DNA of 64,000 bases, taken from positions 7,062,932 through 7,126,931 of the forward strand of contig CM057138.1 of assembly GCA_029964075.1 (NCBI GenBank), read 5' to 3'. The translations under genes and the position numbers were made by a program. Below the pieces are notes generated by a model. The model saw only the letters and a program-made list of their open reading frames with translations, was not told the DNA's origin and did not search any database. Within the stretch, counting starts at the first letter, position 1. Each line of letters begins with the position of its first letter. Positions 1 through 64,000 of this stretch are shown here, one piece after another. Source of the stretch: Patiria pectinifera (taxonomy: Eukaryota > Echinodermata > Asteroidea > Valvatida > Asterinidae).

Positions 1-82
1 CAGGGCATGGATGAGCCCCCACCCCGACCCTTGACAATAATCATCAGAACAGAACGCCGACAGGTGTGTAGTAATCAGCGAT

Positions 83-732
83 TAGTCTGGTTCCCAGACC
101 AAAAGATTCTGACTATTTCTGATGGATTTTAGGTCATGTAAACGCCACGGCACTTGACCAAAACGGGAGGAATGCCTCAGTTTCCAAAAATGTCTGAAGT
201 TTTTCGAATGCGTTTCGTCGACACTCTCGGATAGCGCCCGGGTAATTCTGGGTATAAAATAGGTTTTATTTACCTGCCATGCTTATTAAATAAACATTAA
301 CTGAATTGAGTTGATAATAAATATTCATTGCTTGCATTTAAAAACAATTGAAATTCAATACGACTCTTGTACGAGGGGAAAGCTTTGCTGCGTCATGTAC
401 TATTTTGAATCTGACGACGGTTTCAAAACGCCGTCTCCATTTCGGCTTCGCCTGCTACTTGGGTCTCTAACTTTGAAGATTGCTGCTCAGCTCAACATTA
501 GTCAAAGTTTTCATGCAGAAATATCAAACTGTATGATATATGTAGCAAGTGTTTTTTTTATATATGTAAATTTGAACGGAACATTAAAAGCTTTTAACGA
601 TAAAACCAAACCGGAAATGGAGCTGAACTTTAAAAAAGAGCCATCATGTTTATTTTTAGCCAGGTTTGGATTACCTGACCTACAATTTAGACGTCAGGGC
701 GTCTGGGATTTGTCAGGTCAGGGAACCAGACC
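83..732. mobile_element. TIR element (MITE-like), family A copy 1, with ~10-bp target duplication
   Basis: The left end TAGTCTGGTTCC is mirrored at the right end (GGAACCAGACC, 722-732). The flanks carry a direct repeat AATCAGCGAT (73-82) and AATCAGCAAT (733-742), 9 of 10 identical, as expected for a 9-10 bp target duplication of the Mutator type, though the superfamily cannot be fixed from this. The interior has no coding capacity: an open frame at 311-880 starts at TTG, lies mostly in the element and runs past its right end. A diverged second copy is at 58278-58875, which supports it being an interspersed repeat. Confidence 0.7.
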
Positions 733-742
733 AATCAGCAAT

Positions 743-2060
743 GGGCGTGGAAGTTCGGGCGCATGCGCGATGCCCTGGCGCAGCCCTATCATTCTGATTG
801 GTCGGTTGTGCGCGATGGGTGCCACTCGGACAGCTTGTTATCATTCAAGAGGAGGTGGCGCTTGTTATGAGGGTGATTAGAAAAACACAGGCTTTAAAAA
901 TTACTTTCTAAGGCTGTATACTTTACTTTGTGCAACGACATCTCGTTTATCCATCCTCGGCCTCCCCCGTTTTGCGAGAGCGATTATTTGTACCCTTTAC
1001 TTCGACGTTCGAAATGATAACTCTTTAATTGAGTTATTACAGTGATACATGAATTGTCATATTTTACCCACTGTCTCATGTGCTACTAACCCGAAAATCA
1101 CTGGATTCGATTTATGTTTTATCATGAGATTGCTACATTGTTCTCCAAAGCAATTCATTGTGTAAAAGATTACAAATAATAATGTCTCACATTGCTTCAA
1201 ATGTCAGCGTCCGCGAACAGCCAGGTGTGTTTTTGTTTGTTTTTTTGCATCATGTAGAGAAATTCGTAGTTTACTATGAATCCAACCACTTTACTTTGAC
1301 AGTATACTTTTATAAGTTGTGAACAAAAATAGCACATTGTGCACAGGAAGCTTTGTACAGAATGAATGCAGAAAGGAGTTAGGTTTTCATGACAAATTGA
1401 GTTTTGTTCCATCGGTTATTATGGCAACTCGCTCCAAATCTGAAACCCTGCCCAGTTGTCCTACGACTTATTATATTGAAGACAAACATGTACCCAACTC
1501 TATTGAGATACCAGTTACAAGAGCGGTTAAGACCAGCAGCGGAGCTGTCTGGAGTTGTTATCCCAAGTGTCTACTGCCTCACCCCGGCCGCTCGGCTACT
1601 CCTATCCCGCCGGTGCGGTGACGTGTTGACTCCATCCCGTATACGGTCGTTCCACCGTGCATGCGTCTGGCTTAAAGCCTCGGCCCGTGGTTAGCGGAGG
1701 GTGTTACGTAGCAATCTTCGCACCTCTCTAGACGTTCTCTCCGGTATTTAGTTTGGTCCTAAGCAAGGACTTTAATGTACCGTCGTGGATTGTGGTGACA
1801 GTCAAGCCCCTTGGATTTCAGGCTGACGACACCCCGCATTGTACGGTACTCTTCGACATCGCTGCTTCGCTGTTGTCAAGCGATCATAAACATGAATAAA
1901 AGGTCACAGGTGACCGTTTGGTTTTCTGAAAGAACTGATGTTCATTTTGCATCAAGATTGGAACATGCAATTTTATCTGATGGAAGAATATATATCTTGA
2001 ATATGCAGACCTTATGTAATATATAAATTTGTGTTATAGGCCTAGGCCTATATGCACAGG
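743..2060. other. Unassigned non-coding DNA
   Basis: No gene, RNA or repeat recognised. The stretch 1560-1700 is GC-rich. Several short overlapping frames occur at 1319-1700 but none resembles a known protein. Two overlapping TAGGCCTA octamers close the stretch at 2037-2050. Confidence 0.5.
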
Positions 2061-2071
2061 TTTATTGCACA

Positions 2072-2200
2072 TTAGTTTTTGTTTTGTTTCGTTTTTTTTG
2101 TTGGGTTGATTGGTTTTTGTTTGTGTGTTTGTTGGGCTGTTTGTTTGCTTGTTTGTGTATTGGGATGTTTTTTTTTTTGGGGGGGGTGGTTGGGGAGGGG
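2072..2200. repeat. T/G-rich low-complexity tract
   Basis: Irregular GTTT-type microsatellite followed by runs of T and G. Any open frame here is a low-complexity artefact. Confidence 0.8.
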
Positions 2201-3430
2201 TGGTTCAACCAAATGACAAAATTTGATGAAAGTTTATGCACAAAGTTGGCATCATGGATTTGTTAGTAAATCAACTACAGGTTTAGAATCTCATTACTGT
2301 ACCATACCAACCTGTCGCAAGAAGGTATTAACTATTATGTACGTTACTTACCATTTCATCTTCAGTGACGCTCGCTTCTGACTATGTTTTTTTTTTCGTC
2401 GTGATTTTAGAGGCATTACTGCATTTCTGGTCTGGCGGCTATCCGTAAAGGGTCTATACTTAAGGTAAATATATTCTCCTTACTCAATTATATATATTTT
2501 TTATGTTATTATATTTGTCTATTATTGTGTTTGGCATAGTCTCATTCGACCCAAGACTCTGTGTGATTTATCGTCTTCATTAAGCACGCAAAACACGAAA
2601 CAGCTTCCGTATACATCAGGGAAAACCCAGCAACATGCATGCAAAGAACCATCGCCAAAATATTCACTGTAAACCCCACTCATCATCAAGCACCGAGATC
2701 ACAGAGATAACTGGAACTAAATTGCAGTTGATACCCAGCATGCAAATCTCAAGGAACTTGAGAGCACAACCAATTCTAATGTCGTGCATTGCGATCGGGG
2801 AAAGATAAGGTGGACACGGTGTCCCAATGAAGAGGACAAGAGGAGGAATAATGGAGAGAAAAACCGTGGGAAAGAAATTCAAAGCAGGAGAGAAAAAGGA
2901 GAGCGCGCTTGGGAGGGCAGAGCGTCTTGGTGCGAGAATCATCGGTGATAAACGAAGAGCTGGCAACTGATAAAGTGGCCGATAGGAGGCCGTGATATGG
3001 AGCTATCGGCCCAGCGTGCCTGCCGTGGGTAAATGGCCCCCGCGAGGTCCTTCCCAGCCGTGATTTCGACTTGTGATTGTGAGGTTTTTGTGTTTTTTGT
3101 TTTTCATAAGAACACGGTGGAAGGAAAAAATCTTAGGGGAAAAAGAAGACAGAAGACACAGGGGAAAGGCCTTACAGCGCGGGAAAGCTGTGGAGTGGAT
3201 GGTTTAGCTGCAGTTGTCAAGCGTTTTAATAATGCATGGAAAGCGTGTTTGACGCAATCGATGGGGAATATCAAGATTGTCTCGCTTTCCCTTTGCTTGG
3301 GAAGAGAGCTTTGAATATGTGCGAAGGAGGGTCTAAATAGAAGAGGAAAACTGTGGTTTATTTCGGACTAGTGATTTCGCCAGTTTTGGGCAACCATGTG
3401 TTTTTTTTGCCTGACCCAAAGGGCCAGCCC
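2201..3430. other. Unassigned non-coding DNA
   Basis: No gene or repeat recognised. 2800-3050 is purine-rich with moderate GC. Short frames on both strands overlap each other with no supporting motif. Confidence 0.45.
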
Positions 3431-3440
3431 CCTGTCCCCA

Positions 3441-3480
3441 GACTGACTGAGTCACTGACTGACTGAGTCACTGACTGACT
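3441..3480. repeat. TGAC tandem repeat containing two AP-1-type sites
   Basis: The 16-bp unit TGACTGACTGAGTCAC is tandemly repeated. It contains two exact TGAGTCA motifs (3448-3454 and 3464-3470), the consensus bound by AP-1 bZIP dimers. Being a simple repeat, it may have no regulatory role. Confidence 0.75.
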
Positions 3481-3539
3481 TATTGAGCCATTTAGTATAA
3501 ATTATGTCATGCACTGCCTACAGCTGAAACTACTTGACC

Positions 3540-3750
3540 TTGCCCGAAGCCAAGAAACCAAGATCCTGAAGCCTAAAGCCACAGGCCTAAACCTTGAAGC
3601 CAAAAGTCTGAAGCCTGAAAGGTTCTACGAACCGCACGTCAGTGAAGGGCAACCATAGTATTGAAGTCCTATAAGACCTGCAATATATGTTTTACCTAAA
3701 TAGGCGCTGCCTCTTTACTCCAAGTTGCCTCTTTACTCCAAGTTGCATGC
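3540..3750. repeat. Two small minisatellites
   Basis: About 3545-3625 has iterated GAAGCCTAAA-like decamers. About 3711-3746 has two exact tandem copies of the 18-mer CTCTTTACTCCAAGTTGC. Confidence 0.7.
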
Positions 3751-3829
3751 AGTTTGACGGCTGTGGAATCAACATACAACAAAACTAGGCCCCTTGCTCA
3801 ATTTCATTGAGACTGTTCAACAAAGACTG

Positions 3830-4760
3830 AGTAATGAGCTTTCAAGATATCTCCAAACATTTCAATATAGTTCCAAGAATTTTAAGATATCTCTAAACAT
3901 TTGATATTTTAAAAAGCCCTGGGAGATTATTTCGAGATATCTTGAAATGGATTTCACGATAACTCAGAATCAATTTCAAGATATCGCTCAATGCATTTCA
4001 AGATAATTATCTTTAAATCCATTTCCAGATATCTCGAAATACATTTCACAATATGTCTAAATCCATTTCAAAATATCTCGAAATTCCTTTCAAGTTATCT
4101 TGAAATCAATTTCAAGATATTTTGAAATCAAATTCACGATATCTTAAAATCGTTTTCGCTTCCGTGTCATGCATCAGTTATTAGTCATTCTGTATGGCGC
4201 GCATCATGAGTGACATTTTATTCCCATCAAAAATGTCGTTGATGCATTTAGAGATATTTTTATCAAATGCATTTCAAGATATCTCTGAAAACATTTTCAG
4301 ATATTTTGAAATACATTCAGTTATATCTCTAAATTATTAAGTTATATCTTAAAATCGTTTTACGATATCTAGAAATCAGTTTCGAGATATCTTGATTCGT
4401 TTTCAAAATATCTTTAGAGTTAATATCTCGAGACATCTTGAAATCGATTTTGGTTCGAGATATCTTGAAACCGATTTAAAAGATATCTCGAAACAATTAC
4501 CCAGTGGCTTTTCAATTGTCAAAATGTATAGAGCAATCTTGAATAATCAAAAGTTATAACGTTTTAACTTGAATAATTGGCGCATTAAGCGCGCCATGAT
4601 TCAGTCTGGCCCTTCCCCTGACAGTGCTTGCACTATGACACTGGCGAAAGTGAAATCGATTTAAATATATCTCGAAACGATTACAGGATATCTTTGAATG
4701 TATTTCAAGAACTGCATTTGAATGTATTTCAAATCTCTGAACGACATCGTTGATGTGAAT
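3830..4760. repeat. Degenerate GATATC satellite-like array
   Basis: Dozens of copies of a roughly 21-22 bp unit of the form AAATCNATTTCAAGATATCT. The core ATTTCAAGATATCTTGAAAT is its own reverse complement, so the array can pair with itself on either strand. Copies are well diverged. The array is interrupted by non-repeat DNA at 4160-4250 and 4545-4655. Confidence 0.85.
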
Positions 4761-4803
4761 AAAATGTCACTTATAGGCCTATATAATATTATGCGCGCCT
4801 GAA
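4195..4803. mobile_element. Possible TIR element within or around the GATATC array
   Basis: GGCGCGCATCATGAGTGACA followed by TTTTATTC on the left is mirrored on the right by GAATAAAATGTCAC (about 4757-4770) and GCGCGCCTG (about 4793). A second, weaker inverted pair (TTTCGC..GTGTCAT near 4155 and its complement near 4635) lies inside. No target duplication found, so boundaries are approximate. Confidence 0.45.
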
Positions 4804-7218
4804 GCACCGCACCCCCAAAGTGTTTATATAATATACTCTATGCCTTACTGTTGTACAAGTGTTTTGAAACGAAATCAATATAATTATGTCTCTTAAAACG
4901 GTTTCTGCGATATGAAGGATATGAATTAAGGGTTGTTTTCCAAATAAGTTATAATTATATTGGTCAGTTTTCAGATTTCTAAAATCAATCATTTGCTTTT
5001 AGAATGGGCTTAAATATTGTTCAAGGCCTGATTTCCAAAAAAAGTTGGAAAAGATTTTAGAAATTTCGTGAAAAAATATTAATTTTCAATTATTTTTGAT
5101 GGAAAGTTTGAAAGACAGGGAAAACGTTGGGGGAAAAATGATTTTGAAAATGGTAATGAATTTTAATTGAAGTACAAAATAGGAAAAAAACGAATGAACT
5201 TAACCAAAACTGTACACAACAAACAAAACAGCTATAGTCTAAGAATTCCTAATCGGAGGATTTCCTTAGAAATTCTGCAATCGGCCTTGTACCTCGGCCT
5301 TTGCCTGGCATTGCGTTTCTCCCGGCCGAGCGGGGGAAACGAGATAGCGACGAAGCAGATGACGATGACGATGAAAGGTGTTTGTGTTATCATCTATTAG
5401 AATCAGGATATAATTCAGCTCAATGTCACCTGGTATTACTGTCAATGAGCCGTCATGTCTTCATACGGTTGCATTATAATAGACCCATGCACATTATTGC
5501 TTATGCAGACCGATTCACGGTTTGTATGCTGTCATCTTTCCTCGTACTCGTGAGTTTTGTGACCTCGTACTAAAGGGTTTGAACAAAATAAAGGGTTCCA
5601 GCTCTGAAGTTGATCCCAAAGTGGTTATATTCTGAAATGGAATGGGAGATTTATTTCGGAATGGCAATAGGCTGAACTAAAACTGTACGTTTTAGGGGTG
5701 ATCGCCTCAAGAGGGAAAAAATCACTCAAAGAGTTCAACAGATTACCCCCCAAAAAATGCACCAACAAGTATTTAACTTGATTTGTTTTTAACACCTTGG
5801 ACAGGTTGGAGAGATGTGTTTATTTTTTTCCGTTTTCAAAAAATATTAATGTCCAAATATTGAATGATCTGAATCCTACACCCATAGGAATACTATGCAG
5901 CCGTTAGCAAGCAGCCGCTATTTACAGACTCAAATTCAGGATAGGTTTTACGAGGAGAGTTGTTGGCCCAGAAATCACCTGGCCGAAATCATTTGAACAC
6001 ACCACCTTCATTGAGATTAAAATTCATCAAAAGTTTCCAAAACCTTTGTTAAAAGGCACGGGGAATTTGGTAAAAACATTAGAAGCAGACGGCTGATTTA
6101 ATGAAGAGTTGAGATCGGGAGGGTCCCAAATACCCTGTGAAATGATTATTGAAATGGTATCGTTCGGACAAAAACAACATTAACGGCGGTTTAAAAAGTG
6201 TGGCTGCGGGCAAACGTTTTACGTGCCTTCAATGGGGGGATACGGGTCAGGGAGTATTGGGGAGTACGAGCATTGTGTTTTAACAAATACATATATCATA
6301 TCGATATCTCATATCTTCATTTTCATTGTAAAACTGAGCAAAAACTGCGCATAATTATTATTAAACTGACACTTAATTGTAGGCCTAATTTGTTATAAAT
6401 TTAAATCGAGTCCCTTGAATTTAAAGAACAAGCTTGTCCTAACTGAATTGACATTAAATTTAACGCGTGAATTTATTAGAACTTCATCAATCTATGAGTC
6501 TGCAAAAGTACTTCAGGTTGGCACGCTGTTACTGTGTTAACGTTATGCAGCTTTGGAAGGTTAAATGGGTAGGATTATAGGGAGCGGGATTGGGAGTGCA
6601 TATTTTAGCCGGTCTCTCCCGGCAGGCTATCCGACGTCGGTGCGGTGTGGAGTTTGACTGTCAGTAGTCCTATACACCATGTAAAACGTTTGCAGTTTGT
6701 GTGTTAAAAAGTGCTTGTTTTTCGAGTTCAGTTTTTTGTGCAGCGTATTTGCTGCAAGCTTCTTTTTTTTCAACCCAAAGAAATGCCTGGAACAAAATTT
6801 AATCTATTTTTTTTATGTACACTGGTAATGAATGACGCACCTGAAGAATGCGTCTAGGGAAGGTACTCAGCATTCTGGTGTTCTTTTGTTTATATTCAAT
6901 AAGTGCCGTCCAAATATTATTTGTGGTATATCAAAGCTCTGGTTTGGAAGAACGGAGGAAGGACGAAGCTACGGTGAGGGAGATTACGACAGTTTTAATG
7001 AATACTCCCAACTCACACATGTGAGGTGTCAAACTGAACGACTCGATAAGATCTAGTCATCTGTACCATGGTCATTGTTATTAAAATGTAATAAAAAAAA
7101 TGTGTAATTGTGTCAGTTTATAACACACTTTACAACGCACTTCGTGTCCAAGTTATAGCGTAGGCGTGGCACCCTTCCACACAGGGAAAATAAACGCAAC
7201 ATTCCATTGTAAACTTAC
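4804..7218. other. Unassigned non-coding DNA
   Basis: No gene or known repeat recognised across about 2.4 kb. 5290-5380 is GC-rich and 6595-6660 has a CpG-rich patch. AT-rich stretches dominate elsewhere. One TAGGCCTA at 6380. Confidence 0.45.
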
Positions 7219-7249
7219 GGAAGCCCGTTCGTGCCAGGTTTTAAGGTGA

Positions 7250-7770
7250 AAATATATTTTTGTTGCGAAATTTGCAAAGTAACGCAATAGTTTTGCGAAT
7301 TAACGCAAAAGTATTGCGAAATAACGCAATGATAGTGCGAATTAACGCAATAAATTTGTTGCGAATACATTTATTGCGAAATAACGCAATAGTATTGCGA
7401 AACAACGCAATAGTATTGCGAATTAACGCAATAAATTTATAGCGAAATAACGCAATTGTTTCGCAAAATAACGCAATAGTTTTGCAAATTAACGCAAAAG
7501 TATTGCGAAATAACGCAACGATAGTGCGAATTAACGCAATAAATTTGTTGCGAATACATTTATTGCGAAATAACGCAATAGTATTGCGAAACAACGCAAT
7601 AGTATTGCGAATTAACGCAATAAATTTATAGCGAAATAACGCAATAGTTTCGCGAAATAACGCAATAGTATTGCGAATTAACGCAATAAATTTATTGTGA
7701 AATAACGCAATAGTATCGGCGAAAAACGCAATACTTATTGCGAAATAACGCAATACTGTCGTGTACAAAC
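7250..7770. repeat. Tandem array of AATAACGCAATAGTATTGCG-type monomers with higher-order repeat
   Basis: Units alternate GCGAAATAACGCAATA and GCGAATTAACGCAATA; the junction CGCAATAGTATTGCG is nearly palindromic. A larger unit of about 190 bp repeats once: the block starting near 7288 recurs near 7476 with few changes. The minus strand is open for 175 codons (7241-7768), but only because the repeat lacks stops in that frame. It is not a gene. Confidence 0.9.
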
Positions 7771-7970
7771 TTCACCTCGGGTGTTCAGTTTAGACTTTAT
7801 TTGTCCATTTTGATGAAATATTCTTGAAGTTCCTGTCCGTCATTGCGTTTTTATTTTCGTGGACGGTTTTGCCTCGGGGAGGGGGAGGCGGGGTGCTGAA
7901 AACAATTAGGCCTATGTTTGATCTTGTCAGAAAACGTTGACATAAAATAAAATTCTGTGGCATATTTACT

Positions 7971-8035
7971 GGGGGGGGGGGAAGGGCAACATATTTAAAG
8001 GGATTTATTATCTTTTCACAGCCCCCCCCCCCCCC
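7971..8035. repeat. Paired G11 and C14 homopolymers
   Basis: A run of 11 G (7971-7981) is followed 40 bp later by a run of 14 C (8022-8035). They could pair as a hairpin. Such runs are unstable and prone to sequencing error. Confidence 0.85.
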
Positions 8036-8575
8036 GTTTTGAATTGTGTGCGTTTTGATTTTTTTTTAAACACGACCATCTCAACATGGCCACAAAGCAC
8101 GAACGCGTGCTGACAGAAGAAAACTGAATAATTCCCTCGCAAATATAAAGTACTGCATAAATACTATAAGCAATTTTACCCATGCAGTTAAAGGAAACCA
8201 ACTTTAAAATGTGACTAATCACTTGAGTATAATGATGCATCCACAGTGCACTCGTATTGTAACAATGCAGGGGAAATTGTACTGATATAATAACGTTTTA
8301 AGGAATGGTTGTTTGGGTGTTTCTTTTGGGGGGGATGCGTCAATTATTCGCTCAATATTCCACCACGCTGAAGAAAACTAATAATTTAAACGAATGATAA
8401 TTTATACATAAGAATAATTTTCCACTTTTAATATGTTTTGCCTGCCAATATCAACCCCCGCCCCAAATAACATTCAATTTCAATTGATAAAAGGTTGCCT
8501 TGCACCAAGACTCATTCTTAAAAACCGTATACTGATATGAATGAGAAAAGTGGGTTTATTTCAGCATGTGAACTG

Positions 8576-8633
8576 AACGAATTAAAAAGTTAAGTTTAAC
8601 AGTTTTTCAAAAAACTGTACTTTTAACTCGTTC
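8576..8633 (+). other. Imperfect hairpin
   Basis: GAACGAATTAAAAAGT pairs with ACTTTTAACTCGTTC and CAGTTTTT with AAAAAACTG, leaving an asymmetric bulge on the 5' arm. Its size is compatible with a small hairpin RNA, but nothing shows that it is transcribed. Confidence 0.35.
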
Positions 8634-8887
8634 CTAAATCTTAGACGTACTTTTATGGGGTCATTAGGCAGTGGTGGGTTATGGGGATGGTTGGGCTGAT
8701 TAACCATCATCTTCCGTCTGGAAAATGCCAACTGGGTAGAAAATCCCAATGTTCCCTAAGATTCATGAAATAACACTCGTCATACAACCTCCAGTCATTG
8801 CTTTAGGTCTTTGGTCCCATTTATTATTTGTTCTCCGCTAACCCCCTTTACAAATCCAGGATCCGCCATGCAGGGTGGGCTTTTATA

Positions 8888-9177
8888 TCGGAACGCCATG
8901 GTCCAGTGGTTACGGTGTTTGACTCATGTACGAAGGTGCGTGGGTTCGAACCCAGCCAGGAACATGGTGTTTGTGCCCTTGGGCAAGACACTTAACTACA
9001 ATTGCCTCTCTCCACCCAGGAGTATAAATGGGTACCTGTGAGGGTCGAGGACCGATTGAGCGCTGATATCGGCTGCCGCATGGTCTCATGGCCTGATGAA
9101 CGGGATAATAATTGTAAAGCGCTTTGAGATTGTTGATATGATGGAAAGCGCTATATAAGCACAATTATTATTATTAT
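8888..9177 (+). mobile_element. tRNA-derived SINE, near full length
   Basis: The head carries RNA polymerase III promoter boxes. A middle region of the type found in marine deuterostome SINEs follows (GGGCAAGACACTTAACTAC then CACCCAGGAGTATAAATGG). The tail GCGCTATATAA ends in (ATT)n. The tail matches the LINE 3' end at 11941-12000, consistent with mobilisation by a LINE of that family. It sits directly against the right arm of the foldback-like element and so probably inserted into it. Confidence 0.85.
8899..8953 (+). promoter_or_regulatory. Pol III A and B boxes of the SINE
   Basis: A box TGGTCCAGTGG (8899-8909) and B box GGTTCGAACCC (8943-8953) both match consensus, with the 33-bp gap typical of tRNA genes. 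The SINE may therefore still be transcribable. Confidence 0.8.
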
Positions 9178-9288
9178 ATGCAATACTATTGCATTATTTC
9201 GCAAAAGTATTGCGTTATTTCACAATACTATTGCGTGATTTTGCAATATTTCGTTTTTACTAACACAACCTGGCACGAACGGGCTTCC

Positions 9289-11371
9289 TATAAACTACCC
9301 GTGTTTCTCAAAAATCAGTACACCCCGCGAATTACTCGAGTAATGAACCGTTGCAGCTTCGCGCTTTGCAGGTAAACAACGCCAGGATACACATGTGGTA
9401 TGAGGAAGCATTCCACGGCTTTCCTCTTGCTCGCTTCAACTTTTGTTTTAAAACCTTCCTCTTCTATCCGACCGATGGCTCTACGGCTATACTCCACTGT
9501 ACCATTTTGACTTCGATTCCTCCTTTTCGTCTATTTTTACATTCCTGCCGATTAATGCAATCCTTATGATGCAATTAATCTAGCCATAGGCCTATTATCT
9601 TCACAATTCTCAAAAAAAGAAAAATTAGCGCCACTAATACCTCTGCCCCCCCCCGGCCCCCCGCGCACACACACACCCAAAAAAATACAGAGAATAAATT
9701 CAAGAAAGATATATGGAATCAAAATGCAAATGGCATCTGTCTACCGTGTATTTACTGTGTTTTCCCCTCCCTATATCTCGCGCAAAAAATATTTTAAATG
9801 GACTTACAACGGCCTGGAAGTGATTTTTAATTGGCAAACGTGCCGCGATGCAGGGCTCGCTCAGACCCCTAGACGACGCCCGTCCGCTGTGTATACACTG
9901 CAATACACGTAATCATCAAAAATCAACACTGCCGTTGATAGTCTGAATAGGCTAACTAAACAACGGGCCTATTAGAATTCAAGCGGAGCACCACCGGGCC
10001 CCGCTGCCGTCAACTCCCGGCCGAGTTAGCCCTGTGTCCCCGCTGACAGGTTCCTCTTTTCCCGTTCAGGAAGTGTATAAACACCAATTATAAATCGGAG
10101 TAATATTATGTATTGGGTTAACCCCAAACACGTCCCACTTCAGAGGATATCCAGACTTTACTTTCAACTTTTCTTTCATCAAATCCAACTCTTTCTCCTG
10201 ATGACCGTCAGAGAACACTGACCGCAACGTGCTGTTAACACCTCTGGTTTTTTTAATCAGAAATACCTCTCTTTTTAGAGTTAAAGTCACTTATCGTTGT
10301 CTACCCTCAAATTCTACTAAGTTATCTACTCAGAGAGTCGTTCTCTACTAAGAGATTCGTTCTCTGAAGGTCCACGCAATCATATAGGAACAAAATGATT
10401 TCACAAAATCAGAGCATTTTGACAAACGCCTTTGGTGACTTTTAATTGGCCGCAGGAACACATATCAACACATACCAACATTGAATGTTTCATAAACCAA
10501 AGGAACGGACTCATCCATCCTTCGCAATTCCCAGCCACCCATCGCGACACATAGCCCCACAAACCAGCCGATCAGACTTGAAGGCTTGAAAATCTTTTCA
10601 AACAGAAAACAATAAAAAGAGAATTAATTAGAAATAGATTAACGAAAACACTCTCCAAATAAAAAAAATATTTAAAAAACAGGTCTTGCTCCACACTCCC
10701 ACACGCTCCACACTCTCAAGACCCACCCATAATACACAGTCTGTCCGTGCCCTTTAAATAGGAACTTTCTTTTCTTAAGGAAGTCATGTTTCCCACCCTA
10801 CAGATCCGCCTTTATCATGCTTATACTCCGCCTTCCTGTAGTATATATTCCTGTAGCAATCGAGAATCAAATTGCAATTGTCTGTCGCGTTGTTGTCTTT
10901 TGGCAGCGAAGTGTTTTCTTTGAATTAAGACTGTCGCGGGCCTGGAGCCGTTCTGGGACCAGAATCTCTTCGAGTACTTCATCAGCAAACTTTACCTTGC
11001 AAACAAGAAGAGACTAGAACACAAAATACCTAAGGATTTGGTCGTCTGTTTGCGTTTTGCGCGATTTAGGATGGATTTTACAAATCAGAAATTGGATCTA
11101 TGGTGCTGGGTGTCAACCTTTTTTTCTTTGAGGTTTTGCACTCCCCTAACAAGGAAATGACCAATAATTATTCGTTTATCTGTGGTACATTTATCTTCTT
11201 CAAAGACAGGATGGGATAACTGAAAACTAATTGGTATTAAATGTCTTGTAGGGCTGTGTATCGAAACCGGGTACCCGAGTACCCGACCGTTGATGACCTG
11301 ACTGTCAGATAAATCAACTTCAACGAGTGCAGAATGCATGTGCTCGACTTGTTTATAAGTCGTATACATTT
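9289..11371. other. Unassigned non-coding DNA
   Basis: No gene recognised. Contains a C/CA low-complexity patch at 9645-9680, a GC-rich patch at 9970-10060 and short overlapping frames on both strands without motifs. Confidence 0.45.
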
Positions 11372-11730
11372 TGTCATGTTACACCATTGCTGTTTGACCT
11401 GCACTGGCTTCCGGTGAGGTTCAGGATCAATTTTAAAATATTATTGTTGACCTACAAATGTTTTTTACGGTTTAGCCCCTGCAGTTAATCTCAACCAACT
11501 TATCACAAAGAAGCTCCCTTCTCGTTACAGTCTTCTCAGTTCTTGTGATGACACTCTGTGCAGTTGGACTATCCTTTCACCGTACCAAAGTTACTCTTGG
11601 GGATCGTGCCTTTGGTACTGCTGCCCCTAAACTCTGGAATGCCCTTCCTAAATAAGTTAGAAGAGCTAGCAGTGTGGCCTCTTTTAAGGCTCTGTTGAAA
11701 ACACACCTGTTTGGATTGGCCTTTTATTGA
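11372..11730 (+). pseudogene. LINE ORF2 C-terminal remnant (CR1/L2-like)
   Basis: The translation starts CHVTPLLFDLHWLPV, the hallmark block just after the reverse transcriptase domain of CR1/L2-type non-LTR elements. It continues, in other frames, with GLAPAVNL, then TLGDRAFGTAAPKLWNALP and ASFKALLKTHLF, all typical of the C-terminal tail. The frame is broken by an extra T in the run at 11459-11464, by a second shift near 11560-11590, and by an in-frame stop after NALPK. Reverse transcriptase and endonuclease domains are missing, so this is a dead 5'-truncated copy. Confidence 0.9.
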
Positions 11731-12003
11731 TTCTTCAAAGCGATGGTGGTGGGGTGAGGGCTTGGGGTGTTAATGTTCTTGTGTGTAGCTTTTTATCCGT
11801 GTAAATTGAAGTTGGTGTATGTCTTTCTGATTTGATATTTTCATTGGTCTTTGTAATGTCTTAATTTTATAATTTCTTATTCATGATTTTCCATATAGTG
11901 ATTTTGGTATTTTTCAGTGTATTTTAACAATTTTTTATGGGAAGCGCATTTGAATATATTTTGTTAGAATTTGCGCTATATAAATTAACAAATTATTATT
12001 ATA
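11372..12003 (+). mobile_element. 5'-truncated CR1/L2-like LINE fragment
   Basis: The ORF2 remnant is followed by a 3' UTR of about 270 bp ending in GCGCTATATAAATT and an imperfect (ATT)n run. This 3' end resembles the tail of the SINE at 8888-9177. No target duplication could be identified with certainty. Confidence 0.85.
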
Positions 12004-12314
12004 TTATTGATGTCAGGAATCTGTTAGAGATTATGGGATCGGGTACCAGTAACAAATTTTACAAATAACTTAGTAACTTCTCAGACATTTAAAAGAAAAC
12101 GTGTGAATGTCATTTGTGAGGAATTTTCAAAATAAAAGCCAGGCAACATGGGAAAACAAAACAGATTTCACGTTGATGACGCTCGCGAAAGTTGCAGTTA
12201 CCATGCTGTGACTACACACTGGCATATTTCTGCATTGACGCACCGATGTGACAATTATCGTGCAGACCTTTATGAACAATCTGGACACCAACTTCCGAGA
12301 TCCAAAGGTTACCG
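12004..12314. other. Unassigned non-coding DNA
   Basis: Short spacer between the LINE fragment and the foldback MITE; nothing recognised. Confidence 0.5.
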
Positions 12315-12672
12315 CTCTATAGTCCAAAGGTTCGTTAGTCCGAAGGTTCGTTAGTCCGAAGGTTCGTTAGTCCGAAAATAGAGTATAGCTTAAATAGTCC
12401 CATTGACGATAAAGTTCGATAGTCCGAATCGACAGTAGGTTCAACAGTTCGAATATACAGCATTGAACCTTATTGTCAATACTGAAACTTGTGTGCTTTC
12501 GGATACATGAACATTCGGACTATTGAACCTTGTTTTCATTTCGGACTTCTGAACCTTCGGATTATCGAACCTTCGGATTATCGAACCTTCGGACTAACGA
12601 ACCTTCGGACTATCACATCAAATGCTCGGATTAACTAACCTTATTTCATTTTTGGAATAATGAACCCTCGGG
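12315..12672. mobile_element. Foldback MITE built of GGTTCGTTAGTCCGAA units
   Basis: The left end has three tandem copies of the 16-mer AAGGTTCGTTAGTCCG (12327-12378). The right end has four or five copies of the reverse complement (12540-12615). Diverged copies fill the centre. The whole is one imperfect palindrome. A TA dinucleotide flanks ATAGTCC on the left but the true ends are uncertain; a weaker repeat (CTCGGATTAACTAACC) extends the right side to about 12672. Confidence 0.75.
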
Positions 12673-13146
12673 TACAGACACATAATGAATAGTAAATCAT
12701 ATAAGGTAAAAAATGTTTTTAGAAAAAAAATACACAGTTAAAGTAAAAAGTGACGAAACGAATTTACAGAATTATCGCGTAGCTTGAAAACAGCATTTTA
12801 AAAATGTAAAGACGTATATTTACACGAATTAAGGAAAGACGTCCGGTGTTTTACTTTTTCAATGGTAAACTTTACAAAGTTACAATTAAAGGTGTCATCC
12901 GTTGTGTAAAGATTACCGACTCGAGGTAAATCCGGCATTTATTTGCAATATGCTATTCACAAAGAAGAAACGACTGAAGCTCCTGCGTACTTCTCAGCAA
13001 CGAATGGAAAAAAAAACACTTAGGCCTACGTCTTCGGACTAGTTTATAGGAATCGAGACACTCAAATTAGCCCAAGCCTTCAATTAACTAACCACTTTGT
13101 ATGGCATTTATACATACGGATTTTGAACCGAAAATGTGAGAACTTA
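12673..13146. other. Unassigned AT-rich DNA
   Basis: Nothing recognised apart from one TAGGCCTA (13021). Confidence 0.5.
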
Positions 13147-13482
13147 AGCCCGGCTCACACTTTCCCGATTTTACCGGTTTCCCAGATCACCCAATCGCCG
13201 GTACGTTTCACAGGATGATCAGTCACATGATGACCAGTCACATGATGACCAGTCACATGATGACAACCATGTGACTTCCTTCGTGAATCTGATTGGTTAA
13301 CAGAAATGTTGCATCTGATGAAATCAGATGCGGTGAAATCGAATGCGAAAAAAATCAAACATGTTTGATTTCATCCGGTTGTTCGATATACGGTCAGATC
13401 GGTCCGAATTTTCAGCGCACACCTCTATACGATGACCCGATGATCCGGTGAACCGGTAAAATCTGCAAGGTTGCGCCTGGCT
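13147..13482. mobile_element. Harbinger-like MITE 1 (TSD TTA)
   Basis: Terminal inverted repeats: AGCCCGGCTCACACTTTCCC at the left, and AGCCAGGCGCAACCTTGCAG on the reverse strand at the right. Both continue into GATTTTACCGGTT. Flanked by TTA on both sides (13144-13146 and 13483-13485), the 3-bp duplication used by PIF/Harbinger elements. Only 336 bp, no coding capacity. Confidence 0.8.
13214..13270. repeat. Three tandem copies of CACATGATGACCAGT
   Basis: A 15-bp motif occurs three times in tandem inside the MITE with minor variation. It is too short and lacks spacers, so it is not a CRISPR array. Confidence 0.8.
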
Positions 13483-13485
13483 TTA

Positions 13486-16400
13486 GTATTTGTCCATAAT
13501 GTTACAGTGTGTCTGCACATAAGTGTGTATACATGGAGAGTCATAGCTGTGAATCCTTCATTTTCTTAAACCAAACAGGTCATGTTGGGTTGTGCACTCG
13601 GTTGGCGTCATATTTAGCTATTGACATGTTTTCCGAGTATTTTTCCAAGAATCCTAGAAGTCCTCTACTTTTCGTTTGTTGGAACATAACAGTGTACTCG
13701 ACTCTCAGACTTTAAAAGTTGAGTATAGCCTATTTGTCTTTTTGTTTTCTCAGGAGAACTGAGTAAGATTGAACCAACACTAATTCAAAAGGGAGTCTCG
13801 ATGACAGCCGTTCTGGATCTAGTCACTGAGAGATCTTTGAAAAAGACGTCCTTTATTTTTTTTTATCGAAGAAAATTTAATTTTTTAATTAAAGACACTT
13901 CAGTTACCAGGAAATATTATTTTGTTTACAGGGCAAACACAATAATAACTTAAAAATCGATTAAAACTTTACCTCATTAAAAAAAATATTTTTGTTTGTT
14001 TCTACATAAAAACGAAGTAATGTTTAACAAGGATTAAGTAAAATAAATTTGACTGACTAATTTTACTAAGATATTAGGTAAATTAATTAACTGATTTTTA
14101 ATTTAAAATTTTACCTCACTGTTTTTATCAAAATATAGGGCCTAAGGTAAATTAATTTACCGATTTTCAAGGTAAAATTTTACCAAACATTTGTGAAAAA
14201 CCTTGCCCAACACCTGTTGTGTAAAATAAAGGTTCGTTTGGCACATTGCAAATGTGTAAAATTGTACACACCTGTGCAAACTTTTTGTGTGTATGGGAAA
14301 AATTGTGTGTTCGGGCTTTTGAGCCTCGGATAAAATAAACATTCGGACTGTTGAGTGGACCCTGTTTCAAAAAGGTTACATATTGTCGAGTTGTACATGC
14401 ATCTTATCCAAATCGCGCTCTGGAAGAGTCTTCCCGATCGGCTCTTCGTCTGGTGAATCGATTTTGAACAAAGTTCCTCGAGTATTCCGGGGCATACTTT
14501 TCGGAGATATATACATGTATGTCACTTTCTCGGATCTTTAAGGATGACTTGAACTACAGATTGGTCATTTTTTTCAAACAGGTCTGTACACTGCACTTGT
14601 AATCGTTACCAAGCCGTTGCATCTTCATTTCGAGATCAAATAATCTTTAATATGGTCCGAAAACACCATGACTTTTTTAATGCGATTTCTAACCAATTAA
14701 AACCATGTAGTTTTTATCACTTATTTAATTCCTACGTTTCCCCTGATATTTTAAAGACACTTTCCAATGTAATGCGTTTAAGATTATCTTCAATCGGAAT
14801 AAAGTTACCAATTGATTCGCAATGGACCCTTGTTAAACTTTCATCGCGTAAAAAATATAGGAATGCTATAGGCTTACTGTTAGTACCAGCCTACATTTGA
14901 GTTACTGTATAGGCTCGCTGGGATATTTTGGTATTTCAAACAAACAAGGACGGATAGTTTCCCATTTAAAAGAAGAACATCTCCCACAACCCATGCCATC
15001 TGGTTATTTGGCAATGGTTCTCTCTGTCACCGCGATGCATCACCGGTCACCTGACGCTATTATCGGGGGAGATTCCTCCCTATAGCTCGCCTTGTCAGTC
15101 CGCATCACTTCCATTGCCATCAACCTTTATGGCCTCTTGTTATGCCGTCCTGTACCTCCCGTTAATTGCTAACATAACAATGACTCCAGACACATATGAA
15201 GCAGTTTAATTAGAGTCCCCTACCACAGGGGGTTGGGGTAGGGGTTGGAGGAGAATGTATTCTGTTGGCCCAATTTGAACAAGGTTAAGAACAGGCTGGA
15301 TATTTTTTTTTCTATACGCCGGCTTGGTACACTGTACAGCATCATAACAGTGTTATACAATGTAACCCATTAGCAATATTTACACCTATAGTTTGATTGA
15401 TAACTACTTTTTATCCCGACTTTTTTAATTTTACATTATTTGTTGATCAACGTCAGCCATGCATGCAGTCATTATGCTCCATAATAATTGTTGGATTTAT
15501 ACGCACATAACGATGAATACGGGTCATGTGGACATTTCGCTTGATTGCAAAAGAATGTTGACTGTATTTGGGGTTTTTTTCTATGACCAGTGACCAGGTT
15601 CAGTGAATGATGTAGGTTTTTCATTGTACAGTGTCATAGGCCTAATTGTGTTTGAGTAGTTCTGGCGTGATGCGGTTTGAAAGGATCTTTTAAATAGTTT
15701 TGGAGACAGTACTATTTTTTGAGCTCCAAACTGTGATGTTAGAAAATGAAACGTGTGTGCGCATATTACGTTGGGAAAAAACCACATTGGTTTATCGTGC
15801 CCATTAAGCCTCGCTTTAGAGCGCAAAGGCGCTGATAGGAGATATATTAAAATTAATGTAACACAATTTCTCACCAATTGGAATTAGGGATAAAAAAATT
15901 GACATTACCAGTGACCACCGTCTGGGAATGAAAGGAATGGACACGACTGTGTACCGATCACCTGCCCCATACGGCCAGACCTTAAACTCGGGGCCCACAC
16001 CGCCCGTCAGAAAGTGCGTGCGTGCGGCAGACTTTGGTTTTGAAGTGGACCGCACATCCGCACCGCCCACGCCAGGAATTTACCGGAAGATTGTACTTTA
16101 AAAGCTCCTTAAATAAGTGACATATGGCAGGCAAGCTAGCGCGCATAGGAACTCACAATGCAAGCTCAGGGATCATAGGATTATAACGTGTGCATATTAG
16201 TCGGATCCCCCAGTCGAGAGTGTTTCTGTTTTCCAGCCCAGTCAAAATGCCTGCTTTTATAGCTATTTTCATGAGTTGGCATCAATAATGTTGATTTCTT
16301 CGTGCAAACTGATAAATACATTGACCTGAAACTTCAGAATATCACAACAGAGAAACCCGAAAGGAATATGTTCTGCCTTGCGTTCAATATGGTGTGTTTT

Positions 16401-16616
16401 TAATCACGAAGGCGCGCAATACTACGTTATAATTATTGTACTCCCTATTGTCACAGAATAAACATAATCCATCAGAAATTCTACATGATTTTCCACCTTT
16501 CGATCGTGAAAGCCTGTCAGTGAATACGTGTTCTTTGCCATCTTCGTGAAAAAGCACAACATAATCTCACAGAATGACTCGTAACGTGCTATCTTACTTT
16601 ACAAGATAGCACCATT
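13486..16616. other. Unassigned non-coding DNA
   Basis: About 3.1 kb without a recognised gene. 13850-14190 is AT-rich with repeated GGTAAAATTTTACC-like words. An ATG frame at 14652-14900 (82 codons) matches nothing I recognise. 15960-16070 is GC-richer. Confidence 0.45.
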
Positions 16617-17012
16617 ATGGCTAAAATGACAAGTATATACTTTCTCTTTTTTCTGACATCCGTGAGAAACTTTATCTCCCAACTCTGCGGAGGAAACCCG
16701 CCAACAGTTGTGTCTTGCACGCTTGAGCTGCGCCATTTGTCAGGTAAGCCTAATTTGTGCCGCGAAGGATGTCGAGACGACCAGGCAAGCGTGGCACGGG
16801 GCTCAAGCTTTAATGCTTGCACCACCAAACAACTGCTGGCTATTATATACCAATTAGCATGCTATCAAGTGCTGGCCAAAGTGTACAGTCTTCCGGGGTC
16901 CCAGCAATCGAGGACCCCGGAGCGATCTGCCTCGAGATACCTTCTTCCATGCCTAAAACCTATCAAGGAGGCAGAGTATTTCCCCTCAGCTCAACACACG
17001 AAAAATATATAA
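16617..17012 (+). other. Weak coding candidate: ATG frame with a hydrophobic N-terminus
   Basis: A 131-codon frame starting at an ATG in good context (A at -3, G at +4). Residues 6-14 are hydrophobic (IYFLFFLTS), as in a signal peptide, and the frame contains eight cysteines. A consensus splice donor, CAG followed by GTAAGC, lies near 16745, so a first exon ending there is another reading. No family is recognised, and a frame of this length is not unexpected by chance in 64 kb. No function proposed. Confidence 0.12.
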
Positions 17013-18549
17013 CAATCTACAAGCGGTTACATTGCGACGGCAGCACGACATGTACGTGAAGATGTAACTTGTGTAATGGTGTAAGGATCTTAGTAAAGAT
17101 CATTCACTTGTGAACAAGAAAATTCAGACAAAGTGCTTTGGAAAGGGGAAATAGATTTGTGGATGTTAGAATAGCGGAGTGCTGTCACTGTCAACTCGGT
17201 GCTGACGTGTCTGATATGCTTCACGTGCATCATCTAACATGTATGGGGGATTGGCTGAATATGCACTAAACAGTCACCCACGATGATGTCGGATAGGGTG
17301 ATATGGCAACACTCTAATCAGATATAATTATGTCGATTAATACATACTTCAGTTGTTAAAACACTTCTCAATTCTGCAACAGGGAGACTGAATGTTCACA
17401 TGCGCGGTTTTATTTGTTGCATGCATTCAAAGTTAAAAAGGTCCTCCGTATCTTTCCTTCCAATACTTCGGTTTATCTAATTACACAACAAAAACAGACA
17501 AAAGTCCAAAGACTAAACAGTTGCCTGATTTACAAGATGATAAAATAATATAATCATGTAACTGATGAAAACAAATCAAGCATTTAAGCGATTTAAACAG
17601 TATTCAATATTAAAGGGAAACGGATAAAAAAAAATACAAATATTCATTTAGAAAAAAATAGATAACGGGCCTTGTGTTGCGGATGTCGAGGATATTCTTA
17701 CTGATCTTAATTTAATTACAATGAATGTACAAACGGTTTGCCCATGCCTATCCAAGCGATACAAACTCGCTGTCCGTCTTGATACATAATGTCTATACGT
17801 ATACGAGTGCGTAATTTTGGCCCCGCATTCTGAAATGAAACAGAATGTGGGATCGGAAAAAAATATTTAATAATTATCACATATTAAATTTTGGTTTAAT
17901 TTTGAATAGTAGAACTGAAAATACATGTCCGTGGGTTAAGTGAAATAGAAACAATGTAATGTTGTCTACATTTTGTGAGGTTTTCCTTTGTTTTGGTGTT
18001 TTTTTTACAAACGATATGTAAAACTTGTAACATAAAAGAAATGTATTTCAGAATTATCATTTCTCGTATGTATAGCATTTTCTCTACCGCCACTCAATGT
18101 CAACATTTCGGACGCTAATTGGGCTTAATTGATTTTTTTATTGGAATAATTATTTCCGCTGTTGTTTGGAGATTGCATTAGCAATGTCACCTCGGCGTCG
18201 TGAACCGCCAACTGCGCGTTCTGATGGACAGTCGGCGCCCGCCACCTTCGCCCGCTACGTTTGACCTCGTAACCGCGTGACACAAAACAAAGCAAAGATC
18301 GTTTCCACTGGTGTTCAAATAAAAAAAAGTGAAAACGGGAAAACTTTGGTGGGTGTTGGACTTGCATGTTCACTGGTAAATATGGTGAGCTTTGACCATC
18401 TGCCAAGGGTCAAGGGCGGATCCAGAACACAATTATTTTTTGTTGTTTGTTGTTGGATTCTAGATGCTCTCTGGTGCGATCTGAGGCAATTTCTGACCAC
18501 TTTAACAAAATCTGTTTGAGTGACCGATGGTGGTGTACGCAGTGCCTGC
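17013..18549. other. Unassigned non-coding DNA
   Basis: Mostly AT-rich; nothing recognised. GGGCGGATCCAG near 18415 resembles the end of an interspersed repeat, but no partner end was found. Confidence 0.45.
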
Positions 18550-18570
18550 CTTTAGCCCAGAGTTGTAATG

Positions 18571-18762
18571 ACTCGAGTCAATGACTCGACTCGAGTCCGA
18601 CTCGAGTCACTTTTTTTGGCGACTCGACTCGACTCGAGTCCCGACGGGTAAATGACTCGACTCGACTCGAGTCACTGCGAGCAAATGACTCGACTCGACT
18701 CGAGTCCCTCATCAGAATGACTCGACTCGACTCGAGGAAGGCTAATAAGACTCGAGTCCCAA
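18571..18762. repeat. GACTCGACTCGAGTC array, left arm of hAT-like element
   Basis: Iterated ATGACTCGACTCGACTCGAG units, each ending in the palindrome GACTCGAGTC. A similar array forms the right arm at about 19385-19555. Confidence 0.9.
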
Positions 18763-19384
18763 AAAATAAAAGCAAAACTTATTTGCGAAAAATATTTGCA
18801 ATGACTTACGCCGCGCCGTTCGCGTTGCAAGTTTTTGTTCACGTCACGTTAATGTTCGCGAATAATGTACGTTCATATACAGCGGCCGTCTGTTTTCCTT
18901 CCTCCATAATGATACAACAAACATACACCGTGTCGCGGACTCCCACCTTGTGGTTCTATCTATAGCATGTAATGCTAAACCCGGAACCAGACTTAAAACG
19001 CATTTCTCAATCCGTGGTTTCATCATTGGTTTTGGGCGATTTTGAAGTTCTTGGTGGAACGCTGGCTAAATTTATGTCCCGATTTCACAAAACAAATGGA
19101 TACGGACGGGCCCACCTTTAAATAATCAGAAACAGTTTTGTATAATGCAATTAGGTTTTGACGTTGTCAGCGATCAGCGAACAACAAAATCTAGACCCGA
19201 AGCCAAACCAGTTATAAGACCGAAGTTTCACATCTTCTTATCTGTGATGCAATGGAAACTGTTGGTTGGGTACCATACAGCATACTTTATGTCTTTGGAT
19301 TTTCGTAATAGACTGGTGCCTTGTATTTCTCTCTTGTGTGTGTTGCTTTTTATTGTAATTTATTATATAGTGTTCAAATGTTTG

Positions 19385-19555
19385 TGACTCGAATTGACTC
19401 GAGCTAAATACTTGACTCGACTCGACTCGACTCGACCACACTCTGTGACTCGACTCGACTCGACTCGACCTTGTTGACCTAATGACTCGACTCGACTCGA
19501 GTCACTTCTTTAAAATGACTCGACTCGACTCGAGTCACAACAATCAGTGACTCGT
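19385..19555. repeat. GACTCGA array, right arm of hAT-like element
   Basis: Same unit as the left arm, with runs of up to four or five tandem GACTC/CGACT words. Because the unit is palindromic, the two arms are both direct and inverted repeats of each other. Confidence 0.9.
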
Positions 19556-19573
19556 TACAACTCTGCTTTAGCC

Positions 19574-20291
19574 TATTGCGACGTCACTTGGGTTCGGGGG
19601 TTTTTTTTGGGGGGGGGGCATGGTCCCCGGTTTTTTGCTAGTTTTTTTTGTATCCTTTGTGATGCCTAGACCAAGAACTTTGTGTCGGTGTAAGGTATCC
19701 CTCCGCAACACCAATATTGCAAAATGTTGGTTGCCAAAGTTGAATGCACTGTCCGTATCTGTATTGGTTCTAAACACTGCTTCGGCAAAGCAAAGTATCT
19801 TAACTACACAGTGTAAACACAAGTCGTGCAGGATTGACATTTTAGTAGAAGCCTTTCTGATGTCAAAATAGAGTGCCAGGTTTTCACTGGAGATAAAAAG
19901 CAAAAATGGCCTAGTACTAGTTGCAGTGTATGCTCTAAAATATTAGTAGGCCTACTCAATACAGGGATCTGAGAACCGTGCACGTGAAGGATTGTAGACA
20001 AGCTCCTGTTTAGATAACTCGCTTCAATAGCCGAAGACTTTGGTAAGTATACTTGAACTCGAAGTTGATCAGTTGAGTCCATGGGGCAGTTTTAAGGGCC
20101 TTTGCTGAAATAGACAGGAAAGCCTCAAAAGTCTGTCATGTGTGGTTTTCTTCTACTTGACATAAGCAGACATGGCTGTCATGAGATCTATCATGTTGGC
20201 AGATTGCAAATCAGACTTTAAATCGATGTGTGTCTTAAGCACACTAGGAGAATGGTGAGTGTTTCCCGATATATGGAAGTTGTGTTATCAC
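19574..20291. other. Unassigned non-coding DNA
   Basis: Starts with a T and G run (G10 at 19609-19618). Nothing else recognised; short frames on both strands overlap one another. Confidence 0.45.
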
Positions 20292-20294
20292 TTA

Positions 20295-20991
20295 GGGGCC
20301 TGTCACACTTCTGCGTATCCAAATTCCTTATGAGTTGCGCATAGACATTTTTTTCATACGCAGTCGTACGCACAATACGCACCTCATATGCATCTCTATC
20401 GTTTTGTGTAGTTTTATGTACGCAGATATACGCATGGTACGGCCCAGTACGCAGGATAGTTTTGGGCATGCACAAAACTACGCTGCGTACGCTGTTACGC
20501 AGGTCATAAGTTATAAACACGCAGCGCATCGGTCCCGCATCGGTCGAGTGCGTTACGAGTACGCTATGTGTTCGTGACGCACCCCGTCAGCATATGAGCC
20601 GCCTGTATTGGGACGTATACATAGCGTACTTGCAGCGCAGATGCAACGCACGCTGGACGGCGAGCGGCGGAAATGCGGCGGGAATACGCTCAGAAGCGCG
20701 TCAAGCATGCGGTCGGCATAAGTCGGGTGCGTCCGGAATACGCTCGGCATGCGCACTGCATACTGACCTATTCGCAGCCCGAAAAATAATGTTGTGCACT
20801 GCATACTTAACTCATACGCGACTCATACGCAGTGGATGCGCTGAATTCGTTACTTGTACGCTAGATGTGCGTCGCACATAAGTCAAAGTAATCAAAACAT
20901 TTCGACGTTAATTGAGCGTACGGCTGCGTATTGATAATTTTTGATAAGGAACTCATAAGGAATTAGGATACGCAAAGGTGTGACAGGGGCT
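20295..20991. mobile_element. Harbinger-like MITE 2 (TSD TTA)
   Basis: Inverted ends of about 40 bp: GGGGCCTGTCACACTTCTGC on the left and AGCCCCTGTCACACCTTTGC on the reverse strand at the right, both followed by GTATCCNAATTCCTTATGAG. Flanked by TTA at 20292-20294 and 20992-20994. The interior is packed with TACGC, CGTAC and ACGCA words, which recur in the terminal repeat as GCGTATCC. No transposase. Confidence 0.9.
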
Positions 20992-20994
20992 TTA

Positions 20995-21480
20995 GTGTGT
21001 ATGACAGTTGGTTCACTACTGCGCACTGGTAGACTCGCGCACGTAAAAAAAAAAAAAAACCAACAAAGCCTGTTAGCGAGAGAAACTTCTCAGTCAAACA
21101 CCCCAGCAACGATATCCATTTTTCATAAACGTTTCCACGAACGAGGACGAGTCGGGAGAGACAAAAAATGGCACGTCTGCCGCTTAGTCACCTCCACGTT
21201 GAGGGATATCATTCGGCTCATCCCGTTGCTTAAAAATAATACATGAATCCATAGAGTACAGGAAGGTCTACATCATAATTTGATTGTCATGTCGCCGTCG
21301 TCAGCGAACCCATCAAATGGCGGCTCGACCTCCTTTTGGGCTCATCTTTTATTGACGGCAAGTTCTCGATGATAGTGACTCGCACATCAGTTCTGTATTG
21401 CTTATTAAACACGGATATTTATTCCTCATTACTATTTCACCGCAGCCGGTAAGTTGGCACCCGGGTATCGCTCGGTTGAT
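20995..21480. other. Unassigned non-coding DNA
   Basis: Contains a poly-A run at 21044-21059. Nothing else recognised. Confidence 0.5.
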
Positions 21481-21482
21481 TA

Positions 21483-21840
21483 CGGAAGCTTAGAGTGACC
21501 ATCCGAGTTTCCGCGTTTCCGAGATAATTTATCTCGGAAAGATGGAATACTGAGATAAGAAAGAAGTCTTTCCCTGATATAGTACCTCGGGAAGAAGTCT
21601 TTACCTAGTATATTATCTAGGAAAGACGTCTTTCCCTGATACTCGTATCTCGGGAAGACGTCTTACCGTATAAGTACCAGGGAAAGTCGTCTCTCCAAGA
21701 TATATCGGGGAAGACGTCTTTCTTAAAATATATCAGAGGAAAACGTCTTTCCATTTTGAGGAATCTAGGAAAGATGTCTTAAATAGCTTAGTATTCCATC
21801 TTGGAAACGCGAAAACGCGGATGGTTACTTTAAGCTTCCG
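21483..21840. mobile_element. TA-flanked MITE with GACGTC palindrome array
   Basis: The left end CGGAAGCTTAGAGTGACCAT and the right end (reverse strand CGGAAGCTTAAAGTAACCAT) form a TIR of about 45 bp that continues into CCGNGTTTNCGCGTTTCC. TA lies on both sides (21481-21482, 21841-21842). The interior has about eight diverged repeats of GGAAAGACGTCTTTCC, itself a perfect palindrome, spaced roughly 35-45 bp apart. Confidence 0.85.
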
Positions 21841-21842
21841 TA

Positions 21843-24800
21843 GTTGCTCCCTGCTCGTGCGAAGGGAGCCGTAGATAAACCAGCACTGGGCATGCGCAAG
21901 CTGCCATTTTGGACCATCCTGCACTCGCAGCACATAGGCCTGTCTATTGTAATGTGACGTTAAAACATCAGATTGTTTTTAAATGAAGAGGCTGGAGAGG
22001 CATGTTAGTGATAAAGTAGACAACTGGTCTATTTATAGATATCGGATGCCTCAGACTGTTTTAGTATACAGTGTTTAATAGAAGAAAATCGTCTGTGAAG
22101 GGCAAAAACCCAATATTGAAAAGACAATCGATGTTTAAGAAAATTTAACCTGACATGCTTAAGCGTTCGCTCGCATTTTCATTAAGTAGCCTAAGCCTTT
22201 TTTTTCCGAAAAAAAATCGACCCTTTGACATTCTGTGTTTTGGTGTGATTAAAACAAGTCGGAAAACGTCTATATAGTTTCGATTTCACATTTGCACAGT
22301 GCCCTTTTACCATAAGACCATTTCATTGGCGTATATCCCTGTATTCTCCAATGCTTCGTAACACCGTCAATAATTGGTTAGAGCAATCACACCTGATTAC
22401 CAATTAGGTTCCTACTGAGCGACCTGTCTGCTTGCCTAGCGGCGCTTCTGTCGGCACTCACACCGCTAATTTTCTCGTATGTCTTTCACACTTATCGAGC
22501 CCAGCTCTGACATTGGCGGCACACTTGCGTTGTCTGCGTGGCTGCAGAATAACGACACACGCAAAAGCTCACTCTCGATGTGCGCGCTTTGCTCAAGCTC
22601 AGCCTCTTGGCAAAAATGTTTTCGACAAACACAAACTCGCAGTACCCGCGCTAGAATGTCCGTTCAACCTTTTGATGTCCTGGGCCAATTACCCAATACA
22701 AATGATCAGGGGACTTTGTACACTTAACGCCAATACAAAGCCATTCTCCTGGTCACATGTCTTACATTTACGAGAAAAAAAAATTGAGGAAAAAACAGTT
22801 TGTGTACGAGGCAGCGATTTTTCGCCTCGCCTTTATGCGTAATTAATTCCAGCAGTGAATACAGTCATCGCATTTTTAGCAAGCCGTCAACATAAGACTG
22901 GCGCCAAAATGCATATCACGTCAGTGACAATTCACCGTGTGACATGACATTATGTATCAGGTCCCACCCATACTAGTTTTCGACTTACAGATGTGGTGAT
23001 CTTAGCGCACACGCCTAGCCTTCGAAGCAACTGTTTGAAAAGAAACATGATGCATGACTGGAATGACGACCTGCGCTCCAACGGCTCAATTTATGGACCG
23101 AAATGTCGTACCCGAAATTCAAATCACCCGGACAAAAGTACCCCCTTAACGGTTCCAGTGACCTGTTGTGTTTGTTGCCTTCCAATGTTCGTATCATGAT
23201 CGCATTATGGAACTTGGAAGTCGAATTGTATGATGGGAGGTGTCAAAATAATGTTGGTTTTTTTTTCTTAAGGCCTTTGACGCTGGGTAGTTATGACGGG
23301 AAACTTGGGTTCACTTTGCCTTAGAGCGAGTTAAATGAAATATATGTGGTAAATATTCAATCCAGAAGACGGAGAGCCTGATGTTTAATTTAGGCATTGA
23401 TGGGGAAGTTGTTTTTAAACTCCTGTGACAGTTTTGTCACATATGCCACATGCATACCAGTAGGCCGATTCACAAAAGTGCAAAGGGAACGCGACTATTC
23501 TTAATTTGTAAATTAGAGAAAAACTGTTTTAAGGGGAACAAGCGTATAAGGAGGACTAGCGCACGTTGCCTGCCTGTTTGTGTTACTCTCTTGGCGATGG
23601 CCATGCGAGGAATTAGAAGCACTACATTCCAAATATTGACAGTTGTAAACTTAATCTCGTCTGTAAAATGTCAGTCGGAAGCATGTCAGAGGACGCAGCC
23701 GTGACTGGTTTGATCCAGCATGAACCGGATTAGTCCAGATAGATCCACTTTCTGTCAGTCCGGTAGCTCCTCGATATCAAGCATGTGTGCACAAGGACAC
23801 ATTACGACCGCAATCTATGTCTCAATCAAAGTGAATCGGAGAGAGAACGTCAGTTTAGGGACTGTTGATGTATTATTTTAAATTCTTAGCAAACAGTAAT
23901 CGGATAATGGAATATACTTGAGGACAAGGGTCGCAATTGATTCGGGGAAGATACATAGGCCTATGGGATGAAATCAAAGCTGCAGGGAGGTTTAGGAATA
24001 AGGTCACTTGTGTATGAATCAGTGATAGGATAGGCCTACTATTTTATTTACTAGGGGTCGATCTGTATCTATCTGTGCAAAGTCGCATCCGCAGCCTGGG
24101 GCTCTGAGACTGAGAGTGATTCCTCGGCTGTGTACTTTATGACACTCAGCCAAATGCAGGAATCCGTTCCGGTTAGTCTTGTTGGCGACCTGGCACCCTT
24201 CGTAGATGGCTTCCGGCGGAAATGCCGGGCACGTAGAGCCGTTTCGCCCCGTCGGCTGCCTACGCTTTACAGGGGCTGGAGGACTACTTGCAGGCTCCGG
24301 GGAGTAACATCGTGTTAAATATCGCCTTGGGCCTCGGTTGAATTCGGCGCTACTTTTATTAATGATGCGAGGGGCACACACTCGACTTAGAGGAAAAAAA
24401 ATATCCCAGGAAACAAGCGGGAAGACACTCCACACTATACTGACACATATGCCCAAGATAAGAACCTGCGTGTCTCTGTGCCACTTAGCCCTTACGTGTT
24501 GAAGCAATCAGGCCAACAGAACGTGGCAATTAAAACAGAATTACGGGCAAATTTCATGCCAGCTTTTCGCCCGACCGATTTAATGTCGTCTCCATCTGTT
24601 TGGTTCGTCTTTACCGTTAGCAAGTGGGGTCCGTACAGCGCGGTGCACGCATGCATGCCTAGCCGACCTAGTCTGCGTCCCTGGCTGGCTTGAAGGCCCC
24701 GCTGGTAGAGTACTCATGTTACGGACCACTGAGTATATGTCACGGCTGACAGCGGGCCCAGATGCGAGTCCGAGTGGGTGTTTCCCCGCGCCGAAGCCCC

Positions 24801-25316
24801 GATGGTGCGCCCGACTGCTTGCCCCTTCCCATCTGGTGCCCGGCGTGTCCAGCAGGGGCAGATTATTTCACCACACAAGGCAGTTCGGAACTTATTTTGG
24901 AAATAAAATCGTATTAAAACAGCGGGGTTTTTCTCGTTTGCTCGGAAAAATGCAGACAATAAAACTGACCGAGAAAGTGCCCGTAACCCACCGCTGGTTG
25001 AATCCTAGCTCTATGGTTGATGGTTGAATCAAGAGGGATGATTTTTGTGTTGTGTGGTCCTGTTGTGTTGTGTGGTACAGCGCTTAAATAAGACATAGGA
25101 TTTCACAAAATGTAATAAGCCATGCACAACTTTTACGCTATTTATATTACATTTTTTGGGGGGGGGGCTAGCCTAAATTTTATTTTTAGTCACAGCACAT
25201 GCAAAGACATGATGACCCGATTTGGATACACTCGATTTGGATGTGAAGGCGTGACCCGTATTTTGAGCTCAACTCAAGAAAAAGCGTCGAGTTCCACCAG
25301 TGCTTTCACTATGGTG
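21843..25316. other. Unassigned non-coding DNA
   Basis: About 3.5 kb with no recognised gene. The minus-strand frame at 24019-24507 (162 codons) has a hydrophobic stretch and several cysteines but no ATG, so it could only be an internal exon. ATG frames near 22432-22842 resemble nothing known. 24200-24310 and 24740-24870 are GC-rich. Confidence 0.4.
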
Positions 25317-25319
25317 TTA

Positions 25320-26111
25320 AGCCCCTGTCACACTTGTCCGAATCGTCACTCCGTTCATGTTCCGAGTAAAACATTGTGGATTCGGTGTTTAATCGGTTTA
25401 AACTGAACTCAAACGGATTTCCCTCGGTTTTCCTCCGTTTTCCAACGCTATATACTCGTGTACGTTCGGTGATGCACTGAGGAACTCGGAGAAATTATTG
25501 AACCTGTTTAATAATTTCTCCGAATTGTCGCGGCAACCTCAATACGGACGGTATCCGGTATACACACGGAATATGCACGGAATGCACGGAATACACTGTA
25601 CTCATTCGTTGCCTTTCGTTGCAATGCGGAATAGGTACGGAAGAGTACGGAACAGGCCTCCGATTCCGATCGATAACCGTATGTATTCAGAGTTCATTCC
25701 GAACCCACACCATTGTAATGCCGATCAAAAAACGGACGCACCGACTTTGATGTCACTTTATCCGATGATATACCGCATTACCACGATGTAATTCGGTGAA
25801 CAATTCGGTGCATATTCTTTGCAACCGGAGACGAACGGAATATAAACGGAATGTTCGGAAAGCGGTCGGTCTTGAGATCAATGAATTTTTCAAAGTTTGG
25901 CATGTCCGGTGATGATCGGAGAGGTTCTGAATATAGACGGGTTGCAATCGGAATAGCAACTTATTAGATCCGGAATAAGACCGGATTATGATCGGTGTAT
26001 TTTCATTTCTGGCTGGTTTTTTGACATTTCTCTCCGAACGTGTCCGAATTAATAATATTTCAGATCGGTTTATGAACGGAATTATAGATTCGGACAAGTG
26101 TGACAGGGGCT
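25320..26111. mobile_element. Harbinger-like MITE 3
   Basis: Perfect terminal inverted repeat AGCCCCTGTCACACTTGTCC continuing to GAATC. Flanks are TTA (25317-25319) and TCA (26112-26114), one mismatch from a TTA duplication. The interior is crowded with CGGAAT/ATTCCG words that echo the TCCGAAT in the ends. Its outermost 14 bp match MITE 2, but the interiors are unrelated. Confidence 0.88.
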
Positions 26112-26114
26112 TCA

Positions 26115-29100
26115 AACAGAACCTGTACAGTGAGCGCTTATGTAATGCTAAACGAACGCAAGCTACGAGGCAGCGCAGTCAACTGGCCACTATAGGTTGA
26201 CTTCGGATAAGAGGGATTATTTTAAGGGTGCGATTCAGACTGACACACGATTCTCTCTCTCTTATAACTGCAAAGTACATAGCTCGTCTTTCGTGATAAG
26301 TTCTGCATATCTTGCCTAATTCAATGATGACTAACATTTTGTTCTTGCCACAAAAGCGCGTGCGTTTATCCATAAGGCGTCAAGTACTTGTCTAGTCGAT
26401 CTGTACGCATTAATTGAATTGATGTATTGATTTGTTTCATATCATCACATAATTTGTAGAGGTCTATATAATTTTTACAAATTCGTATGTAGAATAACAA
26501 AAAAAAATGATTACAAGACAAGAGAATGTACTCGACTAAACAGCAAAGGAATAAATTTACAAATAAAAACGTAAAATTCACCCCCTCCAAAAACAAATAT
26601 ATTAAAATTTACTATAGATAAAATATTTTTCCTCAGCCGACCAATTAGCATTCTTACAGAATTTAACAATTCTGGTTGACCGTCGAATGTTGTTTGTTTC
26701 GCAGGGGTTTGAATATTACGTCCAAAAACAAGCACTAAATAATTAAAAGCTACACAGGAGTTGTTAATTAACAAGCAACGACCATGAACGTGCGTGTCTT
26801 TAATGCGTTTTTCTTTTAAATTGTCATTTCTCATGTAACATAAGACAACATGTTCCAAGAATGAAGAAATGCAGACACGCCAAACCGTCATGCGCACATA
26901 AGCTCACATGGCTTCAACATTTGAAATTAAAAAAGCAGAGAATGTTATACCATGCATGAAAGGCAATGACAATGTGATAGATTACTGTCGTTTTATACTT
27001 GATAGATTTTAATAACCGTCTCCTAGAAAGAAGTCGGAGGAGGTATTATAATTAGTGTCCCAAGTTATGAGGTCAGTTGAGTCTTTCCCTCTCTGCATAT
27101 ATCGCCTTCATGCCCGAGTCGTCGCTCTGTTGACCATGGGTACCGGCGCGGTACGGAGCCCGCTCGCTAAACTTGGCTAAGAAAAACACGGCACCAAATT
27201 GTTCCTTGGAAAGGCTGTAAGTGTCATTATTATCCGCCTGATTGCCTCGAGTATTGCAGTGTCCTGCAGAGAGCTGGCAAGAAACTACAGCGCCTCATCA
27301 GCTCCAGTCTGTCAGACGACGATTTGTTCTGAAATATTAATATTTGTGTGGCTCTTGTCTGGTGTGCAGGTCCCCCCCCCCCCCTGTTCACCAGCACGCG
27401 CGAAGCAAAATGATCATTGTCACCCAACTGAGACCGCCATAAAGTGTCTTATCGTCTGTCCGTATGGCGAACTTGCTTCCAAGTCATCAGGCCAAAATTC
27501 TCGCCACATCTGGATAATTTGCCTTTTCTGTAGACGTGGTATTTGGTGATATTTGTTTGGCTAAACGTCCTCATAACAATCAATGGACTTATTTCATTGC
27601 GTTGTTAAGCACAGAGATTTGCCTCAGCAGAAGAAAGACAAAGACAAAGAGAGCAATTCCGCCCCCACAACAAAAGACCGCCTTTTTATTCGGTAATCAA
27701 ACCAGAAGAGGAGTTAAGACACCTTTTTTTAATCGATGCGAAACATCCCCTTTTCTTCGAGGAGACTTGAGATATAAATATAAAGAATATAGTAAAATTG
27801 GGGGAAACGCCCCAAGCGTCAAATGGGGTCCAGCACGCCCCCCCCCCCCATTCGCTACGGCCCCATATTGGTGAACCGCCCCTCCCCATTTGGAAAATAT
27901 ATCTAGATCCGTCACTGTACCGAGGGGTCTTAAGTTTCTGGATCATGGTAGAATTTGAAACGGATGAGGAAATTTGTGACGTAGAATATCTTAAAGCATA
28001 ATTATTGATGGTGATATTGCAATTGTCCTTGCCCCATTATGAATCAGAACAAACTCATCCTTTGAAAATTGAGCTCTCCCTCTGAAACCTGTTTTTTCCC
28101 CCTCTTAAAATTAACCAAAACATTAAGCTATTTTGTCTTCGAGCCGGTGAAACTATCTACCGTCTCAGTAGACGCGTTGGCGTCACGCGCAGGCACAGCG
28201 CCGTGACATCGCCGGGCCAAACGCGGCCCGTTTCACACCTCCGACCTGGCCGGCTCACACCCGCCGTTAATTCTTGCCCGTTACCTGATCTCCCACTATT
28301 CGCTCTTCGCGCTAGTCGCTTTGCCGAAAGTGAAACATTAGCGGGATCCGATAATTTGCCCGTTTAAGCAGCGCCGGGGTCTGACTTTTAAACCGGTGGG
28401 TAAGGTTCTTTTTTACCCATCGGTTCCTCCAGGGAGGTTGGAGCGCGCGTGTAGCAACTCGGAGGCTCACCTGAGGGACCCACTGCCCGTGAGAGTCGGG
28501 ATGCTATTTCCTCACCATACCATCCCATTCTCGACTCGAAACTCCACCGGGGAATCACCTATAATTAGCTTGATTAATTAAACATCGGGCAGTCTCGTAG
28601 CCTTAGCGTGTCGCAGTCTATCATTTCAAACAGGCAAACCTGCCATGCAGTGTTTGTATTTGATGTTTTTCTCTTCTCGCGTGCCTGATCGGCAACCTCA
28701 AGACGTTTAAGTTGACCTCTGCGACTGATTTCCTGTCGGTGTTGCACTGTCGAAATACCCTGGTGTGCCATTTCTATTACCATCAGTCCTATACTGGTGC
28801 CTTGTTCTATAAAGTATTGAGTAGCATTCCTTCATTCTGTTACCAAGGAAAGAGTTGTTTCCATTTTGTTATTGGAGAGTAATAGGCTCAATTACATAAT
28901 ACGGGGGGAAAATGCCAGACTGAAAGTATCAGCCTGACAGTGTCATCGAGCCATGCAGGTTGAATTGAAAGCTTTTGAAACTCACAATAGAACTGGCATC
29001 AATTATACTGATTTTATAATGTACTATCACTAGTCTAAGAATGTATACCAATAGAACAATTTAAAGTGAAAGAAGCTTTATTAATAGATCTGACACAAAA

Positions 29101-29319
29101 AGAATGAACCCCAACAGAATCACCCGTAGGCCCTATATCTTGTACGATTGGCACTGACATAAAAAAAATGACAGATTTGAAATGTAGCTCACTTGGGCAA
29201 TTTTAGAGGTCTATAAAATAAATAGTAATTTCATCTCACAGTAATCGGCATACTTACATTTCTTTGGCAGTGAACAATTCCCACGTGACGTGTAGAAAAT
29301 CTATAAGCAGACACACATA
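26115..29319. other. Unassigned non-coding DNA with a GC-rich patch
   Basis: No gene recognised. 26370-27000 is AT-rich. Two long C runs occur at 27372-27384 and 27838-27849. 28140-28560 is GC-rich, without recognisable repeats, and is a possible conserved regulatory block. Confidence 0.4.
27795..27917. mobile_element. Possible end of a hAT-like repeat
   Basis: The end CTAGATCCGTCACTG (reverse strand CAGTGACGGATCTAG) has the CAGTG tip and GGATC word common to one class of invertebrate hAT-derived repeats. No matching left end or target duplication was found. Confidence 0.3.
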
Positions 29320-30917
29320 GGGTGTGATCGATTAGCTTCTCTGTGTATACACGGTGATTACACCCGAAGCCATCAAATGTGACTAATCGAACGCTACTGT
29401 GTATTCGCCTAGCATTTTCGGAAAAATAAGGTCAAAGGTTGTGGCGGGGTGAGACTTTCAAATGCAAACACACCAGGCACACTGTCGTCTGCTCCACTGG
29501 TAAACTTGCTTTTATCATTGCAACCAGATTAATAATATTATTGCTGAAATCGGAAGATAATATGCTCTCAAATTTTGATCAACACAGTTAATACTTGGGA
29601 ATATCTATGTCAATCTTCCATGCATTGTACTTAATTCGCATCCAAGTTCCCGCCATCTTCAATATGGCTAGCAACGTCATTGCACCCGGGCGCGATTTTT
29701 TTTCCCATACCACACGCTCTCTAGTATATATAGATTTATGCTGGAGGGCCCTATTTATGCAATAATATAATGTTTAAAACAACCACGTCGATCGAGTCAC
29801 TGCTGTAGTGTAGTGGATACCACAGTGGATGGGTTTTTTTTTTTTGTAATTTCTTCGTCTTTTACTTCATTTTTTTCTCTTAAAAATGTTTGTCATTCAC
29901 TTGGAACATTTCTCTTTTACCAATATGTGGTTTGGAGGATTTTTTTCAAGGGAAAATAAATTCCGAGAACCTGACTTGCAACTCAACGTACTTCGAAATA
30001 CGCCCATATGCATGTGTACAGAAAAAAAGGCGTACGAAAAAAAATATCTCCACCCGGGCAGCCACCGTACCAGAGACTCGCGAGCTGGGGCAGTGGCAGT
30101 GTTAATGTTGTAGACCTCGTCACAGTACTCAACTCGAGTAGTTTTTGAGAATATACATGTATACTCGTACTCGCACTCGTATAAGGACTTTAGGAAAAAT
30201 CGCGTATGCCTAACAAGGTTTGGTTATCATGCAGTCTTGCTCAAAAGTAGTCATTCATGTTGGGAATTGGTGATAAGTTTCCACTTATTACTTGAGAGTT
30301 GAATTGTATTTACTTCATGGGTAGGCCTTCTCCATAAAGTACTCGTTCTCTAAAGTCCATGTACTCGTACTTGGCGGAACAATTTTGAAAGTGGGGGCCG
30401 AAGCACCGCCAGTGCCGGCTGGCCTTTGGGAATTCGAAAACACCGGGCGGACCTTAACCTTATTCATCGATAGGGGTGCCCTTTTACAAAAGTACGCTAT
30501 TTTGAGACCTACCAAGAGTGTGGGGGGGGCATGCCCCCAGTGGAAAAAGTGGAGGGGCCAATGGTGGAGGGGTCAATGCCCCCCCCCCTTCCCCCGGTTC
30601 TGCCGCCAGTGTTTGTACTCGGAGGTCCCAAGTACTCGTACTTGGTAACCAAGTACTCGATGTCTATAAGTACGTACTTTGCTTCACAAAACTTGTAGCC
30701 GAATGTCTAGGTAGGCTTGGGAACCTGTACTCGATCTCAAGGGTCAAAGTACTGGGATGTGAGTGGTACTCAATAGCTCGCGGATAAAAGTACTCGACTA
30801 CATCACTGAGTAGTGTGGGTTGACACCGGGGCAGACACAAGTATCACGTGATGACTAATCGAACCCTCACGTGTAAGTTTTACTCATATCACACGTGCAA
30901 ACTAATCGAACGCACCC
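29320..30917. mobile_element. TIR element with GATTAG / CTAATCGAACG ends, nested insertions inside
   Basis: The left end GGGTGTGATCGATTAG is mirrored by CTAATCGAACGCACCC at 30902-30917. A second inward copy of the motif exists on each side (about 29382 and 30856). About 0.7 kb of the interior appears to be a later insertion. No target duplication or transposase found. Confidence 0.55.
30092..30805. mobile_element. Degenerate hAT-like element, nested
   Basis: The left end CAGTGTTAATGTTGTAG and the reverse-strand right end CAGTGATGTAGTCGAGTAC share the hAT CAGTG tip. Both arms carry repeated GTACTCGTACT / CTCGAGTA words. The flanking octamers agree at only 5 of 8 positions, so this is an old copy. 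A GC-rich segment at about 30395-30612 ending in GGTTCTGCCGCCAGTG may be a further insertion. Confidence 0.5.
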
Positions 30918-31179
30918 AAACCCAAAAGCTGACCGCCGGCAGACACCACCTGTAGGATGGCCTATATGTGATCACACTGTAGAGAATGTGCGTAGACATC
31001 AGCAATTTGACGATCATTATACCTTGCCTCAGCCAAATTCCTGTTGAAACAGTATTTCATTCAAACTGATCAGAAAACAGAGGAGAATATTTTGATGACC
31101 TCAAAAAGTTTCTGGTTGTAGACTGTAGTACCCGCTGCTATTATCAGATTAATTTTGATCTAGCCAGCCGACCCTAGTG

Positions 31180-31262
31180 AGCTCGGTGATCGAGTGGTAC
31201 ATTTACGGCTCCACTAGTTAGCAGGGAGTCGTGGATTCGAGCCCTGTTCGAGTAGGCTCGTG
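31180..31262 (+). mobile_element. tRNA-derived SINE head or tRNA-like fragment
   Basis: An A-box-like TGATCGAGTGG (31187-31197) and B box GGATTCGAGCC (31233-31243) are spaced like Pol III internal promoters. The acceptor and T stems do not pair properly, so it is not a functional tRNA gene. No (ATT)n tail follows. Confidence 0.5.
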
Positions 31263-31854
31263 ATTTTTTTTCTCACAAGTCTTTCGACAACCCTGAGTAA
31301 ACATTGTTTATGAAGTTACGTTGGAGAAAGACAATGACAATGTTTTGCCAATTAAATGAACAGCAATCCTAAAACACTCAAGAAGCATATCGTAAGTTTG
31401 AGTAGGCCTATTTAAAAAAAAAAAAAATAGTTCGACGAAAAAAAAATTGAAATCTTACTGTTTTCAGTATACGGGGTTTCATTGAGGTCCAATTAAAAGT
31501 GAAATCCCCTTCATTATGAAAAGGTGCCGCGCGTTAAGCATAAGAGTAAGTAAACCCCCTTTCTAATTAGTCTCATATCCAAAAGGGAAATTTCTCACAT
31601 TCTTGACATCACATCGTAATCGTGTAGAAGTCCACTTGTTATTTTATGAAGGGGCTATGATGGAGAATTTTAGAGGGTTGTGTCGTGGAGGGCAACATCT
31701 GAACCTTCGCTGTATCCCAACTCTTTTAGCGATATATCATTTTTCTTCCGTTACCTATTTTCCTGGAATCAATATCACCAGAATGTGGCCTCTTTGGTGC
31801 ATGTTAATTTAGATGAAAACAAAGATGCCATCAGACACAAAACGGAGCGTCGCA
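31263..31854. other. Unassigned non-coding DNA
   Basis: A and T runs at 31413-31448; nothing else recognised. Confidence 0.5.
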
Positions 31855-32767
31855 TGTGGGTCCGTGTACATACCGTCCAATCAGTTACCGTTTGAAAATT
31901 GTCAAAAGAAAAATGAAAAACGAACCCTTTACCGTTTACCCTATTATTATCTTGGTACAGAAACAGAAAACGGAAATCGTTTACCAATTACTGTTTATGC
32001 GTCTGAAAAACGAAAACAGAAAAACAAACCGTGTTTTACCGTTTAGCGTTTTTGAATCTGTAAAACAGAAAAAAAGAAAAAGCAAACCCTTTTCCATTTT
32101 TGTTTTTGAATTTTGAACTGAAAAATGAAAAAGCAAACCCTTTACCAATGTTTGTTTTTGAAATTTTGAAAAGAAAAAAGAAAAAAGAAAACCCTTTACC
32201 AATTTTTGTTTTTGAATTTTTAAAAAGAAAAAGAAACCCCTTTGCCAATTTTTGTTTTGAAATTTTTGAACAAAAAAAAGAAAAAGCAAACTCTTTACCA
32301 GTTACCGTTTTTGAATTTTAAAAAGAAACAAAGGAAAAACAAACCCTTTATCGTACACCGTTTTGGAGTCTGTGTTAAGAAAAAGGGACAACGCATCGAG
32401 TTACAGCATTCCGTTTTTGATGCGTACAAAACAAAATCATCAATCGTTTTCCTTTGTATACAATTAACATTATGTAAATAAACGCAGCACACTCATATCT
32501 GTTTCATTTTGTTTCACTGAAACACAAACAACTAAAAACTAAGACAACATTTTCTTTGCCAAAACAAAAACGAAAAACAGGATAATCGAAAAAGGAAAAA
32601 AAACCGAAACCTGTTACTAGTCTAAGCCCAACGAAACCCGAGTGCGGCCGAGTTCGTCAGAAAGTGTTTCCTGTGAAAAAAACTTGTCCACGGGGCTTGG
32701 CGGGAACTCATGCGCGACCATGGATTATGACGGGCATGCACATGTTTACTGTACTTGCTGTAATCTT
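31855..32767 (+). repeat. Left arm of a 2.7-kb inverted repeat
   Basis: Near-exact reverse complement of 33570-34533. The outer part begins GGGTCCGTGTACATACCG. The middle (about 31920-32360) is a tandem series of roughly 45-60 bp A/T-rich units built on AAACCCTTTACCAATTTTTG followed by a TTTTTGAATTTT block and an A-rich block. The inner 80 bp, around GCGCGACCATGGATTATGAC, match the other arm with about one mismatch. Open frames on both strands are repeat translations. Confidence 0.95.
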
Positions 32768-33569
32768 TATTATATATTATTTATATAAAAAAGCAGTACT
32801 ACACCGAGCCCAGGCCTAGGCCCTAGTACTCAAATTATGAACAATAATCTATGCTATGGAGCCTAAATATTATTTTCGAATATGTCATTCCTACACTTTT
32901 TTGATGTGGTTTTGTAGAAAATAACTACAACAAATGATTTAATAGTTTTTATGTAGAGTCTGTTGGAATTGGCAAACCAAATAAAAATGTATGCATGGGT
33001 TTTTTTAGACTGTGATTTAAGTGTGATTATTTTTACAAACCCCAAAAAGGGCAGAACTGATATGATTAAAATGCTGTCAAGTCACATTTGTCAAAATCTT
33101 TTTCATTTGTCATTATTTCAATCAAGGCATGTGGCAATTATGATTTCAAAAATTGTGATATTTGAACATAAATCGAGCAGTATCAATGTGGACCAAACAA
33201 AAATCCAAATTTTAATGAAAATTTCCTATTCAGACTATACGGTCTCCAAAAGAAAAGCGCCCTTGCATATTTTCTAATGCGATTACCTAGGCCCAATAAT
33301 AACAAAATAATTTGTTTTTTTACCTAGGCCTAATAATAACAAAATAATTTGGGGTTTTTTGAAATTTTACTGTAAAACTACAAGTAGGCCTAAAAACAAA
33401 TACGTACCTGAAAAATATGGCTATATCTCATGTCTTCCTCTCTTAAAGAAAGGCGTTTAGTCCCTCTGCACAAAACAAAGTTGTTAATTCCAAACAATTC
33501 TTCACACACGCACACAAAAACAGCACAAAAGTTACTATAATAAGACAAAGTAAAGAAGGGGCCTAAAGA
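32768..33569. other. Spacer (loop) of the inverted repeat
   Basis: About 800 bp, AT-rich, no gene recognised. It contains a tandem duplication of about 37 bp (CCTAGGCCYAATAATAACAA, at 33286 and 33323). Confidence 0.7.
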
Positions 33570-34533
33570 GATTACAGCAAGTACAGTAAACATGTGCATG
33601 CCCGTCATAATCCATGGTCGCGCATGAGTTCCCGCCATGCCCCGTGGACAAGTTTTTTTCACAGGAAACACTTTCTGACGAACTCGGCCGCACTCGGGTT
33701 TCGTTGGGCTTAGACTAGTAACAGGTTTCGTTTTTTTTTTCCTTTTCCGGTTACCCTGTTTTTCGTTTTTGTTTTGGCAAAGAAAATGTTGTCTTAGTTT
33801 TTAGTTGTTTGTGTTTCAGTGAAACAAAATGAAACAGATATGAGTGTGCTGCGTTTATTTACATAATGTTAATTGTATACAAAGGAAAACGATTGATGAT
33901 TTTGTTTTGTACGCATCAAAAACGGAATGCTGTAACTCGATGCGTTGTCCCTTTTTCTTAACGCAGACTCCAAAACGGTGTACGATAAAGGGTTTGTTTT
34001 TCCTTTGTTTCTTTTAAAAATTCAAAAACGGTAACTGGTAAAGGGTTGCTTTTTCTTTTTTTTGTTCAAAAATTTCAAAACAAAAATTGGCAAAGGGGTT
34101 CCTTTTTCTTTTTAAAAATTCAAAAACAAAAAATTGGTAAAGGGTTTGCTTTTTCTTTTTTCTTTTCAAAAATTCAAAAACAAAAATTGGTAAAGGGTTT
34201 GCTTTTTCATTTTTCTTTTCAAAACTTCAAAAACAAACATTGGTAAAGGGTTTGCATTTTCATTTTTCTTTTCAAAACTTCAAAAACAAAAATGGGAAAA
34301 GGGTTTGCTTATTCTTTTTTCTGTTTTACAGATTCAAAAACGCTAAACGGTAAAACACGGTTTGTTTTTCTGTTTTCGTTTTTCAGACGCATAAACAGTA
34401 ACTGGTAAACGATTTCCGTTTTCTGTTTCTGTACCAAGATAATAATAGGGTAAACGGTAAAGGGTTCGTTTTTCATTTTTCTTTTGACAATTTTCAAACG
34501 GTAACTGATTGGACGGTATGTACACGGACCCAT
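33570..34533 (-). repeat. Right arm of a 2.7-kb inverted repeat
   Basis: Inverted copy of 31855-32767. It is about 50 bp longer because the number of AAACCCTTTACC units differs. It ends at CGGACCCATGTGC; homology stops abruptly there. No transposase frame in either arm. Confidence 0.95.
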
Positions 34534-37500
34534 GTGCCTCAGCCTGGTCAGCATCGCAGGAAATTGACTGATGACATGCATCGACTGGACGCCTTTGTGT
34601 AGTCCTTGATTCCTTTAAAAACATGAAAAGTTCTTTGTACGAAAGCTTGAATTTTTTGGCCAAATTTTTCTTTTTCGTTTTGATGTGTGTCTATTCCACT
34701 TATTCTCAGTCTTATGGTTTTTAATTGGGCTTGAATAATGTTTTTATTGTAAGCACTTTTTAAAGCAGAAAGTGTAAATACCATGAGGATGTGTCAATAA
34801 AGTAATGTAAATCTAAAATTTTAATTAAATTCCTTTAAATATGACTATAGCGTTTAAAAGAATATTCTCCTCACTATATTTAAAGTTGTCACCACCATTG
34901 ATTAATTTGATTGTAATCCACTCCCCTAGCAGTATAGCTGTCCTCCAAACCGTGTTTGAATATTATGTGTATTCTCTTCCATTCCCCAGATGTTTTCAGT
35001 ACGAAATCGTGCTGTTTTGATCTCCGATCTCTCTTATCCAGCGCCAGCTATCCCGCCGGCACATCATCACGTCGTCTCGCCAGTTATTCCTTTCTCACTG
35101 TCTCCCGGAGATTTGTCGTCTTCCCTTGTCCACTCTGTCCCTCCGATCATCCGTGCCCGAGCCCGTGTTGTCTTCCTACAGTCAATCTCATTTTCAATTA
35201 CACGGTGTATGAGCCCCCAACTGCCCGCGGCAGTCAGGACAGGATCTAACTTGGACGCACGATCTCTCACCTCCTCCATTTGCATATTGTAACTTCTTCA
35301 GTCAAATACCCCGCACCGGCTTACTCTGCTTTCGTACCCTGATAATAGCAACACAAGTGAAAAATTAGTCGGAGTGCATATTACAAATATAATGCTAGAG
35401 AAAAATGACCGAAAAGGGCGTCAACAAAGCCCCATTACAACAAATCTTTAAAAGTTTTTCTACCTTTTTTAAGCTAAGCATATAGCGGAACTGATACAGT
35501 CGGACAGATGGAGTTGGCAGATGCGGCGGGGGCGAGATGGCCGTTGAGACCCGCCGGCAATCCGCCTCCGCGCCCGCTCGCTTTCCTTCCTCACCTCGCT
35601 CTACGCCGTACTGAACTCCCCAAAGACTCATCAAGAACGAGAGGTAAATTGCAAGTTGAGGAGGCGATCATGAAGCGGGCAGTTTGCATTATAGGCTCAC
35701 CCAACTCTCTTCTCCCGTTCTCTCTCTCAGTGTCTTCTAGTCCCCTATCTTCTCTGTCTTGCTCTGAGCGATTTGGAGTGACTCCACGGTGGAGATCACA
35801 TGCACATTAGAACCTCTTCAAGGCTGACATTAGGAGGTGTTTTTTTGTCATTTGCCCAAGGAATGAGATTGTCAGAAGTGATTTCACGCGAGCGGATGAC
35901 TCCGGCTGTACTATATAGTCTCCTTGCAATCTCTGTGCCCAGTTCGATACACTTGCTTACAGAATCTATCTTCGAGATCTAAAAGGTCGAGGTATAAACC
36001 AAAAGTCAGTATAAATTGTGAGCAGATCTTATATACGCCACAAAGAGCGCACCAGCGTAGCAATCGGTAGAGGGGGGGGGGAGGAGGGGGCGCCATGCAC
36101 CTGATTCTATGGGGCTCTGTTCAAACGTGTACACCGTGTACGCATGTACACATAATTATACGCGTTGTGCGCCCATTCCGCCTGGTATTTACTGTTGAAT
36201 ACGTTAAAGGATTTTAGATGAAGGCCAACGACCCAACATAATACAAGTATATGTGCAGGATTAAGTAACAAAAAAACACTACACAATTTGTGTAATGGTT
36301 TTTAAGCTACGTCAAAACAAAAAATAAGAAATGCGCGTTAACTAAATTAATCAACCTATTTTAAAATTAAGAAAGTTATATGATCAGACTTAATGAGTCA
36401 ACGGCGAGGCCATGCTGAGCCAGGAAATGAACAGGTACCGCTCCAGGCTCGAACCCAGCAACCTGCGTCGTGCAAAGTAGGTCCTATACGAGAACGTGGA
36501 CAAATGGGTAAATCCCCAATGAAGCTTGCAATCAATTGTATTTCTAAAAAAATATATATATATAATTTGGCACAATGATTTACTGCCCAATTTATTTAGA
36601 TTATCTGATACAAACGCTGAGATACTAAACCAAGATGGCGGCGGTATGATTACATGTTTGGGACAGTGCTATCTAACCCCGATAACCTCACAATAACACC
36701 GTGAATAGGTCTGATACCTCCCCTCATGATCATTTAATTACACTGACATCTGTTTCTCTCATTCGGACATCATTTATTTTCTCTTTCATCCACCACCGCT
36801 CTTGTTGAAAATTAACGGAGTGTACAGAGCCGATCATAAAGCGGCGAATTGGCCGTCTAAATTGACGTAAAGCGATCCAGTTGGTACGAGGCAAAGTTTG
36901 GTGTTTGGATTATCATGTTTTAAAAGAGTAGAAGCCTAGAAAAGAAGACGAGGATAGGACTCGCTGCGTTTCAGTTCGGTTGCTGATGTATCGCGCTCGA
37001 CTAAGCCTAGCGGGGCTAGATCGAGTTTCGAGCCAGTCTGCCGCTCGCCCGTATGCACGGTCGGATCCAATCCTCCAGCCTAATTGTGGTATTAAATGGG
37101 TGTTTATGACTTCGCTTCGGTCGGGTTTTTAAGCGGGTGAGATCCTGCACGTTTTTAGTTACAGCCTGCCCGGTTTCGCCTCAGTGAGCGCTGGCGATAA
37201 TGAAGCCGATCTCAACATAAACACTCGTTGGAGAAAAAAATGTCCCTCGATTTGAAAACCAATATAATTGCAAGTTATTCCTACAGTTCTGATCCAATTA
37301 CCCATGTTTATCATTTTATTAAGGTGGGATATCGGACAGTAAACAGCCTGTACTAAAAAAAAAAAAAAACACTAGAAAAAGTTGCGTGCAATAACTCCGT
37401 TTTCAATAATAACACCACTCAAAATCCAAAGAAGAATGTTCACAACCTAACCTGTTGAAGTTACAGCTCAGTGGATATTACACTTTTCGAGAAAACAGTG

Positions 37501-39483
37501 GGGAAAAAGGCCAACCTTTTGATTACGAAACACGATTTCGTCTATTGATCTCTTTATTTTCTATGATCAGTCAATTGACGGATCGTTGGCAATCTTCTCG
37601 ATTTCTCGAAATGACAGCAAGCCAGATTGAATAATGTCACTGGGTATTTAGTACCAGTACGATCTTTAATCTAAGTAAGCTTTGTAATAATAAGTCGGAA
37701 GGTTACTTTGGGACTACATGCAAATGTTATGCCTTTATGGATATTTTTATTTTACTTTTTCATGTCAACACGGCCACGCTCAGCTCGTTAAAAAAAATGT
37801 ATTTACAGGCTTGCGCGCAAACATTTCAGCGTTTCCCGCAAGGTAACCGTCATTCGGCAGATAATTTAACACTTTTGGGGGGAAATGTCAGATTTAGTCC
37901 AACATTATATACTGCCTATTATCCACTGCACGTGCATACTAAATAAACCTTTTCGCACTAACTTCCTTTAGCTTCCCTCCACAAAAGGGGCAAAGACGTG
38001 TCGTACTGATGCGTGCAATATTCAATCCAAGGCTTACACGTGTAATAACGGCGCGCGTTTCGATAGTAATTGGCGAATGAAGACGATTTGCGGACCTTCA
38101 CGTATTTTGTCATGAATATCTCTTCTATGTTCATGTTTTCCCATTCTTCAACTCACGGTTCATTATCATTGTCAAGGCTTATCTGTCTTTATCCTCTGAC
38201 AGATCGTCTCGTAGATATTCGATATCATCCGACGCTTCCTCTTTGTAGACGCTTCTTGCCAACCCCCCCCCCTCTCCCCGACCTCTATTTCCGACACCCT
38301 TGAGAACCGACAAACCAAAGACCATCTGTATGACACCGAGCGGTGAAATGTGTGTAGCAATTTCGCCACTATCGGCTAAATTGTCAATTAATTACAATAA
38401 AACGCGCGTTTTCCTGCGTCTTCATTTCCGCCGTTATTTTGGGGCCCCATGCCATCGAGCGATCATCGATCGGAGCCCTGCTCGACAGCCCGCCGGTGTT
38501 TACGAGCCGTTTGCCCCGTGAGAGACTCGCCATAAGTCCCGCTCGATTCCCCGTCCCCCTCGTTATTGTGTATTTGTTCCGCTAATAAACTCCCAGTCCA
38601 CAAAAATTGACGGATCCCCATTAAATCTCTCTTTTTTTTGCCTCGCAACGTCACAATAACGAGAGACAACAAAACACAACAGGGGTAGAAAACCCCGAAT
38701 TGTGTTTGCGCTGTCACGCGAGATCGCATTTGGCCGATTACCTTGAATACGACACAAATTATTCATGTCAAAACGGGGAGAAAATCGTTAATTCTTATTA
38801 CGCCTCCGATGGCGAGGATCCAAGGGAGGGCTATTTAATAAGGCTAAACGAGAACTTAATAAAAACCCGACTCATGATTAGAAATAATTGATAACGAGGG
38901 GCAAACGATTGGCCTACTGCAATGCGTGCACTGGGAACACACGTTGGCTGTATTCAAGACCCTTTCTCTCTCATTTTCTCAATGATATCATGGGAACTGA
39001 TGTGGTTGAGCTTTGAGTGTGTATACAGCGGGTGTCAACATTTGTTTGTCGTCCAATCGAGCTGGATGTAATACCTCTTCTCTTTTCAAGAAGGAGGTGA
39101 AGGAGCGTTTTCATAATGAAAACTGGGTCTTTGTTGTGTTAGGGGGTAGGTTACTTTGTAATGAGCGCCAGTCCCCTTTGAGTGGCAATTGAGAGCAATC
39201 ATCTTAATAATCGACATCTGGCCTTTTGCCATCAAGTACACCCAGAAACTGAAGGTATAATCGGGACACCTTCCCGTAATACGAGTCATATTATTTTGCC
39301 CCGTCAGAGGACTGCCAAAATATGGCGCCTGCCGCAAAGTGAAGTCCAAAATATTTTAAGTTAACAGTGTATTTGATCTCAGGACTATTCATACAGTAAG
39401 TCCGAACAACTTCACTCAAAACCTTATACAATATAGTCTGCTTCTGAAAACAAAAATGTGACTATTATTATTATATAGTTTCT
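34534..39483. other. Repeat-poor stretch, possible regulatory region
   Basis: About 5 kb with no TIR element or satellite that I recognise. GC-rich patches lie at 35040-35270, 35500-35640 and 38400-38570, and TAATTA-type words are frequent in 38380-38900. An ATG frame at 35508, followed by a donor-like GAGGTAAAT near 35640, might be a 5' exon, but nothing supports it. No protein similarity recognised. Confidence 0.4.
36632..36642 (+). promoter_or_regulatory. YY1-like motif AAGATGGCGGC
   Basis: Exact match to the YY1 consensus AANATGGCGGC, which in animals often lies just downstream of transcription starts. Single occurrence in apparently unique DNA. Motif match only. Confidence 0.3.
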
Positions 39484-39494
39484 AAGGGTCTTGT

Positions 39495-40046
39495 TCGCTC
39501 ATAACCCCCGCCCTGTAAACAGGGCGCTGGGAATGGCTGATGAGCTTCACAGAATCTTGTGAAGGAAGTGAGGATGGCATTCTGGGTAACTTATTATAAC
39601 ATATATAAAGACATCCAGCTGCAGCTGTTTAAAGACCGCGGTTAGCTAATGCGCGCAAATGCTATCCGAAACCTTTCTCATAGAAATGCATATACATTCC
39701 ATACCGGATGTGATTTCTTTCTCATTGCGGACCATGTGGACAAATTTGAGCGTCGCATAAAATGCATTTTGACCCTTCGTGAATTCAAAACGGAGCCTAA
39801 GCAAGTGACGGGAATTGAAAATTTACAAAATAGATAAGTTTTACAGATTGTTCTACATTATTACGCTTTTCAACGAAAAATAAGCATTTATGAATGGGAC
39901 AAAAAGAGTCGAGACTCGGTCTTAACGGCCGTTTAAAACCTTGCAGGGTCGTTGCCGTGATGACTTGCACGCAACATCTATCAAATAAGAGCTTAAATTC
40001 ATCAGCCCTTCCCAGCGTCCTGTTTGCAGGGCGGGGGTACGAGCAA
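39495..40046. mobile_element. MITE with perfect 11-bp target duplication
   Basis: AAGGGTCTTGT occurs exactly at 39484-39494 and 40047-40057. Between them the ends TCGCTCATAACCCCCGCCCT and, on the reverse strand, TTGCTCGTACCCCCGCCCTG form a TIR that continues through AAACAGGRCGCTGGGAA and GGCTGATGA. A duplication of 9-11 bp suggests a Mutator-like superfamily. Only 552 bp, no coding capacity. Confidence 0.9.
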
Positions 40047-40078
40047 AAGGGTCTTGTCATTAAATAGGTGTGTGTTTA

Positions 40079-40735
40079 AGGCCGCCCTCAGGTTGACCTT
40101 GCGACGACAGAACAGTTTGCGACTGACTTTTCAGGATCAAGCTGCGTCTGGGCTACGACCGTCGGGAACATATCAGTCGCCATTTTTTTTTTTTATTTTT
40201 TTTTTTGGGTGTGCGACCTGAATGTAACATGCGACGATGTTAACACGATCAAAATCAGTCGGTGCTAAAAAAACAAAAATCATCAGTCGCAAGAGTAGAA
40301 AAAAAAAATCAACTTCTGCGCAGCGACGGAACGCGTTTCCGACAGGCGGGAATCCATCTTAGTCGACGTGTGTGAAGTTACGACGTCCTGCGCGCATCCG
40401 GATCATCTCATTTCCACTGTGTACATGTAGCCAACCAGCGTGCGGCAAAATGGCTGAATGAAAAGCGTGACCCTGCAGACGTGGCCGTGGAATATCGTTT
40501 GCTCATCAACACGAGCACCGCCATTTTGAAGACGTCACATGACCACGTCTATGCTGAAGAATCTTCGCCGCGTCATGGGTGACGTCAGCATGGTTGTGAT
40601 TATTTTGTGTGGAGATGCTGCTTGTCCCACGATAATCACACGATTTCTCAGTTTGTGACACGAGCATTATTTTTCTGCTTGATGCCGACGGCTACGTCGC
40701 GGAGCAAAAAATCGCAGGTCGACCTGAGGCCGCCC
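40079..40735. mobile_element. Harbinger-like MITE 4 (TSD TTA)
   Basis: Ends AGGCCGCCCTCAGGTTGACC and, on the reverse strand, GGGCGGCCTCAGGTCGACCT; TTA lies at 40076-40078 and 40736-40738. The interior carries repeated TCAGTCGC / GTCGCA and ACGTC words. It starts only 21 bp after the preceding MITE's target duplication. Confidence 0.82.
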
Positions 40736-40908
40736 TTACGGGTACCCGTCGCCGTAGCGGTCATGACGTACCCGTGTAATATTATTGTAATAAATAAAGA
40801 AATTATAATATCGGTTTTCCTAGTAACTTAAAAAACTTGTATCATTTAAATGCTACAGAAAGATACATTAATTTTGTTCTAGAACGTCGTTCCATATTTA
40901 CACCAATA

Positions 40909-41463
40909 CAGGGTGGATAAAAAAAACCCGAAACCGATATATTATTGCTAATTGGAACAGAAGTAGCGCACATGTGAATCAAAGGGAGATATCCTCTGTT
41001 AGGGTTGAATCTCCTCTTTAGAATGACACCCTGATCATGTACTTGCATTCACGGTTGACTGAGCAGTGACCAATTTTATAAAAGGGTCTATTTAGAGAAT
41101 TGCGCCACTTTTCATGGTGAAATCTCTTCTTCTTCTTTCCTACCTGCCTTGATTGGCAACCATAGCCTTTCACTCTGTGACATAATGACACCACAAAAAC
41201 CACAATTGAAAAGTGGCGCAATTCTCTAAATAGACCCTTTAACCCTAACAGTCCTGAATCCTCCAATTTCTATATGATTTTGCACATCCCCTAGGGAGTT
41301 GGGGTTCCTGCTCAGTCAACCGTGAATGTAATGACATGATCAGGGTGTCATTTTAAAGAGGAGATTCAACCCTAACAGAGGAAATCTCCCTTTGATTCAC
41401 ATGTGCCCTACTTCTGTTCCAATTAGCAATAACATCTCGGTTTCGGTTTTTTTATCCACCCCG
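40909..41463. mobile_element. Tc1/mariner-like long-hairpin MITE (TSD TA)
   Basis: The end CAGGGTGGATAAAAAAAACC is mirrored by GGTTTTTTTATCCACCCCG, with TA on both sides (40907-40908, 41464-41465). The arms pair over roughly 200 bp with few mismatches, including TCTATTTAGAGAATTGCGCC against its complement at about 41216-41235, leaving a loop of about 90 bp. The right arm holds an extra 70-90 bp (about 41240-41310). Confidence 0.92.
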
Positions 41464-41465
41464 TA

Positions 41466-43417
41466 TAATTCATATTTGGTCCAGTGTACAATGTAGTTCG
41501 CGAATATAACATTCATATTCGTCCGAGTCTCGGAAATTTGTCCCATGTGGAGATTGGCGTTAAATTGAAAAAGCAAATAGTTTTTTATCATTCAGGTTAA
41601 AATTCGGTTATTCAATTTCGGTAGCGGCAAGCTGAAACATTACGGCCATATGATGTTTCTTCACTTCGATTTTTTTCAATGGTTTTCACTCTTGCTTTCC
41701 TTATTCAGTTAGAAACTTATCGAACATGAATATTCATCAGTTGTGCCTCTAAATCTATGTGCGGATGACCGTGGAACCACGTGGGACTTAGCTCATTTGC
41801 TTGAATTATTTAAAGGGTTTTTGCGGGGTTTACCACGTTTTTTTCCACGTTGTCTCTGTAAATGTAAGACATTATGTGGATTTCATTTGACCCAAACCTC
41901 TGAAATATGATAATAAAACAATCTAAAGCATGAAATTTGAGCGAAATCTGAATGTTTACCTTTAAGTCCAATTCGCATCCCTGCACTACCATGTTTCTAT
42001 CATGATCGGTTCCCGGTCAATTCAGATCAAGTATCGATTCTCCATGGTTCTTTTTCATATTCACTTTCAAAACCAGGACAAAATATTCATCATTTCCCTC
42101 AAAATTGATAAAAATTTAAGAAAAAACAAACAAACAAACAAACAAACAAACTACGACAGTGCCTTTAGTTTTGTTTTACTTTTTTTAAAGGTTTTTGCTA
42201 GGGGTGGGGTTGGGGTGGGGGTTATCACAGCACACGGTCTGTCCGCAGTCATATTGGTTCACACACACACCCACACACAAAACAAACAGGTTAGGGTTAA
42301 TTAACAGCCTCGCTAACTGGTGACATATGCCATGGACCCATTTGAGTTGTCCGGGCCCCAATTACATCGCAGACCTCACAAAAGATTCAGTGAGTCGGAA
42401 GATTTCATTCCAATATCTACATTCAGTTTGACCTTGGGACGGTTGCACTGGCTTACTTTTTCTGTATATTATATTATTCATATCTGTTTGATTTTTTTTT
42501 ATTCCGGTCAAGATTACGGGAATATTGGAGCCAAGGGGAAGGCCTGTAAACTAGGACGGGGCGATGTGGGATGGGACCCCCCCCCCCCCAGCCTTACTCG
42601 GACAATCACGCTAAAACCGCAGATCCTCGGTACTTTCTCTCATTGAATTCAATCGAACAAAGAACGTGAAGTAGTTATCATAAGTAATGGTACTGACAAA
42701 ATATGGATCATCCATTGTTTCAAAGTTGCTCCTCAACAGTTGTCAAAATACTGTCAAGGATTCCTAGCCTTTTTACGATGGGCGCACTATGTAATGTGGC
42801 TGTGGTTGACTTCGATTAAAGGGAACACAAAAGGATGGTTGTTTTTCTGAGGTGGGTCGGGATAGAAAACAGGCTAAACTTCCGTAAACTGTTCGTATAA
42901 ATGTGCACACTTTCCACCTGCTTTAATTCCCCAACATTATTGAACCCAAACTATACCTCAAACAGAGACAATCATTTATCGGCTGTCGTAATGAAGTGGT
43001 TTCTCCTGTGAAAATGTGATGATTAGAGTCTCTCTGGAATTAATTATTTGATGGTTGCTATTGTTACAGTAGTCGATATTCGTGCCAGCGTGAACTCTTT
43101 CACCAGGCTGACGCATGTACAGAGAAATTGATTTGCAGTCAGACAGGCAGACAGTGTATCTGATCAGAAACATGTGGGTTTTTTTTGTCTGATGAAATTA
43201 AGTCCAGAGAAAAGCCTTTTTCCAGAATTGACTCCTGACTTGTTCTTTACTCAGAATCGCCATATTGGAACCGGAGGCTGCAATTGCAAAAAAAAAGACA
43301 TTGGAGCCTCATAGGTCATGAGCCTTGCTAACTTTTTACCCCATTCAAGTGGCTGAAGCTTGCCACTAAGCCTCTTCTTTCAACCCAACTCTACAAAGGG
43401 GTCATGACCTAACGTAA
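41466..43417. other. Unassigned non-coding DNA
   Basis: Includes an (AAAC)n microsatellite (42125-42151), a GTGGGG/CA-rich patch (42200-42290) and a C13 run (42577-42589). No gene recognised. Confidence 0.45.
42125..42151. repeat. (AAAC)n microsatellite
   Basis: About six perfect tandem copies of AAAC. Confidence 0.9.
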
Positions 43418-43419
43418 AC

Positions 43420-44502
43420 TGGGGTAACTTTGGCATCCTGGGTAACTTTGGCAGAAGTCTCACCACGTACTGCATTATTATTGCGCTGTGTTACTGACAA
43501 TTTTATGATAAAATTGATCTTTAAAAGACATTTCCTAAAAAAAAAAAAAATTCCGCTCTTCAAAAGTTATAAATATCATTATCATTATAATTGTAATTGT
43601 GAATAATATCAATTTCATTCAATTCAGATATCCTGCCAAAGTTGCCACAATATACGGGGAAACTTTAGCAGCACACTAGGAGGTTCTAAATCATATTCAA
43701 AGAATAAATATTTAAAGAATTAAATGTTTGTTGTTCTTAGGTTACAGACATGAGTGGCGGAACCGGGGGGAAGGGGGCACTTCCCCCGCCCATTTTCCCT
43801 GGCCAACAAAAGTGCCCCTCTCGCGGTCATTAATGTGCCCCCTCGAGATGAAAACAAAACTTCCCCTCAAACGCACACATGAAAGCATTATGATCGCCCT
43901 TAAAAATTGTCTTCTCCCTTGTAATGCAAAAATGCCCCTCAAAAACACAAATACCCCTCTCGCATTAACAAGATTGTGAACCTTCTCGAGATGGAAAACT
44001 ATCCCTCGACACCCCTCTCGCAATAATACAATGCCCCTCTCAAGATGGAAGCACAATTAGTGCCCCACTCGCAACCTTAAAACTGTGCCCTGCAATGCGG
44101 CTATATTGAGACGGCTATATAATTTTCAGGAATAGGCCTATAAAATACAATGTATTTTTTTTGAGTAAGGGAATTAAGATTTTTTTTAATTTTTAACGCA
44201 AACATTTTAAAAAGTGTATGTCAATGGTGTTAGTAAATTTTGTTCCGGGTAACATGTATTCCTTGCAATGTGAACGAAAATAGTTTCACAATTTTCTCCT
44301 CTCACACCGACGGAAGGTGCCTTTTTTCCGAACAAGTGCCCCTTTTTGGTGATGCACTCCAGTTTGAAAAGCGTTCCGCCGCCGCCGGTTACAGATTAGG
44401 GTCCAGGTGCAAGAAAAAGTACTAAAGGAAATGTGTTCAGCTTTTCATGTTGTTTTGACATGCAATATTAGAGGAGAAAAATCTGCCGAAGTTACCCCAG
44501 TT
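43420..44502. mobile_element. TIR element with AACTGGGGTAACTTTGGCA ends (outer)
   Basis: AACTGGGGTAACTTTGGCA at the left is mirrored at 44484-44502 with one mismatch. Extra copies of GGTAACTTTGGCA / TGCCAAAGTTGCC lie inside near 43440 and 43635. No convincing target duplication. A second element is inserted within it. Confidence 0.6.
43749..44386. mobile_element. Inserted element with GTGCCCCTCTCGC array and 9-bp target duplication
   Basis: GGTTACAGA occurs at 43740-43748 and 44387-44395. The ends carry inverted GGCGGAACC / GCGTTCCGCC. The interior has many GTGCCCCTCTCGC and CCCCTCAA units. Its right end, containing CAGTTTGAAAAGCGTTCCGC, recurs at 51215-51330. An 8-9 bp duplication would fit a hAT-like origin. 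Confidence 0.75.
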
Positions 44503-47054
44503 GATGGGTAACCTATGAAATCGAACTGTGTCATATCGTACACCGTTACTTACTTTTTCGTCATTTCGGTTGGACCTCTTAATTTATATTGAAATTGAGT
44601 TTTACAAGCTTCATGGGTGCCCTGTTTCATCTTTCTCTTCGGTGAAATTCTGTGCGATGCAAATATACGAAATAAAATAGTTAAAAAAAAAGTCCAGGAT
44701 CCGAGAATCAGTGTATGAAAGGTTACACTGTTGATTCCCATATAATGTGTTCTTGATAGAGCTAGCACCAGCGATGTTGACCTAGCTCTTAACTCGGGCA
44801 AGAGGGGCGATATTTGGATATAATCTGGCTGGCTCCGGACTAGCATGTGGCCCTATTTTCCCAAACCAGCAAAAAAAGATTTCCAGCATCGCGAACAATG
44901 TTCCTCCCTGTAAAAAGAAGGCTAAAAAGTCGTAGAAATCGGAAGTAGATGGTCTTCGGGAGAATCCTCACCAAATCTCAGCGGCGGGCCTGGCGCCTGT
45001 TTGCGAGCTCGAGGGACAGTGAGAGGGTGGATAACGGCAGTGATTCGGTACCGCTTTAGCCCTCTGTCCCCTCGACAAACACGGGCTAAGCTTGGTGACC
45101 GCGGATTGCTGTATGCTCTAGGATCTAGCCTAGATTTGCGCGTTGCGAGGGCCAGAGCGTCGTGCGTCACGTTTTCCAATTTGGGGGCATGATGGGATTT
45201 TATTTTTGTTGACGATGATTTGCAGGCTCTTCCCAGGATAGTTTCTTGTGTGTCTGCTTGTGAAAGACCTCATCAGTGAAACAGAGGAAGACAAAAAGGA
45301 GGTAGACCTAATATCTCTGAGTGTGATCGCTCAGTCTACTGATCGAGACTGCATGGGTAATCGCATAAATCACAACTGATTCATTCATTCTTACCACGCG
45401 CGCGCGGAGAGAAAAAAAGTCCCGCGTATCGTCGCTGAGTGAGGCAGCAAACCGAAGGAGAAGTGATCGTATAAGAGATGGGGCCGGGAGATAGGCAGGA
45501 ATGCCATAATTCGCTGTTTGCCTTGCGGAATTATGTAAAGATGGCGAGCTGATGGGGGCTTAATAGGTCCAGCAACCTGCTTCGCTCGGATCAAACTTGA
45601 ATTTGCGTCTGTTTCATGGGGACTCGTTATCGCCCTAATGACTCCATGAGCGGCCCCGGTGGAGCGCGGAGACTGAGGCAAGTCGGGCGAGAAGCTCCAA
45701 GCTTGAAGGGGATTTAAGCATCGGCTAATAGGCGGCAGGGCTGCTGTCACTCTGATAGCATCGGCACACTGTCTGGATAACAATCTCCAACTCTTTTACC
45801 CTGTCCCTATTCCCTCTCTCCCTCGCTCTCTCTCTCCCCCTCTCTCTGCCTCTTTCACATGCTTGTCGCGAGCTGCCGTCACCTTGTTTAAAATTCAAAC
45901 TCCTCGAAGATATTTCCACCTCTCCAGGGAAACCAATGGAACGGTTTAGGTCACGCTGCAAGACTGAACAAGTTTCGAGGTGAAATCTCAGGGGTTCGAA
46001 ATCCTGAGACATCTTTAGGCCCATCTCTATTGTCCCTTCTTCTTCTGTTTGCGGGGGAACTACTAGACGACACGGTTGATGGACTTTTAATCGGGAGATC
46101 CCCCCGCTGGCCTGTTTGTGGCGAGTCATGATCAATCGTCGTCTGAATTTTTTCCTTGGTGTTTGTACCCAGGGTGTATTATTAGATATCGACCATCATC
46201 TCTAAGAAATCGGATGCCGCTGGGCCTGTGTTGCACAACGAGTTGGTATGGGCAAAGGGACAGAATTTCTGGAAAATATTTTTGGAGAGATGACAAGTCA
46301 AACAAGTAATAACAATAATGCGTATATTTTACACAGCGCATATACCCACCAGAATTGTTGTTCTGGGAGCTAGAGTGTTACACCACGAAACGAATGCACC
46401 CAATAAATTCCCATATATTCATTGGGCGTATAAGTTTATTTCATGAAACATCCAAAATTCCATCTCAACCCACCTCCCTAGGAGGTATACAGCTCGATGC
46501 TGCTATTTCGGTGCAACGTAACTACCTCACAGGTACCAATTTACTCCTGGGCGGGAGGAGCAATGAGCGACCAAACAAATAATATATATTTATATATTTT
46601 TAAAAACTAAACCAAGAATAGTACTGGAGACGACTGTTTTGAATTTTTTGCTAAACTTTGGTCTTCCCTTTTCCTTGGTGACCAGTTAACATTTATGTAA
46701 AGACGATCATTATGACCCCTTTCGAGATGAAATATTCCCATCTTCTTGTTCTGTTTTGTTGGAAGTTAGGCCTGTTCTTAGCTTTCTTTTAGGAAAATCG
46801 CCAAATCTAAGCAAAAATCTAGCTCTCTTTTCGCCCTTCGTATATAGTCACTCAAATGCTCGTCTTTCACTCTTGTGATCTTCACTAGCTGACTGATGAT
46901 CTCTATACTTGTGCTTCCTGAGGCATGTGTAAATGTAGAAGTTTGTCTGTCTTAATTGAAATTCCATTCTTCACCGAATTGATTGACTAATTGATCGCTG
47001 TCCCTGACCCCGAACCACGGAGAAGAAAGTCATGCGTCATCAGATGACAGGTTT

Positions 47055-47150
47055 TGATTAGTCGTAAGAACCATCACGTGACTAGTCCTGACCAATCGAG
47101 TGCGATCTGCAATCCATTTTGACGGGATATTAAGCCCGTGATTGGTTGAC
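47055..47150. promoter_or_regulatory. Cluster of CCAAT boxes and an E-box
   Basis: CACGTG at 47075-47080, CCAAT at 47092-47096, inverted CCAAT (ATTGG) at 47141-47145 and GATTAG at 47056. This resembles an animal promoter followed by GC-rich DNA. Motif clustering only; a decayed repeat sharing GATTAGTC and ATCACGTGA words with the element at 29320-30917 is an alternative. Confidence 0.25.
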
Positions 47151-47442
47151 CGAGTATAACTTACTGTAAAGCATTCGATCACCTAATCACGACGCAGTCT
47201 ACAGCTTCAAAAAAGGACTACCGTGCCGTGCGGAGACATTCCGACTGTAGATCGATGTCGAATTTCCCCTCAGATACTGCCTTCTGCCCGGTCGATGGCG
47301 ACTCTCTTGTGCCTTAACGACACCCCGAAAAGCTCCCTCTTTTCCTGAGCGTCTGCTCCGATCGAAACGATCTTTTACTCATTTGACAAGTCTGCCCCTC
47401 TGAGATATCTTATGAATTCCTACGCTGCTTTGGGGGCACGGT

Positions 47443-47894
47443 ATGAGCAAATTGCACCTGTGTTTCATTCAAGTTGTCAAGTCAAAGCCGAAAAAAGAGC
47501 GCGGAAATCGAAGATTGAACCCCACCGCGAGGGGGGAAATTGCCAACAAAAGAGTCCACTCCGGAGACCGAGAAAGTAGCAGTGTTTTGTCACCCAACGG
47601 CGCGGGGACAACTGCCCTCAGCACCCTGCGATCGATGGGCACGGTGCGACGAGTGGACTGGCGCTCGGTCGGGAAGATATGAAAAGTAAACAGAAGGGCA
47701 GGTTGTTTCGGGTGAAGTTACAAAATGAGACGAAAACGAGCGGTTTAAGTAGTCAAAATAATAAAAGGAGGCGAGGAGAGGGAAATCAGAAGAGAAAACA
47801 TTCCTGGGAGTTGGGCGACCTTGAGGCGGACATATACGGCTGCTGCAGGTGGAGGTTATCGGCTAAACATCTTTTTTTTTTTACAAATTATTAG
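47443..47894 (+). other. Weak coding candidate: two overlapping ATG frames
   Basis: An ATG frame of 79 codons (47443-47682) ends in ATATGA, overlapping the ATG of a second frame of 71 codons (47679-47894). Both are rich in K and R; the second ends in poly-T DNA. They lie 300 bp after the CCAAT/E-box cluster. No family is recognised, overlapping frames are unusual in animal genes, and chance is the simplest explanation. Confidence 0.1.
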
Positions 47895-48017
47895 TAACAG
47901 TTTTCTTCTCTTATGCATTATTCATGCCTCATATAATGTTAAAAGATGGTGAAGCCCAAACAGTGTCTGCAGGCTGCGATTTTAATGAAAATAGATAAGC
48001 TAAGTTAACAGGTTAAA

Positions 48018-48034
48018 ACACACACACACACACA
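48018..48034. repeat. (CA)n microsatellite
   Basis: About eight perfect CA dinucleotides. Confidence 0.9.
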
Positions 48035-49971
48035 ATAGCACAAGACATCGGTACTCTTACATACCTGTACGGAGATTTGAGTGGAAAACAGTCAATTGAA
48101 AATAGGTACTATATAGGCCTATGTTGGAACAAACATGAATACCCAACGAGGGATAGTCACGCTCCTTTCATGACCTGATTTTACAAAGGCGGGACTATAT
48201 TTATTTACAGAACCGCCGGATGATATCAGTGATAAAATCGAAATGTTTTTTTTTTCAGAAACAAAATATTAAACGGTGGAGGCTAAACCAATTTTTAAAG
48301 TGCACGTTGTCTTTGGGATTTCGTGTTCAGAAAATTCTTGCCTATGGTCTTATTTTTGCGCTAGATTTGGACCTGCTAACCTTGACATGATCACAAGCCG
48401 CTCCACTCCTCCTGACCTAGATACACGCATGACTGCAACTCCTGCACCTGACCTTATTTTCCCCGAGCAAGATTTTTTTTCCAATCAGCCAATTATCGCT
48501 TTTTTTTCGAACACGGAAATATTTTCTCCAAGGATGACTCCGGTGGCCTTGCCAACGCCTTAGAAGTTTTTAGTCGAATGAACGAAAGAGTGTGGAGGCG
48601 AGAAGGGGGGACACACTGCAGCCGCAACGGAAATAGAACTTCGGCTATGCACGCGACGTTTCGGACTGTGGGTTAGGAAGCCGTGTGTTGGATCGCGTGG
48701 TTTGATGTTTGTGAGTTTCTTTCTTAATCCCAGCCCTCGCGCACTTGGCCCAGGTCCTAAAGTCTCCATATTAAACGGGGACGATTGGCCGGAACATCGA
48801 GGGATGATTACGTTCTCTTTGTCACGCTTCCTATCACCTAATCGCAGACATCTGATTCATTTCAAAGTCACTTTGAGGCGCTGCCAAGGTCGCGGTATCG
48901 GCGACAACGGGAACCGTCCGTCATATACTCTGAGGCAGCTCAGGCAAAGGACAGATCGATACGGGCCCACCTGCTCCGGGGACCCCTGATGGTACGCCTC
49001 ATGACCGCTGGACAATATCGCCACCGGTTCCCCCCTCAGTGCAAGCTAGCTACTCTGCTGTGTTAAACCTCGGCAGTCTTGACTTAGTCTGGCGTCTCCC
49101 CCCCCCCCCCCTTCCTTCTCTCTTCACTGCGAAGGGGAAGCTCGCTTGGAGGGCCTAAACAACTTCCTCTTTTTAAGGCAGCCAACACGAAAGCGCGACG
49201 GGGCAGAACAAGGGACGAGATCGATCGACCAGCCGGCCCGGGGGAATAGAGACAGAAAGACAGAGAAAAAGTCCTCCATTGGTGCCTGTCTTATTGATAG
49301 CCGCCTTTGCTGGATATACCATAGCGGGCTTAGGACCTGACGTTGCTTAACTTTGAATACTTTCCACTTTCTGCTTCGTCTGCCTCCGACAAAAAGGCGG
49401 GAATCGCATAAATAATTTGGCCTTACAAAAAAAATATATTTTTTGACTTTTACTTCTGCCTGTTACAGTAACTTTGTAAAACTGAAAGATTGGAGGTTGA
49501 CTTGAGGCAGTTAATCCATAAATGTTTCGATTTGAATGAAGAAGGACGAGCAGCTGCACTGGACTGTTTGAGGCACATGAGTTAGGGTTGACTTTGCGGC
49601 AGGATTTACTACAAAAATACGAGTTTCTCAATGTAGCATCACAACTATGTCTTGTTAACTGCTTGTTATAGTCAGGGAGCACTGTTTATCAAATCTTGGC
49701 CCCCGTGGGATTTTTTGTGGTGGAAGCAAACCACATGGACCAAGGGAACCCTAGAGAAATATCAAAACACATGTCATGCTCAGTAATTTTCTGTGAATGA
49801 CATAAAAACAAATTATCCAATTTTTGGTCAAATACAGTATTCTTGGGATAATTCCTACATTTTGTATCCAAATGCTTGGACATTTGGCACAAACGTTCTT
49901 ATGGTCAATATTCATCCAATTAATTTACATTCAGCAGCCTATATTACTGCTAAAGGTTGCAATTCTCATTT

Positions 49972-50007
49972 TGGGGGCAAAATCATCCTTTCTCATGATT
50001 TTGTCCC
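49972..50007. other. Short hairpin
   Basis: GGGGGCAAAATCAT pairs with ATGATTTTGTCCCC (13 of 14 positions) across an 8-nt loop. Confidence 0.5.
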
Positions 50008-50194
50008 CACGATCCCCACAAATGATGTACAGGCCTACTTATGGTATTTCTATGATTGCTTTCCAATTTCCATGCAAGAACTAGGCCTATTCATAAAGTA
50101 CCCCAAAATAAAGAAAATTGCGTGGGAAAGGTGAAAATCAGCTTTTTTGCACCAATGGCGGACATATTGCATGCCCACCATGCATTGTAATTGG

Positions 50195-50236
50195 TCACAT
50201 CATGACCATGATTTTTTATATCATGTCATGATGTGA
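50195..50236. other. Short hairpin TCACATCATGAC
   Basis: TCACATCATGACCATGAT pairs with ATCATGTCATGATGTGA except for one bulged C, around a short T-rich loop. The stem is almost perfect. Confidence 0.6.
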
Positions 50237-51214
50237 AATAAAAGTGCGAGCGTGATCTGGAGGCTGTGTCGCCGCAAGTAGGGTGCATATTTTGGTGTCG
50301 AGAAATGGCTGGAAAATCCCAAGACAAATTATGCTGGGCATTTAGTGGGAAAAAAATGTGCAGAGTGAAGAATTGGGAAACGTGAAAAGATAATAAGTTT
50401 TGTTGGTGATGGACAGAAAAGATACCCTTGCCTTAAAGGAGCATTTCCCATAAAATAATAATAGTTAGGGAGATCAGTGCAACAATGCTCATAAGTATAG
50501 GCCTATACCGTTGAAATGCGGTTTTCGTGCAATAGTCGCACGACAAACAAAATGGGAATGCCAACTGATTTTGGTCCTCAAAAATCGAGCCGTTTGGAGT
50601 GTTAATCTTGATTCAAGTCACTCAAGCCAAGTACTTGGACATAATTTCCCTACGGGTAATCGGTACTGGTATGTATTAAATGCTTTGCGGTCTGAGGTTG
50701 GCAGCTTTGGCTTATAAGGCCTATAATTCTATGGCTCTATTCACTGCTGGAAAAACGTATATATACAAAGCAAGAATAGCTGTCGCGTCAGATGTAAACA
50801 AACAAACATGCATGTTCGTGTCATCTCTTCCCAAGTTCCGGATGATTAATGGATCCCTTTTGACCAAGATCTTAGCAATGATGTTATGAAAACAATCCAA
50901 AACACTCCATATTTACAACATCTGGGCCGACGTACACCTATAAATCAGTGACAATCAAATTTGATGTACAAATCCCCTTATTGGTAGACAACTTCTCGGT
51001 CTTGGTACGTTTGAGTGTCACATTGAATGAGAATGATCAATATAAAAGTAGCTCTCGCCGTGTTAATTTCGGGTTCCAGCTGAAAAAAAAATGCGTATTT
51101 AAATTGCTATGTTTCTAACAACACCAAAGTGATTAATTCTGAAAGAGCGAGATGGACAACGTATTCATAATTTGTTCCTCGTTATATAGGTTTATAGCGA
51201 AATGAACGGGACCA

Positions 51215-51330
51215 TATTCTTTTCCTCCACTTTCACACCGACCGACGGAAGGTGCCCCTTTTTCCGAGCAAGTGCCCCTTTTTGGCAACGGTTGCCCCCA
51301 GTTTGAAAAGCGTTCCGCCGCCCCTGCCCA
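51215..51330 (+). mobile_element. Right-end fragment of the 43749-44386 element
   Basis: Shares CGACGGAAGGTGCC, AAGTGCCCCTTTTTGG and CAGTTTGAAAAGCGTTCCGC with 44284-44385, in the same order and strand. The left part of the element is absent. Confidence 0.8.
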
Positions 51331-54300
51331 AGGTGCTCCCAGTCTCCATCCGTTGTCGACAAGATATCACCGCTCCTGGATTTACTCATATCCCGGTGGA
51401 AGTCAAAGTTGTGTCAATTCTAACGAATGATATTGTGTCTTTTAAAATTCCCGTGAACAAATAATTATCAACATCTGTTCAAACAATAGCCTACATCAGC
51501 GGATGAGGGAAATCTAGTCAGTTTTAATGTACAGTTTTAGAAAATATATTCTCTCACGGACACTCATGATTATACGAAAATGGCAAGAAAAGCTCATTAT
51601 GTATCGCATAATCTATATATCACGCAAAAGCATCACTCTTGATTACCACGCCGCAATGAATCCCCGGGGAGCGAACGCGCCGACCATGTTGATCCGTCCC
51701 GACATCCATTTCGCCGGGGCAAGCCTAGCGCGCCTCGCCCGGTGTACGTGACGCCTACACCGACGTGGCGCGCTCCTAACACCTCCCTGGCCAAAACCAC
51801 GACCTGTCGTGCCGACGACCTGCGCTCGGGACACCGTGGTATCAGCCAATTAGTTTGTGTTTTACTCACGTTTAGCGTTACTAAGTGGCAGGCTGCTGTG
51901 CCATGATTATCTAATGAGAGCTTGCCTCCCCCTGCTTATCACAAGTTATTTTCTTTCCCCGTCCCCAGTCGATGTTTTGCAATTCCGGGTTCGGCGTTTT
52001 ATGATTGAGATGGAAACGGAATAATTTATTGCATAACTGTGATGATTATATATTAAATAACACATTTCCTATTCGTTATCACGTCTTCCATCATCGTTAA
52101 TATCTGTGAAACTTCAAAGGTGAGTTCACTCAGTTTGAGTTATAAAATGAATCATCTCCGCTATAATCCTGTAATATATAAATCTATTATTAATACGTTG
52201 TATATTGGCCTATACATCCATATTCATATTTTAGTATTTTGAATGAATTTATTATTGTAAATAATGCAGTCCAGTTTGTCAGCTTGTTCTCAGGGTATGA
52301 ACCTGCAGACTGTTAAAGAAACATTCACAATGACAAACCCACACATCGACAACACCATGTGTACTACTAGTAGGAATAAATGCAATACAGAAATCCACAG
52401 CGGCGGTAAGGATCATACGCCCTCTAGCTTTGGATTATGCCTAGTGGAACAATTGTGATTGGTCAGTGTTGAAGGTGTGAGCTTGACATCTTGATTCTGA
52501 TTGGTCAATATTGACAGGGCCATAATATTAGTATTCATGAGTAATTAAACAGGCTAAAAAGGGATTCCCCAAAACTTTCTTCATTCTAATAGGCTCCCTA
52601 AAAAGGTGATGTTTAAAAAGAGTATACAAGTGTATTTCAAATTGCCAATGCAACAATGTGTGACAAGATAATCACTAAATTCGTGATATATAATGAGGAA
52701 GAATTAAATGAAAATAGTAACTGGTACTCGGCCCCATAGGTTTGTGAACAAATTGCCTGGTTTGTTTGTCATCTAGACCCAAACTGAATTGCGATTATCG
52801 AAAATGGTTATTATGCAAGACAGCTATACCTCTTGAAATCCAGATTTTGATCAATCAGTGGCCTCAATCGCGATGACTTCATTGATGAAATCATGGCGCA
52901 CCCTCTTGTTTTTCTTCAAATGTAATGGCCTGGGCCACAGACTCTCTGTTAAGTGACACATTCACAGCATGCAGATCGTGATTTGTTGGGCGTAGGCCTA
53001 TCTGGAGCCTATTTACTTCTCTGCAACCTATACAAACTGAATAATTCCGTATCCATAATACCTGATCCCGAGTGAAGTCTATAGATTGGATTGGCTCTGC
53101 CGAGTCCGATCCCATCAGCGACAATATTGCATTTTGATCAGAAAACACACGTTTGTCCATTTATAATCCCCTGCAAAATGATTATAAAAATACTCCTTTT
53201 CCCCCATCACTGCATCATCAATCTCGGAGTCTTATTAGAGAATCGAACTAGCGAAGTAGTCGGCCGTTTTAGTACTCTCATAATTTTACAATTTCTTAAA
53301 AACTATTCATATGGTCTTTGGATTTTTCTCTGAGAATTATCCTCCATTATAAATCTGAAAAGTATAAAGAGGGGATATCATAGCAAGGATTTGAATTTGA
53401 AAGGAATTCGAGGGCAACAATTTCGAACCAAATTGAGGCGGTCATCTTGGATCCTCTAAGGGCGGACACGTTGAGCGGGTCAGTGCACTCAGTATTATAC
53501 CCGTCAAACCCATCTCCGTCCCCTCCAAGATTTGTCAGCTCACTGTGTTTATACGGAGGGGTAGATGATCGCCCCTCGAGGCCGCCAGCTCCGACCGTAT
53601 AGATCCCTCACAAGGTCTCCGTACAATTCGATAAAATACCCCAAGACAATACCCCTCCCAAAAAAAAAACCAGCCACATCTCTTCAATATAATAGTTACT
53701 GATACCCTTTTTTGAGGAGCCTGTAAACGACCCTATTAAAAATTGAAGGTAAGACGAGCGCCGAGAAAGGCAGTGGCACAAAGTGTTAAATGTAGCGGGG
53801 CTTTAGTGACGAGGTCGGCTTGGGCAGCGGCCGGCTAATCAACAAATCCGTTTCTTCTTTGGCGATGTTGTAAAATGATTGCACGTCTTGTAATGAGGAA
53901 GGAACGTAAAATATAACAAGCTCCACCTTTTAACTAATATGACATTAAGAGGCTCTTTTATTTCTTTCCTGTTTTGATTTTCCTCAAGACATTTTTCATA
54001 ATGTGTTGCAAATCATTAGGGCCTACGTATTGAAGTTTTAATTGTAATTTCATCCACCAAATTTGTTAATTGCTTCTACCCTCGAAGCAAGATATCTTAC
54101 TCTAATGTCTATTCCAGAAAGTCTGAGATTTGATCCAAATTCCCTTAAGTCGAAAATTAAGACAAACCTGAAATGTGGGGTTCTTTCTTTAGAAATTCCT
54201 CAAGAAAAATTGCGGACACATTTCGTACTCTCAAGATGTATGAAATATTCCCCAATACATGTATGTACGCCCCAGCTGACATTTCCGAATAATTATGTTA

Positions 54301-55056
54301 ATTGCTACTTACAATGTCTCTCGAACTAACTCGGTCAAATTCTCTTTTCCTTTCCTTCACAAAGAGTTTCATTTAATTCTTTGATAAACGTGGCAAAATA
54401 AAGGATTTTTTTGGCAGGTCCCCTTTAAAAGAATGTCCCTTTAAGGAGTTATACAGAGGTAACGCGAGGGCGTTGTCAGATTGGCTCATCTTCAACTCGT
54501 CAAGGCGTTTCGATTTTCCTCCACTTACTAATCGCCCCCTACACCACAGAAGCCTCATTAACCACACCATCGCTAAGATGTAAGGCACACCAAAGACAAA
54601 CATTGTGTTCGAAAACTGCCACCACAAAGAAACGGCTAACAGAATAAACAGGCGATTTACTGGTCAATACGGATTTGGACAAACCTAAAAAAGATAATTG
54701 AAAGTCGATCCCTCGCGGCTGTTTGATGTTTTGAAACGGCGACTTGAAAGATTTCTTTCCTTTATATTTCTTGAATTCAAGGACTGGAAATGTAGAATGC
54801 ATGATAAGTAACAAACCGTATAATCTTAATTGTAAATGGCTGAATAAGTTTCTTTTTTTTATAAAGAACAAAACAACCCAATATTCAATTACGCATACCA
54901 AAGTCGGAGAGCCTCATTTTCTGAAGGAGGCACACGATGGGTTTGGCCATAGTTTTAAACAAAACAACTCAAAAAAGTGGAGGGGGGGTCTTTGCGCAGT
55001 TGATTAAAGAGAGGCTGCTTTTGTAAGCTTAGCCAAATGATGATGAGTTCTTATTT
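51331..55056. other. Unassigned non-coding DNA
   Basis: No gene recognised. 51645-51850 is a sharp GC- and CpG-rich island in AT-rich surroundings. 52450-52515 has two TGATTGGTCARTRTTGA words (inverted CCAAT). Frames at 54063-54329 and, on the minus strand, 54539-54901 match nothing known; the latter lacks an ATG at its start. Confidence 0.4.
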
Positions 55057-55081
55057 AAAAAAAAAAAAAAAAAAAAAAAAA
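55057..55081. repeat. Poly-A run (25 A)
   Basis: Pure A25. It could be the tail of an old retroposed copy, but the upstream sequence is not recognised and no target duplication was found. Confidence 0.8.
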
Positions 55082-58000
55082 CAAGCATAGAGAACGACAT
55101 GGAAACCACACCTGATTCGCTTTCGTTTCAAAATGGCGATTCCGTTCTATGAACTCCCCCCCCCCTCCCCCTCAATACAAAGAAAGCACTAAGCTAATCC
55201 CAAGCCAATACTCAAACCCTGGTTAACCACCGACAACAAAAACCAATCTGCGGAGGTGTGAAGCCCCTATAAGTGCTTTCGACCAGTCCCAATTGAGAAC
55301 TTTCCGTAATTCAATTTGGGAATCTAGAGGCGGTTTTCACTTTTAAGCTTAAGTCTCTCTTAAGTGTCTGTTCTTAGATACCGCGGCCGTTTCTAATTTG
55401 GAGAAGAGACTTAAAAAGAAGCACCGGGAAGATGGGCATGAACCGTGGGGGCGATGTCCGCCGAACAATGGGACCTTAAACTGTTTTTCTTGGGCCTTTG
55501 TCCCGGACTTTAGTAGGACAAACTGTCGCTAGGGTTGTGAAATGTGATACACTTGCGGTTATTTGATTGTGGGTATTAGAACTGAAACTGTGGGTTTCTG
55601 TATAACAAATTCTGAAATAAAAGCGAACAAATTCCAAAACTGTTATAATTTGAGGTCTATTACACGACACACATGCGTCACTGTGGATACGTTGGGGCTT
55701 ACAGTATGATAATGGCGCACACGGCTCGAGGCGGGGCGGGCGACTCCCCCTCTCCTTTTTTATTGGGGGGAGGGGGGAGGGGTGGAACCCCCCCCCCCCC
55801 AAAAAATACTACTTCTACTACTGCTAATAATAATAATATTAATAATAAAAAGAGAGGAGGCTCGAACTTTCATTTGTGTACTATTTTCGGGTTTTAGCTT
55901 TAAAATAGGTTTGAATTTAAAATACAGTTTTATATTATGTTTCTAGCTTTTAGATATCTAGAATAAGACACCCAGCCTGAACGGTTGCTCACGACAAAGA
56001 CAGAGCGGTCAGAGATAAGACTTCGACACTATAAAACAAACTCATTGTGATTTATTTTGTTCAAGTTGGTTGTCTTAGTGCCTGGAAAAACTTTGATGAA
56101 GGCAAATGACAAATAAAAAATGCAGTTTGGGGGAAAAACTTATAAATAATATTCTTGCCGCAAAATAAAGCTCCTGAATTCGGTCAACTGTCCGGAATGT
56201 ATATATCTTTACGACATTCCTTTATCGCAGAAACCTAACTTTTGAAGCGTCCGCCGCAGGTGTACTCATTCTTTCGATTTCAATGTTCTTGTTATTTTAT
56301 CGTATCTTCAAATCCACACTGACACGACAAGATGGTCGTCGCTCGCCTGAAAAAGAAGGGGAGAACAGATCGATAACAGGAACCCAATTAGTAGGTCAAC
56401 AACCCAACAGAGATATCTACAAGGTTAATGTGATTATTATGTCCGGGCTTCCTTCGTCAGTGTCCGCCCCAAAATGGGGTTATTATTCCCTCAACGGATC
56501 AGTGCCAGGAACAATGGACGGCAGACGGGTTTTATATCGAGCTGCGTCAGAGAACGCGTATCGGTGGCGGGGCAATGTACTCCCGTTGGCATGACATGTT
56601 AATTTTTATATAAGGGTTTATATTAGTGATACAAAAATGTTCCTTCCTTTTAGACCGAGTGACGGTGGACTGCCTACCAGACCATTTGACCCGAGTGGGC
56701 GGGAAAGGCCTGACAAAACCATCCCTCCCCCTCATACTCTCTTGATAGCTTGTGTAGGAATTGACCTTAGTGAAAATAAAATAGTAATATTTCCCGAGCT
56801 CATCGAACACGGAGCTGGCGGTCTAATTGTGGGTTGCGCCGTTTGTCAAGAGTGCTGGCCGATTACATCCTTTTAGTTTGTCGATCCGGATTATCCCAGT
56901 GGGGGAACCGATCTGAGGATTAAACGGCGGTGTATAGAAGGCGATATGGGATGAGTTGTGGGTTGACTTAATGATACCCTTTGTCTGGCCCTCAAACGAT
57001 CACGCTTATTGTAATGTAACAGTTAACCGTCTCCCCCTTCGGCGACCTATACATGCCCATGGGCTGTACGACTACTATGCAGGATTTTGCTGACGAGGAG
57101 GGGGGGGGGGTAATGATGCAGACTCTTCGTGCTGGAAGGTAGACAACATTTTTTTCCCGGTCACCCAGCTGCCGCCGAAAAATAAGCGGGGGGGGGGGGG
57201 CTGAACACGATCTGACTATTGGCGGCGCCACTATCGAACAATAGGCGACGCTCTTCGTTGTGGCTTAGGCCCATTTTCCCACATGCATGCAGTTTTGTCA
57301 ACAGGGGTACAATTTTACCGAGCAGAAAAAGAAATAATAATAATAATAATAATACGGGGGGTACAACCACTTTCACACACCCCTCCAGCGACGCCCGCGG
57401 AAGCACCTATTTTATTTTTTATCACTTCGGGGTTGGGGGCCGGGAGGGGGAGGTTGGCACCTCGACTGTACACTACGTGTACTCCGTCGCAGTACATTAG
57501 GCAAAATAAAAAAAAGGAAGCGGGAGTCCCTTTTTATATAAAATCGGGTTTTTTTTGGTAAGGAACACTGATATTCATAATTACGACACCAGGTCGTCAA
57601 ATAAGCTTCATCTTAATAAAGTTAGAACATCCCTACACCTCTCAAGCGTACGACACCAGGGACCCTCCTTTGGAATACAATTCGATCTTCCTGCCCAGTG
57701 ACGTCGATTAGAGCATGTAAATGATATTATAAAAACTACTTCTCACTGCGGTTAATGTCAAAGGTGATTAAGAGCAAAATTATTACTTGAATTGCCAAAT
57801 AAAATTATTAAAAACACATTGAAAGTCAAGGATGGTAATTTACTTCATGTAACTTATTAATGTATTAAATTTATTTATTTATTACATTTCGTAACTTTAT
57901 TGGGTCATGAATTTAATGTAATAACGTCCATTATTCATTATTAATATCTCCTTTGGTTAATCATGAATTGTATACGTGTAATGGTACCATTAAGGAGACA

Positions 58001-58277
58001 CGTTATCGTAGTTTCTTCGCAAGATGGGAGACATCGGTCATTAGGGAGACATTTTCATGTCTTCCTAATGTCACAGCCCCCCTTTAGAGGCACAATTTTG
58101 CACAAGTCTATGGGGATGTCTCCCAAATGTCCAATCCAGGGTAATTATTATAAATTCATGTATTCTTTGGGAAGGGAGCAGACCCAGTACAAGCTTCGGC
58201 TTCTTGTCTGACCTCCCCATGCAATTTTTTCAAGTTCCGTTTAAATTTTCCCCTATGCACAGTATTCAACTTACCTT
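55082..58277. other. Unassigned non-coding DNA
   Basis: Contains C13 (55788-55800), G11 (57100-57110), G13 (57188-57200) and (AAT)n (57333-57353). 57780-57960 is very AT-rich with many TAAT/ATTA words. No gene recognised. Confidence 0.4.
57333..57353. repeat. (AAT)n microsatellite
   Basis: Roughly six to seven tandem AAT units. Confidence 0.85.
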
Positions 58278-58875
58278 ATAGTTTGGAAAATGTCCGAAGT
58301 TTGCCGAATTCATTTCGTCGACATTCGGATAGCGCCCGAGTATTTCCGAGTATAGCATAGGTTTTATTAACTGCTAACTGATTATTAAAAACTTTAAAAA
58401 ATGAGGTGATAATTAATATTCATTGCTTTCATTTAGAAAACTTGAAATTTAACGACGATTTTGTACATCAAGTATACGCGGATCGTGTACGAGGGGCGAA
58501 CTTTGTGCTGCGTCATGTACTATTTTAATTTGACGACCGTTGCAGGATTTTCCAAAACTCGGCGTGGTCTCCATTCGGCTCCGCCTGCTAACAGTGCTTT
58601 TGGGTGCCTAACTTTGAAGATTCCAGGTCAACATTAGTCAATGTTTTTTTACAGAAATATAAAACTGTATATCATAACTGTATGATATATGAAGCAAGTG
58701 ATTTATTTAAAAATTTGATCGGAACATTAAAAGCTATAAAGCGAAATCGGAAACGAAGCCGAGCTTTGAAAAAGGGCCGTCAATGTCGTCATGGTTATTT
58801 TTAGCCACTGAGGCTGCCTGACATACAATTTAGACGTCTGGACGTCGGGGGAAATTGTGAGGTCAGGGAACCAGG
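58278..58875 (+). mobile_element. TIR element family A, copy 2 (left end missing)
   Basis: Aligns in order with 180-732: shared blocks include CGTCGACA, GGATAGCGCCCG, GCTGCGTCATGTACTATTTT, CTAACTTTGAAGATT, ACTGTATGATATATG, ACAATTTAGACGTC and GGTCAGGGAACCAG. By eye, identity is roughly three quarters with several indels. The first 100 bp of copy 1 have no counterpart. Confidence 0.85.
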
Positions 58876-59129
58876 ACTACAACATTCTGAACAAATTTTG
58901 ATTGATTTGCTTTTTATTCTGATGGGGGGGGGCGGGGTAGTGTACCCTGTGAGAGCTGAAAATAATTGTCTTCTTTTGTCGGTCTGTAATAGTTCGAAAG
59001 TTGTCAAGTATATTCCATAACTAAAGGTGGGCCGATATTTTCGTTCGATGTCTCATTCAAAAGTAAACAATTTTTGTATTGCTACAAAAATAGCAATCTC
59101 AAAATATATTCCTGTTTTTCTAGGTGGTA

Positions 59130-59151
59130 CCGTCGGACGTACGTCCGACGG
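59130..59151. repeat. Perfect 22-bp palindrome
   Basis: CCGTCGGACGT followed directly by its reverse complement ACGTCCGACGG, with no mismatch or spacer. Confidence 0.95.
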
Positions 59152-59999
59152 CACAGGCTGGTGATTCAAATAAACCAATAAGCAATCAGTTACAACGTGT
59201 CTGAGTTGGGCCGAGTATATCCTTAGCCTCCGTACCCGGTAACTGCCCCCCCCCCCTTTTTTGAAATGGTGGGTATAGGACCTGTACTTTGTATACCCCT
59301 CGGAAGCCCAAAATCGGCAACAGTGAATATTATAATGTATACATATAACGGCCGTCGGGAAACGATCTGTGAAATTGTTGCAGATAGCACTGTAGAGGTC
59401 GTCTGTCATTTTTGTTGACAAGACTGTATTTTGTATATTATATAATATATTACAGCAAATTTATTACCCGAAAGATTTATTCCTTTTTGTTTTTGTTTTC
59501 TATTTTACATTTTACCAACTGACCATGGTTTTAAGATCACATGTCATATTGTAATCCACATTGCTTATAATACAAAAAAAATCACCTGCCAATACGGACT
59601 CAAAAGCTTCACAAAATACAAGCATCTAGAAAAAGAAAATAGCACACATTAAATGAGGCAAAATAAGCGTGTTACCAAAGGAAAAAAAGTGCGAATATTA
59701 TTTTGGATTCTTCGCATACCGTAAATTTCTTTCAAAATATTCATTTGGTCGAATTAATTTACAACGACGGTTAAAAAGTAGCGTCGGGGATAGACCGTAT
59801 TCGCTCATTGGCAGGCATCTCAGAAGGTGTTCTTTGATATTTTAGATATCAGAAATAGGTACTTATCAGTGGGCCTACACGTTGGAAATCACCAAGTACA
59901 CGATGTAATTCCATTAGAATACAAGAAGCAAGGTTCCCTCCCACACAGGGTCTTCTATTATCTCCAGTCTGAAAGTAGACCCTGGGAACGAGGTTGAGG

Positions 60000-60110
60000 T
60001 TGGCGCCACTGTTCGCTCGTCCCCAGCGCACGCCCTATCCCAGGCACTGGTACTGGTGTGGGCTGATGCGATTCACAAAATCTTATGAAGGAATCGTAGG
60101 TCACAGTTTG
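60000..60110. mobile_element. Fragment related to the MITE at 39495-40046
   Basis: GGGCTGATGCGATTCACAAA then ATCTTATGAAGGAA (60058-60092) parallels GGCTGATGAGCTTCACAGAA then TCTTGTGAAGGAA at 39534-39567. The flanks diverge. Confidence 0.5.
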
Positions 60111-60293
60111 GGTCACACACTCGCTTTTTAATAACGAACGAGGGCCTGGCTTTGCTGCTTCGTGTTCTAGGGGAGGGAGACAGTGGAGCAGATAACAGAA
60201 CAATCGTGCAAATGGTGATACAAGCACCAAATTTGGCACAATGATTCTCTAGGGTATACTTCACAAATCTGCCCGATTTGCTACTTGAAAATC

Positions 60294-60325
60294 CAAGATG
60301 GCGGCCATTTTTCAAGATGGCCGCC
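60294..60325 (+). repeat. YY1-like inverted pair in a dispersed repeat
   Basis: AAGATGGCGGCCAT, a short T-rich loop, then AAGATGGCCGCC: GGCGGCCAT pairs with ATGGCCGCC. The surrounding text (AATTTGGCACAATGATTCT upstream) is of a kind I recall from dispersed repeats in many invertebrate genomes; identity of the repeat unknown. Confidence 0.55.
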
Positions 60326-61157
60326 AAAACGACCCCCTAAGAACTATTTTTTTTCTTATAGAAATGCTTCTATATATGGTCGATTTGGATGATCCTGGTA
60401 TCAATATTTATGTTTTCAGGTATGCTGGATTCATTTTTGATAGTTTCAGCAGCATTCCTCTTAGTGGTGGAAAATAGCAAATTTATTTTTAAAATAACAA
60501 CAAAAACACTAAAAATGCAGTAGAACACTTTTAATAACAGTTTCAATCGAATAAACACAATTAGGAAATAAATGTGCACGGAAATAAGAGGGTCGACTGT
60601 GTTGGAACCAGGGTAACTGAAAACAATTAAACTCGCCGGCCAAGTTTTTAAGCCGTGAATCACAAGTTATGTGTGAAAGATTTTCTAGAATACTTGTTGG
60701 GTCAGTCGTGAATATTCAAATCTATCCTATCCTTCATATCCTAATATTCATGTATTTGCCGGGGTCTTAACGCACGGACAGATCGCAAGGGTTGCCAAAT
60801 TGTGTTTACGCATACCAAAAATGCGGCCATTTAGGCCCAAAAGAATTAAAATTTATTGCCATTTTGCGGAGTCGGGGAGCCGATTCGTCGGTGATAAGGC
60901 ACGTGAGCAGTCCCGACGAGCCAACTAGGGAAACACGTCCCATTGGCCTTATCGGAAATGAAAATCTGTTGACGGCATTGTTTCTTACCCGGCCAGGGCG
61001 CTTTCGGATCGTAAAAATAATGACAATGCCCGGACCATTCTGGTCCGAAATTGGAAGTAACATTTCATACCTAATCACAAATGTATTACCCCCCCCCCCC
61101 TTAGTGTTATTATGTCAAGTGAAAACCATTCAGACCTATGTACAAACGGCAGCAAGT

Positions 61158-61591
61158 ATAGGTTTCCCGGACAATTTTGGGAAATGTGTACATCAATTTG
61201 TAAAAGAAGCATTCTTTTTTGTGCGAAATAGAATTGAACGTTCCAAATCCCGGTTTCTATTTAACAAATGATAATTCTATTTCCATGAAAGAGCATCCAG
61301 TCGTAAAAAAATCCTGAACGTGCACTGAGTTTAGTATACTGACATTTCAATTTAAATTATAACAAATGAAAAATAATGTTCAATTTAGCCCGTGTCACAA
61401 TAATAAATCGATTTTCTGCGAATTGGATTGCACATTCGTGATAATCGGCAACGCATCCATCAAACCGAAAGCCTAATCACGTATTTGAAACCAGGATATA
61501 CGTCGTTCTCAAAATCAGCGCCAAATTGATTTTATGTTATTCAAATTCAAATGCATACCAGTATTTTCCAAAATTGTCCGGAAAAACCTAT
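61158..61591. mobile_element. Possible small TIR element
   Basis: ATAGGTTTCCCGGACAATTT (61158-61177, continuing to 61185) is mirrored at 61563-61591 with three or four differences. Further inward pairing is weak. No target duplication found. Confidence 0.4.
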
Positions 61592-64000
61592 TGGCTTTCT
61601 ATTGATACCTTATTCAATGTTGTATCTGTTTATTATTAATCGACGAAAAATGAAGTTCAACACTATGGAGGAGAACTAATTGCGGTTAGAAGGAAGGACA
61701 TTCCTTTTTAGTATTATTTTCAGATCTTCATTAATTAGTTCTGGTATTAAATGCTGATTTATTAATTTTTTTCGGGGTGGGGAATCTCTCGAAATTATCG
61801 TGGACCTCCACCTCAGCCACCCCAACCCATTTCCAAATGGTGGGTTGGCCACTGAACCGCACACCAAAATAACATTAATGCAGTCCACATTCTCGTTCTC
61901 TCCAGGAACGTCCGTGGAGCACCAGTATTTAATTGCCGTGCGATGTTTAGTTCTTTATATCAGCTTTTGACAAGTTTTCAGTTTTTGATATGATGTACCA
62001 TGCACGTGGCTCCAAAGTGTCTAAACTGAGTGTGGATGATGACAGGGATAAAACCTTCATCTCGAGCACATTCTGGATTTCTATCCAAGCATAATTATTG
62101 AGAATGATTTTCGTTTCTTGGGTTTCAATTTGCTTCCGTTTTGTGTACCGTCGTGAAGCGGTTAACTCATGTTTCTCATGACTGGGTATAGGCACTGGGC
62201 ACTATACAGTATAATGAAGCCACCATCTACCAGGTTTATACATAACCCTAGCGAGTATTAAAAAAAGCTTTGAGAAATATATTGTTAAAACTGTTTTCCT
62301 GAACCTGAAAGGCATTTTCGGACCCGTGCACAACCGCTTGTTGTTTGTTTAAAGTATTAAAGAATAAGAGTACAACGAAAAGTGGTGACTGGTGATCGAA
62401 CCCGCGGGAAACTGCGCACAACAAAAGCCAGCGCGGGGTTACTGTTGGCATTGTACAAAACATGATAGGAAATCACGCCTTTCCGTGGTAAACCTCCTTG
62501 TGTTCAATTATGCGAGTTAATCGTTTGAGGAAACGGCTGACAAAAGGCTAGACAGCACACAGGAATGGCCTACAGGATCGTAGGTTCCGTTTGTACGGGT
62601 AGCTGAATGCGGCCGCGTTGTTTTCACAAGTGGTTCACCTTTTTGTCGCCAGCCACCCCAATCATAAAACCGCTCATAGGAATCAGATTTCACGCCTGTT
62701 TGGATCTTCAATTCCAACTTTTTTTGCGTCGTGTTCATACTTTTGCCAAATAGCCCGGAAGCCCAAAGTTAAAAACTCTGTCGAAAAAGGTGGTGAGTGT
62801 AAACAAGTTTTCTTGTTTTCTCGTACATGCGCAATTTATACGCTACATCGGGTCTGGTTTCTGGTATTTTAGTAACTTGTATGCAGGTGAATTGAAACAA
62901 ATGTAGGCTAGTACATGTATTGATAAGCAACGTCATATTATGAAGGAAAAAATAAAAGAAATAAACTTTTCCAACAAGGAAAACAAAACAGTGGTCTGTA
63001 TTCTTTCAACAGTTAGTAACATTACAAAATCTTTAAGATTTATTTAGATACTGATGTTAAAAAGGGGGGAAAAAATTAAATGTGCACACGACGAATCAAA
63101 AAAGCATTATTGGGACCAAACGTTACATACAGTAGACATTAGGTTGGAAGATTGGGGTGTATGATTTAACTTGGGACCGGGATATTGTTGAAACGATTTG
63201 TTTGACATACAAATTAAGTAATGTTCTATTTGATCTTACACTCAGTACATGTGTCTTAGTTTATGTGGCACATTCGTCACGAGGTCAGATTCAAATAAAC
63301 GTTAATTGTTTTGCTTTTGAATTTCTGTGTGATCTCCGAATTGTCACATTCCATTCCGACTTGTTTATTATGTGCATGTGGTGGGTACGGCTTGTCACTG
63401 GGGATGAGCATGGGCAAGCCATCCCTATAGTCCTGCTGCCTCCCCTCATTATCCGAGAGTTGTTCAATCTGCTCATGTGAAGCGTGCTTCAATTAAACAA
63501 GTCATCAGATCAAAACACACTGTACCTGCTGCGTGAGGGCAATGGTTTTGTATCGCTAGGATGGGCATGAGTAAACCTTTTGTGCATTATTTGTATAACT
63601 AAATTAAAACATAGAACAACCTCTGAGACAGGTGCAATGCATGAGGTCTGTGTGCATATAGCTGAGTGGATCGCCTCTTGAACACAGAAGAAAAGAGGAC
63701 AGTGGCAAATGTTGTTCAGTCTTAAAAAATTAGGTATTCGGATTTATTACTCAATATGTCGTTAACATGAATAAGTTTTAATTACGGTTCTATTACATCA
63801 TCTTTCCTTATAATTGACGATTCATTGACGTATGACAAAATTTGGAGTCTAAAATTTCCGGCTAAAATGGTTTTATCAGTGAGTAGAAGAATCCACTTTT
63901 TTTTTCTCAACATACATTTTATGTGAAAACATCTGAACAAGAAACAATCAAATTATGGCCCTGACATAATTATTTGGGTTTGGTGTTCAGGTGAATAAAT
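61592..64000. other. Unassigned non-coding DNA
   Basis: No gene or clear repeat recognised to the end of the window. Mainly AT-rich. Short frames on both strands (for example 63157-63480) have no recognisable motif. Confidence 0.45.

Follow-up and report, generated by a model that had tools for sequence, protein, structure and literature searches.

The 2.7-kb inverted repeat in the 64,000-nucleotide stretch of the Patiria pectinifera genome analysed here (contig CM057138.1; hereafter the window) is almost certainly one copy of a non-autonomous foldback, or long terminal inverted repeat (TIR), family of DNA transposons. Its structural class is that of a foldback: long TIRs with tandem repeats surround a variable middle, and there are a target-site duplication (TSD), dispersed copies and a common boundary. 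The family is well represented and looks recent, and the length of its TSD is unlike that of the foldback families with which it was compared. Two of 21 copies (L017 and L018) hold host-like coding DNA; the window copy is not among them.

Structure of the element in the window

The inverted repeat occupies positions 31859-34530 of the window. Its arms, 908 bp on the left (31859-32766, forward strand) and 962 bp on the right (33569-34530, reverse strand), are 96.6% identical without gaps; their alignment contains 876 matches, 31 mismatches, one 54-column gap that corresponds to one tandem unit, and two 1-column gaps. A preliminary description of this DNA had correctly reported arms of more than 900 bp and had placed the element at 31855-34533; the element itself stands, with each end off by three to four bases. 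It had also begun the tip with GGGTCC; the actual start is GGTCC, the extra G being the last base of the TSD CATGTG, a 6-mer present on both sides of the element (31853-31858 and 34531-34536). It is the longest inverted repeat within the window (966 bp aligned, 92.4% identity including gaps), and the longest one listed outside it, among repeats of at least 150 bp at E 1e-10, measures 206 bp at 70%. A second inverted repeat of 161 bp and 93% identity, at 40906-41066 and 41308-41466 with a 241-bp spacer, is possibly a small MITE.

The left arm opens with the outer tip GGTCCGTGTACATACCGTCCAATCAGTTACCGT (31859-31891, forward strand); its right-arm counterpart, on the reverse strand at 34498-34530, ends CACGGACC. 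The internal tandem units of the preliminary description are real and measure ~53 bp, with the core AAACCCTTTACC; Tandem Repeats Finder places them at 32048-32350 in the left arm (forward strand) and, with one unit more, at 33972-34341 in the right arm (reverse strand). Allowing up to two substitutions in the core, the two arms contain eight and nine units. Inward of the arrays lie non-repetitive arm segments, at 32351-32766 on the forward strand and at 33569-33985 on the reverse strand. These are 98% identical to each other (BLAST, gaps included), in keeping with the earlier estimate of about one mismatch in 80 bp, while the other 38 matches listed for the left segment reach 89-91% on the same measure.

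The 802-bp middle (32767-33568) is without recognised coding sequence; parts of it are common to family copies of 3.2-4.9 kb, at ~91% identity. The window copy has no recognisable gene, and the window as a whole has no Rfam or tRNA match. Elsewhere, the window contains several tandem arrays: ~22-bp units of ATTTCAAGATATCTCGAAATCC, partly palindromic and with an inverted self-match (3840-4543); ~21-bp near-palindromic units of TTTGCGAAATAACGCAATAGT with a 189-bp higher-order repeat at 95% (7241-7771); 16-bp repeats of TTCGGACTATCGAACC and their relatives (12320-12614); and two arrays of ~33-bp units based on GACTCGACTCGACTCGAG (18585-19538).

A dispersed family with 6-bp target-site duplications

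The preliminary description proposed a genome search for the outer tip and named a foldback-type element as one possibility; the search finds dispersed copies sharing a common boundary, and the foldback assignment is supported by arms that share one boundary genome-wide. In the 613.5-Mb assembly (1020 contigs), a search for the 20-base tip that allows two mismatches gives 98 occurrences, including 80 exact ones; a reversed-pattern control occurs five times. The 98 tips form 32 facing pairs within 20 kb, spanning 1,058 to 16,518 bp, some of which are nested or share an end. Twenty tip pairs together with the window copy make up the set of 21 complete copies studied below. Viral contigs contain no exact match to the tip.

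An exact 6-bp TSD flanks 14 of these 21 copies, and 16 are flanked when one mismatch is allowed. Cross-paired, mismatched flanks agree at 6 bp in 0 of 420 combinations, and no copy of the 21 has an exact flank match at 3-5 or 7-11 bp. The target-site sequences vary among copies. Five copies (L013, L016, L024, L025 and L028) lack a TSD and so call for recombination between copies or rearrangement after insertion. Copies of Galileo without matching TSDs have been attributed to recombination between copies (PMC3573991), and by analogy the five copies here would have the same origin.

The first ~33 bases are near-invariant across all 42 ends, with termini GG..CC. In each arm, the tip is followed by the ~53-bp units and then by a unique inner segment. 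The number of units varies from 5 to 21 per arm (core AAACCCTTTACC at up to two substitutions, counted in the first 1.7 kb of each end), their spacing is mostly 52-54 bp, and the arms within a copy are usually unequal. Interiors are of two types. In the 6.6-8.9-kb class, a ~3.1-kb interior is common, wholly or largely, to 12 of 13 copies (all but L017) at ~93-99% identity and is found in either orientation relative to the tips. The second type occurs whole or in part in the seven 3.2-4.9-kb copies (L022-L028), and it is a piece of this type that the window copy contains. Private segments of at least 250 bp are present in seven of the 21 copies (L010, L013, L017, L018, L019, L023 and L028). On contig C6, three tip pairs of ~602 bp each (15696166-15696767, 15728770-15729371 and 16074922-16075524) have related but different tips, GATCCGTGTACATACTGTC on one side and GTTCCGTATACATACCGTC or a one-base variant on the other, and perhaps represent a sister family.

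The high similarity of the window arms had been taken as a sign of young duplication or continuing gene conversion, and it could be argued that the structure is simply a local inverted duplication, a palindrome kept alike by gene conversion and not mobile. The window arms are indeed each other's nearest relatives, with a mutual distance of 0.014, as compared with 0.027 and 0.037 between the right and left arms, respectively, and the nearest other arm. However, the arms belong to the whole family: among 34 inner arm segments (nine arm pieces shorter than 330 bp, from L010, L017, L018, L023 and L028, were dropped before the count), 28 have their partner in the set, and for only three of these, both window arms and one arm of L013, is the copy's own partner the nearest relative. 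The existence of dispersed copies that share this boundary and carry 6-bp TSDs also counts against an immobile palindrome, which has almost no chance of being the right explanation. General gene conversion within copies is thus not supported by the arm distances; rather, the arms look as if they had been exchanged among copies or had recently spread, and the window copy appears to stand somewhat apart from the others. Another reading would make the element a long hairpin RNA locus (a source of siRNA or piRNA, or an ADAR substrate) retained for that function. Its predicted folding energy is -1642 kcal/mol, as against -736 to -888 kcal/mol for four further segments of 2,672 bases from the window. 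In the predicted fold the left arm pairs 892 of its 908 bases with the right arm, with perfect duplex runs of up to 208 bp. Such folding is expected of any inverted repeat of this kind, however, and the sequence behaves as a transposon, which makes retention for this function very improbable; from the model fold, a role as double-stranded RNA, siRNA source or ADAR substrate is physically possible only.

Transposase search and affinities of the family

No transposase was seen inside the window element, as the preliminary description had stated, and none was recognised by eye between family tips in the 21 complete copies or in 13 further stretches (L029, L030 and L037-L047) located beside tips or inside longer tip pairs; the shortest frame listed was 80 to 130 aa, and short frames or the exons of a split gene could have gone undetected. 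In 20 of the 21 copies the longest stop-to-stop frame has 136-241 aa, and the remaining copy has the G-protein-coupled receptor (GPCR) frame described below. Thirty frame entries were run against Pfam. Nine interior frames of L009 have no Pfam match at the cut-off, with three weak matches below it. Ten frames from the private segments of L010, L017, L018, L019 and L028 include nine without a match at the cut-off and one, in L018, with a match to TatD DNase; the private segments of L013 and L023 have no frame of 70 aa or more.

Some of the longer stretches contain unrelated insertions. In L030 (C4:6335500-6344500), a Ty3/gypsy-like retrotransposon with a long open pol frame is nested in a foldback copy, and L038 has nested non-LTR frames, both named by eye. 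L043 (C13:11607900-11616000) has outer tips with a 5-of-6 TSD (TACTCG/TACTTG) and a 6.4-kb insert, which was considered as a gene capture and rejected: it is a repeat of high copy number that is unrelated to the family, and 49 pieces, itself included, match a 4-kb query taken from the insert, at 79-100%. L037, L039 and L040 were likewise considered as carriers of a second interior type and rejected as truncated copies that share only ~90, 27 and 270 bp with the family.

The closest counterpart in mode is Tetris of Drosophila virilis, a non-autonomous element that also has long TIRs with internal tandem repeats and a variable middle without apparent protein-coding capacity, and for which no transposase is reported; its TSD is 8-10 bp, not 6 bp, and its host is another organism (PMC4079207). 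Galileo, of the P superfamily, is alike in its long repetitive TIRs, in arms that differ in unit number and in chimeric copies with mismatched TSDs, and unlike in its 7-bp TSD and in the transposase sequence that some copies hold (PMC3573991). Tm1, a Mutator/foldback element of root-knot nematodes, has composite TIRs of tandem units and several size classes as well; 45 of 53 copies have flanking TSDs of 8-10 bp, but these are mostly 9 bp, the units are 13-15 bp and a transposase-encoding group is known (PMC3169594). For MULE-type foldbacks, the TSD is given as 8-10 bp (PMC4079207, PMC3169594). The 6-bp TSD of the starfish family therefore lies outside both the Mutator/MULE and the P-superfamily ranges. 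The MULE range extends to 11 bp, and TSDs in the P superfamily reach up to 8 bp. Among echinoderms, the TU elements of sea urchins have long inverted repeats with an outer tandem-repeat domain, an 8-bp TSD and 15-bp units. PMC4079207 refers to a foldback from a sea urchin (Lieberman et al. 1983).

Several other superfamilies have a TSD of similar length. Dada elements have TSDs of 6-7 bp but target small-RNA genes, and TIRs are reported as not found in the U6 and U1 families (PMC3706591); the TSDs here are varied and the TIRs long. IS3EU and GingerRoot produce a 6-bp TSD, but end in TA..TA, GingerRoot occasionally in TG..CA (PMC10045372), whereas the ends here are GG..CC. Polinton/Maverick elements have polymerase, integrase and capsid genes; here, 20 of the 21 copies have no stop-to-stop frame longer than 241 aa and the other has the GPCR, a pattern that a derivative stripped of its genes might also show. 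The combination of a 6-bp TSD with GG..CC ends matches none of the superfamily definitions compared.

These comparisons bear on whether the family belongs with the fly foldbacks FB/Tetris and Galileo in the Mutator (MULE) or P superfamily. Long, internally repetitive TIRs, a variable middle, arms of unequal unit number and copies without matching TSDs all occur in those elements (PMC4079207, PMC3573991), and the genome has P-like frames as long as 748 aa: seven of 71 P-like transposase matches have open frames longer than 700 aa, several with identical scores, and recent P-like activity in this genome is suggested by these sequences. Against such membership, the TSD is 6 bp rather than 8-10 or 7 bp, and the candidate transposases lie far from the family: the nearest of 30 matches to MULE profiles (all 63 candidates scored) is 112 kb from any of the 98 tips at up to two mismatches, and for the 71 P-like matches (all 88 candidates scored) the smallest distance to a listed tip is 98.9 kb. 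In a 4.3-kb piece around one P-like copy, whose ends may lie outside the piece, the only match to 16 tip bases has five mismatches and falls inside the reading frame. Membership in either superfamily is thus rather unlikely. A deletion derivative of a larger integrase-type element with a 6-bp TSD, such as Polinton/Maverick or IS3EU/GingerRoot, would account for the TSD length, which is recorded for Polinton, IS3EU and GingerRoot (PMC10045372); the same source gives TA..TA as the ends of IS3EU, as against GG..CC. The size of the largest tip pair, 16.5 kb, is explained in part by the nested Ty3/gypsy-like retrotransposon of L030. Polintons have long TIRs, and their ends are AG... An origin from such an element is improbable, and the family is best described as a foldback. 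No description of it was found among the titles and abstract openings listed in searches of open-licence literature, and a search on the capture of chemoreceptor genes by elements of this type listed a single paper, on a mosquito genome; as far as can be told, the family itself, its 6-bp TSD and its cargoes are new.

Host-like cargoes and a possible route of gene dispersal

L018 (C22:387879-396116; TSD AAGATT) has the common interior, and within it a private 1.49-kb segment. The segment replaces six bases, CACCAT, of L019 and has no duplication of its own, and so would appear to be filler and not a transposon nested in the copy. Read in reverse orientation, it has an open stretch that matches the TatD DNase profile PF01026 (E 1.1e-45, profile positions 70-253 of 253). 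C9:11115540-11117029 matches the segment from end to end at 98% identity, and a stretch of C18 matches half of it at 97%; 16 further matches are shorter or weaker, most of them limited to the first ~180 bases. No tip among the 98 listed lies near the C9 or C18 counterpart. L018 thus has the composition of a putative Pack-TIR element, with host-like sequence between tips flanked by the TSD AAGATT and, judged from the tip listing, a C9 counterpart far from any tip, which may be a host gene or part of another mobile element.

L017 (C19:22707312-22716000) is flanked on both sides by the TSD TTCAAG and lacks the common interior. It contains an intact frame of 307 codons (301 if counted from the first Met) with a match to the rhodopsin family of GPCRs (PF00001, E 5.7e-12, read from locus L031); other repeat DNA occupies part of the space between arm and cargo. 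A 1,201-base query over the frame, for which 40 of 57 candidates were scored, returned itself, a stretch of C13 at 99%, a stretch of C15 at 92% and at least 40 other pieces at 74-91%, of which 33 lie on C15 and many in a tandem array. On C15, at about 16.77-16.83 Mb, closely related rhodopsin-type GPCR sequences form a tandem array, in which two open single frames were read. Positions 3189-7163 of L017 match C15:16822618-16826235 in four pieces at 90.6-96.2%, two of which are separated by a tandem-duplicated stretch at 76-77%. Because the match includes non-coding DNA on both flanks of the frame, the cargo was copied as DNA. The 9.8 kb of C15 examined contain no tip at up to four mismatches and no match to the family copies L014 or L022. 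L017, too, therefore has host sequence between tips with a TSD, and a tipless counterpart on C15.

The C13 copy and L017 are alike at 95-98% from L017 position 2682 through to the right tip, apart from an insert of ~380 bp. They have that tip in common, beyond which the flanks are unmatched; no left arm was found in the 9.7 kb of C13 examined, and the copy lies ~5.5 kb from the contig end. The C13 copy is thus a candidate for a second transposition of the receptor cargo. The receptor frame is open in all three places (C15, L017 and C13). Between C15 and the two copies, dN/dS is 0.46 and 0.56 by NG86 and 0.60 and 0.62 by YN00; between L017 and the C13 copy, which differ at 12 positions, it is 0.96 (NG86) or 1.65 (YN00). 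A value of 0.96 between the copies gives no evidence of purifying selection on them after capture.

Gene capture by a foldback is already closely precedented by Ssk-FB4, a Pack-TIR of Drosophila melanogaster in which a foldback took in a gene of its host and carried it to several genomic sites; it differs in the 9-10-bp TSD of FB4, in the gene concerned and in that expression and protein are shown for Ssk-FB4 (PMC8277862). That work also describes filler-type uptake by TIR transposons of animals (PMC8277862). Since no transposase-encoding partner was found, a mechanism of movement can be proposed by analogy. A transposase supplied in trans would recognise the tip, with the ~53-bp subterminal units probably serving as extra binding sites, and would cut at GG/CC and insert with a 6-bp stagger. 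Arm length would change as units slip or exchange unequally, and arms would be swapped among copies by recombination. Interiors would be replaceable: host-like cargo would probably enter as a copy made in the course of repair or replication and would later insert along with the unit.

We tentatively propose that this foldback family, with an unrecognised transposase that acts on GG..CC ends and makes a 6-bp stagger, acquires host genes repeatedly, and that an intact-frame receptor gene has travelled with it to other chromosomes from a tandem array of chemoreceptor-like genes. Among the 21 copies examined, host-like coding DNA seems to have been taken up twice. Many foldback elements are without a known transposase, and their arm arrays change quickly; here, the counterpart, the carrier and, for the receptor, a further copy are found in one assembly, which makes gene capture by a hairpin element testable. 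If the proposal is correct, foldback arms would be a route for copying and dispersing receptor repertoires in this animal, and each receptor copy would be flanked by long arms able to form a hairpin, which might silence that copy as well.
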